DNA from: Propionispora vibrioides
GTDB taxonomy: Bacteria; Bacillota; Negativicutes; Propionisporales; Propionisporaceae
Assembly (NCBI RefSeq): GCF_900110485.1
Contig: NZ_FODY01000002.1
Coordinates: 186,001 to 250,000, forward strand
Length of the DNA: 64,000 nucleotides
Direction: 5' to 3'
Part shown: positions 1-64,000 of the stretch, piece by piece
Layout of the letters: the number at the start of each line of letters is the position of its first letter
How positions within the stretch are numbered: position 1 is the stretch's first letter
Translations under genes and position numbers: made by a program
Notes under the pieces: model-generated
Told to the model about the DNA's origin: nothing
Seen by the model: only the letters and a program-made list of their open reading frames with translations
Database searches by the model: none

Positions 1-1
1 A

Positions 2-271
2 TATATTAAATACTTTCCCGTCGATACGCTTAAGATCGACCGCTCGCTTAGCCACGATGTGCTGGAGGACAGAAGCTATCAGGAAATTATTACCTCCATT
101 GTCTCATTATGCAGCTCCTTGAACATCGATGTCATTGTAGAATATGTGGAAACCGACAAGCAGCGGGACCTGTTAAAAGAACTGGGATGCCTGCGCTATC
201 AGGGTTATTTGTACAGCCCGGCGCTGCCGGCCGGCAAAATTCCCGACTTTGTACGCCGGCATCCCCACTAA
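2..271 (+). CDS. EAL-domain protein, C-terminal fragment (c-di-GMP phosphodiesterase type)
   Basis: The reading frame is open from base 2, so the gene begins upstream of the window. The last 89 residues are visible. They carry the typical end of an EAL domain: a KIDRS segment (its Asp belongs to the metal site), then EYVET followed by a Gln and a Gly-Cys, then QGYLYSPALPA, which matches the usual QGY(x)FSxPLP ending. EAL domains hydrolyse cyclic di-GMP; whether this one is active, or fused to a GGDEF, PAS or receiver domain, cannot be seen. The usual EGVET is EYVET here, keeping the Glu. The gene converges on the M48 protease gene and the two share a hairpin terminator. Confidence 0.85.
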   Translation, partial: YIKYFPVDTLKIDRSLSHDVLEDRSYQEIITSIVSLCSSLNIDVIVEYVETDKQRDLLKELGCLRYQGYLYSPALPAGKIPDFVRRHPH

Positions 272-362
272 CCCCAAAAAACAACTTCACAACCTACCGC
301 TTCTGCAAAAGCTCCTACTCATTTTTTCCACACCAACATAGCCAGCCTGCCTGGCAAGCTAA

Positions 363-403
363 AAGGGGAGCCGGCCTGATCGTCAATCAGGCCGGCTCCC
401 CTT
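363..403. terminator. Bidirectional hairpin terminator
   Basis: A perfect 18-bp inverted repeat (363-380 and 386-403) with a 5-base loop lies between the convergent EAL and M48 genes. T-rich bases follow on the plus strand and the A run at 361-364 serves the minus strand. Confidence 0.85.
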
Positions 404-405
404 TG

Positions 406-1455
406 TTATGTCTGACGCCAGCTTCTCAATTTAGTTAAATACTCGGCCGCCAAATCCATGACCGACATATTTTGCGCCGCCGCATCCTGCGACGTCAGCG
501 TAATGACCGAACGGTCATCATAATATACGGTGATGCCATTTTCGTCATGATCCAGAATATATTGATCGGGATTATAGTCGGGCAGTTGCCTGAGCCGGAA
601 CAATGTCCCGGCTACGAAATAAGCCCGGTATGCCGGTTTGTACCCGGCATATTCGGCCGTAATCGGCGGCAGCGACCAATCGCCGTCCACCACTTGCGCC
701 TCCTTCCCGTCCGCCCCCTCATTAACGGTCGGGGATATATTCTGATCTTTTATGTACCCTTCCACCGCCTTGATCCGGGCCTGCCCCTCCGGGTGGTCGG
801 AAAACAAATCGTAATGATATTTCTGATCCATAGTGGCCAATTTCTCTAAGCCAATCAACATGCTATAGGGATTGTAACCGGCCCGGTAAGTATGTACGAA
901 TCCCAAATAATCGGCTTCCCGTTCATCAGAACGGCTATAGCCGGCCATAATCGCATTGTAGGCCAAATTTTGCAGCAACGCCCCCCTGTCGCCAAACAGC
1001 ACGCCGAATAAAATATTCATACCCAGTCCCTTTTCAATCTGGCGCACGCTATGGCGCTTGACAATATGCCCGATCTCATGTCCGATAACTCCGGCCAGTT
1101 CCTCATCGGAAGGCATGAGGTCAATCAAGCCTTTATAGACATAAATAAAACCGCCCGGTACGGCAAAAGCGTTAACCTCTTTTGAATTGAGCACTTTAAA
1201 CGTATACGGCAGGTCTTGACGGTCACACACGGCAACCAGACGCCGGCCGATCCGGTCGACCCGTTCCTGCAGAGCCGGATCATCCAGCAATCCATACTGC
1301 TTTTCCACCTGTTTGGCCACGTTGCGGCCCATTTCAATCTCATCCTTGGTGCTGATTAGCGTTCCCGCCTGAGCCACCGGAAACTGAACCCCTTGCAGGA
1401 AGATCAAGATACCCAGACAAAAACTGAAAATCAGGCGCACTCCCAACCGAACCAT
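406..1455 (-). CDS. M48-family metalloprotease, exported
   Basis: A 349-residue zinc protease of the M48 (Ste24/BepA-like) family. Residues 1-30 form a signal peptide with a hydrophobic core (IFSFCLGILIFLQGV) and an Ala-rich cleavage region. The zinc site is HEIGH at 126-130 with the third ligand Glu180 in DEREAD. The C-terminal third is not recognised. The start at 1455 follows a GGAGG with good spacing; a longer open frame to 1665 runs into a family-1 repeat and is not credible as coding. Members with this layout act in the cell envelope on misfolded or outer-membrane proteins, which would suit a diderm cell; that role is inferred. It is monocistronic, ending at the shared terminator. Confidence 0.85.
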   Translation of the reverse strand: MVRLGVRLIFSFCLGILIFLQGVQFPVAQAGTLISTKDEIEMGRNVAKQVEKQYGLLDDPALQERVDRIGRRLVAVCDRQDLPYTFKVLNSKEVNAFAVPGGFIYVYKGLIDLMPSDEELAGVIGHEIGHIVKRHSVRQIEKGLGMNILFGVLFGDRGALLQNLAYNAIMAGYSRSDEREADYLGFVHTYRAGYNPYSMLIGLEKLATMDQKYHYDLFSDHPEGQARIKAVEGYIKDQNISPTVNEGADGKEAQVVDGDWSLPPITAEYAGYKPAYRAYFVAGTLFRLRQLPDYNPDQYILDHDENGITVYYDDRSVITLTSQDAAAQNMSVMDLAAEYLTKLRSWRQT

Positions 1456-1598
1456 CGTTACCTCCTGGGGGAACCGAATTAAAAGCAGCCATTTGGTGCA
1501 CGCTGTAGAGAGAAGCAGCCCCCTCACCTGCCGCCAACTGCATTCTATATTAATCTTAATATTCTCGCCAAAGCAGAAAAATCCTGCCACACGACCCC

Positions 1599-1767
1599 TG
1601 AGGCATGTTTTCAAACTAACGGAATGATCCCTGGCGAGTGATTTTTGTGCCAGACAATGCAACATTTTTTGCAGGAATAGGGGTCCCTCTTTTTAAAAAA
1701 GGGTACCGAAATATCGCATAAAAGGCACCGGCAGAGGACATTGGGGCTAGTTTAAAAACGCTCTCTA
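1599..1767 (+). repeat. Family-1 short repeat, copy A
   Basis: Non-coding repeat of about 170 bp sharing the segments CAAACTAACGGAATGAT, GGCGAGTGATTTTT and GCAGGAATAG with the copies at 36204, 46091 and 62480. Its ends (TGAGGCATGTTTTCAAAC and AGTTTAAAAACGCTCTCTA) are diverged versions of the family termini. It fills most of the spacer between the M48 gene and ccpN. Confidence 0.8.
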
Positions 1768-1958
1768 ATGCCTCGGTCATCACAAAGATACTATAATTCC
1801 CCTAAAAACTACACCATTAGTCAAATAAAGCCGCTATTAAAGCTAATTATTTATGTAAATAAATAAAAATTTATTCCTTTTATTGCCACATGAACAAAAT
1901 CGTGGTACTATTATTAATGATTTATCTTTTAATATCGCGCCATATTTCAGAAAGGAAG

Positions 1959-2612
1959 GTGACCGTCATCGATTTAACAGTCAGACAGTCCAATATCTTA
2001 GAAATAGTAAAACAATCCGGTCCTATTACCGGGAAAGATATCGCCGATAAACTTGGCCTCAGCCGGGCAGCCTTGCGCTCTGACCTGGCCGTACTGACCA
2101 TGTCCGGTCTATTGGGAGCCAGGCCACGGGTCGGCTATTACTACACGCACAAGACTCCTTCCGACTATATTGCCACTATATTAGGCAATATCCAAATCAG
2201 TGATGCTCATTCCTTACCGGTTGTCATCCGGGAGAACTGTTCGGTCTATAATGCCATCGTAACGATGTTTACCGAAGATGTCAGTACTATTATGATTGTT
2301 TCCGAGGGAGGTTTCCTGGAAGGCGTGGTTTCCCGCAAAGACCTTCTGAAAGCCAGTATGGGTGATAGAAATCTTACCGAACTGCCCGTAAAAGTGGCCA
2401 TGACCCGTATGCCGAATATTATTGTCACCACCCCGGATGAGCCGGTGCTGGACGCCGCAAAAAAGCTCCTGAACCATCAGGTGGATGCTTTGCCGGTAGT
2501 CAAGGTTGTTGTTGTTGACAAAACAGAAAAATTACAAGTTGTAGGACGTTTCACTAAAACCAATATAACCAGGCTCTTTGTCCAACTGGCCGATACCGGT
2601 TATAGCATATAA
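1959..2612 (+). CDS. ccpN: CcpN-type transcriptional regulator (HTH + two CBS domains)
   Basis: A 217-residue repressor-like protein. Residues 1-60 form a winged helix-turn-helix (VRQSNILEIV ... GKDIADKLGLSRAALRSDLAVL), followed by two CBS domains (about 75-140 and 145-205; PVKVAMTRMPNIIV marks the second). In Bacillus CcpN represses gluconeogenic genes and its CBS domains read adenine nucleotides. Here it sits directly before the PPDK regulator and ppdK, so control of the pyruvate-PEP step is likely. The GTG at 1959 gives the usual family length; an in-frame ATG at 1890 would add a hydrophobic leader without a ribosome site and is less likely. The Shine-Dalgarno is close to the GTG, so the start is not certain. 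Confidence 0.85.
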   Translation: MTVIDLTVRQSNILEIVKQSGPITGKDIADKLGLSRAALRSDLAVLTMSGLLGARPRVGYYYTHKTPSDYIATILGNIQISDAHSLPVVIRENCSVYNAIVTMFTEDVSTIMIVSEGGFLEGVVSRKDLLKASMGDRNLTELPVKVAMTRMPNIIVTTPDEPVLDAAKKLLNHQVDALPVVKVVVVDKTEKLQVVGRFTKTNITRLFVQLADTGYSI

Positions 2613-2629
2613 GGAGGCATATTTGAATC

Positions 2630-3442
2630 ATGAACACAATACCAATTGTATATATACTGTCTGACTCAATCGGCGAAACCGGCGAAATCGTGGTAAAGGC
2701 AGCCATCAGCCAATTCGGTTCAGGGCGTGTGGACATCCGGCGCATTCCTTTCCTGGCGTCGGAGGAGCAGGTGGACGAGGTGTTATCCGAAGTGGAGGCG
2801 GTCGGCGGCATCGTTGTCTACACGCTGGTAGGCCCGGAGCTAAAGTCCTATCTGGAAAACAAGCTACATGAACTCAATCTGGCTCACGTAGATATTATGG
2901 GACCACTGCTAAACGCTTTTAGCAAGGTAACCAGTCTGCAGCCGAAAAATGAACCGGGAATTATCCGTAAAGTGGATAAAGATTATTTCAATAAAGTAGC
3001 AGCTATTGAGTTTGCCGTCAAGTTTGACGACGGCAAGGACCCGCGTGGCCTGCTACGGGCCGATCTCGTACTGATTGGCATATCCCGGACATCCAAGACA
3101 CCCTTATGCATGTATTTAGCCCATAAAGGAATCAAAATGGCCAATGTCCCACTGGTGCCCGACGTAACACCGCCTGATGAGCTTTACCAGATTCCGACCA
3201 ATAAAATTGTCGGCCTGACAATCAGACCGCCTCTCTTGCTGGAAATACGCAAAGAGCGGTTAAAAACGATGGGGTTATCTCCTGCTGCCGACTACGCCAG
3301 TCCGGAACGGATCTTTTACGAAATTGATTATGCTCTTTCGATTATGCGAAAAATAGGTTGCCCTATTATTGACGTAACCAATAAAGCAATGGAAGAAACA
3401 GCAGCCAAACTGCTGGATTACTACCGTAAAGGAGCGATGTAA
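2630..3442 (+). CDS. Pyruvate,phosphate dikinase regulatory protein (bifunctional kinase/pyrophosphorylase)
   Basis: A 270-residue protein of the PDRP/PSRP (DUF299) family. These enzymes inactivate PPDK by ADP-dependent phosphorylation of a threonine next to the catalytic histidine and reactivate it by phosphate-dependent dephosphorylation. The N-terminus YILSDSIGETGE and the P-loop-like GISRTSKTP (about 146-154) are hallmark motifs. The gene lies 17 bases after ccpN and its stop abuts the ppdK start, so all three genes are probably one transcript. The dikinase target downstream keeps the Thr-Ser-His needed for this regulation, which supports PPDK rather than PEP synthase as partner. Confidence 0.93.
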   Translation: MNTIPIVYILSDSIGETGEIVVKAAISQFGSGRVDIRRIPFLASEEQVDEVLSEVEAVGGIVVYTLVGPELKSYLENKLHELNLAHVDIMGPLLNAFSKVTSLQPKNEPGIIRKVDKDYFNKVAAIEFAVKFDDGKDPRGLLRADLVLIGISRTSKTPLCMYLAHKGIKMANVPLVPDVTPPDELYQIPTNKIVGLTIRPPLLLEIRKERLKTMGLSPAADYASPERIFYEIDYALSIMRKIGCPIIDVTNKAMEETAAKLLDYYRKGAM

Positions 3443-6100
3443 ATGTCAAACTATGTGTACATGTTCACCGAAGGACGCGCCGACATGAGGTCTTTGCTTG
3501 GCGGCAAGGGTGCCAATCTGGCGGAAATGACCAATCTTGGTCTGCCGGTACCCTGTGGAATGACCATCACGACAGAAGCATGCCGGGATTATTATCGGGT
3601 CGGCGGGTCCTTCCCTGATGGCTTGCGGGAAGAAATCCTGGAAAAGCTAAAACTCGTCGAAAGCAAGTCCGGTAAGAAACTGGGTGATCCGGGCGACCCA
3701 CTATTGGTTTCCGTACGGTCAGGCGCCGTATTTTCTATGCCTGGCATGATGGACACCATCTTAAATCTCGGTCTTAACGAAACAACGGTCCAGAGTGTGG
3801 CCAAAAACACCAACAATCTGCGTTTTGCCTATGATTCCTACCGTCGTTTCATTCAGATGTTTTCCGATGTCGTGCTGGAAATACCCAAGCATGAATTTGA
3901 GTACATATTGAGCAAGGAAAAAGAAACTGTCGGCGTTGTATACGACCAGGAGCTGTCGGCCCAGTCGCTGCGTAACGTCATCGACAAGTATAAGGAGCTG
4001 GTGGAAAACCAGACCGGACGCTCCTTCCCCGAAGACCCGCTGGACCAGCTCTTTATGGCGGTCGAAGCGGTCTTTAGATCCTGGAACAACCAACGGGCCA
4101 TTATCTACCGTAATTTGAATAAAATCAGCCATGACCTGGGAACGGCTGTCAATGTGCAATCCATGGTTTTCGGCAATATGGGCAACGACTCAGGCACGGG
4201 CGTTGCGTTCAGCCGCAATCCTTCCACCGGCGAAAACATCTTGTACGGCGAATATCTGATGAACGCCCAGGGAGAAGATGTGGTAGCCGGCATCCGCACA
4301 CCGCAGCCAATTGCCCAATTACAACAGGACATGCCGGAAATCTACGGCCAATTTGTGAACATTGTCCAGACACTGGAAAATCATTATAAAAATATGCAGG
4401 ATATTGAGTTTACCATTGAACGGGGCAAGCTCTATATGCTCCAATGCCGTAACGGCAAACGTACCGCCCAGGCAGCCGTAAAAGTTGCCCATGACATGGT
4501 TCAGGAAAATCTTATCGGCAAAACAGAAGCGCTGCTGATGGTGGAACCGGAACAGCTCGATCAACTCCTGCACCGGCAGATTGACAGTTCAGCCAAGCTT
4601 ACGGTCATTGCCAAGGGTTTGCCAGCTTCACCGGGAGCGGCCTCCGGTCAGGTGGTTTTTGACGCCGACAAAGCGGAAAAGATTGCCAAGCTCGGCATCA
4701 ATGTCCTCATGGTACGCATGGAAACAACGCCTGACGACATTCACGGCATTATCGCCGCCGAAGGCGTTCTGACCAGTCGGGGCGGCATGACTAGTCACGC
4801 AGCGGTAGTGGCCCGCGGCATGGGAAAACCCTGCGTCTGCGGCTGCGAATCAATAAAAATTGATTACGCTAAACAGGAATTTACCGTAGGCGGCCTGACT
4901 ATCAAGGCCGGCGACGTCATCTCCATCGACGGTGCTACCGGCAGAGTCATCTCCGGTCAGGTGCCGATGAAAGATCCGGAACTCTCAACAGAATACACTA
5001 CGCTGCTGGGTTGGGCCGATGAAGTGAAAAAACTGAGCGTCAGGGCTAATGCCGATACTCCCGAAGATGCCGCCAAAGCTCGCGCTTTCGGCGCAACCGG
5101 CATCGGTCTTACCCGTACCGAGCACATGTTCATGGGTGCCGACCGGCTCCCCTTCGTTCAACAGATGATCCTGGCCGAAAGCCTGGAAGAACGCCAGGAT
5201 GCGTTATCCCACCTGTTACCGATTCAGGAGAATGATTTCTACGGCATACTTCAGGCCATGGAGGGGCTTCCTGTCTGCATCCGTTTGTTAGACCCGCCGC
5301 TGCATGAATTTTTGCCCAGTCTGGAAGAATTGCTGGTAGAAACGACGAAACTGCGCACCTCCGGCAAAAATGCCCAATTGCTGACCGAAAAAGATTCCCT
5401 GCTGCGCAAGATACGACAATTGCACGAGTTCAATCCCATGCTGGGACACCGTGGCTGCCGCCTCGGCATTACCTTCCCGGAAATCTACGAAATGCAGATC
5501 CGCGCCATCTTCAATGCGGCAGCCCGCCTGACGAAAGAAGGCTATACCGTACTGCCTGAAGTGGAAATACCGCTCACCATCGACAAGGCCGAACTAATTT
5601 TCTTTAACGACCGGATTAAAACGATTGCCCAGGAAGTCTTTGCCGCCTACGGCACTTCGTTCCACTACAGCTGCGGCACTATGATCGAAATTCCCCGGGC
5701 CGCCCTGTTGGCCGACGAATTGGCGGAAGTATCGGAATTTTTCAGCTTTGGCACGAACGACTTGACCCAAACCTGCATGGGCTTTAGCCGTGACGACGCC
5801 GAAGGCAAATTCCTGCCCTACTATCTGGAACAGAAAATATTGAAGGAAAATCCCTTTATCGCCCTTGACCGCAAAGGCGTGGGCCAACTCATGAAGCTGG
5901 CAGTGGAAAAAGGACGGCAAACCCGCCCCGACCTGATCACCGGTATTTGCGGCGAACATGGCGGCGAACCCAGTTCAATTGTCTTTTGCCATCAACTAGG
6001 CCTGGATTTTGTCAGTTGCTCGCCCTACCGGGTGCCTATCGCCCGGCTGGCGGCTGCACAAGCCGCAGTCAGCCAGGGAGAAAACCTGGGCACCCGCTAA
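3443..6100 (+). CDS. ppdK: Pyruvate, phosphate dikinase
   Basis: An 885-residue enzyme interconverting pyruvate + ATP + Pi with PEP + AMP + PPi. The ATP-grasp nucleotide domain is N-terminal (GGKGANLAEM at about 22-31). The phosphohistidine motif GGMTSHAAVVAR contains His452 with regulatory Thr450. The C-terminal PEP/pyruvate barrel shows GLTRTEHMF, FGTNDLTQ and GICGEHGGEPSS. Length equals the classic family size. It is coupled to the PDRP gene (stop and start adjacent, AAAGGAG before the ATG). With CcpN and PDRP upstream, both transcript level and activity are probably set by energy state. It ends at a strong hairpin terminator. Confidence 0.97.
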   Translation: MSNYVYMFTEGRADMRSLLGGKGANLAEMTNLGLPVPCGMTITTEACRDYYRVGGSFPDGLREEILEKLKLVESKSGKKLGDPGDPLLVSVRSGAVFSMPGMMDTILNLGLNETTVQSVAKNTNNLRFAYDSYRRFIQMFSDVVLEIPKHEFEYILSKEKETVGVVYDQELSAQSLRNVIDKYKELVENQTGRSFPEDPLDQLFMAVEAVFRSWNNQRAIIYRNLNKISHDLGTAVNVQSMVFGNMGNDSGTGVAFSRNPSTGENILYGEYLMNAQGEDVVAGIRTPQPIAQLQQDMPEIYGQFVNIVQTLENHYKNMQDIEFTIERGKLYMLQCRNGKRTAQAAVKVAHDMVQENLIGKTEALLMVEPEQLDQLLHRQIDSSAKLTVIAKGLPASPGAASGQVVFDADKAEKIAKLGINVLMVRMETTPDDIHGIIAAEGVLTSRGGMTSHAAVVARGMGKPCVCGCESIKIDYAKQEFTVGGLTIKAGDVISIDGATGRVISGQVPMKDPELSTEYTTLLGWADEVKKLSVRANADTPEDAAKARAFGATGIGLTRTEHMFMGADRLPFVQQMILAESLEERQDALSHLLPIQENDFYGILQAMEGLPVCIRLLDPPLHEFLPSLEELLVETTKLRTSGKNAQLLTEKDSLLRKIRQLHEFNPMLGHRGCRLGITFPEIYEMQIRAIFNAAARLTKEGYTVLPEVEIPLTIDKAELIFFNDRIKTIAQEVFAAYGTSFHYSCGTMIEIPRAALLADELAEVSEFFSFGTNDLTQTCMGFSRDDAEGKFLPYYLEQKILKENPFIALDRKGVGQLMKLAVEKGRQTRPDLITGICGEHGGEPSSIVFCHQLGLDFVSCSPYRVPIARLAAAQAAVSQGENLGTR

Positions 6101-6112
6101 TCCCCGTATAAA

Positions 6113-6170
6113 AAAGAACAACCCCCTTTCTGTCCCCGGACGCTTACGGGACAAAAGGGGGTTGTTCTTT
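6113..6170. terminator. Bidirectional terminator between ppdK and larB
   Basis: Inverted repeat with 17-bp arms (6113-6129 and 6154-6170) ending in T runs in both directions. It separates the convergent ppdK and lar operons; the right arm reaches the larB stop codon. Confidence 0.9.
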
Positions 6171-6916
6171 TACAGTTTATTGATGATGCTGGCGCTGTAA
6201 GCGGCGCCAAAGCCGTTGTCAATATTGACAACCGTCACTCCGCTGGCGCAGCTATTCAGCATAGTAAGCAACGGCGCCAACCCGCCAAAGTTCGCACCAT
6301 AGCCCACACTGGTCGGCACGGCAATAACCGGTTTATCCACCATGCCGCCGATCACGCTGGCCAGCGCGCCTTCCATACCGGCCACCACAATAATAACTTT
6401 AGCGCCGCGGATGATTTCCATTTTGGCAAACAGCCGGTGAATGCCGGCCACACCGACATCAGTGATCTTCTCCACCCGATTGCCCAAGGCTAAAGCCGTT
6501 TCCGCCGCCTCTTCCACCACCGGCAGATCGGACGTACCGGCAGCCACAATGGCAATATAGCTGTCCGTCTGCTCTGCAGCCTTACGCCGGACGGTAATCG
6601 TCCGTCCCAGCGGATTATAAGCCGCTTCTTCCGTCAGTTCCGCTACCGCCCGGTACATCGCTTCATTAGCCCGGGTAGCCAGGATGGTAACATCCCGGTC
6701 TAGCATAAAGGCTACAATTTCCCGTACCTGCTCCACCGTCTTACCTTCGCAATAGATAACCTCCGGATACCCCACTCTAAGCTCGCGGTGATTGTCAATC
6801 GTGGCAAAACCAAGCTCGGTAAAGGGCAAGTCCTCCAACGCCTGCTGAGCCTTTTCCACACTTACCTGCTGGTCGTGGACCAATTGCAGCAAGTGCTTTA
6901 GCTCCTCTTTGTTCAT
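6170..6916 (-). CDS. larB: LarB, pyridinium-3,5-biscarboxylic acid mononucleotide synthase
   Basis: A 248-residue protein of the AIR-carboxylase/NCAIR-mutase-related family. In the lar pathway LarB carboxylates and hydrolyses nicotinic acid adenine dinucleotide to start the nickel-pincer nucleotide cofactor. Typical features are the N-terminal helix with PFTELGFATIDNHRELR, then GYPEVIYCEGKT, and the glycine-rich PurE-like fold (VAAGTSDLPVVEEA; VVAGMEGALASVIGG; PVIAVPTSVGYG). Its ATG overlaps the larE stop by four bases (ATGA). It is the last gene of larC-larE-larB. Confidence 0.95.
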   Translation of the reverse strand: MNKEELKHLLQLVHDQQVSVEKAQQALEDLPFTELGFATIDNHRELRVGYPEVIYCEGKTVEQVREIVAFMLDRDVTILATRANEAMYRAVAELTEEAAYNPLGRTITVRRKAAEQTDSYIAIVAAGTSDLPVVEEAAETALALGNRVEKITDVGVAGIHRLFAKMEIIRGAKVIIVVAGMEGALASVIGGMVDKPVIAVPTSVGYGANFGGLAPLLTMLNSCASGVTVVNIDNGFGAAYSASIINKL

Positions 6917-7758
6917 CCTGCCGCCTCCTTACCGTTACTGCTCCCTGGCAGAACTGCCGAACCCAGTTGTTCATTCAGGCTGCCCATGCGGTATCCTTCC
7001 AAATCCAACGAAACGTACCGGAACCCGTACTCCTTCAACTGTCCGGCAATCCGGTCCAGCAGCGGCACATCAAACAGCTTGCCGCGGTCGCCGCGGGGCA
7101 CCTCAATCCGGGCGATTTCACCATGACAGCGGACTCGTACCGCCCGAAACCCTATGCTCATGAGATAAGTTTCCGCCTTTTCGATTTTGGCAAAATCGTC
7201 AGTCTTCAATTCATTCCCATAAGGTATTCTGGTTAGCAGGCAGGCATAGGGCGGTTTATCCCAGGTGGGTAAGCCCATATCCCGGGATAACTGCCGGATC
7301 TCCGCCTTGGTAAGCCTGGTTTCGAGCAACGGACTGCGGATGCCTAATTCTTTTAACGCCTGCAATCCAGGACGGTAATCACCGGTATCGTCAAAATTTG
7401 TCCCGTCAACCACATAGGTAAAGCCTTCTTCCCTGGCTTTGGCCTGGATCAGACTGAACACAGCCTTTTTACACAGGTAGCAGCGATTTTCCGGATTAAA
7501 CCGGATTGTATCTAATAGCGGTACTTCCAGTATTTCATGGGCAGCACCGATTTTACCGACCAATTCTTTAGCCTCTTTTATTTCCCACCGCGGAATATAC
7601 GGCGAAAGGATGGTTAGGCCCTTCATGTTATTTCCCAGCGTTTCATAAGCCGCCTTTAGCAAAAAGGTGCTGTCCACTCCGCCGGAAAAGGCCACCACCA
7701 CCTTGCCCAGTTGCTGCAACAGAGCTACAAGCTCTTTATATTTTTCACTTGCTGGCAT
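6913..7758 (-). CDS. larE: LarE, ATP-dependent sulfur transferase for the nickel-pincer cofactor
   Basis: A 281-residue PP-loop ATPase (AFSGGVDSTFLL, about 23-34) that adenylates the cofactor precursor and adds sulfur. Cys173 in PYACLLTRIPYG falls where the sacrificial cysteine of the Lactobacillus enzyme is expected, so a sacrificial mechanism is possible. A CxxC pair (Cys93, Cys96 in NRCYLCKK) is also present; iron-sulfur LarE variants exist and are not excluded. Its start lies inside the larC end (14-base overlap) and its stop overlaps larB, indicating translational coupling. Confidence 0.93.
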   Translation of the reverse strand: MPASEKYKELVALLQQLGKVVVAFSGGVDSTFLLKAAYETLGNNMKGLTILSPYIPRWEIKEAKELVGKIGAAHEILEVPLLDTIRFNPENRCYLCKKAVFSLIQAKAREEGFTYVVDGTNFDDTGDYRPGLQALKELGIRSPLLETRLTKAEIRQLSRDMGLPTWDKPPYACLLTRIPYGNELKTDDFAKIEKAETYLMSIGFRAVRVRCHGEIARIEVPRGDRGKLFDVPLLDRIAGQLKEYGFRYVSLDLEGYRMGSLNEQLGSAVLPGSSNGKEAAG

Positions 7759-9121
7759 AGCCCTTTTCCTCCATTAGCTTTGCTACTTCCCGGTAGATGA
7801 ACGTCAGCGGCACAGCGTGCGCGGCGGCAGAGCGCCGGCAGTCCTCATATTCCGGCTTATATTTAACCAATTTTCCACCATAATAGGCCTTCTTCACACT
7901 GATCTGGCCGTAGCAGGTATCCAATGTCTCGAATTCACGGTCCAGCATAATTTTTTCCACCGGGTATTTGCGCACGCCTAGGGCCGTCGTTTCCTGCAAC
8001 AGCAGGTCCAGCACCGCCTGTTCGTTGGCAGCCTCGGCCAGTACGCTGAGCGTCGTGGCCAGTCGTCCCTTTTTCATGACAATCGGACTTTTCCATACAT
8101 CAAGTGCACCGGCGGCAAACAGCCGTTCCTCTACGTAACCGTATTGTTCGGGACTCATGTCGTCCAAATTGGTCTCCCATATCCACTGCCCGGTTTTAGC
8201 CGCACTTCGGCTATCGTCGCGGCCCAGATACACCCGGAGAACATTGGGGATATCCATATCCCGGTGACCAATGCCATAGCCTGTTTTCTCAATGATAAAA
8301 TCGATTTCATCGGTAAATTGGTCCACATTAGCCGCTAAAACGGCCGCCCCCGTCGGCGTAGTCGTCTCAAAAGGAACAAGACCGGACTTGACCGGAATTC
8401 CCTGCAAAAGCTCCGCTGTCGCCGGCGCCGGCACCGGCATAACCCCATGGGCACATTTCACAAAACCGCCGCCTACCTGCACCGTCGATGCCAGAATCTT
8501 GTCCACCTGTAAATAATCCAGCGCAATGGCGGCGCCAACCATATCGACAATCGAGTCGGTCGCCCCTACCTCATGAAAATGAACCTCTTCCACCGTCTTG
8601 CCATGAACTTTGGCTTCCGCCGCCGCAATCTTCCGGAACATCCGGCAACTTAGTGCTTTGACCCGCTCACTTAAGCGACTGTTATTGATGATCTGCTCAA
8701 TATCATACAGATTCCGGTGTACGTGGGGCTTGTCCCCTTCCCCGGCAGCCGTTGACGAGCTATGATGATGATGGGCATGCTCTTCCTGTTCATGATGGTG
8801 ATGCTCATGTCCATGGTGATGATGATCATCATCATCGTGGTGGTGGTGATGATCGCCATGTCCCTGATTATGGCTATGCCGATCTCCTGTTTCATCCGCC
8901 TGGGCCGGTTCAGGTTCCGCCGTCAAATGAACCTTCACCTGCGTACCGGTTATACCCTGTTTCATCGCCTGTTCTACAGTAATAACATATTCGCCGCCAA
9001 GCTCCAGCTTGGCCAGTTCCTGGCGCAAATACCCCTCATCCACACCCAGGTCCAGCAAAGCCGCCAGATTCATATCGCCGCTAATTCCGCAAAAACAGTC
9101 ATAGTATAAAATTCGCACCAC
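7745..9121 (-). CDS. larC: LarC, nickel insertion protein of the pincer cofactor pathway (undivided form)
   Basis: A 458-residue protein. The N-terminus MVRILYYDCFCGISGDM is diagnostic for LarC (older name DUF111), which inserts nickel into the pincer nucleotide using CTP. In Lactobacillus plantarum the two halves are joined by a programmed frameshift; here both are in one frame. Residues 82-120 form a linker with 22 histidines plus several acidic residues, a likely nickel-binding or storage loop. First gene of larC-larE-larB. No larA-like racemase is in the window, so the enzyme that uses the cofactor must be encoded elsewhere. Confidence 0.95.
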   Translation of the reverse strand: MVRILYYDCFCGISGDMNLAALLDLGVDEGYLRQELAKLELGGEYVITVEQAMKQGITGTQVKVHLTAEPEPAQADETGDRHSHNQGHGDHHHHHDDDDHHHHGHEHHHHEQEEHAHHHHSSSTAAGEGDKPHVHRNLYDIEQIINNSRLSERVKALSCRMFRKIAAAEAKVHGKTVEEVHFHEVGATDSIVDMVGAAIALDYLQVDKILASTVQVGGGFVKCAHGVMPVPAPATAELLQGIPVKSGLVPFETTTPTGAAVLAANVDQFTDEIDFIIEKTGYGIGHRDMDIPNVLRVYLGRDDSRSAAKTGQWIWETNLDDMSPEQYGYVEERLFAAGALDVWKSPIVMKKGRLATTLSVLAEAANEQAVLDLLLQETTALGVRKYPVEKIMLDREFETLDTCYGQISVKKAYYGGKLVKYKPEYEDCRRSAAAHAVPLTFIYREVAKLMEEKGYASK

Positions 9122-9166
9122 AAGTCCTCCTTTGCTCCGGGAAACTCCCGCTTTATCGTTAAGCCA

Positions 9167-9200
9167 AAGACCTGCCGGTTTAGATAACCGTGCAGGTCTT
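9167..9200 (-). terminator. Hairpin terminator after the CYTH gene
   Basis: Nine-base arms (AAGACCTGC and GCAGGTCTT) enclosing a further CGGTT/AACCG pairing lie just after the CYTH stop. The T run is weak (TCTTTGG), so this may be a modest terminator before larC. Confidence 0.6.
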
Positions 9201-9205
9201 CCAGT

Positions 9206-10018
9206 TTACAGCAATTTAGCCCATAAATCCAAAAGTGAGGCTATTTCCGCCTGCAGGACGCCACGCGTCGTCAGTGGATGTCCGGCGCAGTCATCCAGTA
9301 AGGCCTGCAAATGTATAAGCATGGCCGCTGTCCGTTGCTCCGGCGACGGCAACTCCGGTGTTTCCGCCAGGCCGGCCAGAACCAGAGCCCGGTGGTATTT
9401 GCTGCTCGATTCCAGCACCAGTGGGTAGCGACGGACTAAAGCAGCCCCCAGCCGAAGCACTTCGGCCGGCTGCCCGCTTTTCAGCTCCAGCTCCAGTTCC
9501 AGAATAGGAGCCCGTTTGCCGCCGGCAACAATCTCGCCCCGGTCGGCCGCCACTTCGATCCCGGTATGTCCGGCCCGCTCGATATATAGTGTGTGCCGTT
9601 CAAACACAGTGCTGCATAACGGGACTAGCTGCGCAGCCCCAATGGCTTCCGCCAGCAAAGCTCCGGCCGGACTGTGCTTAAAAACCGTAAGATCTACCGC
9701 CGGACCGTCAACCGGAACATTCCACTCCTGCCGCCGGTGCAATCCACCCGTCGCTGTACCGCCTCCCTTGACCGTAGCCATCCATTGTCCCGACTCCTGC
9801 CGGATACGGTAGGTCAACCGCTTTTTACGCAGTTCACCACTTGCGGTATCATAATAAACGGCCTGCAGCATATCCCGCCGCCACTCCGGCTCAACAGCCA
9901 TCTGCCGTAAGAAATCATCCTTCAGCAATGTCTCCCAGCCGGCTGCTTCGCTAAACCGCAGCTTTAATTCCAATTCCGTGTCGCTTGTCATGATTCCTTC
10001 TGCCAGCCTTTCGTTCAC
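9206..10018 (-). CDS. CYTH-domain protein (triphosphate tunnel metalloenzyme)
   Basis: A 270-residue protein. The ELELKLRF motif near the start is the signature ExExK of CYTH domains, which form a beta-tunnel that binds triphosphates and two metal ions. Further tunnel-type strands follow ([36 protein letters not shown]). The CYTH part covers about 200 residues; the last 60 form helices resembling the start of a CHAD region, but no full CHAD domain is present. Family activities include inorganic triphosphatase, thiamine triphosphatase and adenylate cyclase; position next to thiM makes a thiamine link possible but unproven. The GTG at 10018 overlaps the thiM stop (GTGA); an ATG at 9991 is the alternative start. 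Confidence 0.8.
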
Positions 10019-10872
10019 AACTCGCCTTCCACAGTTAACGGTTCCAGCGGCGCCGGGGCTGTGGCAGCCTCCGTCAGCAGAGCCACTCTGTCTTCGGCCG
10101 CTTTCTTAAATTCTTTATAGCTTAAATTATACAATGCATCCAAAAACTTCGGCATAAAACTGCCCGGCCCCTTGCTATTTTCTGCGGCTTTTTGGGCGGC
10201 AGCGCCATAAAAGGCCAAAGCGGCTAATACACCTAGCTGCGGTTCATCCGCCACAGCCAGAAAAGCACCGGTAAGCGATGTTAAGGCGCAGCCGGTACCA
10301 GTTACCAGTTGCAGCAGTTCATGTCCCGTAGCATTGGTCATCACCGCCTGTCCATCAGTCAGATAATCGGTGGCACCGGTGGCAACCACCAGTGTCGAGT
10401 ACTCCAGAGCCATTTTTTTCACCGCCGTCAAGTCAAGACCGGAATCTGCACTGTCAACCCCCTTGACTTGCCCGGCCGTCCCGGCAATAAAGCCGATTTC
10501 ACCGTAATTGCCGCGAATCAAAGCAAGACGGACATCCTGCAAAATTTGCCCGGCAGTGATATTGCGATAGGCGGTGGCTCCTACTCCCACCGGATCGAGG
10601 ATAACTGGCTTTTGAAACTTATTGGCATATTCACCGGCCTTTAGACAATACCCCACCTGCCGGGTATGCAATGTCCCGATATTCAATACCAGCACGCTGC
10701 AAATTCTCGCCAGGTCCTCTGCTTCCGCAGCCCCCTCCGACATAATAGGTGAAGCGCCTGCCGCCAAAAGGACATTTGCCGTAAAATTAGTCACCACTGT
10801 GTTGGTAATGTTATAAACCAGTGGATTTTTTTCTCTTACCGCCTCCCGGACAGCCCATAAATCCTTCAACAT
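10015..10872 (-). CDS. thiM: Hydroxyethylthiazole kinase
   Basis: A 285-residue ribokinase-fold enzyme that phosphorylates 4-methyl-5-(2-hydroxyethyl)thiazole for thiamine salvage. The N-terminal [20 protein letters not shown] and [10 protein letters not shown] are the family signature; the C-terminal anion-hole motif appears as [14 protein letters not shown]. Length is a little above the usual 265-275. No TPP riboswitch is visible in the 87 bases upstream. It is coupled to the CYTH gene by a 4-base overlap. No other thiamine genes are nearby, so this is a salvage function. Confidence 0.95.
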
Positions 10873-10959
10873 GAAACCAGCCTCCTCTCATTCCCTTCAT
10901 ACTGTCTTACCGTACACCAGACAAAACCGCCTGTGCATACCTTTTCTCTAGGACGTGTT

Positions 10960-12576
10960 TTAATTTCCCTCTTCAATGCTGCGTGAATCCTCCGGTACCG
11001 TCAAAAACCGTATATTCGGATTGCGTTCCACAATCCAGTTCAGCGACCACTCATTGTTAATTAAAGCCACTGGGCGGTCTTTAATATCCTGGACCAGCAA
11101 ACCGCTGTCCATGCTCTTAATAGCCTTGATATCCGCTTCACTGCCGGCCAGCCAGCGGGCCACGCCAAAGGGAAGCCGGTCCATGATGATGGTAACGCCG
11201 TACTCGTTTTTCAACCGGTATTCCAGTACTTCAAACTGCAGGCTGCCTACCGTGCCAATGACAAAGGACTCCACCGCACTGTCGGGCTGCCGGAAAACCT
11301 GCACGGCGCCTTCCTGGGTAAGCTGAGTCATTCCCTTGACAAACTGCTTGCGCTTCATCGTATCCTTCGCCTGCACCCGGGCAAACTGCTCCGGCGGAAA
11401 CACCGGAAAATCCTGAAAGGTAAAGTCGCGGCCAAGCGGGCATAAAGTATCGCCGATACCGAAAACGCCCGGATCAAACAAGCCGATGATGTCACCGGGA
11501 TAGGCTTCCTCAATAATAGCCCGTTCCTGCGCCAAAAACTGTTGCGGTTGAGCCAGCTTGATCGGTTTGCCGGACTGCACATGCAGCACTTCCATGCCGC
11601 GGGTAAACTTGCCGGAGCAAATCCGGATAAAGGCCAGGCGATCACGGTGGGCCGGATTCATATTGGCCTGGATTTTAAAAACAAAGGCAGAAAATTCTTC
11701 CCCATCAGGCTTGATCTCGCCCTGGGAAGACAAGCGCGGCGCCGGTTCCGGCGCTAACTGCAGAAACTCTTCCAGGAAGCTCTGAACCCCAAAATTCGTC
11801 ATGGCACTGCCAAAGAACATGGGGGTCAGCTCACCCGACTTAACCTTGGCAAAATCAAACTGATCGCCCGCCATATCCAGCAGTTCAATATCCTCACAAA
11901 GAGCGTTATGTATGCTTTCCCCCAAGAGTGCTTTAAATTCCGGATCATGAACATCTCCGGCTTTGGACGCCATGGCCGTGCTGCCATGGTTGCCCTTACC
12001 CTCAAACAGCTCGATCCGGGCCAGCTTACGATTATACACACCCTGATAGTCGCCGTCCACGCCAACCGGCCAGTTCATCGGATAAGCCCGTATACCCAGC
12101 ACATTCTCAATTTCTTCCATCAACTCAAAAGGATTTTTCCCATACCGGTCAAGCTTGTTGACAAAGGTAAATACCGGGATGCCCCGTTGTTTGCAGACAT
12201 AGAACAGTTTTTTCGTCTGTTCTTCAACGCCTTTGGCCACGTCAATCAACATGACGGCACTATCAGCGGCCATCAAGGTGCGGTAAGTATCCTCACTAAA
12301 ATCCTGATGCCCGGGAGTATCCAGAATATTAATCCGGTATCCGTTATAATCAAATTGCAGCACACTGGAGGTAACTGAAATTCCTCTTTGCTTTTCAATT
12401 TCCATCCAGTCGGAAACGGCGTGTTTCTGCGCTTTACGGGCCTTTACCGATCCGGCTAGACGAATGGCACCTCCGTACAGCAGTAATTTTTCCGTAAGGG
12501 TTGTTTTACCGGCGTCAGGATGAGATATAATGGCGTAGGTGCGCCGCTTTCTTGTCTCTTCGATTAATTCATTCAT
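10960..12576 (-). CDS. prfC: Peptide chain release factor 3
   Basis: A 538-residue translational GTPase that recycles RF1/RF2 after peptide release. G-domain motifs are clear: AIISHPDAGKTTLTEKLL (P-loop), RGISVTSSVLQF (switch), DTPGHQDFSEDTYRTL, and NKLDR. Length fits RF3. ATG 12576 is preferred although the GGGAGG lies about 14 bases upstream; the open frame reaches 12603 without a ribosome site. A good sigma-A promoter lies just upstream (12615-12643). Apparently a single-gene unit that may read through to thiM. Confidence 0.95.
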   Translation of the reverse strand: MNELIEETRKRRTYAIISHPDAGKTTLTEKLLLYGGAIRLAGSVKARKAQKHAVSDWMEIEKQRGISVTSSVLQFDYNGYRINILDTPGHQDFSEDTYRTLMAADSAVMLIDVAKGVEEQTKKLFYVCKQRGIPVFTFVNKLDRYGKNPFELMEEIENVLGIRAYPMNWPVGVDGDYQGVYNRKLARIELFEGKGNHGSTAMASKAGDVHDPEFKALLGESIHNALCEDIELLDMAGDQFDFAKVKSGELTPMFFGSAMTNFGVQSFLEEFLQLAPEPAPRLSSQGEIKPDGEEFSAFVFKIQANMNPAHRDRLAFIRICSGKFTRGMEVLHVQSGKPIKLAQPQQFLAQERAIIEEAYPGDIIGLFDPGVFGIGDTLCPLGRDFTFQDFPVFPPEQFARVQAKDTMKRKQFVKGMTQLTQEGAVQVFRQPDSAVESFVIGTVGSLQFEVLEYRLKNEYGVTIIMDRLPFGVARWLAGSEADIKAIKSMDSGLLVQDIKDRPVALINNEWSLNWIVERNPNIRFLTVPEDSRSIEEGN

Positions 12577-12614
12577 TATCCAGCTAGAATCCTCCCATTT
12601 CAATTGCTACTACT

Positions 12615-12643
12615 ACTATAGTAACAGGCAGTAAAATTGTCAA
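12615..12643 (-). promoter_or_regulatory. Sigma-A promoter of prfC
   Basis: On the minus strand TTGACA (12638-12643) is followed after 17 bases by TATAGT (12615-12620). The start codon is about 40 bases further on. Confidence 0.75.
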
Positions 12644-12663
12644 ATAAATATATTATGGAAGCT

Positions 12664-13944
12664 TTAATGAAACACCGCCAGCAACGGCTCATAAAGAAAA
12701 TGCAGAAATAAAAAAAGTACGATGCCAACCAAACCGCCAACCACTGAACCGTTAATCCTTATCCACTGCAGATCATTGCCTACCCTGCTTTCCACAAACC
12801 GGCTCAATCGTTCGTCACTAAAGGAAGCCAGCGCTTGCCTGATTACCAAACCAATCAGCTCATGCCGGCTTTCCAGCATACGGTTTAACAATCGACGGGC
12901 TTCCCGGTCCAGCCTTTTCCTTAAGGGGACATCCTGCTTAAACTGGCGCCACAAACGGCCGCTTTGCCAAAGCAGCCATCTATGCACAGGCGATCGCGGC
13001 GTAAGTGAGTCGGCTACCAGGGCCTGGATCAGTTTAACGGCGGTTTGGTAAACGTCAGGCTGGGTCAGCACGGCTACTTTCCAATGCTCTACCGCCTCAT
13101 CCCACTCTGCTGTATGCTGAAACGCTTCCGCCAAGTCGATCACCTGTTCTTCCAGCCAAGTTCGCAGCGGTGTTTCGCCGCCGGCAAATTCCTCGACGGC
13201 CAGCACCAGCTCGGCATGCACCGCAGTGGCAGCCTCCTCCAGATTAATACTGTCGGTTTGCTCTCCCAGCCAAATGACGGTCTTGCCAAATAGCGACCGC
13301 TCCTTGCTTGCCTTGAACTCCTGTAAATATTGGTAGATGGCGTCCTTACTTTTATCGGAACGGACCAAACTCAATAATTCGGCAGCTACCCAATCGAAGA
13401 AATGGCGATAATAGCCCTGTTCAACCATCCAACCTGCTGCCTGTTTGGCAGTTGGCGCCAGTTGCAGGCTATCGGTTGCCGCCTGTTTAATCATGTTTTC
13501 CAGAAGTTGGGTTATAAAGGAAGAATGCAGCCAGACAACGAGCTGCCGGCGATGCCGGAGCAGCCAATCGGTCAGGATGGGCTGCTCCCGTTCCTCCCGT
13601 TCCACCCAAGCGATCAACACCGTCGTAACCGATGTTTGAGCCAGCCGCTGCTTAAGAGCGGCAACGCTGAGCAAGTCGCGTTCGATAAAATCGGCGATGG
13701 CGTCAATCATTCGCTGGCGGTTGCGCAATAAAATGGCCGTATGCCAGGGAAAGCCCAGCGGCTTTCTGAACAAAGCCGTCACGGCAAACCAATCGGCAAT
13801 GCCACCGGCTAAAGCAGCCTCCAGACCGGCATAACATAGCTCCAGCCAAAAAACGCCCGGCATAGACTGTTTAACGACACGAATCAGCAAAAATAAAACA
13901 AATAGCAATCCCAATATCCAGTTAGCCCTATCCTTATACGGCAT
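12664..13944 (-). CDS. DUF445 membrane-anchored protein, paralogue 1
   Basis: A 426-residue protein with an N-terminal membrane segment (WILGLLFVLFLLIRV), the DUF445 signature ALAGGIADWFAVTALFRKPL and FPWHTAILLRNRQRM, a long helical middle, and a C-terminal hydrophobic segment (VVGGLVGIVLFLFLHFLY) preceded by WIRINGS. Function is unknown; the layout suggests a membrane-tethered coiled structure. The ATG at 13944 is 19 bases past the stop of its tandem paralogue; an upstream in-frame start at 13989 would overlap that gene. Confidence 0.8.
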   Translation of the reverse strand: MPYKDRANWILGLLFVLFLLIRVVKQSMPGVFWLELCYAGLEAALAGGIADWFAVTALFRKPLGFPWHTAILLRNRQRMIDAIADFIERDLLSVAALKQRLAQTSVTTVLIAWVEREEREQPILTDWLLRHRRQLVVWLHSSFITQLLENMIKQAATDSLQLAPTAKQAAGWMVEQGYYRHFFDWVAAELLSLVRSDKSKDAIYQYLQEFKASKERSLFGKTVIWLGEQTDSINLEEAATAVHAELVLAVEEFAGGETPLRTWLEEQVIDLAEAFQHTAEWDEAVEHWKVAVLTQPDVYQTAVKLIQALVADSLTPRSPVHRWLLWQSGRLWRQFKQDVPLRKRLDREARRLLNRMLESRHELIGLVIRQALASFSDERLSRFVESRVGNDLQWIRINGSVVGGLVGIVLFLFLHFLYEPLLAVFH

Positions 13945-13963
13945 AGCCAATATTCTCACCCTA

Positions 13964-15211
13964 TCAAAAAAAATCCACCGCCCGGTCAATCAGAAAAATC
14001 AGACCGCCGGCCAGCCCGCCCACCAGGGAACCATTAATCCGGATCATCTGAAGATCATGGCCGACTTTATCCTCAATGAAGCGAATTAGCCAATCATTGC
14101 TGAATTGCTCCAGACTGCTTTTTATCAAGCGGCCGATGTCCGCTCCGTGCCGTTCCACAAAACAGCATAGCCTTTGTTTTATCATCTGATCGGCCACCGC
14201 TCTGGCCGCCTCATTGCCGGCGAACTCCTCCAGTATTTGTTCCAGGTACCGTGACAACCGCCCCAGTTCCCATAGCAGGCGCTGCCTGTCTACCGCATCA
14301 GCCTGCAAGAGGCGCTGTAGCGCCGGAAATAGCTGCTCGCCCAGCCGGCTCTCAACCAGTCGTTGTTTAAGCCAGTTATCCAATTGATGACGCAAAGTCC
14401 GGTCTCTTTGGACTTGCCGCATCTTTTGACGCAGCCAGTTATGCAGCAGTCGTCGCGCCGGGTGCTCCGGTTGCTTCATGGCCTCCAGCAGGGCGGTCAA
14501 AGCGCGTTGGATGGCTCGGCCAGCCTGCTCCGCCGATAGCTGGAACAACTGATCGAATACCTTCCGCCGGACTTTTTCCTTTTCATAGCTTTGTTGAACC
14601 TGGGCCAACAGGGGAGCCAGCATCGACAAAAACTGCGGTTGCCGGATGAGGCGGCTAACTTCCTCCAGGACAAAAACAACTATGGCAGCATCATATTTAC
14701 GGCGCAGCAGCCAGGCAACTCCCATCAAAAGCGGTTCCGCCAGGGAAAGGGTTGACAGATTCTTTTGCACCAACTGATTCAACAAATGCGCGGTCTGGCG
14801 GGCTTTCCCCTGCTGAGCCAAGGTCAAGAGTGCCAGACGAAGCAGCTTTTCTACCTGCCGCTTGCCATCCTGCCTGTATAAGTATTCCAGAATAACCGCC
14901 GTAGTGTCATAATCACGCAGTGTTCTGGCCATATTGCTGCCTGTCATCAGGTCATCCTGCACCATAACGGAAAAGGCGTGAAACATTTGCTCCCGCTTAC
15001 GAGGGATCATCGCCGTATGCCAGGGAAAGCCCAGCGGCTTTCTAAACAACGCTGTTACGGCAAACCAGTCGGCCAGCCCGCCGGCCAACGCAGCACTGGC
15101 TACGGCACACAGCAAACCGCCGCCCAGAGTATGCCGGTACGGATAACTTGCCAGGCAAATTAACAAAGTAATTCCCAATAACAGGTTAGCTTTATGCTTC
15201 ATGGATTTCAT
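13964..15211 (-). CDS. DUF445 membrane-anchored protein, paralogue 2
   Basis: A 415-residue tandem paralogue of the next gene. It shares ALAGGLADWFAVTALFRKPL, FPWHTAMIPRKREQM and the C-terminal MIRINGSLVGGLAGGLIFLI. The N-terminus has one hydrophobic helix (LLLGITLLICLASY). The middle differs greatly between the two copies and is rich in Arg, Gln and Leu helices. Probably co-transcribed with paralogue 1, so the two may form a heteromeric complex; this is inference. No function is established. Confidence 0.8.
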   Translation of the reverse strand: MKSMKHKANLLLGITLLICLASYPYRHTLGGGLLCAVASAALAGGLADWFAVTALFRKPLGFPWHTAMIPRKREQMFHAFSVMVQDDLMTGSNMARTLRDYDTTAVILEYLYRQDGKRQVEKLLRLALLTLAQQGKARQTAHLLNQLVQKNLSTLSLAEPLLMGVAWLLRRKYDAAIVVFVLEEVSRLIRQPQFLSMLAPLLAQVQQSYEKEKVRRKVFDQLFQLSAEQAGRAIQRALTALLEAMKQPEHPARRLLHNWLRQKMRQVQRDRTLRHQLDNWLKQRLVESRLGEQLFPALQRLLQADAVDRQRLLWELGRLSRYLEQILEEFAGNEAARAVADQMIKQRLCCFVERHGADIGRLIKSSLEQFSNDWLIRFIEDKVGHDLQMIRINGSLVGGLAGGLIFLIDRAVDFF

Positions 15212-15337
15212 CCAACACCCTCGCTTTATTACAGCTTCTTATCATTATTTCTCGCCGCCGGGCGCTTTTCCTATCAAAGACGTCCTTATATCCATATAAT
15301 ATGTCCTGTTCCTTCGAGAACCACTGATTTATTCGCA

Positions 15338-15470
15338 CTGCGCGTCCTGACGGATCTTTTTCCGTCTGGCTGCGTCAGCAAAACCTTGAAATAGGGACCG
15401 CTATTCCTGCGGTCTTACTTTCTTGCCAGACGAAAAAATCTCTCGCCAGGCCGACAGGCTCATAAAATCA
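15338..15470 (-). repeat. Family-1 short repeat, degenerate copy F
   Basis: Read on the minus strand this stretch contains GGCGAGAGATTTTTT, a GTCTGGC block, GCAGGAATAGCGGTCCCTA and a distal GTCAGGACGCG, in the order seen in the intact copies. The terminal arms are not clear. It occupies the spacer between htpX and the DUF445 pair; nothing else was seen in that 350-base gap apart from the htpX terminator. Confidence 0.6.
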
Positions 15471-15508
15471 GCGCTTCCCTAGTTTTTCCGGCAACAGCCC
15501 AGAAAAAA

Positions 15509-15539
15509 GAGATATTTCATTTTAAAAATGAAATATCTC
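15509..15539 (-). terminator. Terminator of htpX
   Basis: Inverted repeat with 15-base arms (15509-15523 and 15525-15539), followed on the minus strand by TTTTTTCT; it lies 25 bases after the htpX stop. Confidence 0.8.
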
Positions 15540-15563
15540 CAGAGAGATTAGGGAATCACTATG

Positions 15564-16430
15564 TTAGCGCATCTGGCTGGCCAATTGCTGCAACTTGGCA
15601 ACCCGTTCCGCCGTAGACGGGTGAGTGCTAAACAGGCTGGTCATCCAGGAACCTGCGCCACTGAGCGGGTTGATAATAAAAAGATGCGAAGTAGACGGCG
15701 TCGCCGCGGGCATCGCCGCATTCTTGGCATAGTATTCGATTTTCTGCAGGGCGCTGGCTAAAGCCAACGGGTTGCCGGACATGAGTCCACCGGTTTTATC
15801 AGCCTGATATTCCCGGGTGCGGGATACGCCCAGTTGGATCAGGGTCGCTGCCAGAGGAGCCAATACCACCAAGAAAACAAGCCCTACAATGCCGCCAATC
15901 CCGTTATCGTCATCATCACTGCGGCCGGTACCAAAGATTGCCGCCCATTGCGCCATATTGGCGATCATCGAAATGACCCCGGCAATTGTGGCAACAACAG
16001 TGCTGATCAGAGTATCACGGTTTTTAATGTGGGACAGTTCATGGGCTACCACGCCTTCCAGTTCCTCCCGGTTAAGGGCCTGCATAATGCCTGTGGTCAC
16101 CGCTACGGCACCATGCTCCGGATTGCGGCCTGTTGCAAAGGCATTGGGTGTATTGGTATCAATAATGTACACCTTCGGCATCGGCAGCGCCGCTTTTTTG
16201 GCCAGATTGGCCACCAAACGAATTAAATCAGGGGCGTTCTGTGCGTCCACCTCACGGGCATTGTACATTTTGAGAACAATCTTGTCACTGAACCAATAGC
16301 TGCCAAAATTCATGAGGATTGAAAAAATGAACATAAGAAGCATGCCGTGCGTACCGCCAAACATATTGCCGATGGCGAGTAGTAGACCGGTTAGCGCCGC
16401 CAGTAAAATTGTCGTTTTCAGTGAGTTCAT
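15564..16430 (-). CDS. htpX: HtpX-type M48 membrane metalloprotease
   Basis: A 288-residue membrane zinc protease that degrades damaged membrane proteins. Two N-terminal hydrophobic helices (about 8-22 and 29-46), the zinc motif HELSH (130-134), two further helices (about 145-165 and 175-200), then SRTREYQAD carrying the third ligand. The C-terminal [13 protein letters not shown] is typical. The ATG at 16430 has GGAGG eight bases upstream; the open frame extends five codons further. The 170-base leader holds a yybP-ykoY-type riboswitch and terminator, so expression should respond to manganese. Confidence 0.95.
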
Positions 16431-16461
16431 ATCATTTTCCTCCATTTTCTATTTTACTATA

Positions 16462-16502
16462 AAAATAGACCTTTGGTATGACGATGATCATACCAAAGGT
16501 CT
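16462..16502 (-). terminator. Riboswitch-controlled terminator in the htpX leader
   Basis: Perfect 15-bp arms (16467-16481 and 16488-16502) with a 6-base loop, followed on the minus strand by ATTTTTAT. The first-transcribed arm (AGACCTTTGGTATGA) contains the 3' strand of the aptamer, so ligand binding and terminator formation exclude each other. This is the layout of a transcriptional ON switch. Confidence 0.85.
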
Positions 16503-16590
16503 TGCTTTATTGGGTATTATCCAACGAACAACACCAGATGATGGTCATCGGTTGTTGATGCTGTTCTTACAAGCTACTCCCCTAAGGTTC
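16492..16590 (-). promoter_or_regulatory. yybP-ykoY-type (manganese) riboswitch aptamer upstream of htpX
   Basis: The minus-strand leader contains CCTTAGGGGAGTAGC at its 5' side and AGCAAGACCTTTGG at its 3' side. These match the two conserved strands of yybP-ykoY aptamers (GGGGAGUAGC and AGCAAGACCUUUG), which sense Mn2+. A central helix is formed by complementary AACAAC/GTTGTT blocks. The outer P1 pairing has two U-U mismatches in its middle. Known targets of this class are mostly manganese exporters, P-type ATPases and TerC proteins; here the gene downstream is htpX. Confidence 0.85.
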
Positions 16591-16610
16591 GCTTCTATTG
16601 AATTACTTAC

Positions 16611-16639
16611 AGTATAACAAACTTTCCCGCTTTTGTAAA
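16611..16639 (-). promoter_or_regulatory. Sigma-A promoter of the riboswitch-htpX unit
   Basis: TTTACA (16634-16639) and TATACT (16611-16616) on the minus strand are 17 bases apart. Transcription would begin near 16604, a few bases before the aptamer. Confidence 0.8.
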
Positions 16640-16712
16640 GCACCGATTGCGGACAATGCTGCCGGCAAACAGGTGCTTCCCGTTGCAGATAAGGCCGCCT
16701 TGTAATATGATA

Positions 16713-16877
16713 CTAGTGGTCCACCAACTCTGAAAATACAATTCCTTTACGGTCCTTTTTCCGCAAGGCATCGTTGTCGTCGACTTACCTATGTTCGATA
16801 GGTGCGTCTCCTCCGCCTTGCCTTACGAAAAAATTCCCGCAAATTAATTTGCACTTTCAAAGTTGGCGAACCACTAG
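16713..16877 (+). repeat. Family-2 structured repeat, copy G1
   Basis: A 165-bp element bounded by CTAG. Outer arms TGGTCCACCAACT and AGTTGGCGAACCA pair; inner arms around TTTTTCCGCAAGGC and GCCTTGCCTTACGAAAAA pair; the centre holds CGTTGTCGTC, a small hairpin and TCCTCCGCCTTG. It lies just upstream of the DUF441 gene. Confidence 0.8.
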
Positions 16878-16917
16878 GGAACTACTGATTTCACGATACA
16901 CAAAGGAAGTGATCCAT

Positions 16918-17376
16918 ATGTCCTGGGACAATATTCCCCTACTTCTCATCCTGGCCTTGTCCGTAATCGGCCAGAATCAATCGGTCGCCCTTGCTGCCGC
17001 CGTCCTGCTTATCCTGAAACTGCTGGGACTGACCGCCTGGTTCCCTTTGCTGGAAAGTAAAGGTCTGAACTGGGGAATCACCCTGTTAACCATTGCCATT
17101 CTCGCGCCGCTGGCCTCGGGAAAAATAAGTTTGCGCGACATGTACGCCTCCTTCGGCAATTTCCAAGGACTGTCTGCTATTGCTATCGGCATATTTGTGG
17201 CCTGGGCTGCCGGCCAAGGTATCACACTGGTCAAAGCCTCGCCGGAAACGGTGACATCCCTCGTATTAGGCACAGTAATCGGCGTTGCTTTCTTCCAGGG
17301 CATCGCCGTTGGTCCGCTGATTGCTGCCGGGCTGCTTTCCCTGCTGATGAGTCTGCTCAAAATACTGCAAGGATGA
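16918..17376 (+). CDS. DUF441 family membrane protein
   Basis: A 152-residue, almost entirely hydrophobic protein with about four transmembrane helices (LLLILALSVIGQNQSVALAAAVLLILKLLG; WGITLLTIAILAPLASGK; GLSAIAIGIFVAWAAG; SLVLGTVIGVAFFQGIAVGPLIAAGLL). It matches the YeaL/DUF441 family; function unknown. The ATG at 16918 follows AAAGGAAG with eight bases spacing; an upstream open frame to 16774 lies inside the family-2 repeat and is rejected. It converges on ppk with only two bases between the stops. Confidence 0.85.
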   Translation: MSWDNIPLLLILALSVIGQNQSVALAAAVLLILKLLGLTAWFPLLESKGLNWGITLLTIAILAPLASGKISLRDMYASFGNFQGLSAIAIGIFVAWAAGQGITLVKASPETVTSLVLGTVIGVAFFQGIAVGPLIAAGLLSLLMSLLKILQG

Positions 17377-17378
17377 AA

Positions 17379-19481
17379 CTACAAATCCTTCCGGTACATC
17401 GGTTTTAACCGTTGCTCCAACGGTATTTCCGGCACTTTGGCGGCTTTGCGGGCCGCTTCCATCAACACTTCATGACAATTAATCTCTCTCCCCCGCTTAT
17501 CCACCTTACGATAGGTTCCGTCTGTTTTCATGACATAAGCTTTCCGGTTATCCTTAAGCATCAGGTCCAACATCTCTTTGATCCGTTCCACATGGGCCTC
17601 ATCGTCAACCGGGAAGAACAATTCCACCCGGTCATTGAGGTTGCGGGGCATCCAATCGGCACTGGACAGATAAACCCGTTCCAATCCGTCATTATAGAAA
17701 TAAAAAATACGGCTGTGCTCTAAAAACCTTCCGACAATGCTGCGTACGGTGATGTTTTCACTTACCTTTTCCATCCCCGGCCTGAGCGCACAGATGCCGC
17801 GGATAATCAGGTCGATTTTCACCCCATGGAGGGAAGCCTCGTATAATTTTATAATAATTTCCTTGTCCAGCAAGGCATTCATCTTGACGATGATTCGCGC
17901 CGGACTCCCCTGCTTGGCGAACTCAATTTCACGATCAACCAGCGCTTCAATCTTATCCCTTAACCCCAGCGGCGCCACGACGATTTTATTCCATACCGGT
18001 GGATCGGAATAACCGGACAGCACATTAAAAAAACCGGAGGCGTCGGCACCAAACTGATCGTTGGCGGTGAACAGCCCCATATCGGTGTATACTTTCGCCG
18101 TGGTATCGTTATAATTGCCTGTTCCCATGTGAACGTACCGTTTAATACCGCTGTCCTCCTGGCGAACAACCAAAATCATTTTTGCGTGTGTTTTCAGACC
18201 AACCAGGCCATAAATAACATGACAGCCGGCTTCTTCCAGGCGTTTGGCCCACAATATATTGTTTTCCTCGTCAAAGCGGGCTTTAAGTTCCACCAGCACG
18301 GTCACCTGCTTGCCATTTTCCGCCGCCTGGGCCAGTGCCAATACAATCGGCGAGTTGCCGCTGACCCGGTACAGGGTCTGCTTGATAGCCAGTACTTTGG
18401 GGTCCGCTGCCGCTTGTCGGACAAACTCAACAACCGGCCGGAAGGTTTCATACGGATGGTGCAGCAAAATATCCTTTTTACGGATGGCGGCAAATAAATC
18501 CGGCTGATCAATCAGATCGGCGGGAATCTGCGGCACCAGCGGCGTATAACGCAGTGTGTCACAGCCGGGCAGATCGACAAACTTCATCATGCAGGTCAAA
18601 TCAATCGGTCCGTTTATTTCATACACATCGGGCTCCGAAATTTTCAGCGCGTTGATCAGGAAGCTGCGCAGGGCCGGATTAGCCCGTTTGGCGATCTCCA
18701 AGCGCACCGCCTGTCCCCGCTTACGCTGACGCAGGGACTTTTCCACCTCGATCAATAAATCCTTTACGTCGTCTTCATCAATGGACAAATCGGCATTGCG
18801 CGTAATTCTAAACACCGCAATGTCTTTTATTTTATAACCGTAGAATAAATTCTGGGCATAATTCATCATAATCTGCTCAAGGAAAACAAATTCCTGTTTA
18901 CCGTCAGTCCCCGGCACTGCCACAATGCGCGGCAGCCCCCTTGGCACGGGGATAACTGCCATGCTGGTCTCGTCATCCCTTACCAGGGTAACCGCCAGAT
19001 TTAACGTCCGGTTCGCCAAAAACGGGAACGGATGGCTGGCATCAACCGCCATGGGAGTAATAACCGGATAGACCGTGTTGTGAAAATAATCATCGAGCCA
19101 TTCTTTCTGCCTGCCGTTAAAATCATCAATATCACGGAAATATATATGATGCTCTTCGATATCCTTTAACGTACCTTTCAAAAACCGGTATTGAACCCGC
19201 ACCATGTCATGAGCCGACTCGCTGATTAAGTCAATCTGTTCCCTGACAGTAAGGCCGGCGGCATCCATCTTATTGATTCCGCTTTCCAACTGGTGTTTGA
19301 GCCCCGCCAGTCGGATCATAAAAAATTCATCCAGATTGGAACTGGTAATGGCTAAAAAGCGCAACCGCTCCAATAGTGGCTTTTGTTTATCATTAGCTTC
19401 GCCCAATACGCGGGAGTTAAACTTCAACCAGCTTAATTCCCGGTTAATAAAGTTTTCATGTTTAGTAAGCACCGTTATCAA
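17379..19481 (-). CDS. ppk: Polyphosphate kinase 1
   Basis: A 700-residue enzyme that polymerises ATP gamma-phosphate into polyphosphate. N-terminal FINRELSWLKFNSRVL and SSNLDEFFMIRLAG are diagnostic. The autophosphorylated histidine is His451 in VHMGTGNYND; the second catalytic region is seen in RFLEHSRIFYF and LSSADWMPRNLNDRVELFFPV. The start is TTG at 19481, overlapping the stop of the upstream Ppx-like gene; a GTG three codons downstream (19472) is an alternative. No ATG is in frame nearby. Grouping with two Ppx/GppA-HD genes points to a polyphosphate turnover module. Confidence 0.95.
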   Translation of the reverse strand: MITVLTKHENFINRELSWLKFNSRVLGEANDKQKPLLERLRFLAITSSNLDEFFMIRLAGLKHQLESGINKMDAAGLTVREQIDLISESAHDMVRVQYRFLKGTLKDIEEHHIYFRDIDDFNGRQKEWLDDYFHNTVYPVITPMAVDASHPFPFLANRTLNLAVTLVRDDETSMAVIPVPRGLPRIVAVPGTDGKQEFVFLEQIMMNYAQNLFYGYKIKDIAVFRITRNADLSIDEDDVKDLLIEVEKSLRQRKRGQAVRLEIAKRANPALRSFLINALKISEPDVYEINGPIDLTCMMKFVDLPGCDTLRYTPLVPQIPADLIDQPDLFAAIRKKDILLHHPYETFRPVVEFVRQAAADPKVLAIKQTLYRVSGNSPIVLALAQAAENGKQVTVLVELKARFDEENNILWAKRLEEAGCHVIYGLVGLKTHAKMILVVRQEDSGIKRYVHMGTGNYNDTTAKVYTDMGLFTANDQFGADASGFFNVLSGYSDPPVWNKIVVAPLGLRDKIEALVDREIEFAKQGSPARIIVKMNALLDKEIIIKLYEASLHGVKIDLIIRGICALRPGMEKVSENITVRSIVGRFLEHSRIFYFYNDGLERVYLSSADWMPRNLNDRVELFFPVDDEAHVERIKEMLDLMLKDNRKAYVMKTDGTYRKVDKRGREINCHEVLMEAARKAAKVPEIPLEQRLKPMYRKDL

Positions 19482-21028
19482 CCTGCCTGTCTCTTTAAAA
19501 TTGCCCGGATGCCAAAGACATTTTCAAAAAATCTCGCTTTCTCTTCAAAAGTCCACTCTTCCAGCGAAATATCCTCTCTTGCCTCTACAGCGACAATCAA
19601 CATCTCCTCGTTAAAGGAAGCCGTACTTTTCACTATTTTTTGCCGGTGTGTACAATCCAGCGAGTTAGCCAGCCGCAAAATAGCCGCCAGCTTAGCCACC
19701 GTCACCTTCTGCTCTTTGGTCAGGCTGTTAAAGCCGCTTTCAAAATCCGACGGCGTTCCCTTGGAGTGATAGTAGGCCACACTGGCCATAATAATCTTTT
19801 CTTCCTCGCTAAAGCCCAATATATCCGAAGACAGAATCAACCGGTAGGAATAAAGATAATGACGGCGCAAATTGATAAATTTACCGATGTCGTGCAAAAT
19901 AGCCGCCACTTTTAGCAGCAGCCGTTCCCGTTTCCCCATGCCATGCAGCTTTACAATCCGGTCATAAATAATCAGCGCGATTTCTTCCACCTTTTCCGCA
20001 TGCGCTTCGTTGTAGCGATACCGGCGGGCAAAACTCCGTGCCAAGCTGACCAGTTGCGCCTCAATATCATGTAACCAGACGTCTTTTGTATTTTCTGCAA
20101 TATACAAAGTGGTAATTCCATCAATAAACTGGTCGTTGGCGATAACAATTTGTTCCACATCGGTCAGCGCCATAATCTGCCGGTATAGTATAATAGTAGG
20201 TAGCACCATATCGGCCTTATTTTCAGCCAGATTGAAGATATCAATGATTTGCAATAAATTTAAGTTAACAACCTGCTTATATAATTGGTAAAAATCATGT
20301 AAACTGATATAAGATACCGCTTCCTGCGGTTCCCGCCCCAAGATGCTCAGCAATAGATTGGTTTCCAGACCGGACAGCACCAAATACTTAATTTGATGCC
20401 TGCCCAGCTCTTCCTGAACCGGCGCAATGACGCTATAGATAAATTCTTCCAGGGCTTTATGAAAATGCAGCGATTCCCGCTGATGCTTTTCAAAGCTTTC
20501 CTTAATACGCAAAATGCCGATATGGAGATTCTGCTGGTAAATTAAAGCGCCCTGTTTATATAAGGTAATGCCTAAACCGCCTGACGAAATATCTACAAAC
20601 AGCACCGCATCTGTCCGGTTGGCTAATTGAGCCTCCTGCATCCGGCGATAGAGCGCCACATATTTATAGAAAATTTCCTGGGTCATCCCGGCCACTTCTA
20701 CGCGAAAGCCTGTTTTCACCCGGATCTGATCAATAATATATTGTTGGTTATCGGCTTCCCGGATGGCTGTCGTAGCCACCAGCCGGTATTCTGTAACACC
20801 GTATTCCGCCAGCAAACGCCGGTAGCCCTTAAGCAGTTCGCACAGTTCACTGACCGCGCTGAAACTGATCTGTCCGGTCTTAAAGGTCTCCTCCCCCAGG
20901 ACCATTTGATAATTGGCCCTCTCAATCACTTTAATATCCTGTAGGCTTTTATATTCCACAATTTGCAAACTAATTTGTTCCGATCCGATATGCACGGCGG
21001 CAAACAGATCAGGAGCCTTTCCTGACAT
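19478..21028 (-). CDS. Ppx/GppA-like protein with HD domain, apparently degenerate active site
   Basis: A 516-residue protein with an actin-like Ppx/GppA N-terminal region (about 1-300) and a C-terminal HD domain (AAILHDIGKFINLRRHHYL-type, about 375-500). Canonical phosphatase motifs are altered: the first loop reads AAVHIGSEQISL instead of DLGSNSARL, and the second reads VDISSGGLGITLY instead of DLGGGSTEL. The HD metal site is kept. Loss of exopolyphosphatase/pppGppase chemistry with a retained HD or sensory role is therefore possible. It overlaps ppk by four bases, so it is probably tied to polyphosphate synthesis. A good GGAGG precedes the ATG. Confidence 0.8.
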   Translation of the reverse strand: MSGKAPDLFAAVHIGSEQISLQIVEYKSLQDIKVIERANYQMVLGEETFKTGQISFSAVSELCELLKGYRRLLAEYGVTEYRLVATTAIREADNQQYIIDQIRVKTGFRVEVAGMTQEIFYKYVALYRRMQEAQLANRTDAVLFVDISSGGLGITLYKQGALIYQQNLHIGILRIKESFEKHQRESLHFHKALEEFIYSVIAPVQEELGRHQIKYLVLSGLETNLLLSILGREPQEAVSYISLHDFYQLYKQVVNLNLLQIIDIFNLAENKADMVLPTIILYRQIMALTDVEQIVIANDQFIDGITTLYIAENTKDVWLHDIEAQLVSLARSFARRYRYNEAHAEKVEEIALIIYDRIVKLHGMGKRERLLLKVAAILHDIGKFINLRRHYLYSYRLILSSDILGFSEEEKIIMASVAYYHSKGTPSDFESGFNSLTKEQKVTVAKLAAILRLANSLDCTHRQKIVKSTASFNEEMLIVAVEAREDISLEEWTFEEKARFFENVFGIRAILKRQAG

Positions 21029-21053
21029 GGACTCACCTCCATAATAAATGTAA

Positions 21054-21075
21054 TTTCGACATACCGGTGTCGAAA
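21054..21075. promoter_or_regulatory. Palindrome between the divergent ppx genes
   Basis: TTTCGACA and TGTCGAAA flank six bases (TACCGG, itself partly symmetric). It lies 26 bases upstream of the minus-strand ppx-like start, in the 147-base divergent spacer, and could be an operator. AT-rich promoter-like stretches are on its right, but no clear -35/-10 pair could be fixed. Confidence 0.4.
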
Positions 21076-21175
21076 CCCCTCTCTGCCTTATACAATTTTA
21101 TGTTATACTTTTGTAAATTTAGTAAAATTATTATAAACCGGAAATACAATACATTTTGCAATAGGAGTGATCTTT

Positions 21176-22702
21176 GTGACAGAACGGATTGCAATCATTG
21201 ATTTAGGCTCCAACTCCGCCCGCCTTATTGTCATGCATATTTATGAAAAAGGTGCCTATAATCTGGTCTACAATCAAAAAGAGTCGGTACGGTTAAGCGA
21301 AGGCATGAATGCCACTTTGCATTTACAGCCCGAAGCCATTGGCCGGGCTTTAAGCACCCTAAAAATTTTTGCTCACATGTGTCAGTTATTTCAGGTGGAC
21401 AAGATCATCGGCGTCGCCACCGCCGCTGTCCGTAATGCCAAAAACGGCGATCAGTTTATCGCCCTGGCGGAAAAGGAAACCGGTATCCTGCTGGATGTAA
21501 TCAGCGGTGAACTGGAAGCAGAACTGGGCTTTATCGGCGCAATGAACACCATCGATCTTACGGACGGCCTGCTGTTTGATTTGGGCGGCGGCAGTACAGA
21601 ACTGACTCTGGTGAAAAACCGGCAAATCAAGCAAAGCATCAGCCTGCCCTTTGGTGCCGTTACACTAACCGAACGCTTCGGTCTGCAGGACAAAGTCAAT
21701 GATGCCAAAATTGCTGAATTACAGGCCTTCATCCAGGCTCAGCTCGCCAGCCTGCCCTGGCTGAAGAAAACCTTCGCTCCCTTGGTCGGCATTGGCGGCA
21801 CTGCCCGCAATATTGCTAAAATAGACCAAAGACTTAAAAACTATCCCTTCGCCAAAGTACATAATTACCGCCTGGGCCCTCTATCCTTTGATCAAATCCT
21901 GGAACTGATTGACAAGACCAGCCTGGCGCAGCGCCGCAAACTGCCCGGACTTAGCAGTGAGCGGGCCGACATCATTATCGCCGGTGTTAACATCGTCAAA
22001 GGGTTGCTCGACATAACCCAGGCCCCCCAGTTGGTCATCAGCGGCTGCGGTGTCCGGGAAGGGCTGTTTTTGCAATACTATCAAGCCAAATATCAGCAGC
22101 CTCCGATCATGAAGAATATTCTGGAGCATAGTACCCATAACGTCCTTCTGGCTCACGAAGGCGACCCAAACCACGCCTATCATATAGCATCCCTGGCCGA
22201 AACCCTGTTTGACGGCTGGCAGGATCATCTGGCACTCCGTTCCGGTGACAAGAAACTGCTGAAGGTGGCAGCCCTGTTGCATGACATCGGCATCACTATC
22301 AATTACTATGATCATCCCCGCCATAGTTCATACCTAATTGAAAATGCCCGTCTATTCGGTTTGACACACCGGGAGCAAATACTGGCTGCCGTCATTGCCG
22401 GCTGGCACAACGGCACCTCCGCCAAATACTACCGCAATAGAATCTATAGTGAATTTTTAGATGAAGGAGACTGGCATATTGCCCGGAAGCTAGCCATGCT
22501 GCTGGCCATCGCCGAATGCTTGGACGTCACCCAGATGGGTCTGGTCAAAACGGTACAGGCTTTGATAAAAGCGAAGGCCGCCGTTCTCAAGCTGTACTTA
22601 AGCGAACCGGCTCCGATCGAACGCCAGGCATTACAAAAATGTGACAAGTGGATCAAAAAGGACCTTGGCCTGGCACTGGAAATCGAAGAATGTTTCATAT
22701 AA
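21176..22702 (+). CDS. ppx: Exopolyphosphatase / guanosine pentaphosphatase (Ppx/GppA) with HD domain
   Basis: A 508-residue protein. The N-terminal actin-like domains keep all phosphatase motifs: IIDLGSNSARLIV, the catalytic-Glu region VISGELEAELGF, and LFDLGGGSTELTLV. The C-terminal part is an HD domain (AALLHDIGITINYYDHPRHSSYLI). It would cleave terminal phosphates from polyphosphate and possibly pppGpp. The GTG at 21176 has AGGAG eight bases upstream; a GTG at 21167 lies inside that site. It is divergent from the ppx-like/ppk pair, so synthesis and degradation are encoded side by side. Confidence 0.92.
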   Translation: MTERIAIIDLGSNSARLIVMHIYEKGAYNLVYNQKESVRLSEGMNATLHLQPEAIGRALSTLKIFAHMCQLFQVDKIIGVATAAVRNAKNGDQFIALAEKETGILLDVISGELEAELGFIGAMNTIDLTDGLLFDLGGGSTELTLVKNRQIKQSISLPFGAVTLTERFGLQDKVNDAKIAELQAFIQAQLASLPWLKKTFAPLVGIGGTARNIAKIDQRLKNYPFAKVHNYRLGPLSFDQILELIDKTSLAQRRKLPGLSSERADIIIAGVNIVKGLLDITQAPQLVISGCGVREGLFLQYYQAKYQQPPIMKNILEHSTHNVLLAHEGDPNHAYHIASLAETLFDGWQDHLALRSGDKKLLKVAALLHDIGITINYYDHPRHSSYLIENARLFGLTHREQILAAVIAGWHNGTSAKYYRNRIYSEFLDEGDWHIARKLAMLLAIAECLDVTQMGLVKTVQALIKAKAAVLKLYLSEPAPIERQALQKCDKWIKKDLGLALEIEECFI

Positions 22703-22707
22703 TGAAT

Positions 22708-22750
22708 AACCAAGAGGTCGTCCGACGCTACGTCAGGCGACCTCTTGGTT
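22708..22750. terminator. Bidirectional terminator between ppx and the histidine kinase gene
   Basis: Perfect 13-base arms (22708-22720 and 22738-22750) between two convergent genes. Confidence 0.85.
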
Positions 22751-22757
22751 TATCTGT

Positions 22758-23897
22758 TTATTGCAGGTTTAACAGTTGCTGGTGCACCACCGTCAACCGG
22801 CGGAGCCTGTCATCGACAATGGGCAGATATATCTTTACTTTCGTGCCGCCCTGTTCATCGGCATTGACATGGATAAACCCGCCATGTTCACTGATAATAC
22901 GGTGGGCAATCGGTAGCCCAAGCCCCATCCGGTCAAGCTTGGTCGTGTAAAAAGGTTCAAAAATCCGCGACAGGATCTCCGTCGGAATTCCGTTACCCGT
23001 ATCATATATCCCAATGACCAACATGTTCAATTCGGAATTCAACCAGGACTTCACGGTTAACGTCCCTTCCTCCGCCATGGCCTCCAGGGAGTTTTGCATG
23101 ATATTGACGACGGCCTGCTTAACCAGATTGACATCCAGGGCGACTAAGGGAAGATTGGTCGCCAACTGTTTATGAATATTGATCTTTTCACCGCCCAGAT
23201 CTTTAAAGGTTAGCAGCAGCGCCTCGTGCAAAATCCGGTTAATATCTACCTGCGGCTCTTTGTTCACCGGCGGTTTGGCAAACAGCACCAGTTCTTTCAC
23301 CACATCATTGATATAGGACACTTCATCCAGCAATACTTCCAGTGTATCGCGCTTCACGGTATACTGATCGTTTTCCAGACGCCCCAGCATAACCTGTAAA
23401 TAACCGCTCAGCGTGGTAAGCGGCGTCCTGACATGATGAGCCACGCCGGCAGCCAGTTCTCCCAGTGAAACCAGCATCTGCGTTGTCTGTATTTGCTTGA
23501 TCGCCGCCCGAACCGCCGAAACATCCTGCAAAATAACGATCATGCCTGTCATTTCCCCATTTGACCCGGTTAACTTCAACGCATTAATATGCAGGTAAAG
23601 AGCCTGCTCGTTTACATTGATTCTTACACTGGTAGTATACAGATTGTCACAATCGGCAGGCGAAAATACTTTCAGAAATTTGTAGCCGAAATCCTGAAAC
23701 ACCTGTTCAGCCTGTTTTCCCAGCGCCCGCTTCCGGTCAACGCCACAAATCCGTTCTGCTTCTCTATTTAAATTTTTAATTCTCCCGTTACTGTCGAGAT
23801 AGAGAATTCCGGTCGTCGTTGTTTCAAAATAATCTTTATATTCATCTTCACGAGAGTAATGTACCAACTTACTGGCTGCCGCTTCCGCTGAATACAT
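22758..23897 (-). CDS. PAS-domain sensor histidine kinase
   Basis: A 379-residue soluble kinase with no membrane segment. A PAS domain occupies about 20-130 (TTTGILYLDSNGRIKNLNREAERICG). The dimerisation domain has AAGVAHHVRTPLTTL with phospho-acceptor His154. The ATPase domain shows NIMQNSLEAM (N box), DTGNGIP (G1) and GLGLPIAHRIISEHGG (G2). The residue after the acceptor histidine is His155 where most HisKA kinases have Glu. No response regulator is adjacent, so it is an orphan. Architecture resembles KinE/KinC-like sporulation or NtrB-like kinases; the partner is unknown. ATG at 23897 has GAGGTG upstream. Confidence 0.88.
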   Translation of the reverse strand: MYSAEAAASKLVHYSREDEYKDYFETTTTGILYLDSNGRIKNLNREAERICGVDRKRALGKQAEQVFQDFGYKFLKVFSPADCDNLYTTSVRINVNEQALYLHINALKLTGSNGEMTGMIVILQDVSAVRAAIKQIQTTQMLVSLGELAAGVAHHVRTPLTTLSGYLQVMLGRLENDQYTVKRDTLEVLLDEVSYINDVVKELVLFAKPPVNKEPQVDINRILHEALLLTFKDLGGEKINIHKQLATNLPLVALDVNLVKQAVVNIMQNSLEAMAEEGTLTVKSWLNSELNMLVIGIYDTGNGIPTEILSRIFEPFYTTKLDRMGLGLPIAHRIISEHGGFIHVNADEQGGTKVKIYLPIVDDRLRRLTVVHQQLLNLQ

Positions 23898-24197
23898 GAT
23901 TCGCACCTCAATTCGAATTAATTGAAATGCTTATAACATTCTTGTAAAATAATGTATCTCCTTCTAAATTAGTCCATTTACTTTTCGTAAAAAACCGACA
24001 TGATCCGGCGAAAAAAACTCCTCTCTGTCGAAAACAGGTAGCCTCAAAATGGCCTTTTCTTATTAAAAAGCAGAGAAATTATCCATATTTTTACATAAAA
24101 CTAAATTTAATCCATCATTTTTCGGCGTAAGCCCTTCTTTTATTACATTATTTATATATTTTTACATTAATTACCAAGTAAAATCCTTATTTCACCA

Positions 24198-24377
24198 TCA
24201 TGAGGGCTTATCCTTTTCGACATAATCCAAGCAATCCACCCCTGCTGCCTGACGCACTTCTCTGCAGGGTAGTATCCGGCTCTTAAAATTCATAGCCCTG
24301 CAGCCATAAGGAAAATTCCTGTCCCAAGTAACATAAAAATACCGGCAGCTATGACACAAGGCCGCCTTATTCTCCAT
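24198..24377 (-). CDS. Small conserved cysteine-rich protein (59 residues)
   Basis: This short frame reads MENKAALCHSCRYFYVTWDR then NFPYGCRAMNFKSRILPCRE and ends VDCLDYVEKDKPS. The pattern CxxC-x3-YVTWD-x3-PYGC-x-AM-x-FKS ... CLDY matches a small family found in many bacteria, often labelled uracil-DNA glycosylase on weak grounds. Cys8, Cys11, Cys26, Cys38 and Cys49 could form a zinc site. AAGGG lies ten bases before the ATG. The family's function is not established; glycosylase activity is not supported at this size. It is the only coding feature in the 23.9-24.6 kb gap. Confidence 0.75.
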   Translation of the reverse strand: MENKAALCHSCRYFYVTWDRNFPYGCRAMNFKSRILPCREVRQAAGVDCLDYVEKDKPS

Positions 24378-24410
24378 CCACCATCCACCCTTTACTGCTA
24401 ATCTCTCATA

Positions 24411-24560
24411 ACTAGTACCTTTACCAGCTTGGTTACCTTACAAATCCTTTTCGTCGTTGTCATCGTCTTACATATGTCCGCGATGCTCGTTCCTTCGCCT
24501 CGCCGTGCAAAAATCCCCGCTAATTCAGCTTGCATTACACCTTCAAAATAAACGGACCAT
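24411..24560 (+). repeat. Family-2 structured repeat, degenerate copy G5
   Basis: Begins CTAGTACC and contains the central CGTTGTCATCGTC and TCCTTCGCCTCG boxes in the same order as copies G1 and G4. Outer pairing is lost. The AT-rich rest of the gap (23.9-24.2 kb) shows nothing else recognisable. Confidence 0.55.
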
Positions 24561-24621
24561 TGAATATATTTTAAATAAACTCCCATCCTATCTATAACAG
24601 TATAACAAGGAGGTACTTATT

Positions 24622-25140
24622 ATGGAAGATCGGATTACAAACGGTTTTCTCGCCGGCACCATCGGTGGTATAACCGCCAATGTCTGGGGCTTTACCGCCG
24701 GCATGTTTCATTTAACAACGCTGCGCTTCGTCGACTGGATGGCTATCATCCTCTACGGGCATGTACCTCCTTTCACCTTTGGCGAAATTTTTCTTGCCCT
24801 GCTGGGGCATATTGTCTTCTGCGGCATGCTGGGTACGGCCTTCGCCCAGCTTACACCACAAATTTCCAGCCGGAATCTGGTATTCAAAAGTTGGCTTTAT
24901 TTCATGGCTGTTTGGTTTATTATTTACACCATAACTACTTTATTCAAAACAGAAGGCACCACACCCCTGCCGGTCTACACGGTATTGTCCAATATCATCA
25001 GCGCGACCATTTTAGGTGTCGTACAAGCCCTTGTGCTGCGCAACCTTCTCTCTGCCGGCAAACAGCCGGAATACCGGATCGTTCCGGCGATGAAGCCGCT
25101 GCCTAAACAAAAAAATAAGGACGATCAGCCAAATGACTGA
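24622..25140 (+). CDS. Uncharacterised four-helix membrane protein
   Basis: A 172-residue protein with about four hydrophobic helices (GFLAGTIGGITANVWGFTAG; IFLALLGHIVFCGMLGTAFA; SWLYFMAVWFIIYTITTLF; VLSNIISATILGVVQALVL) and a basic, charged C-terminal tail. I do not recognise a family. It starts after a clear AAGGAGG. The next gene, a DUF421 protein, begins 20 bases after its stop, so the two are probably co-transcribed. Confidence 0.75.
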   Translation: MEDRITNGFLAGTIGGITANVWGFTAGMFHLTTLRFVDWMAIILYGHVPPFTFGEIFLALLGHIVFCGMLGTAFAQLTPQISSRNLVFKSWLYFMAVWFIIYTITTLFKTEGTTPLPVYTVLSNIISATILGVVQALVLRNLLSAGKQPEYRIVPAMKPLPKQKNKDDQPND

Positions 25141-25160
25141 TGACTGTAAGGAGTGAAACA

Positions 25161-25871
25161 ATGGCCGGATCAGAATTTCTCCGTGACACCTGGCAAACCT
25201 CGCTGGTGTTTTTAAGCCTGCTCGTTTTTACCCGTATTTTAGGTAATACACAAATTGGCCAGTTGACCCTATATGAATATATCAGCGGCATTACCATCGG
25301 TTCCATCGCCGCCAATGTGGCCGCAGCCGACCCGGATAAAACAGTGAGTCATTATTACGATCTAGTCCTGTTTGTTCTGCTTACCTATCTTATTTCCCAT
25401 CTGACCATCCGGAGCCGCCGGCTACGCAAACTCATTGACGGTTCTCCCACCGTGGTTATTGAGAATGGCCGCATTATGACTGCCAACATGGGAAAACTTC
25501 GCTACGACCTGGATGAACTGAACGGGCAGCTACGCCAACAAGGCATCCTGGATCCAGCCGAAGTGCAGTATGCCGTAGTGGAAACCTCCGGCAATCTAAG
25601 CGTCATAAAAAAATCCGATTACCAGACGGTAACCAGAAGCGATATTAAGCTGGCCTCGCCGGACCCGACATTTCCGCTCGAACTGATCATGGACGGCGAA
25701 GTAATCTTCAAAAACCTGCAGGGAAATTATTCTCTCGATTGGCTGAACGGGCAGCTTGCCAGCAAAGGAATTACCGGCCCCGACAAGATCAGCTATGCAG
25801 CAATTGATTCTAAGGGAAAACTATATATCAGCCCAACACCGCTCCCGACCAAAAGCTCCGGCTCAGTTTAG
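25161..25871 (+). CDS. DUF421 family membrane protein (YetF/YcaP type)
   Basis: A 236-residue protein with three N-terminal transmembrane helices (TSLVFLSLLVFTRILG; ISGITIGSIAANVAA; DLVLFVLLTYLISHLTI) followed by the DUF421 soluble part: SPTVVIENGRI, KLRYDLDELNGQLRQQGI and VQYAVVETSGNLSV. A second similar soluble module follows (PLELIMDGEVIFKNLQGN; LDWLNGQLASKGI; ISYAAIDSKGKLYI), so the cytoplasmic domain is duplicated. Function is unknown; Bacillus homologues are linked to spore or envelope biology. ATG 25161 follows AAGGAG. The stop TAG coincides with the end of a family-2 repeat. Confidence 0.88.
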   Translation: MAGSEFLRDTWQTSLVFLSLLVFTRILGNTQIGQLTLYEYISGITIGSIAANVAAADPDKTVSHYYDLVLFVLLTYLISHLTIRSRRLRKLIDGSPTVVIENGRIMTANMGKLRYDLDELNGQLRQQGILDPAEVQYAVVETSGNLSVIKKSDYQTVTRSDIKLASPDPTFPLELIMDGEVIFKNLQGNYSLDWLNGQLASKGITGPDKISYAAIDSKGKLYISPTPLPTKSSGSV

Positions 25872-26016
25872 TGCTCCGTCCAAAATTGCTGACAGTCAAA
25901 ATTTCGTTAGCCGTGTTGTCGTCGGTTAATCTACCGGCGGTATGCCTTCTCCTCCGTCTTGGCTGACAAAATTTGTCTCGCCATTATCTTCCCGTTTTAA
26001 AGGTGGCGGAGCACTG
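25868..26016 (+). repeat. Family-2 structured repeat, copy G2
   Basis: Ends TGCTCCGTCC and GGCGGAGCA pair; inner arms CAAAATTTCGTTAGCC and GGCTGACAAAATTTG pair; the centre carries GTTGTCGTC and TCCTCCGTCTTG. Its left TTAG supplies the stop codon of the DUF421 gene. Confidence 0.8.
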
Positions 26017-26037
26017 GTGCTCCGCCACCTTTAAAAC
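25994..26037. repeat. Perfect 21-bp palindrome at the G2/G3 junction
   Basis: Arms 25994-26014 and 26017-26037 are exact reverse complements with two bases between. They are formed by the facing ends of two inverted family-2 elements. It would also act as a strong hairpin between the convergent DUF421 and YjdF-like genes. Confidence 0.85.
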
Positions 26038-26176
26038 GTAAATTAATTTGCGCGTATTTTCCGTGAGACAAGGCGGCAGCGGCGTGCCTGTCGGCTATAG
26101 GTAAGCCAACGACAACAAAGCAGGGCGGAAAAGATTTTGTAAGAACACTATAGAATTAGGGCTTACAGACCACTAG
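26017..26176 (-). repeat. Family-2 structured repeat, copy G3
   Basis: Read on the minus strand it starts CTAGTGGTC, contains TTGTTGTCGTTGG, a small hairpin, GCCGCCTTGTC and GCAAATTAATTT (shared with G1), and ends at the junction palindrome. Its CTAG gives the TAG stop of the minus-strand YjdF-like gene. Confidence 0.75.
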
Positions 26177-26763
26177 GCAAACAGCTTACCGGCCAGATAC
26201 CGCCCCAGACGGGTATAGGCAAGCTGAATAGCGGCAATAACCGCGCCGACCGTATCGGCAAGCAGGTCCAGATCGGTATCCACGAGACTCGCCTGCCCCG
26301 GAATAAGCGGCTGGTTGATTGTATCAACCGCAAATTCCAGCAGTTCATAGACCACTCCCAGCGATATACCGAGGCAGATGATGAACAAGCAGGTAAACAA
26401 GCGATTAACCGGCTGGCGGATGACCAACTGAGCCAGCAATATGTAAAAAAACATCGCAAAAGAATAGGTGCCAAACAGATGCAGCGCTTTGTCAAAAATC
26501 TGAGACGTCATATAATAGCCCAAATAACCGCCGGCATAGCTGTCAGCAACAATAGTGATGACAATCAGGGCCCGTACGTAATTGCTCATGTACAGCCGAC
26601 ACCTTATTTCCCACAGGGTATAGGCAAACAGCAATATCGCACCCCAAGCCGCTCCGCGCATAAATTCCCGATTCTCCTGCCCGGCCAGTCCCAGCATCAC
26701 CAGGATCTGCGCCAGTATGCAGCCACCGGTAAGAACCAGCCTCACCCTTGTATGCTCTCCCAT
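26173..26763 (-). CDS. YjdF/DUF2238-like membrane protein
   Basis: A 196-residue integral membrane protein with about six helices (VLTGGCILAQILVMLGLAG; GAAWGAILLFAYTLW; ALIVITIVADSYAGGYLGY; LFGTYSFAMFFYILLAQL; LFTCLFIICLGISLGVVYELLEF; LADTVGAVIAAIQLAY). The Glu-rich YELLEF followed by TDLDLLADTVGA matches the YjdF/DUF2238 pattern. Function unknown. AAGGGG precedes the ATG. It converges on DUF421 across the paired repeats. Confidence 0.75.
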   Translation of the reverse strand: MGEHTRVRLVLTGGCILAQILVMLGLAGQENREFMRGAAWGAILLFAYTLWEIRCRLYMSNYVRALIVITIVADSYAGGYLGYYMTSQIFDKALHLFGTYSFAMFFYILLAQLVIRQPVNRLFTCLFIICLGISLGVVYELLEFAVDTINQPLIPGQASLVDTDLDLLADTVGAVIAAIQLAYTRLGRYLAGKLFA

Positions 26764-26824
26764 ACAAACGCCCCTTGTCTCTTCGCCCTTCCTTCCCGGA
26801 GTGACTTAATCATTTAATCTTTAA

Positions 26825-26989
26825 CTAGTGTAGTGGCCCATCCACATTTCGCTTAATTACTTGTCTACATTTCCAGCTGCTTCGTTGTCGTCAATCGGCG
26901 TAGGAACCGCTACGCCTCACTCCTTCGCCTTGCAGATGAAAATGTATCCTGCGTCCTTTAGCTGAAATGTCAACGTGTCACTACACTAG
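26825..26989 (+). repeat. Family-2 structured repeat, copy G4
   Basis: Exactly 165 bp, flanked by CTAG. Outer arms TGTAGTG and CACTACA pair; inner arms TACATTTCCAGCTGC and GCAGATGAAAATGTA pair; a central hairpin GGCGTAG/CTACGCC lies between CGTTGTCGTC and TCCTTCGCCTTG. It is the best preserved copy. Confidence 0.85.
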
Positions 26990-27033
26990 TTTGCCCGGCT
27001 GCCGCAAAATTAAAAACACAAGCGTTCACACCA

Positions 27034-27078
27034 ATAAAAAGAAGTTGAGCTGCCGGCATAGCCAGACAGCTCAACTTC
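27034..27078. terminator. Terminator of the VirK/YbjX-like gene
   Basis: AAAAAGAAGTTGAGCTG and CAGCTCAACTTCTTTTT form a long stem with A and T runs on both sides, directly after the stop at 27082. Confidence 0.85.
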
Positions 27079-27081
27079 TTT

Positions 27082-27981
27082 TTATTGACCCATTAAATTT
27101 ATTGCAATCGCCTCGCTGATTGCAGCGTCCACACAGTCCAGCATCGCGAAACGCTGCCGGTAAAGATTCCGTTTATGGGATTTGACCTCACTCAAATCCT
27201 TACGTGGCTCTTCTAACGGTAAAGCAAAAAAGCGCCGGTCTTCAGTCAACGTTCCGCCAATTTCCTGCCAAAACACATCCAGTGACCGTTTTAGCTTGCG
27301 GTCCAGCCGCAGATGATTGCCGGTATAAAACCCATAATTGGATACCGCATACATATGCCGGAAGCCCAACTCTCTGGCGAAACAACGAACGGCATACAGC
27401 ACCAGATTGTGTGGACGGTAGCCGAAGCAAAATTTAGTCAGATCATGATTCATTTGCCGTCCGTCCGGTGCTCCCTGCAATGCGCCAATCCATAAAGCCG
27501 TTTCCCGGCCGGCTTCATAACCTCCCCAAAAAGTCACTTGCTGAATCCGCTCTCCGTCCAGCTTTAATTCGATAGCCAGCAGACCTTCCTTTTTATGGCA
27601 GTCATGAAAGCATACTTCCAGCCGTAGCTGTCCTCCTTTGTAGTCCTGCTCCCAAAGAACGATACTGCCACCCGAATAGATATGTTGCAAAGCATCTTTT
27701 TTAAGCAAGGAAACAAACAAGGAATAATGCTCTTTTATTAATTTGATTCGCCCCCAAAAACTTGACTGCCGATAAAACCAGTGCCTCGCCGCCTGTTCAA
27801 ATGCGTAGTTGCGGGTCAAAGGCAAATGATTAAGTAAAGCATCAGCGGTAAAAAAGCGAATTAATTCCTGCATGTGCCTGTTATGAAGCAACGCTCTAAC
27901 AACAAACACAGGCCGCCGCCAATAGTTCTCCAAAGTATTTGTCGCATACAATTCATGACTGATCTCAATATACTGTCTCAT
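27082..27981 (-). CDS. VirK/YbjX family protein (DUF535)
   Basis: A 299-residue soluble protein. The central region with LLAIELKLDGERIQQVTFWG, LWIGALQGA, and later FCFGYRPHNLVLYAVRCFAR and MYAVSNYGFY fits the VirK/YbjX (DUF535) family, whose members are linked to envelope stress and virulence in Gram-negative bacteria; the biochemical role is unknown. No signal peptide or membrane helix is seen. Single-gene unit with its own terminator. Such genes are usually reported from Proteobacteria, so presence here is consistent with a diderm envelope. Confidence 0.8.
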   Translation of the reverse strand: MRQYIEISHELYATNTLENYWRRPVFVVRALLHNRHMQELIRFFTADALLNHLPLTRNYAFEQAARHWFYRQSSFWGRIKLIKEHYSLFVSLLKKDALQHIYSGGSIVLWEQDYKGGQLRLEVCFHDCHKKEGLLAIELKLDGERIQQVTFWGGYEAGRETALWIGALQGAPDGRQMNHDLTKFCFGYRPHNLVLYAVRCFARELGFRHMYAVSNYGFYTGNHLRLDRKLKRSLDVFWQEIGGTLTEDRRFFALPLEEPRKDLSEVKSHKRNLYRQRFAMLDCVDAAISEAIAINLMGQ

Positions 27982-28051
27982 GCTATAACCTCCAAGGCTG
28001 CACGCCTTTCATGTTTTTACTCCTTACAGAAATCCAGTACCTTATCAGTCT

Positions 28052-28197
28052 TAAGCCAGTGAATACGGGCGGTCTATTGGGGGCATCCCTTCGTTGTCGT
28101 CAGGGTAGCCTCCTTCCTCCGCTTTGGGCTGGCTGAGATAGCCCGCCATTATCCTACCGTTTTAAGGCTGCCAAGTTGCCAGCTCTTGATTGGCTTA
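28052..28197 (+). repeat. Family-2 structured repeat, copy G6
   Basis: Ends TAAGCCAGTGA and TTGATTGGCTTA are roughly complementary; inner arms GGGCGGTCTAT and ATAGCCCGCC pair; the centre has CGTTGTCGTC and TCCTCCGCTTTGGG. It shares CGCCATTATC and CCGTTTTAA with copy G2. Confidence 0.65.
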
Positions 28198-28275
28198 TTT
28201 GTTATAGCATGCAATTCTGAAAAATACCTGAAAAAGGCAAAAAAAATTACAATTATTATTAAAAATAAATATAAA

Positions 28276-28313
28276 CAAGGCTCCTTATCCTTGGGGGTGG
28301 ATAAGGAGCCTTG
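28276..28313 (-). terminator. Terminator of the chemotaxis receptor gene
   Basis: Perfect 15-base arms (28276-28290, 28299-28313) followed on the minus strand by TTTATATTTATTTTTAA. A second stem (GTTCCGG/CCGGAAC, 28318-28345) lies just before it. Confidence 0.85.
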
Positions 28314-28444
28314 CCTCGTTCCGGCAGGTCGCAGGCTACCGGAACAACATATGTAATCGTTTGGCCATCTTTATTATACTAAGTAAATGTGACAAAACAG
28401 TTACAACATTCTCGTAATATTGTATTATCTGCAATAAAAACTAT

Positions 28445-30430
28445 TTAAATACTAAATTTTCCTACCGCCGTTATCAGATTTTGCGCCATATCTGCCAGAC
28501 CTCTGCTCGATGCCGCCATTTCCTCCATAGACGCCGACTGCTCCTCAGTCGCGGCCGATACCGTTTCAGCTTCCGCAACGGCTGCTTTACTAAGACTGTC
28601 GATCTTATCAATATTGCCAACCACAGCCTTGTTGCTTTGATTAATCTCCTGTATAGAAGTAGACAACGTGCCTACGCTGCTGTTGATCTGGGAAATTCTT
28701 CGCTCGATTTCCTGAAAGGCATTACCGGCAGCCATAACGATTTCTGCACCATTCCCAACTTCTTGAGTGCCGTTGTGCATAGCCTGTACCGTCTGTTCGG
28801 TGTCTCGCTGTATTTCGTTGATCAGTTCGGTGATCTTTTGGGCTGCTGCCTGGGACTGTTCCGCCAATTTCCGCACCTCTTCGGCCACGACGGCAAACCC
28901 CCGTCCCTGTTCACCCGCTCTCGCCGCTTCAATCGCGGCGTTCAAAGCAAGTAAATTGGTTTGTCCCGCAATACCGCTGATCGTATCAATAATTTGTCCG
29001 ATTTCCTGCGAGCGGGTCCCCAACACGGTCACAAGTTCAGCCGAAGTCCCTACAGCGCTTTTAATATGATCCATTTGGCTCACAGCCTGTTTGACCATAG
29101 CGTCACCTTGCGTAGCCTTAGCCGACGTCTCAGTCGCCTCGGCGGCAACCTGGACCATCTGCTCTGCCGCGTGCTGAACAAGGTCCGCCATCTGGCGGAT
29201 GGACTGCACACTCTCTTCCACGGCTGCAAGCTGCATAGCCGCGCCTTCGGCAACTTGAGCAATAGAAGTCGCGACCTGTTGGGAGGCTAAGGCTGATTGC
29301 TCTGTCCCGGCGGTAAGCTCTTCCGAGGAGGCCGCCAGTTGCTCCGCCTGACCATTTACCATGCCGACCAGTTTTCTCAATTCAGTACCCATATTGTTAA
29401 AGCCCCGGGCCAGCGTGCCGAACTCATCGGCCGCTGCATGATCGACTGTAACCGACAAATTGCCTTGACTAAATGCCTTTACGGCCATAGTAAGCTTTTC
29501 CAGGGGAACACAAAATACTTTAGTCAGCCAGTAGGATAGACCAAGACAGAATACCAGCACAGCCAACGCCGCTATAACAGTAACAAAAATTTGGTGATTG
29601 CGATCGGCGTAATACTGTTCCAGGCTCTTTCCGGCAAACAGCATGCCTACCGGCTCATCCTGGGCTCCCGAAATAGGGCGGTAAGCTGTAACATAGGGTT
29701 TGCCGTTTACATCGGCCACTCCCGTATATACTGCTTTTTCCTGCAATACCTTGGCAATGACGGCTCCACTGGCTTTGGTTCCAATCGCCCGCTGCCCATC
29801 CTTCATCACCGTGGTGCTTACCCGGGTATCGCCACCGAAAACCGTCGCATCGACCTGGTAAATTTCTTTCACTTTATCCACTAACGCTTGCTGTGCTCCG
29901 TCAACACTGACGGAAAGAGTCCCCACAACCTGTCCGTCTGGCAAACGAATCGGCAGGCAAGTGCGAATGCTTAACGGCGTAGCCGGGGAATTTTCCACCG
30001 TAGTGGACATGTTGCCGGTCATGGCCTGTTGCACTGCGTAGATGTTAGCAATACTGTCCCCCGTTTTCGGGGAATGAGTCCGGGCCAGAACCACACCGTT
30101 TTTATCGGTAATCGTAACATAGTCAACATCACTTTTCGGTATGTCCCGAATTAATTGCAATATTTTAGGCCCGTCACCAGCGTAAGTGGCTTCAGCGAGT
30201 CCCGGCAGCAGGGCTGCCAAATTAGCTACCGCCTTTGTTTTGCGCTCACTTTCGCTAAACATTTCTTCCATGGCCCTGCTACTGCTTAGCGCTTCATTTT
30301 GGTAACTTTGATACATCTTTTCAGTCTGTAAATACAAAATCGGCCCGACGGTTGCTCCGATAGCCACCAATACTATCATGGCCATAATAGCCATGATTTT
30401 TCCTTTAACTCCTAAACTACGGATATGCAT
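28445..30430 (-). CDS. Methyl-accepting chemotaxis protein with periplasmic Cache-type sensor
   Basis: A 661-residue receptor. TM1 is about 12-32 ([20 protein letters not shown]), then an extracytoplasmic sensor of about 250 residues with Cache-like segments ([52 protein letters not shown]), TM2 about 282-304 ([21 protein letters not shown]), a HAMP domain, and the signalling coiled coil with the conserved tip INLLAL-type [20 protein letters not shown] and [15 protein letters not shown]. The ligand is unknown. No che genes are adjacent. A promoter and a leader hairpin with T run precede it. Confidence 0.95.
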
Positions 30431-30486
30431 AATTCCAATCCCTTTCCTATGTACTTCAAAATTAACTATTTGAAACAGTTCTGATA

Positions 30487-30514
30487 TAAAAATAACCGAC
30501 TACAAAGGCCGGTT
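30487..30514 (-). terminator. Terminator-like hairpin in the chemotaxis receptor leader
   Basis: AACCGGC and GTCGGTT (one G-U) enclose seven bases and are followed on the minus strand by ATTTTTAT, about 60 bases before the start codon. It could work as an attenuator. A ten-codon frame (MEDYYLHLLE) ends just before it but has no clear ribosome site. Confidence 0.45.
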
Positions 30515-30584
30515 GCATTATTTACTCCAGCAGATGCAAATAATAATCCTCCATTAATATTAATATTCTAAAAATAATATGTTT

Positions 30585-30613
30585 ATTTTACCAAAACTCT
30601 TAGGACCAGTCAA
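30585..30613 (-). promoter_or_regulatory. Sigma-A promoter of the chemotaxis receptor gene
   Basis: TTGACT (30608-30613) and TAAAAT (30585-30590) on the minus strand, 17 bases apart. Confidence 0.65.
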
Positions 30614-30709
30614 TCAGCCTAACCAAATATTTTAAAGTTCAAAAAGTCGAACTGACTGTCTTGTTTTGTCTCCCAAACGCTAGGCCCGGAACACCTATAA
30701 TACACAAAA

Positions 30710-30731
30710 GCCTTCCGTTTTACCGGAAGGC
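30710..30731 (-). terminator. Terminator of the tRNA cluster
   Basis: GCCTTCCG and CGGAAGGC with a six-base loop, followed on the minus strand by TTTTGTGTATT. Confidence 0.75.
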
Positions 30732-30750
30732 CCATTTCATTAAATTTATA

Positions 30751-30826
30751 TGGCGCGCCTGGCACGATTCGAACGTGCGACCAACCGCTTAGAAGGCGGT
30801 TGCTCTATCCCCTGAGCTACAGGCGC
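30751..30826 (-). tRNA. tRNA-Arg (anticodon TCT)
   Basis: Cloverleaf with acceptor GCGCCTG/CAGGCGC, anticodon stem ACCGC/GCGGT and loop CTTCTAA, T-loop GTTCGAATC, and an encoded CCA. 76 bases. Last of three tRNAs in one transcript. Confidence 0.95.
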
Positions 30827-30842
30827 ATTTATGACAAAAATA

Positions 30843-30916
30843 TGGAGCGGGTGAAGGGAATCGAACCCTCGTAGCTAGCTTGGAAGGCTAGTGCTCTACC
30901 ATTGAGCTACACCCGC
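30843..30916 (-). tRNA. tRNA-Gly (anticodon TCC)
   Basis: Acceptor GCGGGTG/CACCCGC, anticodon loop CTTCCAA, T-loop GTTCGATTC, encoded CCA; 74 bases. Middle gene of the cluster. Confidence 0.95.
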
Positions 30917-30931
30917 ATAACATTTTGAATA

Positions 30932-31008
30932 TGGTCGGAGCGGCAGGATTTGAACCTGCGACCCCCTGGTCCCAAGCCAGGTGCTCTACCAAACTGAGCC
31001 ACGCCCCG
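30932..31008 (-). tRNA. tRNA-Pro (anticodon TGG)
   Basis: Acceptor CGGGGCG/CGCTCCG, anticodon stem CCTGG/CCAGG with loop CTTGGGA, T-loop GTTCAAATC, encoded CCA; 77 bases. First gene of the cluster. Confidence 0.95.
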
Positions 31009-31023
31009 TTAATCACAAAATAC

Positions 31024-31052
31024 ATTTTACTTCATTCTTAATACTTTGTCAA
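31024..31052 (-). promoter_or_regulatory. Strong sigma-A promoter of the tRNA cluster (proximal)
   Basis: TTGACA (31047-31052) and TAAAAT (31024-31029) on the minus strand with a 17-base spacer, just upstream of tRNA-Pro. Confidence 0.8.
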
Positions 31053-31118
31053 TGTTTTTCTCTTTACCAGCATTGCCGCATGGTTATTTTAAACAAAACC
31101 GCTCTTTTAAGCTTAATT

Positions 31119-31147
31119 ATAATAACACATATACCCTACATTGTCAA
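31119..31147 (-). promoter_or_regulatory. Second sigma-A promoter upstream of the tRNA cluster (distal)
   Basis: TTGACA (31142-31147) and TATTAT (31119-31124), 17 bases apart, minus strand. With the proximal site this gives two tandem promoters for three tRNAs. Confidence 0.7.
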
Positions 31148-31156
31148 TATGTAAGG

Positions 31157-31189
31157 AGAAGCACCTCCCGCAAAACAGAAGGTGCTTCT
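31157..31189 (-). terminator. Terminator of the fumarase/fumarate reductase operon
   Basis: AGAAGCACCT and AGGTGCTTCT with a 13-base loop just after the iron-sulfur subunit stop; the following T run is weak. Confidence 0.65.
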
Positions 31190-31199
31190 TATTCCTTAA

Positions 31200-31958
31200 T
31201 TACTTATTTAACATGTTCAACAAAGCTTGTTTGTTGACATCACGGTTTAACTTGGCAATGTATTCGGTCAGTTTAATGTCTTTCGGGCAAGCCTGTACGC
31301 AGTTTTGGCTGTTGCCACAGCTACCGATACCGCCTTTTTGCATCAATGCGTTAATACGGTCTTCCTTATTGTACTCGCCGGTAGGATGCAGGTTGAATAA
31401 ATGAGCCTGCACCATCGGAGCCGGTCCAATGAAATCGGAGCCCGAGTTTACATTGGGACAAGCATGCATGCAGCAGCCACAGGTCATGCAACGGGAAATC
31501 TCATAAGCTGTATCGGCAGTCTTAGGGTTTTGACGGGGAGCATCATTATGAATCTGCCAGCTGCCATCAACTTTTACCCAAGCCTGTACCTTTTTTAAGC
31601 TTTCAAACATGACCGAACGGTCAATCATAAGATCCCGGATAACGGGGAAGGTTCTTGCCGGAGCCAGTCTGATCGGTTGTTCAAGATGATCAATCAAGGC
31701 TGCGCAGGCTTGCTGTGCCTTTCCGTTGATGACCATCATGCAGGCGCCGCATACTTTCTCGAGACAATTGCATTCCCAGACAACAGCCGTTGTCTTTTTG
31801 CCGTCCTTCGTTACAGGATTCTTCTGAATTTCCATCAGCGCCGCAACCACATTAAGTGCCGGGCGATAGTCTACTTCAAACTCTTCCGTGTAAGGCTGGG
31901 AAGTAGGACCATCTTGTCTTTCTATGATAAAATGTACTTTTTTGTTTGTTTCTGCCAT
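31200..31958 (-). CDS. Succinate dehydrogenase/fumarate reductase iron-sulfur subunit
   Basis: A 252-residue subunit carrying three clusters: [2Fe-2S] ligands in CNCLEKVCGACMMVINGK ... C, and the [4Fe-4S]/[3Fe-4S] motifs CMTCGCCMHACP and CGNSQNCVQACP. It passes electrons between the flavoprotein and the haem/quinone subunit. It is the last gene of the operon fumarase alpha, fumarase beta, cytochrome b, flavoprotein, iron-sulfur protein. In fermenting Negativicutes this complex usually reduces fumarate; direction cannot be told from sequence. Confidence 0.93.
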   Translation of the reverse strand: MAETNKKVHFIIERQDGPTSQPYTEEFEVDYRPALNVVAALMEIQKNPVTKDGKKTTAVVWECNCLEKVCGACMMVINGKAQQACAALIDHLEQPIRLAPARTFPVIRDLMIDRSVMFESLKKVQAWVKVDGSWQIHNDAPRQNPKTADTAYEISRCMTCGCCMHACPNVNSGSDFIGPAPMVQAHLFNLHPTGEYNKEDRINALMQKGGIGSCGNSQNCVQACPKDIKLTEYIAKLNRDVNKQALLNMLNK

Positions 31959-31976
31959 GATTAATTTACCTCCCTC

Positions 31977-33728
31977 TTACTCTTTCTTAGCAACAGCATA
32001 GTTACGCGGACGGGGCTTCACCAAGGAATGATCAAAGTCGCCATAGCTGATCTTAGGTTCTTCGGTTGCCGGATCGAACTCCGCAACGGTTATTTTCATG
32101 AAACGTTCGTCGTTACGTTCGGGGAACTCCCGTTTAAAGTGAGCCCCACGGCTTTCATCACGCATACGTGCTGCCTTAGTTACAACCAGAGCGTAAATAA
32201 TCATATTGCGCAGTTGTCTTGCAAACATAGCCTCCTGGTTAGCCCAGGTTCTTCTGTCGGATAAGCCGATATTATTCCAACGCTGAAGAATTTTCTTTAC
32301 TTCTTCGAAGCAATAATCCAGGTCTTTGTTTACCCGTTCAATGGTAACGTACTGGTTCATTAAATCGCCAAGTTCATGGTGAAGTTCATGAGCATTTTCC
32401 GTACCATCCATTTTGAGAATCGCATCATATTCATCCTGGCACTCTTTTGCTGCCCTCGCCAAATCTTCATCGGTAAGTTCCGAACCTTTATTTCCTTCTT
32501 TGGCCCAGCGCATAGCTTCCGGACCGGAAACCGTGCCGGAATAAGCGGCGGAAAGCAGCGAGTTTGCGCCCAGACGGTTTGCACCGTGATATTGGTAGTC
32601 ACATTCGCCGGAGGCCATAAGGCCAGGAATATTTGTATTGTGTTTGGTATCTACCCAGATGCCGCCCATGGAATAATGGACAGACGGATAAATCTGCATC
32701 GGAACTTTACGGGGGTCATCGCCCACGAATTCCGAATACATTTCCAAGATACCGCCCAATTTACGCTCCAGATATTCGGCCGGAATGTGCGAAAGATCAA
32801 GATATACCTTATTCTCACCATTAATACCCAGCTTCTGGTTTACGCACACATCATAAATAGCGCGGGATGCCACGTCACGGGGTACAAGATTGCCATAGGC
32901 AGGATACATTTCTTCCAGGAAGTACCAAGGCTTACCATCTTTGTATACCCAGACCCGACCACCTTCACCACGGCAAGCTTCAGACATCAAACGGTTTTTG
33001 TCTGAACCAGGGATAGCAGTGGGATGAATTTGAATAAATTCGGGGTTGCCAATATGCGCGCCTTGCTGGTACACAGCAGATACGGCCGATCCGTTACAGA
33101 TCGTCGAAGCGGTACATCTGCCGAACACCATGCCGGGGCCGCCTGTTGCCAGGATAACCGTATCGGCACGGAATGCTTTGATTTCCATAGCGTTCATATC
33201 TTGCGCTACGATACCGCGGCAAACGCCTTCTTTATTTTTAATGACTTTGATAAATTCCCAGAATTCGTATTTAGTAACAGCACCTTTTACTTCCCAGGCC
33301 CGAACCTGCTCGTCCAGGGCATATAAGAGCTGCTGACCGGTCGTCGAACCGGAAAACAAAGTACGTTTGTTTTTCTGGCCGCCAAAATTACGAAGGTCAA
33401 GAATACCTTCGGCCGTACGGGTAAAGGGAACGCCCATGCGATCAAACATTTTGATCAGTTTAGGTGCGGCTTCACACATGCCCTTGATTGCCGTCTGATC
33501 GGCCAGGAAGTCACCGCCATAAACGGTATCATCAAAATGTTCATAAGTACTATCATTTTCACCCTTTGTATCCATGCAGGCATTGATGCCGCCCTGGGCA
33601 CAAAGTGAATGAGAGCGCTTTACCGGGCAATAGGAGAATAATTCAACTTCGCCGCCGGCTTCACAAATCTTCAAGGTAGCCATTAACCCAGACAAGCCAC
33701 CACCAACAACAATAATTTTCTTTTTCAC
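31977..33728 (-). CDS. Succinate dehydrogenase/fumarate reductase flavoprotein subunit
   Basis: A 583-residue FAD subunit. The Rossmann motif VVGGGLSGLMATLKI is at the N-terminus; the covalent-FAD region reads RSHSLCAQGGINAC; catalytic and substrate residues appear in EFIQIHPTAI, EACRGEGGRVW, RDVASRAI and YQYHGANRLGANSLLSA. Size and motifs fit the Bacillus/Wolinella B-type complexes. The GTG at 33728 follows AAGGAGAG with correct spacing and gives the family length; an ATG at 33761 lies before that site. Confidence 0.95.
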   Translation of the reverse strand: MKKKIIVVGGGLSGLMATLKICEAGGEVELFSYCPVKRSHSLCAQGGINACMDTKGENDSTYEHFDDTVYGGDFLADQTAIKGMCEAAPKLIKMFDRMGVPFTRTAEGILDLRNFGGQKNKRTLFSGSTTGQQLLYALDEQVRAWEVKGAVTKYEFWEFIKVIKNKEGVCRGIVAQDMNAMEIKAFRADTVILATGGPGMVFGRCTASTICNGSAVSAVYQQGAHIGNPEFIQIHPTAIPGSDKNRLMSEACRGEGGRVWVYKDGKPWYFLEEMYPAYGNLVPRDVASRAIYDVCVNQKLGINGENKVYLDLSHIPAEYLERKLGGILEMYSEFVGDDPRKVPMQIYPSVHYSMGGIWVDTKHNTNIPGLMASGECDYQYHGANRLGANSLLSAAYSGTVSGPEAMRWAKEGNKGSELTDEDLARAAKECQDEYDAILKMDGTENAHELHHELGDLMNQYVTIERVNKDLDYCFEEVKKILQRWNNIGLSDRRTWANQEAMFARQLRNMIIYALVVTKAARMRDESRGAHFKREFPERNDERFMKITVAEFDPATEEPKISYGDFDHSLVKPRPRNYAVAKKE

Positions 33729-33805
33729 TTGGGTTCTCTCCTTATTATCATAAATATACAATAATTACCTACTGGTTAAACCGTATCTATTGATTTACCT
33801 GCCAA

Positions 33806-34426
33806 TTATGCCACATAGGCGGCCAGAGCAACCAAACCAATAACCGACAGCAGAATACACAGTCCCCAAGCCGCTTTGTTCACAATGCTTTGCGCACGCG
33901 GTCCTACTGTAATGCCCCAGGTAATGCAGAACGTAAACAAACCGTTGGTAAAATGATAGATGGCAGCAACCAAACCAATTGCATATAAAACAAACACTAC
34001 AGGATTGCTCAAATAATTGTGCATAAGTGCATAACCAATTTCGCCATGTCCCATCCCTTTGATGTAGACGCGTAGATAACCTACATGCCAGATAATGAAC
34101 GCAAAGGTATACCAGGCGCTCATTCTTTGCAGATAAAACTGCCAGTTGCGGCCATAACCGTATTTTGCCACATTATTCTGAGCCTGCAAGGCGATATAAG
34201 CGCCGTAAATGCCATGGAACAAAAGCGGAATGGCAATAAACAGAATTTCCATGGTCAAGAGAACCGGGTGGGGAATGCTCGCTAAATGGGCAACTGTTTC
34301 ATCAAAAACATGGGGTCCCGCCAAAACTGTAGAAATCGAAAATATATGTTCCAGCAAAAAAACGCCGATAGGTGCAACCCCACAAATGGAGTGCAGACGC
34401 CGAATGTAAAAATCTGTATTACTCAT
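33806..34426 (-). CDS. Succinate dehydrogenase/fumarate reductase cytochrome b subunit (di-haem B type)
   Basis: A 206-residue integral membrane subunit with five hydrophobic helices. Histidines placed as in di-haem B-type anchors are seen in RRLHSICG, LLEHIFS, LFHGIYG, IIWHVGYLR and IYHFTNG. It binds two haems b and exchanges electrons with menaquinone. Type B enzymes move electrons across the membrane, allowing menaquinol-fumarate reduction to be coupled to the proton gradient. GGAGG precedes the ATG. Confidence 0.92.
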   Translation of the reverse strand: MSNTDFYIRRLHSICGVAPIGVFLLEHIFSISTVLAGPHVFDETVAHLASIPHPVLLTMEILFIAIPLLFHGIYGAYIALQAQNNVAKYGYGRNWQFYLQRMSAWYTFAFIIWHVGYLRVYIKGMGHGEIGYALMHNYLSNPVVFVLYAIGLVAAIYHFTNGLFTFCITWGITVGPRAQSIVNKAAWGLCILLSVIGLVALAAYVA

Positions 34427-34490
34427 GTTTCAACCTCCTGTAATATTGCGTATAGGCCAAACCTATACCTGAAAAATTCACCGTTTCTTT

Positions 34491-35048
34491 CTACAGTCTG
34501 CGATAGGGTTTCTGACCTTCTTCATAGTAACTGTTGCCTTCCGAGTCAATTACCACAATAGCCGGAAAATCTTCAACCGTCAAAGCAGCCACTGCCTCAG
34601 GGCCCAGATCAGGGTATGCCAGCACTTCATATTTCTTAATGGATTTAGCGATTAACGCCGCCGCGCCACCAACAGCCGCAAAATAGGTAACACCATGTTT
34701 TTTCATGGCATCCACCACAGCCGCCGAACGCGAACCCTTGCCAATCATGCCTTTAATCCCTTGCGCCAGCATGGTCGGCGTATACGCATCCATACGGCCC
34801 GAGGTAGTCGGTCCTGCTGAACCGATTGGATCACCCGGTTTAGCCGGAGTAGGTCCCAGATAATATACAATTTGATTATTCCAGTCCACCGGCAATTTTT
34901 CACCGCGGGCCAGGGCTTCCGTCATCGTTTTATGCGCTGCATCGCGGGCACTGAAGATCGTTCCCGTAATCAGTACACTGTCGCCTGCTTTCAGTTTGCG
35001 GGACTGCTCTTCCGTCAACGGAGTAGTAATACGAATTTTTTCTTTCAT
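34491..35048 (-). CDS. Fumarate hydratase class I, beta (C-terminal) subunit
   Basis: A 185-residue protein of the fumarase/tartrate dehydratase C-terminal family: TPLTEEQSRKLKAGDSVLITGTIFSARDAAH, then SAGPTTSGRMD (substrate-binding) and GKGSRSAAVVDAMKKHG. It pairs with the alpha subunit encoded 15 bases upstream to form the oxygen-sensitive [4Fe-4S] fumarase, supplying fumarate to the reductase encoded downstream. Confidence 0.95.
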   Translation of the reverse strand: MKEKIRITTPLTEEQSRKLKAGDSVLITGTIFSARDAAHKTMTEALARGEKLPVDWNNQIVYYLGPTPAKPGDPIGSAGPTTSGRMDAYTPTMLAQGIKGMIGKGSRSAAVVDAMKKHGVTYFAAVGGAAALIAKSIKKYEVLAYPDLGPEAVAALTVEDFPAIVVIDSEGNSYYEEGQKPYRRL

Positions 35049-35063
35049 CTTACAGCACCTCCT

Positions 35064-35906
35064 CTACAGTTCAATCTCAGCATGCCGTGTAGCATGACAG
35101 CTAATATTTACAGAAACGGGCAGACCGGCAATATGAGTCGGATACCACTCAATATTAACAGCCAGTGCGGTGGTCGTTCCGCCAAGCTGCGGCCCAATAC
35201 CGATTTTATTAATTGATTCAAGCAGTTCTTCTTCCAGTTTAGCGTATTCCGGATGCTCGTTGCGTTTACTGATGGAACGGACCAGCGCCTTTTTCGACAG
35301 CAATGCCGCTTTTTCCATCGTTCCGCCGATTCCCACACCGACGACAATCGGTGGACACGGATTTTCTCCGGCGTGGATAATGGTATCTAAAACCACCTTT
35401 TTCACGCCTTCCACACCATCGGCTGGCACAAGCATTTTTAAAGCACTTTTGTTTTCACTGCCAAAGCCTTTCGGCGCCAGTTTAATTTTTACCTTGTCAC
35501 CGGGAACAATGGACGTGTGAAGTACTGCAGGTGTATTATTCGTAGTATTTTTGCGATTAAAGAGCGGTTCCGCCACAACGGATTTACGAAGATACCCCTC
35601 GGTGTACCCTTTGGCTACACCAGCATTCACCGCGTCCTCCAAACAGCCGCCGGTAAAATGGACATCCTGTCCAATTTCCATAAAAATGACCGTCATGCCA
35701 GTATCTTGGCAGATCGGCCTGTCCTCATTTTTGGCAATGTCGGCATTCTTAATAATTTGACCGATAATGTCTTTTCCCAGCGGAGATTCTTCGGTTTGCT
35801 GTCCCTTTACCAGTGCGCTGTAAACATCTTCCGGCAGATAATAGCAAGCCTCCATACACATCTTGGCTATTGCCTGCGTAATTTGGTCAACCTCGAGCGT
35901 GCGCAT
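35064..35906 (-). CDS. Fumarate hydratase class I, alpha subunit
   Basis: A 280-residue [4Fe-4S] subunit. Probable cluster cysteines are in RPICQDTGM, ENPCPPIVVG and ISCHATRHAE. It interconverts malate and fumarate. First gene of the five-gene fumarase/fumarate reductase operon; GGGGGG lies before the ATG. A promoter and a symmetric upstream site are present (36044-36105). Confidence 0.95.
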   Translation of the reverse strand: MRTLEVDQITQAIAKMCMEACYYLPEDVYSALVKGQQTEESPLGKDIIGQIIKNADIAKNEDRPICQDTGMTVIFMEIGQDVHFTGGCLEDAVNAGVAKGYTEGYLRKSVVAEPLFNRKNTTNNTPAVLHTSIVPGDKVKIKLAPKGFGSENKSALKMLVPADGVEGVKKVVLDTIIHAGENPCPPIVVGVGIGGTMEKAALLSKKALVRSISKRNEHPEYAKLEEELLESINKIGIGPQLGGTTTALAVNIEWYPTHIAGLPVSVNISCHATRHAEIEL

Positions 35907-36043
35907 CCAATACCCCCCGTTATTTTTTATTTGTACGTTAACTTGGTCTATCGGCTTATCCTACCCTATTAGATGGATTTTCTGCAAGTTCATATTTTCA
36001 CTCACATAGGTAACCTACCGTTAACCAGTACAATCTACGCTTT

Positions 36044-36072
36044 AGTATACCATAGATAAATTGGTTTGCCAA
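36044..36072 (-). promoter_or_regulatory. Promoter of the fumarase/fumarate reductase operon
   Basis: TTGGCA (36067-36072) and TATACT (36044-36049), 17 bases apart on the minus strand. The -35 lies in a short inverted repeat (ATTGGTTTGCCAAT). Confidence 0.7.
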
Positions 36073-36091
36073 TTATCTACATAAAACAGTA

Positions 36092-36105
36092 AACAATTTA
36101 TTGTT
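36092..36105. promoter_or_regulatory. Possible operator upstream of the fumarase operon promoter
   Basis: AACAAT and ATTGTT separated by two bases, 20 bases upstream of the -35. A redox or anaerobic regulator could bind here; it does not match the usual Rex or FNR consensus closely enough to name one. Confidence 0.35.
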
Positions 36106-36203
36106 CTGTTCTGAACAAAAAAAACAAGCAAACTCTTGGCAATATTATCGGATTTTTTAGGACTGTCTATTCGTAAAGCGATCGGAATCCCACAGTTCTT
36201 TCC

Positions 36204-36369
36204 TAGGGCGTGTCTGAGAGCTAACGGAATGTTCCGTGGCGAGTAATTTTTGCGCCAGACAAGGCAACATTTTGAAGGAATAGTGGGCCCTATTGCAAAA
36301 AATGTTAACGAAGTATGGTGTAAAAATTACCGTCAGGGGGCGTTTCGGATGGTTTTCAGGCATGCCCTA
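36204..36369 (+). repeat. Family-1 short repeat, copy B
   Basis: 166 bp with terminal arms GGGCGTGTCTGA and TCAGGCATGCCC, flanked on both sides by TA. Contains CTAACGGAATG, GGCGAGTAATTTTTG and GAAGGAATAG like the other copies. Lies between lysA and the fumarase operon promoter. Confidence 0.85.
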
Positions 36370-36382
36370 ATAAAAGATAAAA

Positions 36383-36415
36383 AGTAGTGCCGAGAATCTC
36401 GTTCTCAACACTACT
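36383..36415 (-). terminator. Terminator of lysA
   Basis: AGTAGTGCCGAGAA and TTCTCAACACTACT pair with two G-U/mismatch positions, directly after the lysA stop; TTTTTATC follows on the minus strand. Confidence 0.8.
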
Positions 36416-36422
36416 CTCTGTT

Positions 36423-37667
36423 TTAAAACTCTAGCGTTGCAAAATAATCTTCAATTGTTTCGGCGCGGCGAATCAATTTCACACTGCGGTCCGGCCGCAG
36501 CAGCAACTCAGCGGAGCGAAGCTTTCCATTATAATTGAAGCCCATAGCGTGCCCATGGGCACCGGCATCATGAATTACCACGACATCGCCGATATCAATC
36601 ATTGGCAGCTTGCGGTTAATGGCAAACTTATCATTATTTTCGCAAAGCGAGCCGGTTACGTCGTAAATATACCCTTTCGGCCAGTCTTCCTTGCCGACTA
36701 CCGAAATATGATGATAGGCCCCATAAAGTCCGGGACGCATCAGGTTGGCCATGCAGGCATCAAGTCCGACATAATTTTTGTAGATTTCCTTTTTATGCAA
36801 AACGGTGGATACCAGATAACCATAAGGACCGGTAACCATACGGCCGCATTCCATCGCCAGTTTTAAAGGATGCAGTCCGTTAGCCACGATCTTTTCCTCA
36901 TACGCCTGCTTGATACCCTGGCCCAGACGTTCAAGATCGACTGCTTCCTGCTCCGGCCGGTACGGAATACCGATACCGCCGCCGAAATTGACAAACTCTA
37001 TGCGGATACCCAATGACCGGTTGACTTCCAACACTAGATCGAACATCATATGAGCGGTTTCAATAAAGAAATTATGATCAAGTTCATTGGAAGCAACCAT
37101 GGTATGAAGGCCAAAGCGTTTTACCCCTTTTTCCTTCACAATGGCCAGGGCCGACAGTAATTGTTTTCTGGTCAGTCCGTATTTGGATTCCTCCGGATTG
37201 CCGATGATAGCATTGCCGCCTTCCCGGAGCGGGCCCGGATTATAGCGGAAGCAAAGCACCTCTGGGATGCCGGCATGTCTTTCCAGATAATCGATATGAC
37301 TGATATCGTCCAGATTGATCACGGCACCCATTTCACGGGCTTTCTTAAATTCAATGGCCGGCGTATCATTGGAGGTAAGGATAATCTCTTCTCCCTGCAG
37401 CCCGGCTCTTTCCGCCAGCAAAAGTTCCGCCAGCGAACTGCAGTCGGCCCCAACGCCTTCTTCCCGCAAAACTTCCATAATGGAAGGATTGGGAGTCGCT
37501 TTTACGGCAAAATACTCCTTAAATTCAGGCGCCCAGGCAAAGGCGTTCAATAAAGCGCGCACATTGTCCCGGATAGCCTGTTCATCATAAATATGAAAAG
37601 GCGTTTTATATTCCTCAATAATCCTGTGAATTTCATCTTTAGAAAATGGTAGTTTCTTTTCCGCCAT
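36423..37667 (-). CDS. lysA: Diaminopimelate decarboxylase
   Basis: A 414-residue PLP enzyme of the alanine-racemase fold that makes lysine from meso-diaminopimelate. The PLP lysine is Lys56 in YFAVKATPNP; further motifs are FGLHTMVASNE, FVNFGGGIGIPY, AMECGRMVTGPYG, and the substrate-binding VTGSLCENND near the C-terminus. Length is normal. Transcription is controlled by an L-box lysine riboswitch with terminator, consistent with lysine biosynthesis and not a degradative decarboxylase. Confidence 0.95.
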   Translation of the reverse strand: MAEKKLPFSKDEIHRIIEEYKTPFHIYDEQAIRDNVRALLNAFAWAPEFKEYFAVKATPNPSIMEVLREEGVGADCSSLAELLLAERAGLQGEEIILTSNDTPAIEFKKAREMGAVINLDDISHIDYLERHAGIPEVLCFRYNPGPLREGGNAIIGNPEESKYGLTRKQLLSALAIVKEKGVKRFGLHTMVASNELDHNFFIETAHMMFDLVLEVNRSLGIRIEFVNFGGGIGIPYRPEQEAVDLERLGQGIKQAYEEKIVANGLHPLKLAMECGRMVTGPYGYLVSTVLHKKEIYKNYVGLDACMANLMRPGLYGAYHHISVVGKEDWPKGYIYDVTGSLCENNDKFAINRKLPMIDIGDVVVIHDAGAHGHAMGFNYNGKLRSAELLLRPDRSVKLIRRAETIEDYFATLEF

Positions 37668-37718
37668 GTTAAAACCTCCTCAATATAGTTGGACAAGAAG
37701 CCGCCATAAAACACAAAA

Positions 37719-37748
37719 AGCGACTTGCGTACAATCTCACAAATCGCT
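37719..37748 (-). terminator. Terminator of the L-box expression platform
   Basis: AGCGATTTG and CAAGTCGCT (one G-U) with a 12-base loop, followed on the minus strand by TTTTTGTGTTTT, between the aptamer and lysA. Confidence 0.85.
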
Positions 37749-37784
37749 GAAATGGTAAAGGAAGTTTTACCCACGTGCAAGATA

Positions 37785-37946
37785 GTAGCGCTCCCCTTGA
37801 TATCCATCAAGCGACAGTCCGGTATTTCTTAAACACAAGACCAGCGGCAATCCCTGGCAAGACTGCAGCTTCGGCGGCTATCCCTTTCCCTGGCTTCACA
37901 GTTCGCCAGACTCCGTCAGGTACTATTGATAGACCGCACCTCTACC
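37785..37946 (-). promoter_or_regulatory. Lysine riboswitch (L-box) upstream of lysA
   Basis: The minus-strand leader shows the conserved L-box segments in order: GTAGAGGTGCGG, AGTACCTGACGGAG, GGGAAAGGGATAGCC, GCCGAAG, CTGTCGC and GGGGAGCGCTAC. The outer GTAG/CTAC strands form P1. Lysine binding would favour the downstream terminator and switch lysA off. Confidence 0.95.
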
Positions 37947-37971
37947 ACAAAATAATATAAACTTGTAATTT

Positions 37972-38001
37972 ATCATACAGGATATGCCTATATCCTGTCA
38001 A
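37972..38001 (-). promoter_or_regulatory. Sigma-A promoter of the L-box-lysA unit with palindromic spacer
   Basis: TTGACA (37996-38001) and TATGAT (37972-37977) are 18 bases apart on the minus strand. The spacer is nearly filled by the perfect inverted repeat ACAGGATAT/ATATCCTGT (37977-37998). Confidence 0.75.
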
Positions 38002-38010
38002 TATATATTC

Positions 38011-38490
38011 TTATCTGATATCAATGATCTGAGCCGTAACCTTGCCCTGATCAATCACAAGCAGGGCGCAAGTCGGTACGTTGCCCCGCGGAAAGCCGGC
38101 GCTTCCCGGGTTTAAAACCAGCAAGTCGCCTTCCCAGGTAATATCGGGGATATGGCTGTGCCCGTAAATAACAATATCGACCGCAAGATTATGGGCCTTT
38201 TCAATCAGCTCCCGTGTGCCGTATTTTACTTCATAACGATGACCGTGAGTCAGCCAAATGCTTTTTCCCTCCACGGTTAAAAATTCATCTAACTTGGCGG
38301 TAGCATGATAACCGTCGCAATTTCCCGCCGCCGCCACCACCGGCACCGTTGTTAAGCCTTCAAAAAAGCGGATGTCCTGACTGTTATCCCCGGCATGAAG
38401 CCATAAATCCATATCCGGCAACGCTTTTACCGCTTGGTTAACCATAATGCCCCGGCCATGGGTATCGCTGATAACGCCGATCTTTTTCAT
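38011..38490 (-). CDS. YfcE/MJ0936-type metallophosphoesterase
   Basis: A 159-residue calcineurin-like phosphoesterase. Metal-binding motifs: VISDTHG (6-12), HAGDNSQD, AAGNCD, THGHRYEV and YGHSHIPDI, ending with LNPGSAGFPRG. Family members hydrolyse small phosphodiesters in vitro; the natural substrate is unknown. Its ATG overlaps the rdgB stop (ATGA). It ends the seven-gene operon that begins at 44574, and such proteins are often encoded next to rdgB and rph. Confidence 0.92.
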   Translation of the reverse strand: MKKIGVISDTHGRGIMVNQAVKALPDMDLWLHAGDNSQDIRFFEGLTTVPVVAAAGNCDGYHATAKLDEFLTVEGKSIWLTHGHRYEVKYGTRELIEKAHNLAVDIVIYGHSHIPDITWEGDLLVLNPGSAGFPRGNVPTCALLVIDQGKVTAQIIDIR

Positions 38491-39077
38491 GACATATATC
38501 CCGCCATCTTATCCACCATATGCCGTACAGCCATGCCGCGGTGACTGATTTTATTTTTTTCTTCCAAGGAAATTTCAGCCATGCTCTTGTTTAAAGCCGG
38601 GATAAAAAACAAGGGATCATAGCCAAAGCCGCCCGTTCCCCGCGGCGCCTGAAGAAGTACTCCCTCACAATAGCCTTCGGTCGTCAAAAGCGTGTCATCG
38701 GTATCCAAAAAAGCCAGTACACAGCAAAACCGCGCTTGACGGTCAGTTATCCGCTGCATAGCGGCCAGCAGCTTTTCGTTATTTTGGGTATCTGAAGCCT
38801 GTTCTCCGGCATACCGGGCGGAAAGTACCCCCGGTGCTCCGTTTAAAGCAGCCACTGCCAGCCCCGAATCGTCGGCCAGGCAGGCCTTTTTCGTATATTC
38901 CTGATAATGCCGCGCTTTTAGCACCGCATTCTCGGCAAACGTGCTGCCTGTTTCCACTGCCTCCGGAATACGGTCAAAGTCGGCCAAGGAAAGCACGGTA
39001 ACCGGCAAATGAGCCAAGGCTTTCTTAAACTCGGCGACCTTCCCTTTATTATAGCTGGCAATCACTATCTCTTTCAC
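38487..39077 (-). CDS. rdgB: XTP/dITP diphosphatase (RdgB/HAM1 family)
   Basis: A 196-residue house-cleaning enzyme that hydrolyses non-canonical purine nucleoside triphosphates (XTP, dITP, ITP) to monophosphates. Signature [12 protein letters not shown] at the N-terminus, [24 protein letters not shown] in the middle, and [10 protein letters not shown] and EKNKISHRG towards the end. Start is GTG at 39077, overlapping the rph stop (GTGA). Middle of an rph-rdgB-yfcE-like block, a common arrangement. Confidence 0.95.
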
Positions 39078-39832
39078 GGTTCACGCCCTACCTTCCAGGC
39101 CAGCGGCCCCAGAATGTCCTTTTGGTAATCAATCAATGCATGGATGCCTTTTTCACCGTAATTCAGCATTTCATTCAACTGCTGGCGGCTGAAATCGCTT
39201 TTTTCTCCCGTTCCCTGCACCTCGACAAAGGTACCGCTGCCGGTCATTACCAGATTCATATCCACGGCGGCATGAGAATCCTCTTCATAGCAAAGATCCA
39301 GGGCTGTTTCGCTGCCAATGACGCCTACGCTGATTGCCGCCAGAAAGTCCCTGACCGGAAAAGCCTTGTCTTGCTTATAGATGGTATTTACCGCATCAAC
39401 CATGGCGATAAACGCACCGGTAATGGCAGCTGTCCGGGTGCCGCCGTCAGCCTGCAGAACATCGCAGTCCAGCCAAATCGTCCGTTCTCCCAATGCCTTC
39501 AAGTCTACCACGCTGCGCATGGCCCGGCCGATTAACCGCTGAATTTCATGGGTACGGCCGGTAATCTTTCCTTTGGCCGCCTCACGGATATTACGGGTCT
39601 GCGTGGAACGGGGCAGCAGGGAATACTCCGCCGTAATCCAGCCCTCACCGGTTCCCTTCATAAATGGAGGCACTTTTTCCTCCACTGTCGCCGCACAGAT
39701 TACCTTCGTATTGCCGATTTCAATCAGCACCGAACCTTCCGCATATTTTAAATAATTGCGCGTAATTTTCACCACACGCATTTCATCCATACTTCGTCCG
39801 TCAATCCGTTTCAAATTCGTCACCGCCATCAT
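39074..39832 (-). CDS. rph: Ribonuclease PH
   Basis: A 252-residue phosphorolytic 3'-5' exonuclease that trims tRNA 3' ends. Signatures: [60 protein letters not shown] and [14 protein letters not shown]. The C-terminal [11 protein letters not shown] is typical. The ATG at 39832 overlaps the stop of the preceding deacetylase-like gene; the next codon is also ATG. Part of the long operon. Confidence 0.96.
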
Positions 39833-41154
39833 AATTTTTCTAGTTCCCAGTGCTGCTTATCCTGTAGCAAATAGTACCGGTATTCTCCCCGCTTTTTCGC
39901 CGCCAGCACCGCATCCTTGGCGGCACGGCGGCAAGCCGGGCAGGCATCCTTCGTTATTACGGCGGCAAAAGCCGACCGGTCCCGTTCCTGCCAGCCTTCT
40001 ACCGCTGTCCCCAAAGTAAAATAGCCTGAACAGTCGGGGCAAAGCCGTACTTTTTCCGTCTGCCTCTCGCTAATGCCGCTTTCGTCATAATAGATGCTGC
40101 GGCTGCGGTGCCAAAACTCCCCAGACTCTTTGCATAATTGCCGGGCAAGTTCCTCCCGGCGCGGCCAAACCTTCAGCCAGTGTTCCGTCAATTTTCGAAC
40201 GTACGCCTGTCGTTGCGAATCGCTGGTCTGCCGCTTATTAGTCAAGGGATCCGGTTCAACTACCTTATGATAATTCAATTCCGCCATAGCCAGAATGATT
40301 CCTGCATTGACGTACGGCAGCGCATCCTCAATGGAATAGCCGCCTTCCAATACGGCCATATCAGCCTTAAGCTTGTCGGCCAGACGGGCATAGCCCTGCG
40401 CCGTAACAGCCATGTTGGCCAGTGGGTCACTGTAATGATTATCTTGCCCGGCCGAGTTAATAATCATGTCCGGCTTAAAATCATTCAAGATTGGCAGCAC
40501 CACCTGATCCAACACATAGTGGATATCCTCGTCGGCGGCTCCCGGCGGCAGCGGCAGGTTGATTGTTGTGCCAAACGCCGCCGGACTGCCGGCTTCCTCG
40601 ACAAAGCCGGTCCCCGGATATAAAGTGCGTCCGTCCTGATGAAATGAGATGAATAGCGTATCCGGGTCATGATAGAAAATATCCTGCGTTCCGTCACCAT
40701 GATGAACATCGGTATCCACAATAGCAACCCGTCGTATGCCATACCGCCGGCGCACATATTCTACCATGACAGCTTCCGTATTAATGGTGCAAAAACCCCG
40801 GATACCATGTACCACCCGCATGGCATGATGTCCCGGCGGCCGGACCAGCGCAAAGGACCGTTTCACCTCCTGCCGCATGACCGCATCGGCTGCCGTCATC
40901 ACGCCGCCGGCAGCGACTAAATGAGCATCAGTCAGCAGCGACTTAAGGTCGGGTACTCCGATATGAACCATTTCGATATCCTTCAAGTCTGCCATGCGCG
41001 GCTTATATTCCACAATACCGGGCAAGTCTAAAAGTCCCTCCTCCAGTATCTGGTCCCGCGTATATAAGAGCCGTTCTTCCCGTTCCGGATGGCTTGGACT
41101 GATCGCCCAGTCAAAGGCCGGAAAAAAAACTAACCCAAGCTTATTTTTATCCAT
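39829..41154 (-). CDS. Histone deacetylase-family amidohydrolase with C-terminal zinc ribbon
   Basis: A 441-residue protein. The HDAC/AcuC/acetylpolyamine-amidohydrolase fold covers about 1-330 with catalytic [10 protein letters not shown], the zinc site [10 protein letters not shown] and SAGQDNH, and a C-terminal VLEGGYS. The last 110 residues add a basic helical region and a putative zinc ribbon (CPDC ... CPAC, about 30 residues apart). Substrates of bacterial members are acetyl-lysine in proteins or acetylpolyamines; which applies is unknown. GGAGG overlapping the previous stop indicates coupling to the HyuA-like gene; its own stop overlaps rph. Confidence 0.88.
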
Positions 41155-41159
41155 TTCCC

Positions 41160-42827
41160 TTACCTCCGGTCGCTTATGCCGTCAATCGTACTTAAAACTC
41201 CCGGTTTAATTTGCATACGCAACGTAATCAGTTTGCCTGCCGTATGGAAGCCTCTGACCATGTTGAATTCTTCCGCATAGACAGCTTCACTGTCGGCCAG
41301 GTCAACTCCTGCCTGCGCGGCCCGTTCGGCCAGACTTTTTTCAGCCAGTCGCCGGGCCTCGCTCATACCGAACGGTTTGACAGTCAGTGAGCCACGCTCG
41401 CCCATTTCCGCCACCGTATAATAGCCTTGCTCAGTATCGGCCCGGAAAGTAATATCCAGCGTCGGTCGGGCTACAGCAGCACCAATGGCATTGGCCACTT
41501 GCGCCCCGTCAGGGATGTGACATTCCAGCCCCAGCGAATCGGCAACCAGCGGTACCAGACCGCCGGCGGCGCCACCGACACCGATCAATAACCGGGGCGT
41601 GAACAATTCGCCATGCACAATATCTGCTACCCGATATACCGGTTCGGCAGCCTGCTCGGCAAGCATCCGCTTAATAGCCTGGCAGATACACCCGGCCGTC
41701 GCTGTCAGCACTTCTTCTGCCGCTGCAGCGGGCGTCTGACCGGCAACCGCTACCTGTTGCATAGCGGCTTGGGCCTGCCCGGTGTTCCCTAGCTGCACTT
41801 TTTGAGCCACAACCAGGGCATCGCTGACGGTAGGCGCCGGTCCGCCCAAGGCCATGGGCGCCCCTTGACGCATTGGTCCAATTTTCAATTCGCCATTTTC
41901 CCGGCGAACCAGACTGTCACCGCCAATTCCCACCGAACTCAGCCGAAAACCGCGCACGGCCGTAGGATAGCCGGCAACAGCCGCTCCCCGGGAGGCAAAT
42001 AAGGGCCTTCCTTCCTGCCATAAGGCAATATCGGTCGTCGTACCGCCAATATCCAGCGATACCGCCGGTACTTCCGGCGCCGCCAAAGCCATGATCCCCA
42101 GCACACTGGCCGCCGGACCGGTAAAGATGGACTCAACCGGCAATTCTTTGGCCGCCGCCAAAGGCAATGTTCCCCCGTCGGCTTTCAGGATATAAACAGG
42201 CGCCGTAATCTCCCGCTGCAGCAAGGCGGCTTCTACCGCCTGGGCAAACTCTCGAAATACCCGCCACACCGCCGCATTGTAATAAGCGGAATTGGTCCGC
42301 CGCAAAAAATTCAGCGTTCCGGCCATTCCGGCTCCCAAGCTTATATGGCGGGGATGATTGGCTTTCCTAAGCGTACCGGCTGCCAGCATTTCCTGCTCGG
42401 GATTACGCACGGCGAATTTGCCGGACACAGCCAATACCTTATAGGACGCCAGCTTTTGCGCTGCCTCAACCAGCTCGCTTTCGGCCAGCGCTAATCGTTT
42501 CCGGCCGCGGTGGTCGGTATAACCGGTTAAGATAACCGGCTCTTGCGGCACATACCCGGCAATATCCAACCCCGGACCGGGAATTAGGACAAGCCCCACC
42601 TGATCAGTTTTATTTTCGATCAAAGCATTGGTCACAATGGTGGTCGAAAGGGAAATCCGCTCGATCGCCCGGCGATCCATTCCCTCCAGCACCTGATCCA
42701 GCACCGCAAGAATGCCCGACAGTAAATTCCCATGAGTTGTCGGTACTTTGGTCTGCACAAGCACTTGTCTGTCCTTCACAATAACCGCATCGGTAAACGT
42801 ACCGCCTACATCAATTCCCACCAGCAT
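41160..42827 (-). CDS. Hydantoinase/oxoprolinase (HyuA-like) family ATPase
   Basis: A 555-residue protein. The N-terminal LVGIDVGGTFTDAVIVKD and TTIVTNALIENKTDQVGL are typical of HyuA/oxoprolinase A proteins, with a second ASKHA motif in VSLDIGGTTTDIAL and later LIGVGGAAGGLVPLVAD. HyuA proteins usually work with a HyuB subunit on 5-oxoproline, hydantoins or acetone, but none is encoded here. It starts one base after the stop of the activase gene and is followed five bases later by the deacetylase-like gene. Its role in this setting is unknown; an ATP-driven accessory role for the dehydratase-like protein is a guess. Confidence 0.85.
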   Translation of the reverse strand: MLVGIDVGGTFTDAVIVKDRQVLVQTKVPTTHGNLLSGILAVLDQVLEGMDRRAIERISLSTTIVTNALIENKTDQVGLVLIPGPGLDIAGYVPQEPVILTGYTDHRGRKRLALAESELVEAAQKLASYKVLAVSGKFAVRNPEQEMLAAGTLRKANHPRHISLGAGMAGTLNFLRRTNSAYYNAAVWRVFREFAQAVEAALLQREITAPVYILKADGGTLPLAAAKELPVESIFTGPAASVLGIMALAAPEVPAVSLDIGGTTTDIALWQEGRPLFASRGAAVAGYPTAVRGFRLSSVGIGGDSLVRRENGELKIGPMRQGAPMALGGPAPTVSDALVVAQKVQLGNTGQAQAAMQQVAVAGQTPAAAAEEVLTATAGCICQAIKRMLAEQAAEPVYRVADIVHGELFTPRLLIGVGGAAGGLVPLVADSLGLECHIPDGAQVANAIGAAVARPTLDITFRADTEQGYYTVAEMGERGSLTVKPFGMSEARRLAEKSLAERAAQAGVDLADSEAVYAEEFNMVRGFHTAGKLITLRMQIKPGVLSTIDGISDRR

Positions 42828-42828
42828 A

Positions 42829-43593
42829 TTACCGCCTCTTTTCCTGAGCATGGCAGACGCAGCCGATAGCCCCGTTAAGCTGGGGGAACGCCGGAACAAC
42901 CACAGGCACGCCCAGTTCCCGCTCGAGCATCTTCCGAATGCCGCTGCCCTGAGCCACACCGCCGGTAAATACGAGCGTGTCGCCAACCAAGGCCCTTAAC
43001 ATCGGTTTTATCCGTCTGACAATGGAATAATTGACGCCTGCTGCCAGTTGCGCTGTGCTATAACCTTCCACAATACGGCCAATCAATTCGGACTCGCCAA
43101 AAATCGCGCAGGTTGCGTTCAGCTCTACCGGGTCAGCCTCATACCGGCTTAGTTCGGCAACATCTATGCCCAGCACGGCAGCCATGTTTTCCAAGTAACG
43201 GCCGGTACTGGCCGCGCATTTGTCATTTGTTTCAAAGTCAATCATTTTACCTTTTTTCACCTTAATCACCTTGCTGTCCTGACCACCCAGATCAAGCAGG
43301 GTAAAATCAGTCAGACCCGTCTGGTATACCGCCCCCAGGGCATGGGCCTTCAGTTCAGGTATCACGGTGGCTCCGGCAATTTGTATGGTATTGCGCCCAT
43401 AGCCGGTGGCTACTACAGCCTCCACCCGTTCAAACCCTAAAGCGGCAAAATCAATCACCAGCCCCGCTTCCTTACGGGTACCGTATTCACGATAAAATTG
43501 AACGGTTTCAAACACGTGCTTATCCTGAAGGCCGGCTTCGTCAGCCAGGACGAGCTTGACGCTGCGGCTGCCTAAATCAATCCCGCACAGCAT
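42829..43593 (-). CDS. 2-hydroxyacyl-CoA dehydratase activase-type ATPase (HgdC/BadF/YjiL family)
   Basis: A 254-residue ASKHA-fold ATPase. Motifs: CGIDLGSRSVKLVL (phosphate 1), LLDLGGQDSKVI (phosphate 2), and cysteines Cys126 (NDKCAASTGRYLE) and Cys162 (NATCAIFGESE), which in HgdC homodimers share one [4Fe-4S] cluster. Such activases use ATP to fire single low-potential electrons into a partner [4Fe-4S] or double-cubane protein. The partner is encoded directly upstream. ATG 43593 has GAGGTG seven bases before it; the frame extends two codons further. Confidence 0.93.
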   Translation of the reverse strand: MLCGIDLGSRSVKLVLADEAGLQDKHVFETVQFYREYGTRKEAGLVIDFAALGFERVEAVVATGYGRNTIQIAGATVIPELKAHALGAVYQTGLTDFTLLDLGGQDSKVIKVKKGKMIDFETNDKCAASTGRYLENMAAVLGIDVAELSRYEADPVELNATCAIFGESELIGRIVEGYSTAQLAAGVNYSIVRRIKPMLRALVGDTLVFTGGVAQGSGIRKMLERELGVPVVVPAFPQLNGAIGCVCHAQEKRR

Positions 43594-43599
43594 AATCAC

Positions 43600-44574
43600 T
43601 CACCTCAACATTTCCAGAAAGCTGTCGATGCGCAGTTTAGTCCGGGCATCCAGTTTACCCGGTTTATCACCTTCGATCGTCAACACCGGTATATCGAGCT
43701 TTTCCCGGAAAATCATATCTTCAATCTGACGGTAGCAAAAACTCTGCACATAATGCAAAATGCCGTCAATATTGCGGCGTTCCAGTTCCGCCCGGATATC
43801 ACGAATCCGGCCGAATACGCCGTATGGATAGGTGTAAAGCCGGTATTGTTCCACAATGTCCTGTACTTCAAAAGGCATGGAAAACTGGCGCTGCACTTCG
43901 TTAAAAACCACTCTCGCCCCTTGCTGCTCAATATACCCGTATAGATCGGTAAAAATCGGCGGCACACCGATATAGGCCAGCCGGACATCCTCCGTTCTTT
44001 CCGCCGCCTGCCTTGCCTCTTTAAGAAAACAGTCCACATCGGCTTCAAACTCATCGGGGTTGCCGTTGAAATCACTGCAGGAAACCTGATATAAATGATT
44101 ATAAAAGCCGCTCACTACATTATCCTGCCAGGTTAGTTCATCCAGCTTCGCCACCTTTTTCCGTATAACATCAAGCCGTTTTTTCACCTGATCGACCGCA
44201 GCCCAGTCGGTGCCCAGACGGGTTATCAATTTATCCATCTGCAGTTTTAGCAAATCATAGTCCCGGTCAAAGGGATAGGCAAAGGGAATGGTCTCTATTC
44301 CGGCCAGTTCATAGGTTTCCATTAAGGCATGAGTATTGCTGCAGTCACCCTGGGTAACGGCAATAACCTGTTCAAAATCCCCCTCCAGCACGACCGAATA
44401 CAGACCCTTGATCCAGCCGCACAAATTGCGGGGATAACCGGCCTCTTCCGCCGCCTCCACCAGCCGAACGGCTTGCTGATTGGTAATAAAGATATTATTC
44501 AAATCCACCGGAATATATCCGGCCGCCAAAATGATTTCAACGGGAACGGTAGTCGTAATCGCAATATTTGCCAT
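43600..44574 (-). CDS. HgdB-like 2-hydroxyacyl-CoA dehydratase family protein
   Basis: A 324-residue protein of the HgdB/FldB/YjiM superfamily. Likely cluster cysteines are Cys52 (RNLCGWIKG), Cys78 (TQGDCSNTH) and Cys280 (QSFCYRQIED). At about 100 residues shorter than dehydratase subunits or double-cubane proteins, and with no second subunit gene, it represents a compact single-subunit type. It probably receives electrons from the activase encoded next. Substrate unknown; true dehydratases need two homologous subunits, so a reductase of another small molecule is as likely. First gene of a seven-gene operon. Confidence 0.85.
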   Translation of the reverse strand: MANIAITTTVPVEIILAAGYIPVDLNNIFITNQQAVRLVEAAEEAGYPRNLCGWIKGLYSVVLEGDFEQVIAVTQGDCSNTHALMETYELAGIETIPFAYPFDRDYDLLKLQMDKLITRLGTDWAAVDQVKKRLDVIRKKVAKLDELTWQDNVVSGFYNHLYQVSCSDFNGNPDEFEADVDCFLKEARQAAERTEDVRLAYIGVPPIFTDLYGYIEQQGARVVFNEVQRQFSMPFEVQDIVEQYRLYTYPYGVFGRIRDIRAELERRNIDGILHYVQSFCYRQIEDMIFREKLDIPVLTIEGDKPGKLDARTKLRIDSFLEMLR

Positions 44575-44616
44575 GCCCTAACTCTCCTAGTTGCAAATTC
44601 CCCGCCGGGAGATAAG

Positions 44617-44644
44617 AAAGAGGATAGTCTAGTCTATCCTCTTT
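44617..44644 (-). terminator. Terminator after the CofE-like gene
   Basis: Perfect 11-base arms AAAGAGGATAG and CTATCCTCTTT with a six-base loop, followed on the minus strand by CTTATC; it separates the CofE-like gene from the HgdB-like operon. Confidence 0.75.
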
Positions 44645-44723
44645 TTCCGGTCTTTCATACCATAGGCCCGGCACGCCGGGCTGTTAAAGCTGCTTTGCCG
44701 GAAAACGCCATGGCGCTGTCTAT

Positions 44724-45392
44724 TTACGCTTCACCACTGTCGGCAGCTTCCAGCAACGCGTAGTTTTTAATAATAACAATCGGTGTACGCTGTGATGCGT
44801 TGCCAAAAGGATTATCAATTAAAATTCTGGCCAATTTCTTAGGGTCCAATCCGCTGGACACACCTAATACAGCAGCCCGTTTCAAATCGTTTACATCGGC
44901 TACTGCCGCGCCGTAACAACCCAGGCGCGTTTTGATTTCCTCCGCCACGTTCTGCGGATTCTTCGGTCCATAGACCAAATGCTTGTCAAACGGCGGCATA
45001 GTCCCTGTCACATCATCAATCAGCGCCGCCTGTTCGCCGGCCATTTCATAAAAAACACCGTTTTTACCGACCAGTTTAGCCAGCACGCCCATGATCATAG
45101 CGAATAACACACGCCATTTTCCTTCGGCGTCCATCGCCGCCTGCATGCCGTAGACGCTGGACAAACTGCCCTTTTGCGGTACAAACCGGTTTAATATTTT
45201 CGCCAAAAAGCAAACTTTCATTTCCTCCGGACGCACCAGCCGTCCCTGCGTAATGGCAACTACGCTTTCCGCTACTGAAACGATATCATGGGGTCCGATG
45301 TTCTGTTTTGCATATTCCTCAATGGCATCTACAATATTATCCTTATGTGTCAACAACCGGGTACGAACCGGTATCAATTCAAGTTCAGCCAT
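44724..45392 (-). CDS. CofE-like (F420-0:gamma-glutamyl ligase family) protein
   Basis: A 222-residue protein. The start [25 protein letters not shown] and [22 protein letters not shown] follow the pattern of coenzyme F420-0:gamma-glutamyl ligase (CofE), and the end has [20 protein letters not shown]420 is not expected in this lineage and no other cof genes are near, so a different amino-acid or glutamate ligation is more likely. GGAGG precedes the ATG; an upstream unknown gene lies 20 bases away and is probably in the same transcript. Confidence 0.75.
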
Positions 45393-45412
45393 GTGTGTCT
45401 GCCTCCTAATAT

Positions 45413-45955
45413 CTAGGCTTGCGCCTTTTGTCCCGCCTCATAGGCCTGCCGCAACTCGGCGGCGTCAATATAAAGCCGCGACCCTTTGGCAAGATACCAT
45501 TCACTGCGGGCCACCACCTGGTACACAATATCCAGCGACATGTCCACCATGTCCGGCAGCGTCCTGGCAATATCCTTATTCTTTGCAGTCAGGATCAGTG
45601 TCACATCCACAGCCTGGCCCGTACCAAACGGTACAATAAGCGCTTCCCAGTATGCATCGGTACGCGGCGCCGTTTCAAGCGCCAGACGGGAAACCACTTC
45701 CACTCCGTCATACTGCTCATAGGGCAGCAGATGCCGCGTATAAGCATCCATGATGGTTCCATCCTGCGTTCCCTTGTTGATAAAAGGAACTCGGCAGGTA
45801 AACGCCGCCATCACTTCATTAGCTTCGGTCAATGTAAACTTCGTACGCTGATCTACCAAAAATTCAAATTCGGCATCACCCTGGCGGGCAATATACAGCC
45901 AAACCGCTAAAATCAGCACTATTGCCAACACTACAATCACATTTAAGAAATCCAC
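45413..45955 (-). CDS. Uncharacterised membrane-anchored protein
   Basis: A 180-residue protein with one N-terminal transmembrane helix ([21 protein letters not shown]) and a soluble domain of about 150 residues with no recognised motif. Start is GTG at 45955. The domain has segments [23 protein letters not shown] and [20 protein letters not shown]. Probably co-transcribed with the CofE-like gene. Confidence 0.7.
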
Positions 45956-46090
45956 AACCTGGCCCCCATTTTCTATTTGTTTTGGCTATACCCGGCAATA
46001 ATCCGCCTGGTTCGCCATGATCTGCTATTGATCTACGCCTTTTTATACCAAGAGTTTCTATGTATTCTTACCAAATTCCTGCAAATTAAC

Positions 46091-46270
46091 TAGAGTGTGT
46101 CTTCAAAATAACGGAATGATTTATGGCGAGGGATTTTTGCGCCAGACGAGTTATACCCTAAAGGGCACACGAAATTTTGCAGGAATAGCGGCCCTATTTC
46201 AAAAAATTTAATGAAGTCTGGCCCAAAAAGCACCGCTAGGAATCGTTTCGGATAATTTGAAGACACGCCC
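46091..46270 (+). repeat. Family-1 short repeat, copy C
   Basis: 180 bp with arms GAGTGTGTCTTCAA and TTGAAGACACGCCC; TA precedes the left arm. Shares with copy E a 40-base insertion around TATACCCTAAAGGGCACACG, itself a short palindrome, absent from copies A and B. Confidence 0.85.
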
Positions 46271-46344
46271 AAACCTAATTAAGGAATTATCCGCCAACGA
46301 CCAATGCAGTCCAACCGTCTCCACTGCGAGATATACTGCTATAC

Positions 46345-46770
46345 TTACAAGCTCTCTGTCTTATTTTGCGCCGCCTGCAATAACTCATAATAACGGCCGG
46401 ACAGTCGCACTATTTTTCCATTAGTATCGGTAAATACATTCTGCGTATACCCTTCAGCCAGCAATATTCCGTCCCGCTCCCGTATAACCCGGTAAGTAAA
46501 CTCCATCTTCGCCTTAGAAAGCACTTGGGGAATTGTCTCAATCAATATATAATCATCAAATCTGGCAGAGGCGCGGTACTGGCAGCTCACCTCGGTAATC
46601 GGAAACACAATCCCGTCAGCCATTAAATCCAGCAATAAAATCCCGGCTTGACGCAAAAACTCAACCCGTCCCATCTCAAACCAGCGAAAATAATTGGCAT
46701 GATGAACCACTCCCATCATGTCCGTCTCAACAAACCGAACTTTTTCTCTAACTGTCACCATGACCGTCAT
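46345..46770 (-). CDS. YbgC/4-hydroxybenzoyl-CoA thioesterase-family acyl-CoA thioesterase
   Basis: A 141-residue hotdog-fold thioesterase. The catalytic motif ETDMMGVVHHANYFRWFEMGR carries the conserved Asp; RASARFDDYILIET and EFTYRVIRERDG follow the family. It hydrolyses acyl-CoA or acyl-ACP thioesters; Gram-negative YbgC belongs to the Tol-Pal locus, but no tol genes are here. Two starts are possible (ATG 46770 close to AAAGGG, or ATG 46761). A strong promoter lies 170 bases upstream. Confidence 0.88.
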   Translation of the reverse strand: MTVMVTVREKVRFVETDMMGVVHHANYFRWFEMGRVEFLRQAGILLLDLMADGIVFPITEVSCQYRASARFDDYILIETIPQVLSKAKMEFTYRVIRERDGILLAEGYTQNVFTDTNGKIVRLSGRYYELLQAAQNKTESL

Positions 46771-46936
46771 CAGCCCTTTCCATGTACCATTCTCCTTCCC
46801 GCGTAAGGCATTCACTGGGAAACTCCAGCAAGACTGCCTTCAGCAAGACCACCATCCCGTTTGTACGCAAGACAGCTCGCCTCTTTCGGAACATGCAAAA
46901 AAAAGCACGCCCTGCATGCGTGAACAATCTTTCCTT

Positions 46937-46965
46937 ATTGTACTGCCCTTTGCGTTGTTTGTCAA
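46937..46965 (-). promoter_or_regulatory. Sigma-A promoter upstream of the thioesterase gene
   Basis: TTGACA (46960-46965) and TACAAT (46937-46942) with 17-base spacing on the minus strand. The leader of about 160 bases contains a weak stem with an eight-T run (46897-46922) but no riboswitch I recognise. Confidence 0.75.
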
Positions 46966-47082
46966 AAAACACCTTTTTCGACCGGCCGGTGCCAAACAAC
47001 TCCTGTCAAGTTTCCGTTACCGGCTTAACATGCCCGGAGAACCACCTGTCAGAAGGAGGCTAAGCCTTCCCTACATAAAAAA

Positions 47083-47098
47083 AGAGCCCGAAGGCTCT
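47083..47098 (-). terminator. Terminator of the small cysteine-rich gene
   Basis: AGAGCC and GGCTCT around a TTCG/CGAA tetraloop, followed on the minus strand by TTTTTTT, eight bases after the stop codon. Confidence 0.85.
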
Positions 47099-47105
47099 CT
47101 GTATC

Positions 47106-47312
47106 TTACCGGATGCTGCTCCAGGCACTACGAAACAGATGAAGAAAAGACTGGGGGGATGCTTCTTTCACAGGACTCTGATAATTAGATACGGTCACTA
47201 CCAGCCCACATCTGGAACACCGGGTGAAACACCTTTTATCTGCCAAGCCAACAGGTGTAATATCCACTGTCTCATACTTATTACCGCCGCACCGACATCT
47301 GCTTTTGCCCAA
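47106..47312 (-). CDS. Small cysteine-rich (zinc-ribbon-like) protein
   Basis: A 68-residue protein beginning GKSRCRCGGNKYETVDITPV and continuing FTRCSRCGLVVTV. The CxC and CxxC pairs suggest one zinc site. The start is TTG with AAGGGGG nine bases upstream; no ATG is available. A tetraloop terminator immediately after the stop and a promoter-like TTGCAC/TACTAT pair upstream support a real single-gene unit. Family unknown. Confidence 0.6.
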   Translation of the reverse strand: MGKSRCRCGGNKYETVDITPVGLADKRCFTRCSRCGLVVTVSNYQSPVKEASPQSFLHLFRSAWSSIR

Positions 47313-47536
47313 ATTCTCCAGCCCCCTTATATTCTTTTACATAATAGTACCATAGTCCCGGCAACCAGTGCAAAAGTCCTATTTCCTTTAAAATATCAAA
47401 AAGTATCCAATTAGATAAAATATACAATATCATATGTAAATTTTATCTAAATAAATCATTTTTCACCAAATAGCGCCATAATCCTTGCTAAAATTCATCA
47501 TTTTTATTTTTATAACCGGTTTGTTCCAATAAAAAA

Positions 47537-47558
47537 GCCGGGGTTGCCAATCCCCGGC
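47537..47558 (-). terminator. Hairpin terminator
   Basis: GCCGGGG and CCCCGGC with an eight-base loop, followed on the minus strand by TTTTTTATT; most likely ends the transcript of the 60-residue membrane protein. The rest of the 350-base gap is AT-rich with no gene seen. Confidence 0.8.
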
Positions 47559-47663
47559 CATCTAACGTAAAGTCGTATCACTGTATATGATAAGGTTTTC
47601 CAACCAAATAGAAATTCCGGACTGTTTCTTGCGACAAAATGACAGAACGCCGCAAGACAGTCG

Positions 47664-47846
47664 CTATTGATGGTTTTTATTGTTTTCCTCGATTATGCTT
47701 TTATATATCACATTATTTTTTAAATCGTTTTGAATATACGTGTCAAAGAAAGCCATTCTGGCTGCCGTTAGAAAAACCACCAGCAAGAATACCGCCACAG
47801 TGATCCAAAGCACGTTCCATAGCTTCTTTAAAAATTCCACAAACAT
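47664..47846 (-). CDS. Small single-pass membrane protein
   Basis: A 60-residue protein with one hydrophobic helix (VLWITVAVFLLVVFLTAARMAFF) and a polar tail rich in Asn, Lys and Glu. No family recognised. AAGGGGG stands directly before ATG 47846 but is better spaced for the GTG two codons later (47840), which may be the true start. Confidence 0.55.
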   Translation of the reverse strand: MFVEFLKKLWNVLWITVAVFLLVVFLTAARMAFFDTYIQNDLKNNVIYKSIIEENNKNHQ

Positions 47847-47954
47847 TCCCCCTTGCCTTTGCTGCTTGTCCTAGTCAGAAAGCTGTTTCATCTTTTTTAC
47901 ATTTTTTTTTACATTTTTTATACATTTTTCTTTACCAAATTGGTATAATGATAT

Positions 47955-48022
47955 CGCTGCAATCCCTCCACAAATTTGTGGAGAAAAGGTCAATCGTTTT
48001 CCACCGGTTGGCCTTCTTTTTT
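47955..48022 (+). ncRNA. Candidate small RNA
   Basis: An extended -10 element (TGGTATAAT, 47941-47949) is followed by an 18-base perfect palindrome CTCCACAAATTTGTGGAG (47966-47983) and then an intrinsic terminator (AAGGTCAA/TTGGCCTT, 47986-48015, followed by CTTTTTT). No reading frame lies inside and the next gene is on the other strand. The predicted RNA is about 68 bases. It could alternatively be a minus-strand terminator of dapB. Confidence 0.4.
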
Positions 48023-48091
48023 ATCTAAGGGCATTATACCATAGTTTGCGTTTGGGGGAAGAGCTTTATTTAACTAAGCTTTTCACACTGA

Positions 48092-48859
48092 TTAATAAAC
48101 AGGAATATGATTACGGAACATATCTGCAACGATATTTTCCATATGATACATCCCTGTAGGCTGATTGATAATATGCTTTACTGCAAAAATTGCCCCTTGG
48201 CCAAAAGCGGCCCGTGATACACTCTCGTGGGATAAACGGATGGTCTGATTAGGCATACCAAAAACAATCTGATGATTGCCGACAATTCCGCCAACCCGGA
48301 TAGAATGTACATGTCGCGCGGCGTCTAAATTTAGTGCTTCGGCTATTTTTTTCGCCGTACCGGAAACTTCCTTTTTTTCACCAAAGTGTTCCTCGACAAT
48401 TTCAATGTCTGCATGAGGAGCAATCTTCTGCAATACCTGAGCCGCCACCAACAGTACATTAATTCCCAGTGTAATATTAGGAGAATACAGCACTGTCGTG
48501 GATTTAGCGTATTCCCGCAACTGCTTCAGTTCCGCTTCGCCATATTTTGAGATGGCCGATACAATAGGAATTTTAAGTTCAGCTGCCGGCCGATATTCAT
48601 AAACTCCGGCCGCACTGGAGAAATCAACAATAGCATCTACCTTTCTTTCCAGAAAGAAAGTGTCTGTGATATCCGTCATGGAGTATATATCGCCTGCCTC
48701 AAATTCATAGCCCAGCAAACGACTGGCATATTTATGATGACTTTCATAACCTTTACGAACAACCCATTCAAGCAAAAATGAATCGTTCCGCAAGAATTCA
48801 TTAGCTATAATTTTGCCTGTCTTTCCAAAGCCAAATAACCCAATACGAATCTTTTCCAT
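48092..48859 (-). CDS. dapB: 4-hydroxy-tetrahydrodipicolinate reductase family protein
   Basis: A 255-residue NAD(P)H-dependent reductase. N-terminal GLFGFGKTGKIIANEF replaces the usual GxxGxxG; the catalytic region reads EIVEEHFGEKKEVSGTAKKIAEAL, where DapB has the E(x)HHxxKxDAPSGTA pattern, and VGGIVGNHQIVFG matches the usual RxGxxVGxH. The active-site HHxxK is changed to EEHFGEKK-V, so substrate use may differ from classic DapB. ATG 48859 has AGGAAG eight bases upstream. A leader with a terminator and its own promoter precede it. Confidence 0.75.
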   Translation of the reverse strand: MEKIRIGLFGFGKTGKIIANEFLRNDSFLLEWVVRKGYESHHKYASRLLGYEFEAGDIYSMTDITDTFFLERKVDAIVDFSSAAGVYEYRPAAELKIPIVSAISKYGEAELKQLREYAKSTTVLYSPNITLGINVLLVAAQVLQKIAPHADIEIVEEHFGEKKEVSGTAKKIAEALNLDAARHVHSIRVGGIVGNHQIVFGMPNQTIRLSHESVSRAAFGQGAIFAVKHIINQPTGMYHMENIVADMFRNHIPVY

Positions 48860-48913
48860 ACACCACACTTCCTTTCTTAAAAAGTCATTACATTTTGACG
48901 ATAGATGAAAAAA

Positions 48914-48938
48914 ATGAAGCCTTTATTAAAGACTCCAT
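48914..48938 (-). terminator. Leader terminator (possible attenuator) of dapB
   Basis: ATGGAGTCTTT and AAAGGCTTCAT (two G-U pairs) followed on the minus strand by TTTTTTTC, about 50 bases before the start codon. Confidence 0.6.
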
Positions 48939-48975
48939 CTTAAACTAATACGACTAAATCAACTGTCCCTGGTTT

Positions 48976-49004
48976 TATATAATTATCAAAATTAGATTTA
49001 TCAA
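48976..49004 (-). promoter_or_regulatory. Promoter of dapB
   Basis: TTGATA (48999-49004) and TATATA (48976-48981), 17 bases apart on the minus strand. The -35 overlaps one arm of the inverted repeat at 49000-49043. Confidence 0.55.
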
Positions 49005-49043
49005 CTAACAACCTTATTCGAAAATAAAAAGTTGTTAGTTGAT
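49000..49043. promoter_or_regulatory. Long inverted repeat over the dapB -35 region
   Basis: ATCAACTAACAAC (49000-49012) and its exact complement GTTGTTAGTTGAT (49031-49043) with an 18-base AT-rich spacer. Could be a pair of operator half-sites. Confidence 0.45.
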
Positions 49044-49091
49044 TTATTTTACCTTATTTTCAGCAAAAATGCAAGTCATAACCTGCTAAAA

Positions 49092-49127
49092 AAGGCCCTC
49101 CCAGCAGGTTATGCCGAGAGGGTCCTT
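49092..49127 (-). terminator. Terminator of the phosphohexomutase gene
   Basis: AAGGACCCTC and GAGGGCCTT arms with a 17-base loop, followed on the minus strand by TTTTTT. Confidence 0.75.
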
Positions 49128-49178
49128 TCATCCCAAAACAGGCTTGGGGATGTCTGACGGCCTCGCCTTTACCTGTTA

Positions 49179-50690
49179 TTAGTGAAACGAATAAACCAGT
49201 TTTTCAAACTTTTTAAAGAAAGGGGTAAGCTTACTTAGCATGACGGCCACCCCGCCAGGTACGTCCGACTCAATATTCAATGCCAATACCGGCTCATGCA
49301 ACGACAGCCGCAATAAGAACCAGCCCTGTCCGGATGAGGTGTTATCGGTGATCCTGACTCCTTCATAATTATTGGGAACCAGACTCCAGCCCTCTACCGT
49401 TTTCGCATACTCCTCAATAGTCTGAATAACCTCCGTACCATATTCTTTAAAAGCGTCTACCGTAATACCCAGCCGGAAATCAACACTTTCACTGGGAACT
49501 TTCAGGTCCTTGATCAAGCTCTGGATTTCCAGCCCCTGCTCGCGCAAAGTTGCCATGGTAATCAGTATCTTAGCGATAAGATAGGCTCCGTCATCAAGGA
49601 AATAATTTTCTTTTAAAGCGGCATGGCCGGAGGTTTCAATGGCTAGATGACTTTCTTTGCCTTCCTGATTTAAGCGCTTCGCTTCATTGATTACATTCTT
49701 GTAGCCCCGTTTAAAACGGTGATGCACCCCGCCCAGTTGCCCAATAAACTCTCCCAGTCCGGTGGAGGTTATTGAATCTGTTACGATGTAGGATTGGGGA
49801 TGCTCTTTCAGCACGATGGCGGACAGCAAGGCAATCAAAGCGTTGCGGTTGATTTCGTCGCCGTCGGAACTAACCACAGCCGCCCGGTCCACATCGGTAT
49901 CAAAAATAATGCCCAAATCGGCCTTATTCTTCAATACAGCGGCTTTGATGGCTTCCATGGCCGCCGGATTTTCCGGGTTTGGCGCATGATTGGGAAAATG
50001 ACCGTCAGGCTCCAGGAACTGGCTGCCCGTTGTATCGGCCCCTAAAGGCTGCAATACTTTGCCGGCAAAAAAACCGCCTGCCCCGTTTCCGGCATCCACA
50101 ACAATTTTGCAGCCTTGTAACGGTCTTTCGTAATTGACTTTGGAATTAACGCCCTGACGGATCGTATCGACCAATACCTTCGCATAAGAATCAATCAGGT
50201 TGGCTGCCTGCACCGTGCCATTATCGCGCCCTGTCCCGGTGATCCCCTGGGAGGCAAGCTCCAACACAGCCTGAATATCTTCCTTTTCACAGCCTCCCGC
50301 TTTGGTAAATAACTTCAGTCCGTTATAGTAAAAGGGCAAATGGCTGGCAGTAACCATGATGGCTCCGTCACAGCTATATTCGTCCAATACAGTGGTCATA
50401 AACATTCCTGGCGTCGTCCCTAATTGGCAGTCATACACCTGGCAACCTTCCCGGGTAAGCCCTTCAATCAGCGCAGCTTTTAAAGCCGGCCCTGACAAGC
50501 GCGAATCCATACCAATCGCCACTTTACAATCACCAGTATTCTTTTTCGTCTTAGCCGACAACCAGGTAATAAAGCCGTAGGCAATAGCCCTCACCTTATC
50601 CTCCGTAAGATTCACCGCTTTGCCTTCAGTCGCAATGGCAATCCCCCGTATATCTGTCCCGTTTTGAAGTTTTTTCCACATTTCGTCCAT
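49179..50690 (-). CDS. Phosphomannomutase/phosphoglucomutase family enzyme
   Basis: A 503-residue alpha-D-phosphohexomutase. Motifs: NGTDIRGIA at the N-terminus, the phosphoserine loop VTASHLPFYYNGLK (usual TASHNP has Leu for Asn), the Mg-binding loop DTDVDRAAV, the sugar-ring loop ETSGHAALKENYFLDDGAY, and a phosphate-binding end NTSSGQGWFLLRLSLHEP. It isomerises hexose 1- and 6-phosphates for envelope polysaccharides. Ribosome site is weak (CAGGTAG). Single-gene unit. Confidence 0.9.
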   Translation of the reverse strand: MDEMWKKLQNGTDIRGIAIATEGKAVNLTEDKVRAIAYGFITWLSAKTKKNTGDCKVAIGMDSRLSGPALKAALIEGLTREGCQVYDCQLGTTPGMFMTTVLDEYSCDGAIMVTASHLPFYYNGLKLFTKAGGCEKEDIQAVLELASQGITGTGRDNGTVQAANLIDSYAKVLVDTIRQGVNSKVNYERPLQGCKIVVDAGNGAGGFFAGKVLQPLGADTTGSQFLEPDGHFPNHAPNPENPAAMEAIKAAVLKNKADLGIIFDTDVDRAAVVSSDGDEINRNALIALLSAIVLKEHPQSYIVTDSITSTGLGEFIGQLGGVHHRFKRGYKNVINEAKRLNQEGKESHLAIETSGHAALKENYFLDDGAYLIAKILITMATLREQGLEIQSLIKDLKVPSESVDFRLGITVDAFKEYGTEVIQTIEEYAKTVEGWSLVPNNYEGVRITDNTSSGQGWFLLRLSLHEPVLALNIESDVPGGVAVMLSKLTPFFKKFEKLVYSFH

Positions 50691-50916
50691 CAGTCTACCT
50701 GCCTATCTGAGTATTTTTTTTGCTATCTTTGCAGATTATTTCTCGGGAAATATCCATCTCTATAGTATCACACTTTCCGCATCCTCTGCATCACCTAATG
50801 GAAAATTTTATCCAGCAACTCTCGACAAAGGCCTTACAGGAAAAGTATTAAAATGACAAAAAAATCACACTTTCCCTTCTTTAAAGTTCAAAGTACAGAT
50901 AATCTGCAATACGTGT

Positions 50917-50952
50917 CGTGTCAGGCGTCTGCTAAAGCAGACGCCTGACACG
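50917..50952 (+). terminator. Strong hairpin after the RND operon
   Basis: Perfect 16-base arms (50917-50932, 50937-50952) with a TAAA loop. The T-rich tail is on the plus strand (TTTTATTAT); on the minus strand, where the RND genes end, it forms the hairpin without a good T run. Confidence 0.7.
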
Positions 50953-50957
50953 TTTTA

Positions 50958-53900
50958 TTATCCCTTCTCATTTTGCCTTGTCCGCAACCTATTCACCCGT
51001 TCGGTCACCTGCTCCACGACTACAAACAAGACAGGAATTAAAAAAATACCGCAAACGGTAGCCATAAGCATACCGCCGACTACCGCCGTACCCATCGAGT
51101 TTCGGGCGCCGGCGCCTGCCCCTGTGGCAATGGCCAGAGGAATACAACCAATGATAAACGCTAAGGAGGTCATCAAAATAGGACGCACCCTGATTTTGGC
51201 GGCCTCGACAGCGGCCTCGACCGGTGTCAGTCCCGCCTCAACTCTCACTTTGGCAAATTCGACAATTAGAATAGCATTCTTAGCGGCCAACCCAATCAAC
51301 ATGACCAGACCGATCTGCATATAGATGCTATTCTCCAGATTCCGTATATATTGGAACAGGAAAGCACCAAATACACCGGTCGGCACCGAAAGAAGCACCG
51401 CCAGAGGAATACTCCAGCTTTCATACAGCGCGGCCAGACATAAAAACATAAAGAGAAAGGCCATGCAGAAAATAATAGCCGTTCGCCCGCCGGATATCTT
51501 TTCCTCCCGGCTCTGCCCGGACCATTCATAGGTATAGCCGCTGGGCAAGGTTTGCGCTGCCACTTCCTCCAACGCAGTCATCGCCTGTCCTGAACTATAG
51601 CCTGTCCCCTGGGTAGCGTTAATTTGTATGGCCTTGACGCCATTATAGCGGCTAATTGTCGTAGGCGCGACAACCTTTTTGGGTTTTAACAGTGTATTTA
51701 ACGGCACCATGGTACTATTTGCACTTTTCACAAAAAAATACTGGGTAGCGTTGATATCACGGCGAAAATCCGTATCTGCCTGCAGCGTGACTTTATAGGA
51801 ACGGCCAAACTTATTAAAGTCATTGACCTGCTTACCGCCCAGGAAAACCTGCAGCGCCGTAAACACATCATCAATCTCAACCCCCAACTGCTCGGCCTTG
51901 TCACGGTCTATTTCATATTCATAGCCCGGGGTATTGGCCTTAACAGCCGTTGTGATCGAGGCCAGTTCCGGCCGCGCCTGCGCAGCCTCAACAAATTTGT
52001 TGGCCACGCTGTCCAGCTCAGCCATCGTACCACCGCCCCGGTCTTCAATCATCAAGGTTAAGCCGCCGACCATGCCCAGACCGGGAAGACCGGAAGGTGC
52101 GAAGGAAATGACTGTTCCCTCGGCAAGCCCTGCACCGGCTTGCATTGTCTGACTGATTTCCCCTTTCACCTGCGTATTGGCAGTTTCCCGCTCACTCCAG
52201 GGATTGAGCGAAACAAACATGGCTCCACTGTTCGTCTTGGAACCACCGCCCAGCATATCCATGCCGGCCAGGGACATGACCGTCTTGATCCCTGACTGTT
52301 GCAGCACGTTTTGGCTAAACTCCTTCATCACTGCCATCGTACGGTTCAAGCTGGCAGCTTCCGGCAGGGTAATGGCGGTCATATAGTAGCCCTGGTCTTC
52401 CTCGGGAATAAACGATGAAGGCACCATTTTATACAAACCGCCACACAAGATGACCAGAACCAAGAGCAGCACCATGCATAACCGGCTTTTGGCAATCACC
52501 TTATGCAGGCCCTGGCCATAGCGGGCCACAGTTCTCTCAAACCAGCCATTAAACTGTGAAAACATCTTTTGCAGAAAACTGTTTTCCTTACCTGTTTCGT
52601 GCGGCTTTAGCAGCATGACACAAAGCGCCGGCGTCAGCGACAGAGCAACCAGTGCCGATAGTCCCATTGAAACGACAATAGTCAGAGCAAATTGTTTATA
52701 CAAAATCCCCGTCGTACCGCCAAAGAAAGCCACCGGCAAAAATACCGACGCCAGAACAAAAGCAATGGCTACTACCGGACCGGAAACCTCTTGCATCGCT
52801 TTCCGGGTTGCTTCCTTCGGTGATAATCCGCCATAACGCATATGATGTTCAACCGCCTCAATAACCACAATGGCATCATCCACCACCAACCCAATAGCCA
52901 GTACCATGGCAAACAAGGTAAGTGTATTAATGGTAAAACCAAGCAATTTAAAAGCGGCAAAGGTTCCCAGCAGTGATACCGGGATCGCCAGTACAGGAAT
53001 CAAGGTAGCCCGCCAGCTTTGTAAAAAAACAAATACCACAAGAATGACCAGCAGCAGGGCTTCAAAAAAAGTTTTAGAAACCTCCCGCATGGATTCCCGC
53101 ACAAAGTCAGAGGTATCGACCACAATTTTATACTCGAGACCGTCAGGGAAATTTTTCGAGGCGTTCTCCAATACTTGTTTGACTTTGCTGATCGTTTCCA
53201 GCGCATTGGCATCACTGGTCAGTTTTACGCCAAAACCAACGGCAGTATGACCGTTTAAAAGACTGTCATAATTGTAATCCTCGCTGCCTAATTCCACTCG
53301 GGCAATGTCTTTCAGCCGGATAAAGCCGCCGTCGGTTTTTGTTCTCACAACAATATTTTCAAATTCCTCCGGATCGCTTAACCGGCCTTTTACCCGTGTC
53401 GTATACTGAAATTGTTGCTTAGAGTCGACCGGCATTTTGCCTACCGCACCTGATGCAGCCTGGATGTTCTGGGCTTCAACAGCCGCAACGACCTCATCTA
53501 CCGAAACGGCAAGCTGGGCCATTTTTTCCGGCTGTAACCAAATACGCATGCTGTAACTTGAGCCAAAAGCGCTTACTTCACCTACACCGCTCACTCGTTT
53601 GATATCATCAATCAGATAGAGCGTCCCGTAGTTTTTAATAAACTTGGCATCAAAGCTGTCGTCCGGTGACCAGAGATTGAACATCAGCGACATGTCCTGT
53701 GATGCTTTACGAGTGGTAACACCCGTTGACTGTACCGTACTGGGCAGCGAAGCATTAGCCTGAGCAACCCGATTCTGCGCCTGTACGGCGGCCGTATCCG
53801 AATCTTTTTCTGTTTCGAACTGAATGCTTAATTGATAGGAGCCGGAATCGCTGCTGGTAGAAGACATGGCCACCATATCTTCTACACCATTGACCTGTTC

Positions 53901-54098
53901 TTCAATAACCTGCGCCACCGTTTGATCCACTACGTCGGCATTGGCTCCCTGGTACGTGGTGCTTACGGAAATGGTCGGCGGCGAAATTTTGGGATATTGC
54001 GCCACCGGCAGGGTCCAGGCGGAGGTTATTCCCAAAAGCGTAATGATTACTGATAAAACGATAGCAAAGATAGGACGTTTAATAAAGAAATTAGCCAT
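50958..54098 (-). CDS. RND-family multidrug efflux permease (AcrB/HAE1 type)
   Basis: A 1046-residue inner-membrane pump. N-terminal MANFFIKRPIFAIVLSVIITLLG is the family signature; the proton relay Asp pair lies in GLVVDDAIVVIEAVEHHM; the second half shows the repeated fold (IGLVMLIGLAAKNAILIVEFAK; RPILMTSLAFIIGCIPLAIA). It extrudes drugs or other amphiphiles from the periplasm, using the adaptor encoded just upstream and a TolC-type channel not encoded here. Presence indicates an outer membrane. GGAGG precedes the ATG, 12 bases after the adaptor stop. Confidence 0.96.
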   Translation of the reverse strand: MANFFIKRPIFAIVLSVIITLLGITSAWTLPVAQYPKISPPTISVSTTYQGANADVVDQTVAQVIEEQVNGVEDMVAMSSTSSDSGSYQLSIQFETEKDSDTAAVQAQNRVAQANASLPSTVQSTGVTTRKASQDMSLMFNLWSPDDSFDAKFIKNYGTLYLIDDIKRVSGVGEVSAFGSSYSMRIWLQPEKMAQLAVSVDEVVAAVEAQNIQAASGAVGKMPVDSKQQFQYTTRVKGRLSDPEEFENIVVRTKTDGGFIRLKDIARVELGSEDYNYDSLLNGHTAVGFGVKLTSDANALETISKVKQVLENASKNFPDGLEYKIVVDTSDFVRESMREVSKTFFEALLLVILVVFVFLQSWRATLIPVLAIPVSLLGTFAAFKLLGFTINTLTLFAMVLAIGLVVDDAIVVIEAVEHHMRYGGLSPKEATRKAMQEVSGPVVAIAFVLASVFLPVAFFGGTTGILYKQFALTIVVSMGLSALVALSLTPALCVMLLKPHETGKENSFLQKMFSQFNGWFERTVARYGQGLHKVIAKSRLCMVLLLVLVILCGGLYKMVPSSFIPEEDQGYYMTAITLPEAASLNRTMAVMKEFSQNVLQQSGIKTVMSLAGMDMLGGGSKTNSGAMFVSLNPWSERETANTQVKGEISQTMQAGAGLAEGTVISFAPSGLPGLGMVGGLTLMIEDRGGGTMAELDSVANKFVEAAQARPELASITTAVKANTPGYEYEIDRDKAEQLGVEIDDVFTALQVFLGGKQVNDFNKFGRSYKVTLQADTDFRRDINATQYFFVKSANSTMVPLNTLLKPKKVVAPTTISRYNGVKAIQINATQGTGYSSGQAMTALEEVAAQTLPSGYTYEWSGQSREEKISGGRTAIIFCMAFLFMFLCLAALYESWSIPLAVLLSVPTGVFGAFLFQYIRNLENSIYMQIGLVMLIGLAAKNAILIVEFAKVRVEAGLTPVEAAVEAAKIRVRPILMTSLAFIIGCIPLAIATGAGAGARNSMGTAVVGGMLMATVCGIFLIPVLFVVVEQVTERVNRLRTRQNEKG

Positions 54099-54110
54099 TC
54101 AAACGCCTCC

Positions 54111-55274
54111 CTACTGCTGGCTGAAAGCAGCTGCCTCGCCTGCTTCCAGCACAGTTACCGCTAAAGCAGTACCTTTTTTTACTTTATCGATCCCTTCGAC
54201 AATAACGGTTTCCTCACCCGTAAGACCTTCTTCTACCACCCACATATCACCGACTTGATTACCCAATTTTACCTGCCGGCTCTCTGCCTGGTTATCCGCT
54301 GTGACCACCATGACAATGGTTTTATCCAAAAGCTCCTTAACAGCCTTTTGGGGAATTAACACAGCATCTTTTTTGATTTCTCCCTGCGCCACAATTTTGG
54401 CAAACATGCCTGGCGACAATAAATTATCGGGATTTTCAAAGGCCGCCTTCATAGTGATAGTTCCCGTATTCTCATCAAGTCCGCGATCAACTTGCTCAAT
54501 TCGTCCCGCCAACGGATATTGTGTACCATCACTAAGCGTAAGGATAACATGATCTTTAAGCGAAGCAGGCAGCATGCCATTGCCGCTGCGCAGAAGCTTC
54601 AAATATTCATTTTCACTCATCGTAAACTGTACCCAGACAGGATTAACCGAGGATACCGTTGCCATCGTAGTCGAACCGGCCACAACATAGTAGCCCAGAC
54701 TTACATCATTAATATCAATGCGGCCATCCACAGGCGATACAATTAATGTATCCCGTTCATTTTCGACTGCCTCCCGTAAGGCCGCCTGGTTTGCCTCCAC
54801 GGCAGCCTCGTCCTCCTCGGCCTGGGATTGATAAGAATCGGCAGTTTCCCGGGCAATGGCATCCTGGCTGGCTAACGCGGCATAACGATCAGCCGTTCGC
54901 CGGGAGCTTCTGAGCGTAGCCTGTGATTTATCCAGTGTTGCCTGTGCTGATTTAATCGCCGATACATATTGCTTGTTATCAACCCTGAATAACGGCTGGC
55001 CTTTATTCACCTTTTCCCCACCGTTAACCATCTTGGCTACAATGTTACCCGATACCTTGGACATAACCTTTACTTCATTCTTCGCTTTTACTTTCCCGAC
55101 AAACTCATATGTAATGGGGACATCCTTTTTCACTACCTGCATTGCTTTTACCGCTACAGGTTGTTCGGTCTGTATCGTTTTCTTGTTTAGCCAGCCGCTG
55201 TAAATAGCAAGTCCCGCTAACAGAATCGCCACAACTCCCAAATACACATACACTTTACGTGAACTCTTAATCAA
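54111..55274 (-). CDS. RND efflux periplasmic adaptor (membrane fusion protein)
   Basis: A 387-residue adaptor. One N-terminal helix (VYVYLGVVAILLAGLAIYSGW), then the lipoyl/biotinyl halves (VKAKNEVKVMSKVSGNIVAKMVNGGEKVNKGQPLF; VSPVDGRIDINDVSLGYYVVAG) separated by a coiled hairpin, and a beta-barrel. The start appears to be TTG 55274, which has GAGGGGG seven bases upstream; no ATG fits, and longer frames run into the operator region. First gene of the pump operon. Confidence 0.92.
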   Translation of the reverse strand: MIKSSRKVYVYLGVVAILLAGLAIYSGWLNKKTIQTEQPVAVKAMQVVKKDVPITYEFVGKVKAKNEVKVMSKVSGNIVAKMVNGGEKVNKGQPLFRVDNKQYVSAIKSAQATLDKSQATLRSSRRTADRYAALASQDAIARETADSYQSQAEEDEAAVEANQAALREAVENERDTLIVSPVDGRIDINDVSLGYYVVAGSTTMATVSSVNPVWVQFTMSENEYLKLLRSGNGMLPASLKDHVILTLSDGTQYPLAGRIEQVDRGLDENTGTITMKAAFENPDNLLSPGMFAKIVAQGEIKKDAVLIPQKAVKELLDKTIVMVVTADNQAESRQVKLGNQVGDMWVVEEGLTGEETVIVEGIDKVKKGTALAVTVLEAGEAAAFSQQ

Positions 55275-55291
55275 AGCCCTTCCCCCTCTCA

Positions 55292-55392
55292 AAGCATTTA
55301 GTAAATGCTTGTTTTTGCTCTCATCATGCATTATAATAAACAAGCATTTAGTAAATATATAATTATAGTTAATTTTTATTTACTAAATGCTT
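55292..55392. promoter_or_regulatory. Three copies of one operator between the RND and MFS pumps
   Basis: The 15-base site AAGCATTTAGTAAAT occurs at 55292-55306 (extended to a perfect 19-base palindrome ending at 55310), at 55342-55356, and inverted at 55378-55392. Centres are 50 and 32 bases apart, close to five and three helical turns. The middle site lies next to a minus-strand TATAAT (55330-55335 region). A TetR- or MarR-type repressor is the likely binder; none is encoded nearby. Confidence 0.75.
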
Positions 55393-55514
55393 ATATGTAT
55401 GGTAGCATTGACCCAATTGTATTGTCAATACGAAATCGGACGGATCAGTTTATAAACTTTTGCCGCTGCTTTCCATTGTCAATAGCAAGCAACCTAACAG
55501 TAAAGGAGACCATA

Positions 55515-56930
55515 ATGAAAACCAATCCAGCAAATTCTCCCTTTCAAATGGGCGCTGTACTCCTAGCAAATTCCATCATTACCTTCCTCGGCATACTCTC
55601 TGAAACAGCATTAAATATCGTTTATTCTTCCTTGATGGATGAATTTGAAGTTTCAGCTTCCACCGTTCAATGGCTGACAACCGGCTATTTTCTGACCTTA
55701 GCGGCGCTTATTCCTTTATCGCCGCTGTTTGTCAAACAATACCCTTCAAAAAAACTTTTTCAAACAGCAGCTTTATTGTGCCTGGCCGGCACTTTGCTTT
55801 GCGCACTTTCCACCAACTTCATGCTGCTTTTGCTCGGGCGGATTATTCAGGCCATCGGCACCAGCATCGCTTTGCCGCTGATGATTAATATAATCCTGGA
55901 AAAAATCCCCGTCTATAAACGGGGCAGAATCATGGGGGTGGTCGGGTTAATCACTTCTTTTGCACCTGTATTAGGTCCGATTTTTGGCGGTGCCGTATCC
56001 GAATGGCTAAACTGGCATTGGATTTTTTTCTTTATGCTGCCCCTGCTCGTCATTTCCTTTATGTTGGGCAGCAAATATATCATGGATATTCATCAACCCA
56101 CAAAACTGCCCCTCGATTATAGCTCCATTCTGCTCTCCACCCTGGCCTTTACCGGAATGATTTACGCGATTAGCCGCTCCACCGAGCTCGGCTGGTATCA
56201 CGGGGAAGTACTGGGCTGCCTGAGTATGGGTATTATCAGTCTTGCTGCTTTTATCAAACGTCAGCTCTCCCTTGATCAGCCGTTACTGCAAGTACATATC
56301 TTTACCTACCCGCTGTTTACCACAGGGGTCGGCATTGTCATGCTCAGCATGATGATCGTTTTGGCGGCAGGTTTTATCCTGCCGCTTTACTTACAAAAAG
56401 CCCTCGGTTATTCCAGCTTCACTGCGGCACTGGCCCTGCTGCCCGGTGCCCTCACAAACGGAATCATGGCCCCTGTTAGCGGAAGAATTTTAGATAAGAG
56501 AGGACCTTTTCTTTTACTTTTAGTAGGCTTTATCCTGGTAAGCATTACCGTATATATCTTTTCCGTCTTTTCCTGCCCGCTATATATGGTGCTGCTGCTA
56601 TATACCGTTTTTATGTTTGGTGCCTCCATGCTGGCCATGCCGGCTCAAATCCATGCCCTGAATCAAGTAGCCAAACCCTATAATGCGGATGCCACTGCCA
56701 TTATCAATACCTTGCAACAATTGTCCGGCGCCTTGGGCACAGCACTGGCCTCCAGCATCTTCACCGCCACCACCGGTGCCCTGCTCGCTGCCGGCACCAA
56801 CTCCTCCGCAGCATTCCAGGCTCAGGCTGTCACCCTGGGCACTCAAAAAACTTTTCTCTTCCTGCTCTTCTTATCACTTCTGGGTTTGTATCTGGCAGCC
56901 ACTACCCGGAAAAGCACAGGCCAAAATTAA
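55515..56930 (+). CDS. MFS drug efflux transporter (DHA2/EmrB-QacA type)
   Basis: A 471-residue transporter with about 14 hydrophobic helices. Motifs of the 14-helix drug:H+ antiporters are visible: LGILSETALNIVYSSLMDEF in helix 1, QWLTTGYFLTLAALIPLS, GRIIQAIGTSIALPL and VVGLITSFAPVLGPIFGG (motif C). ATG 55515 has AAAGGAG upstream; the longer frame from 55305 would cover the operators. It is divergent from the RND pump and ends at a hairpin, so both pumps may answer to one repressor. Confidence 0.93.
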   Translation: MKTNPANSPFQMGAVLLANSIITFLGILSETALNIVYSSLMDEFEVSASTVQWLTTGYFLTLAALIPLSPLFVKQYPSKKLFQTAALLCLAGTLLCALSTNFMLLLLGRIIQAIGTSIALPLMINIILEKIPVYKRGRIMGVVGLITSFAPVLGPIFGGAVSEWLNWHWIFFFMLPLLVISFMLGSKYIMDIHQPTKLPLDYSSILLSTLAFTGMIYAISRSTELGWYHGEVLGCLSMGIISLAAFIKRQLSLDQPLLQVHIFTYPLFTTGVGIVMLSMMIVLAAGFILPLYLQKALGYSSFTAALALLPGALTNGIMAPVSGRILDKRGPFLLLLVGFILVSITVYIFSVFSCPLYMVLLLYTVFMFGASMLAMPAQIHALNQVAKPYNADATAIINTLQQLSGALGTALASSIFTATTGALLAAGTNSSAAFQAQAVTLGTQKTFLFLLFLSLLGLYLAATTRKSTGQN

Positions 56931-56947
56931 ATACCTTTCGGCACAAG

Positions 56948-56985
56948 AAAGCGGCACCACCCATTATAAAAGGTGGTGCCGCTTT
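56948..56985 (+). terminator. Terminator of the MFS gene
   Basis: Perfect 14-base arms (AAAGCGGCACCACC and its complement) with a ten-base loop. Confidence 0.8.
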
Positions 56986-56997
56986 GCTATGCAATGT

Positions 56998-57091
56998 TAG
57001 GGCGTGTTTGTAAACTATCCGAAACGCTCCCTGACGGTGCTTTTGGGGCCATGCTTCCTTAAATTTTTTTGAAATTTGCAAACACGCCCTA
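56998..57091 (-). repeat. Family-1 short repeat, internally deleted copy D
   Basis: 94 bp with perfect terminal arms GGGCGTGTTTG and CAAACACGCCC, flanked on both sides by TA. It keeps only the right-hand part of the family (CGTCAGGGAGCG, ATAGTTTACAAAC on the minus strand). Lies between the convergent MFS and PTS genes. Confidence 0.85.
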
Positions 57092-57102
57092 GGAAACAGC
57101 GA

Positions 57103-58350
57103 TTAAATAAAGGCAAAGAGTTTTACCAAAATCCAGGTCAGCGGATTGGCTCCGTCACACAAGGAGGAAATATAAGTGGCGTTGGCCGGGAATTTAAAGG
57201 CGGCGTCAATAGCGGCCGTAGTATGCAGTGCGCTAATGTTGGTAGCGATCAACAGTCCTACGGCAATTACAATAGCGCCAATAATGACTGACCGGAATAC
57301 ATTACCGCGGCAGACGGGAGCGACCATAGCCACCATAAACGGGATGGTTGCCAAATCACCAAAGGGCAGTACCCGGTTGCCCGGAATAATAATAGCCAGA
57401 ATAATGCAGATAGGTACCAGTATAATGGCTGTGGTAATCGCAGCCGGGTGGCCTACGGCAATGGCCGAATCCAGTCCGATATAAAATTCCCGCCCGGAGA
57501 AGCGTTTCTGGAAGAATATTCTGGCCGCTTCGGAAACAGGCATCAAGCCTTCCATCAACACCTTGACCATCCGCGGCATTAAGAACATAACCCCGGCCAT
57601 CGACATAGCCAACTGCAGAATTTCCTTTACACCGAAGCCGGCAAAGCCGCCCAGCGCGGCGCCCAGCACCAGGCCCAGAATGACCGGCTCGCCAATTACG
57701 CCGAACTTCTCCTGAATTACATCGGTATCCAGATCAATCTTATTTAAACCGGGTATTTTATCGAAAAGTGCATTTAAGGGAATAGCAATCGGCACATAGG
57801 CCGCCGAAAATCCATGAGGCAGCGAAATGCCGGGAATACCGTAGAACTTCTGGATCATCGGGGCCGTCCAGTCGCCCAGCTTTAATACAATGACTACGTT
57901 AATGGCTGCTGCAATACAACCCATCAAAAAACTGCCGGTCAATACATTGACCATGGCTCCGGTAAAAGCAAAATGCCAGAAATTCCACAGGTCAACATTC
58001 ACGGTTTTCGTCGTCCGGGTCAACAGCATGATAAAGTTAACGGCTAAGCCAATGGGAATGATAAAGGCGCCGACTTTGGAGGCAAAAGCAATCCCCGCCG
58101 CCGCCGGCCAGCCGACATCAATGACATTAAGCTCGATGCCCATTTTGGTGACCATGCCCTGGGCGGCCGGACCAATGCTATTGACCAGCAAGCCAATCAC
58201 TAAATTAATGCCGATAAAACCTACTCCAATGGTAATCCCGGAACGAAAAGCCTGACCGGGCTTTTGCCCAAGTCCCCAGCCCAATAAAAAGATGATAATG
58301 GGTAACATAACGGTAGCGCCGAGGTCCAAAATAAACTTAATTGCGTCCAT
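57103..58350 (-). CDS. PTS galactitol-type permease, EIIC component
   Basis: A 415-residue membrane transporter with about ten helices. It matches the GatC family: LDLGATVMLPIIIFLLGWGLGQKPGQAFRSGI at the start, FWHFAFTGAMVNV, and GLDSAIAVGHPAAITTAIILVP. Together with the EIIB and EIIA genes it imports and phosphorylates a polyol or related sugar; galactitol is only the family label. GGAGG precedes the ATG. Last gene of levR-like, EIIA, EIIB, EIIC. Confidence 0.92.
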   Translation of the reverse strand: MDAIKFILDLGATVMLPIIIFLLGWGLGQKPGQAFRSGITIGVGFIGINLVIGLLVNSIGPAAQGMVTKMGIELNVIDVGWPAAAGIAFASKVGAFIIPIGLAVNFIMLLTRTTKTVNVDLWNFWHFAFTGAMVNVLTGSFLMGCIAAAINVVIVLKLGDWTAPMIQKFYGIPGISLPHGFSAAYVPIAIPLNALFDKIPGLNKIDLDTDVIQEKFGVIGEPVILGLVLGAALGGFAGFGVKEILQLAMSMAGVMFLMPRMVKVLMEGLMPVSEAARIFFQKRFSGREFYIGLDSAIAVGHPAAITTAIILVPICIILAIIIPGNRVLPFGDLATIPFMVAMVAPVCRGNVFRSVIIGAIVIAVGLLIATNISALHTTAAIDAAFKFPANATYISSLCDGANPLTWILVKLFAFI

Positions 58351-58433
58351 TCATTACACCTCCCAAATATTATAAAACTATTTACGATAACTTCTCGGGG
58401 AACTGTCGCAACACTTAGTATCCTGAGGCATCC

Positions 58434-58712
58434 TTAGCGCAGATGCTCCGCAATCTGTTCCAAAACTTCTTCTTCGCCGATACCGGTAATAAGATTGATG
58501 GCACTGACAACCGGAACAGAAAGCTTATTATTCACAAATGTTGTCGATACAACCAAGTCGATATTGGCCGCATGACTGGCCAATTCAATGATTTTGCACT
58601 GAAAAATATCCGCGGTAATACCCCGCTTTTGCAGTCCCTTCTTGACTTTTTCCGCAACAATCGTTGATGTAGCAATTCCTGTACCGCAAACAATCGCAAC
58701 GCGTTTACTCAT
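58434..58712 (-). CDS. PTS galactitol-type EIIB component
   Basis: A 92-residue soluble phosphocarrier with phospho-cysteine Cys9 in AIVCGTGIATSTIVAEKV, the GatB pattern. It accepts phosphate from EIIA and gives it to the sugar bound by EIIC. ATG 58712 has GGAGG eight bases upstream; the frame extends three codons before it. Confidence 0.93.
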   Translation of the reverse strand: MSKRVAIVCGTGIATSTIVAEKVKKGLQKRGITADIFQCKIIELASHAANIDLVVSTTFVNNKLSVPVVSAINLITGIGEEEVLEQIAEHLR

Positions 58713-58742
58713 GAATTTCACCTCCTTATATAGATTTGTCCA

Positions 58743-59231
58743 TTAGGCTCCTATTTGCAATGCCTGGTTAAGCAGCGATACCGCCTGTTCCCGCTCCACG
58801 GCCTTACGTAAGTTACTCAGCAGGGTGCGGTTTTGAAAGAGCGAGGAAAGTTTCTGCAGCATGTTGATCTGTTCTTGCGGCTCCTTGATCGCCAACATGA
58901 AAACAATCTCCGCCTCGATAATCTGACTGGGATTTCCCATCATCTGAAACAATACCGGTTTTTTCAAAATGCCGATGGATACAGCGGCTCTATTCACATG
59001 AACAGCATCGGTATGGGGAATGGCCACCCCGATTTCAGCCGCCGGCAAGCCGGTGGGATAATGGACTTCCCGTTCTTGAATAGCCTGGATATACGACTCT
59101 TGCACATATCCCTGACGGAATAAATTGCCGCTCATTGTTGCCAATACTTCACACCGGTTGCTGGCTTCAATCCCTACCAGGACCAATTCCGGCACCAAGG
59201 CAAAAGCTTCTTTTCCATTCATTGGACTCAT
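58743..59231 (-). CDS. PTS fructose/galactitol-type EIIA component
   Basis: A 162-residue EIIA of the Fru/Mtl/Gat/Ntr fold. The phospho-histidine is His73 in AEIGVAIPHTDAVHV. It moves phosphate from HPr to EIIB. Its ATG (59231) overlaps the regulator stop (ATGA), so it is translationally coupled; a second in-frame ATG lies three codons on. Longer upstream frame is inside the regulator gene and rejected. Confidence 0.92.
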   Translation of the reverse strand: MSPMNGKEAFALVPELVLVGIEASNRCEVLATMSGNLFRQGYVQESYIQAIQEREVHYPTGLPAAEIGVAIPHTDAVHVNRAAVSIGILKKPVLFQMMGNPSQIIEAEIVFMLAIKEPQEQINMLQKLSSLFQNRTLLSNLRKAVEREQAVSLLNQALQIGA

Positions 59232-62197
59232 CCTTTCTCCCCATAGTTGTGCATTGCTGCCATAAATTGCTCGGATGTTTTTACCTGCTGTACTGCCGAT
59301 AAAAATTCCTGAGAACAAATAAGACTGTATAACTGTTTAATCATTGTCTGGCACTCCTCGGTTAAAGCCAGCATATAAACAAGCTGAACCGGATTACCGT
59401 TCCACTCAATCGGATTTGCCAGTTTGGCGATGGCAATCCCCGGCTTCTTTACAAAAGAAGGATCTGTGTGAGGCATCGCCGCTCCATTGCCCATATAGGT
59501 AGGCCGCAAAACTTCTCTTTGATAAATTCCTTCCAAAAAGTTCTCATGCACGTATTGCTGCCGGATCAATAAATCGCTTAAGCTTTGCAGTACCGCTTCC
59601 TTCTCCTGTACAGCAGGATCAACTACTATAAGTTCCGGCGCCAGCAATTCCTGCAGGGTATAATCATGGACTGCGCCGGAGTTAGCCGCAACAAAACGTT
59701 CACCCTCCAGCAGCACTCTGATTCTTTGAATACCATCACCCTTGACAAGTTCTTCAATAGAAATAAAAGCCACCTGCGGTAAGGCCGGGTCCACTGTTCC
59801 GATAACGGCAAGCACCGTTTTCGTTCGTTGTACATCCTGAATAACCTGGTGCAAATTCCCCTGAATGGCGCCAAACGACATGATTTCAATCTGTTCAGGC
59901 AGCTCCGGCAGCAACGATTCGATTAATTCCTTAACTTTCAAAGCCGCCCCCTCACCGGTAATGCAAACAGTTATCAACACCTTAGGCTTGGTTTGCGATT
60001 TTTCCTTTTTAAGCCCCAACCGGGAAACGTAGCGGGGATTTTCCTCCAATGAGCCGGCCAGCTCATCCAGTGTCATTTGCTGCAAGGCAGCCTTGCGCAC
60101 CGCTTCAATGGCCAGCACGGTATCCACCCGCGAAATTACCCTTGTCTTAATGCCTGTCTTTTGAGTAACCAATTCCCCAAAGGTAACTAACGATCCCATA
60201 TCGACTAAGAGCAGGACACCTTTTCCCTCATCCGCCGACTTTGCCGTGTCCAAAACCCGCTCCAGGGCATTTTCCGGGCTTTCATCCAATGACATCTCTA
60301 CACTTTTAGCATGCATAACGCCTAACAGCCGGTTAGCAACATCCGCCATTCCTTCGGCAACATGGCCATGGGAAATAATCACAATACCTACCCGGCCCTC
60401 TTCCAGTCGCTCTGTCTGGTTGGCAAATGTAACCAGATACATGGCCACAAAGCCGATTTCATCCTCGGGAAATTGCAATTGCAATTCGTTCTCCATGATC
60501 GAAACCATTTTTTTCGCCGCTTCATATTCATGGCGGTGCTCTTTTTTAATCGTCTGCAGATGAGGATTGACGACCATCCGCCCTTCTTCTAAACGGTCCA
60601 GCGTCGTTTTCAAATGAATCGCCAGGCAATAGAACAGTTTGTCCTCGGCAAGCTGCAATTCATGAGATAGCAACTTCTGCACTTTTTCACACACATCAAA
60701 CACTTTTGCCCCGACAATTTTCACCAGATCAGTTTTTAAAACAGGACGGACATTGGTTTCAATATGCTTGATGATTGTTTTAAAACGAACCTCCAGTTCA
60801 TCGCCAATGATACAATTAATAGTTTCGTCACTCATATTTTTGTTTTGCAAATCCTGATAGCGCTCTTCAATATACTGATAGATAGAAGACGATAACGAGT
60901 ATATATTTTCCGTCTCCTTTGCTTCCTGAACGGTATGATCAGGGTGGACAATCAGCTTTCCCTCGATCAGTTGTTCAATATCCTGGCGATTTTGAATTTT
61001 TAATAGGCCTTTGCGTGCATACGCCGGCAAATCCTCAACGGTAATACGGATTATATTCCCCTGATTGATCACATGGTTCAGAAAGGCTCGCGCGCAGGAT
61101 ACCTGAATAACGCTTAACAATTGTCCGATATTGCCCGGACACTCAAACAGCAGTAAGGCCCGAAGAGTTTCCGCATCAATCTCGATTGAGTTTTTCGTTC
61201 GCATAGCTTCCTGGGCAAAGAAAGCCGACATTAGCTCAAAGCGTTCATTAAAAGGACGGGCTGCTAAAGAAGGAATTTCGATCAGCATGGGAATGCGGCG
61301 GCGAAAGGTAATGAGCAGCGAGGAGTCCGGGTTTTCCGTGGTTGCTGCAATGATCATAACCGATGCATGACGGACCAGTTCGGTTTCACCTAAGCGGCGA
61401 AAACAATTTTTATCCATCAGGTAAAATAAAAGTTCCTGTCCCTCCGGCGGTAAACGATGAACTTCATCTAAGAATAAGATTCCGCCATTCGCCTTTTCAA
61501 CCAGGCCTTCCTTATCGGCCGCCGCACCGGTAAAGGCACCGCGGATATAGCCGAATAGCTGAGCCATCAGCAATTGCGGGTTATTAACATAGTCAGCGCA
61601 GTTAAAGAAAACAAATGGCGCCTGCCGCGAGATCCGCTGTACACTTTTGGCGTATTGATACATGGCTTCGGCCAAATCACTTTTCCCAACTCCCGGTTCT
61701 CCCAAAATCAAGGTATGAAGACCCTTGGGTGGATAGAAAATGGCAGCCTTGGCCTGTTCAATAATGGTTTTCAAACTGCCCTGATAGCCGATAAAATGGG
61801 CAAATACGTCATTGGTTATGTTTGTTTCCTCCGGCTGCTGCGTGCCTGGCAGCATTGCTTCTTTCCGCAACAATTGGGCGGGTTGCGTTTTTTTCGGCGG
61901 TACCGGTTCGCATTCCCTACGGTATTCGCGAATCGCAAACCGCGAAATGTCAAATCCCTTGCTTCGCAAATGTTGTGTCAGGTCCCGCTCAGAGATATGC
62001 GGGCTTTTTTGCAATATGTCCTTTAATGCGGCCATCAGAACAGGTTTTCGTCGTGTACGCGAATCGGTGATACCATATTGCCGTCGCAAGCCCGTAACCT
62101 GCTCTCTTTTCATCCCCAGCAATTGGGCAAGTTGTTCGTCGGTATACGGTTTTTTCTTATCTTCCGTTGCAAGCAGCTGATTAAGTAATTCCTTCAT
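59228..62197 (-). CDS. LevR-type sigma-54-dependent activator with PRD and PTS domains
   Basis: A 989-residue regulator. Order of domains: N-terminal DNA-binding HTH (about 1-110), AAA+ sigma-54 activator (Walker A GEPGVGKS 166-173; GAFTGA 220-225, the sigma-54 contact; FLDEVHRLP), PRD1 (about 450-560), an EIIA-mannose-like domain (VIISHGHVAEGM), an EIIB-Gat-like segment (VLITVCITGEGAALKVKELI), and a C-terminal EIIA-Fru-like domain with AAMPHTDPS. It should be switched by PTS phosphorylation to activate its sigma-54 promoter. It is the first gene of the PTS operon. Confidence 0.93.
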   Translation of the reverse strand: MKELLNQLLATEDKKKPYTDEQLAQLLGMKREQVTGLRRQYGITDSRTRRKPVLMAALKDILQKSPHISERDLTQHLRSKGFDISRFAIREYRRECEPVPPKKTQPAQLLRKEAMLPGTQQPEETNITNDVFAHFIGYQGSLKTIIEQAKAAIFYPPKGLHTLILGEPGVGKSDLAEAMYQYAKSVQRISRQAPFVFFNCADYVNNPQLLMAQLFGYIRGAFTGAAADKEGLVEKANGGILFLDEVHRLPPEGQELLFYLMDKNCFRRLGETELVRHASVMIIAATTENPDSSLLITFRRRIPMLIEIPSLAARPFNERFELMSAFFAQEAMRTKNSIEIDAETLRALLLFECPGNIGQLLSVIQVSCARAFLNHVINQGNIIRITVEDLPAYARKGLLKIQNRQDIEQLIEGKLIVHPDHTVQEAKETENIYSLSSSIYQYIEERYQDLQNKNMSDETINCIIGDELEVRFKTIIKHIETNVRPVLKTDLVKIVGAKVFDVCEKVQKLLSHELQLAEDKLFYCLAIHLKTTLDRLEEGRMVVNPHLQTIKKEHRHEYEAAKKMVSIMENELQLQFPEDEIGFVAMYLVTFANQTERLEEGRVGIVIISHGHVAEGMADVANRLLGVMHAKSVEMSLDESPENALERVLDTAKSADEGKGVLLLVDMGSLVTFGELVTQKTGIKTRVISRVDTVLAIEAVRKAALQQMTLDELAGSLEENPRYVSRLGLKKEKSQTKPKVLITVCITGEGAALKVKELIESLLPELPEQIEIMSFGAIQGNLHQVIQDVQRTKTVLAVIGTVDPALPQVAFISIEELVKGDGIQRIRVLLEGERFVAANSGAVHDYTLQELLAPELIVVDPAVQEKEAVLQSLSDLLIRQQYVHENFLEGIYQREVLRPTYMGNGAAMPHTDPSFVKKPGIAIAKLANPIEWNGNPVQLVYMLALTEECQTMIKQLYSLICSQEFLSAVQQVKTSEQFMAAMHNYGEKG

Positions 62198-62220
62198 ATG
62201 CCCCTCCACCCTTATTTAAT

Positions 62221-62236
62221 AGCATAAACCATGCCA
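62221..62236 (-). promoter_or_regulatory. Sigma-54 (-24/-12) promoter of the LevR-PTS operon
   Basis: On the minus strand TGGCAT (62231-62236) is followed after five bases by ATGCT (62221-62225), close to TGGCAC-N5-TTGCA with GG and GC exactly 12 bases apart. The start codon of the regulator is only about 24 bases away. Confidence 0.75.
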
Positions 62237-62316
62237 AGCAAGGTATATATTGTAGACTGTTGATTTTTTGCCGCACTCAGGGCTCTCTACTTATTACAAA
62301 GTATACCAATCATCGA

Positions 62317-62349
62317 CAAAACATACCATACCATTTCAAAACATACCAT
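62317..62349. promoter_or_regulatory. Upstream activator repeats for the LevR-type regulator
   Basis: Two perfect direct repeats CAAAACATACCAT at 62317-62329 and 62337-62349, 20 bases apart (two helical turns), about 105-140 bases upstream of the predicted start. This is the expected distance for a sigma-54 enhancer. Confidence 0.7.
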
Positions 62350-62479
62350 GTCTGACTCGTTTATCTTTAAAGTGTAAATTGTAGTGGCATGTCTTTTATT
62401 ATGAAATAAATGAATTGGAACAATGAGAAACATCTGTTTTATTAATTTACAAATTTGTACTATACTCATACTATCGGAC

Positions 62480-62655
62480 TAGAGCGTGTCTACAAACTAA
62501 CGGAATGATCTATGGCGAGTGATTTTTGCGCCAGACGAATTATACCCTAAAGGGCACACGAAATTTTGCAGGAATAGCGGCCCCTGTTTCAAAAAATTTT
62601 AATGGCACAAAAAACACCGTCAGGAAGCGCTTGGGATAGTTTAAAGACACGCCCT
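62480..62655 (+). repeat. Family-1 short repeat, copy E
   Basis: About 175 bp with arms GAGCGTGTCTACAAAC and GTTTAAAGACACGCCC-type (right arm TTTAAAGACACGCCC). Nearly identical to copy C through GCGCCAGACGA, TATACCCTAAAGGGCACACG and TTTTGCAGGAATAGCGGCCC. Lies between the PTS activator repeats and proC. Confidence 0.85.
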
Positions 62656-62791
62656 GGATAACAGCAAGTCGCTTCGTTAAAAGAGCATTTGTAAAAAACA
62701 ATCACTATAAAGATTGATTCAAAACATTCCCGTTTTTCATATTATCGAGTTATCCAGTATGACTCTGCGAAAGCCTTAAGGAGGATTTATC

Positions 62792-63604
62792 ATGAAAGAA
62801 CTTGGTTTTATCGGCTGTGGCCATATGGGTGAGGCCATGGTGTCCGGCGTATTGAAAAGCGGCTATTTAACAGGCAGCGACATTCTCGTACATACCGGCC
62901 GTCCGGAAAGCCTGGAAGCGCTGCACCAAAAATACGGAATCCAAACAGCCCAGACTAACCGCGACGTTGCCCGGCAGGCAAAGCTCTTGCTGCTTGCGGT
63001 CAAACCTAACATGTATGCTGCTGTTATCAACGAAATCCGCGAAAATATCCAGGAAAACTCTATCATTATCACCATTGCCCCCAGCTATTCTATCGCAGCA
63101 ATACGAGCCGCCTTTGGCAAGCCGCTGAAAGTGGTGCGGGCCATGCCCAATACCCCGCTTATGGTTGGCTGCGGCATGTCCGGCATCACCTTCTCGGACA
63201 ATATTACAGAAGCGGAAAAACAAAGTGTTCACAAGCTCTTCAACAGCTCCGGTACAGCAATAGAAGTGAAGGAAGACCTGATGAGCGCCGTCGGCTCTGT
63301 CAGCGGATCATCACCGGCATTTGTCTATATGCTGATTGAGGCTATGGCGGATACCGCCGTGGCCCTGGGACTTTCCCGCAAAGATTCCTATTTGTTCGCT
63401 GCTAAGGCCGTCGAAGGCGCCGCTAAAATGGTGCTGGAAACTGGTGAGCACCCCGGAGCATTGAAAGATGCAGTCTGTTCGCCTGGCGGTACAACAATTG
63501 AAGGAGTACTGGCCCTTTCTGCCAATGGCTTTAGAGGAAACATTGCTGAAGCCATGCTTCGCTCGGCAGATAAATTCCGTGAAATGGAGAGCGCTCAGAA
63601 ATAA
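62792..63604 (+). CDS. proC: Pyrroline-5-carboxylate reductase
   Basis: A 270-residue NAD(P)H-dependent enzyme catalysing the last step of proline synthesis. N-terminal LGFIGCGHMGEAMVSGVL is the dinucleotide-binding motif; VVRAMPNTPLMVGCG, SAVGSVSGSSPAFVYMLIEAM and the signature LKDAVCSPGGTTIEGVLAL follow. AAGGAGG precedes the ATG. Single-gene unit ending at a strong hairpin; neighbouring proA/proB are not in the window. Confidence 0.96.
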   Translation: MKELGFIGCGHMGEAMVSGVLKSGYLTGSDILVHTGRPESLEALHQKYGIQTAQTNRDVARQAKLLLLAVKPNMYAAVINEIRENIQENSIIITIAPSYSIAAIRAAFGKPLKVVRAMPNTPLMVGCGMSGITFSDNITEAEKQSVHKLFNSSGTAIEVKEDLMSAVGSVSGSSPAFVYMLIEAMADTAVALGLSRKDSYLFAAKAVEGAAKMVLETGEHPGALKDAVCSPGGTTIEGVLALSANGFRGNIAEAMLRSADKFREMESAQK

Positions 63605-63613
63605 CCCATTCGT

Positions 63614-63655
63614 AAATGAAATAAGCCAGCCGAAACCGGCTGGCTTATTTCATTT
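63614..63655. terminator. Bidirectional terminator after proC
   Basis: Perfect 19-base arms (63614-63632, 63637-63655) with an AAAC loop between two convergent genes. Confidence 0.9.
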
Positions 63656-63672
63656 ACTTCTAACTTTCTCTG

Positions 63673-64000
63673 TTATTTCCCTAAAACCTGTATATAGATA
63701 TTCCGGTTACGCGCTCTATTCTGATCCCAGTCAACAAAATAGATGTAGCCAACCGTTCCGGTCATTAGCTTTCCGCCACGAATCACAAAGGTTTCACTGG
63801 AGCCAATCAAGGTTGCTTTGAGATGAGCATCTGTGTTTAACAATGTTCCGGGATCAGGAGGATAATTCGGATCATTTAGGCCCATGGCAAATTCGGTATG
63901 TTTAGGACCCGGGCTGCCATATTGTCCTTCCGTCACACAACGGGGAATAATTTTATCCAAAATTCTATTCAGATCTACCTGGATTACTTCATCACCGTTA
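63673..64000 (-). CDS. Unknown protein, C-terminal part (runs off the window)
   Basis: The frame stays open to the window end, so the N-terminus is missing. About 109 residues are visible, beginning GDEVIQVDLNRILDKIIPRC and ending NRNIYIQVLGK. It is rich in Gly, Pro and Asn with beta-type segments (FVIRGGKLMTGTVGYIYFVDWD) and no known motif. A TTG at 63960 could be read as a start, but in-frame coding-like sequence continues upstream. It converges on proC. Confidence 0.6.
   Translation of the reverse strand, partial: NGDEVIQVDLNRILDKIIPRCVTEGQYGSPGPKHTEFAMGLNDPNYPPDPGTLLNTDAHLKATLIGSSETFVIRGGKLMTGTVGYIYFVDWDQNRARNRNIYIQVLGK

Follow-up and report, generated by a model that had tools for sequence, protein, structure and literature searches.

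A putative manganese riboswitch of the yybP-ykoY class in the leader of htpX in Propionispora vibrioides, and its recurrence at htpX genes of other bacteria

The genes known to be targeted by the very common yybP-ykoY riboswitch class encode metal transporters and TerC-like proteins. The membrane metalloprotease HtpX acts in membrane-protein quality control; to our knowledge, its substrates are poorly known. The closest described counterpart of the leader reported here is the transcriptional switch of Lactococcus lactis yoaB, with which it shares the L1 sequence GGGGAGUA, the CAACA of L3 that in yoaB contains the Mn-binding adenosine, and a P1.1 switch helix competing with an intrinsic terminator (PMC11087558, PMC6754395). 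In L. lactis, P1.1 stabilised by Mn2+ prevents termination (PMC11087558), and the last adenosine of CAACA (A41 in Lactococcus, A48 in Xanthomonas) binds Mn2+ via its N7 (PMC6754395). Our leader differs from yoaB and its class in that the aptamer is compact, lacks P2, stays under the Rfam threshold and has an imperfect P1.1, and in that the target is a membrane protease, not a transporter or TerC.

Two other systems are relevant for comparison. The mneA and terC genes of Vibrio parahaemolyticus (PMC13274385) represent a riboswitch class and partner genes that are also found in the P. vibrioides genome, the difference being that here HtpX is added to the regulon, either alone or as the second gene after TerC. 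The GDT1 proteins include the manganese exporter MneA (PMC13274385), and TerC is also tied to manganese (PMC13274385, PMC10550928). Escherichia coli htpX is controlled by Cpx, and the Bacillus subtilis homologue ykrL is upregulated when membrane proteins are overproduced (PMC3514339). The protease and the envelope-stress context are alike in these systems, whereas control in our locus would be exerted by a metal-sensing leader RNA instead of a protein regulator. In B. subtilis, HtpX and the TerC protein MeeF co-purify, and the loss of two TerC proteins makes the cells dependent on FtsH (PMC10550928); the available text of that paper does not report a riboswitch before htpX. We found no report of htpX as a yybP-ykoY target in the open-access literature searched; it may be listed in Dambach 2015 or Price 2015.

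The htpX leader and its aptamer

The window, i.e. the whole 64,000-nt stretch of P. vibrioides DNA that was analysed, contains on the minus strand between 16639 and 16430 a promoter, a compact yybP-ykoY (RF00080) aptamer, a terminator and the start of htpX, in this order. The features are as follows (R1 is a covariance model and type A a subtype, both described below).

16611-16639, minus: sigma-70-type promoter, TTTACA-17-TATACT with TG before the -10 hexamer (scan, 10/12 consensus match)
16492-16588, minus: compact yybP-ykoY aptamer without P2, consisting of P1.1, L1, P1.2, P3.1, L3, P3.2 and P4 (R1, sub-threshold RF00080 match, unprompted fold, covariation)
16575-16582, minus: L1 loop GGGGAGUA, docking strand of the metal site (GGGAGUA invariant in 35 type A relatives)
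16526-16566, minus: P3.1 (10 bp, GAACAGCAUC/GGUGUUGUUC), L3 and P3.2 (GAUGA/UCAUC) (fold, covariation)
16553-16558, minus: L3 core UCAACA (invariant in the 35 relatives; residue role from PMC6754395)
16509-16525, minus: P4 hairpin GUUGG..CCAAU (fold)
16467-16502, minus: intrinsic terminator with 16 pairs and the tail ATTTTT (scan; AGACCUUUGGU is common with the 3' strand of P1.1)
16439-16443, minus: GGAGG ribosome-binding site serving the start at 16430 (sequence)
15564-16430, minus: htpX, membrane zinc metalloprotease of family M48 (Pfam PF01435 and NCBIfam NF002826)
15508-15540, minus: strong terminator-like hairpin 3' of htpX

An earlier note on this DNA had described a good promoter, a yybP-ykoY aptamer and a terminator using the 3' strand of the aptamer. 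The promoter was recovered by the scan; the terminator does share its 5' strand with P1.1, its length being 16 bp and not 15. The class, the architecture and the target gene of the aptamer were borne out as well.

The open reading frame of htpX extends from 15564 to 16445 and its first ATG is at 16445. Because homologues align from residue 5 or 6 and GGAGG lies at 16443-16439, translation probably starts at 16430. The product matches PF01435 (E=4e-37) and, with 388.7 bits, scores above the cut-off (369) of NF002826, zinc metalloprotease HtpX; its HELSH is the HExxH motif of M48 proteases. Since a second strong hairpin follows the gene, the transcript probably ends at 15540-15508 and the unit comprises htpX alone. 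Beyond this hairpin two adjacent paralogous genes for DUF445 membrane proteins are located (12664-15211, minus). On the other side, directly upstream of the promoter (16713-16878), there is a repetitive element of about 165 bp whose ends are inverted repeats (AGTGGTCCACCAACTCTGAAA / TTTCAAAGTTGGCGAACCACT) and which has about 40 related copies across the genome with 73-98% identity and, judged from its sequence, looks like a MITE.

The aptamer forms one 97-nt piece between promoter and terminator and contains GGGGAGUAGC, CAUCAACA, the P4 hairpin and GCAAGACCUUUGG. The folding energy of the leader is unusually low (z = -6.7, none of 200 shuffles being as low), and the isolated aptamer, folded unprompted, adopts P1.1, P1.2, P3.1, P3.2 and P4. 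The helices P1.1/P1.2, P3.1/P3.2 and P4 meet at a junction as in the class, which, P2 being absent, is a three-way junction. P1.1 of the window copy consists of 3+3 pairs around two U-U mismatches (ACCUUAGG with CCUUUGGU). The last A of the L3 core, A16553, corresponds to the Mn-binding adenosine A41/A48.

The copies that we collected include two subtypes. Type A (GUCAACAUACUG..UGG) is found with GDT1, some TerC genes and the htpX genes of the group to which the window belongs, and type B (UCGUCARUACGG..CCGG) with TerC-htpX, other htpX genes and the Nitrospirota copies. When the type A structure was followed through the 35 relatives, 95% of the cells were paired and 14 pairs were changed on both sides, with 94 doubly changed cells against 25.5 expected from shuffles; the support for pairing collapsed when the partners were slid. 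It must be added that these counts exclude the MAFFT alignment of all subtypes, in which L3 is misaligned. Two congeners (G002 and G003) keep the aptamer and the terminator before htpX while the flanks diverge; the promoter hexamers are likewise kept in two congeners with diverged flanks, and in G003 the terminator is kept with compensating changes.

Assignment to the yybP-ykoY class

The scan of the leader with Rfam did not give any match reaching the gathering level. RF00080 matched 16509-16587 (minus) with 12.2 bits in the full model with large deletions, the gathering value being 45; the E-value of 0.2 counts all 4227 Rfam families, thus it is about 5e-5 for one family. Three other sub-threshold matches in the leader (rnk_leader, mir-2_2 and eiav_FSE) were discarded, as they traced either the terminator palindrome or a short word. 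The RF00080 threshold is strict: at 33.6 bits the GDT1-linked copy in P. vibrioides falls short of it too, and it is passed in only two of the five control genomes that have a match.

Among 80 HtpX loci from public genomes, a Nitrospirota group and one Geomonas locus had a riboswitch-like leader before htpX, with GGGAGTA, CGTCARCA, a P4 hairpin, AAGACCTTT and a terminator. The covariance model R1 was made from eight of the Nitrospirota leaders, which contain 10 doubly changed pairs (none of 500 shuffles was as good), and did not include the window leader. R1 matched the window at 16493-16588 (minus) with 40.4 bits and E=4.2e-8 in 554 kb searched. Its other non-seed matches, L077, L002, L001 and L055, all belonged to leaders or operons that include htpX or an exporter gene; a marginal match in L017 (E=4) was taken as chance. 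R1 also recovers those RF00080 copies that precede GDT1, TerC and P-type ATPases. As R1 matches the window leader independently, we regard the class assignment as settled: by its sequence, the htpX leader contains an aptamer of the yybP-ykoY (RF00080) class. The Rfam scan that the earlier note had proposed stayed below gathering level, and the lack of a covariance-model hit, which according to the same note would speak against the switch, is true of the Rfam threshold only, the one that fails with the GDT1-type copy of this genome as well.

P. vibrioides was found to have three copies of the riboswitch, located before TerC (contig C4), before a GDT1/UPF0016 protein (C7) and before htpX in the window. 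The TerC protein of C4 matches TIGR03717, 'R_switched_YjbE', with 209 bits. A second HtpX paralogue (C3, 60% identical), whose gene follows a START-like gene, has no riboswitch copy in the surrounding 5.5 kb. The window contains another riboswitch, of the Lysine family (37778-37952, minus, 97.6 bits), upstream of a 414-aa open reading frame (36423-37667) that looks like lysA, the diaminopimelate decarboxylase gene.

Switch mechanism and other explanations

The terminator and P1.1 compete for AGACCUUUGGU, which is the 5' strand of the former and the 3' strand of the latter. In the fold predicted at a length of 107 nt, prior to transcription of the terminator, P1.1 is formed. The terminator form has a calculated energy of -50.1 kcal/mol versus -30.6 kcal/mol for the antiterminator form, thus the complete terminator wins by about 20 kcal/mol. 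As this arrangement is like that of the L. lactis switch, the expected output is ON with Mn2+, and the leader is most likely a transcriptional ON switch, in which Mn2+ would stabilise P1.1, block termination and raise HtpX. We infer Mn2+ as the ligand and the ON direction from the class and from the anatomy of the leader. At low Mn2+ the nascent RNA would form the 16-bp terminator, and transcription would stop before htpX. Mn2+ bound between L1 and L3 would hold the imperfect P1.1, the terminator could not nucleate, and HtpX would be made. HtpX would in this way join the response to manganese excess beside TerC and the GDT1-type exporter, and would probably remove membrane proteins misassembled or wrongly metalated under excess manganese.

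That the leader is a yybP-ykoY riboswitch turning htpX on at high manganese is, in our opinion, very probable, although the RF00080 score below the curated threshold, the two U-U mismatches in P1.1 and the absence of the riboswitch from htpX in many related genomes speak against it. It is conceivable, but improbable, that the main cue of this fold is a divalent ion other than Mn2+, or a combined metal and pH signal, which has been reported for some members of the class. A review mentions yybP variants suggested to sense other divalent ions (PMC7266159), and the L3 sequence after the key adenosine is AACAACC and not the commonest AACAUAC, type B relatives differing even more; however, the Mn2+-contacting residues are unchanged, and the other copies in the genome precede TerC and a GDT1-type exporter, members of manganese-tied families. 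It is very unlikely that the leader is a mere attenuator or terminator (a transcription barrier or RNA-stability element) whose likeness to the aptamer is a non-sensing relic: the far greater stability of the terminator than of the antiterminator and the mismatched P1.1 would suit such a role, but within the genus the aptamer is better conserved than its surroundings, including helices not common to the terminator, and its pairs covary across families.

Recurrence of the riboswitch-htpX link

The manganese switch proposed here is not confined to P. vibrioides. R1 found copies in 81 of 201 genomes of the same class, taken as Negativicutes on the basis of the named relatives; when the matches were intersected with the positions of HtpX, at least 18 copies lay 48-125 nt before htpX, and at least 13 further copies stood at the head of operons in which htpX came later, mostly after TerC. 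Close inspection of 20 regions added G016, G032, G049 and G020 (the last with TerC) and confirmed G003. The fetched loci had as targets GDT1 (31), htpX (21), TerC-htpX (21), TerC (19), P-type ATPases (3) and other genes (9, including cut contigs and unannotated genes); this tally is not an unbiased census, because the loci were chosen by R1 score and a few entered it twice (L085 and L122 represent a single place). In Lucifera butyrica the switch is two genes upstream of htpX.

In the Nitrospirota set 31 of 198 genomes had copies. The htpX share in this phylum (17) is inflated, since the seeds of R1 were picked for preceding htpX; the seven htpX genes among the 28 newly fetched loci are a fairer figure. 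The remaining loci mostly have a P-type ATPase or a carbonic anhydrase gene behind the switch, thus a model trained on htpX leaders also finds classical transporter targets. The Geomonas genome G204 has three copies, before htpX, before htpX with a TerC/Alx gene, and before TerC/Alx. RF00080 matched in five of 148 genomes of the same phylum, those matches with a recognised first gene preceding a GDT1-like gene and none of the copies being linked to htpX, thus the Geomonas link rests on the R1 matches in G204.

In the loci of the closest HtpX relatives (Sporomusa and others, L003-L008) the riboswitch is missing from the position directly before htpX, therefore conservation of the leader could not be used there. 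As many related genomes, e.g. Sporomusa, lack the riboswitch at htpX, the switch must be inessential to HtpX function. The labels type A, type B and none, when placed on a tree of 93 HtpX proteins, require at least 12 changes; the 'none' rows were inspected close to htpX only, and some of them may belong to operons whose switch lies farther away. These changes indicate that the switch was gained or lost at htpX many times, which favours a functional reason over a single inherited accident.

Judged from the loci compared, the pairing of riboswitch and htpX recurs in three phyla, often in one operon with TerC. The earlier note had implied that HtpX was an isolated target of the class; HtpX is indeed the target, and it is a recurrent one, often together with TerC. 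The RNA belongs to a known class, and the new element is this recurrent protease target. It would link manganese excess with membrane proteolysis and give HtpX a concrete physiological setting, and it agrees with the co-purification of B. subtilis HtpX and MeeF (PMC10550928). The data suggest that in many bacteria the clean-up of membrane proteins is coupled to manganese excess. A scheme in which too much manganese impairs the metalation or insertion of membrane and exported proteins, and HtpX disposes of the resulting products, would accommodate a TerC-htpX operon controlled by such a switch. We lean slightly towards a broader view, in which the manganese homeostasis defined by these riboswitches would include a conserved arm for membrane quality control. 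HtpX would have come under the switch repeatedly, alone or behind TerC, because excess or misplaced Mn2+ damages membrane or exported proteins while they are being inserted and HtpX removes them; it would thus be a functional partner of TerC across Negativicutes, Nitrospirota and Geomonas. Because the Rfam threshold hides compact copies, the regulon is underestimated in genome annotations.

Several loci had other arrangements. The L. butyrica unit (L002, 413-3332) consists of the riboswitch followed by genes for a class III aminotransferase, a START-like protein and HtpX. In the Nitrospirota loci L193, L205, L207, L208 and L209 the riboswitch precedes a carbonic anhydrase-like gene, in some of them followed by a P-type ATPase gene. 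L176 has tandem aptamers before GDT1 (201-294 and 365-456), and in L171 two aptamers lie within 1.1 kb before TerC-like genes.
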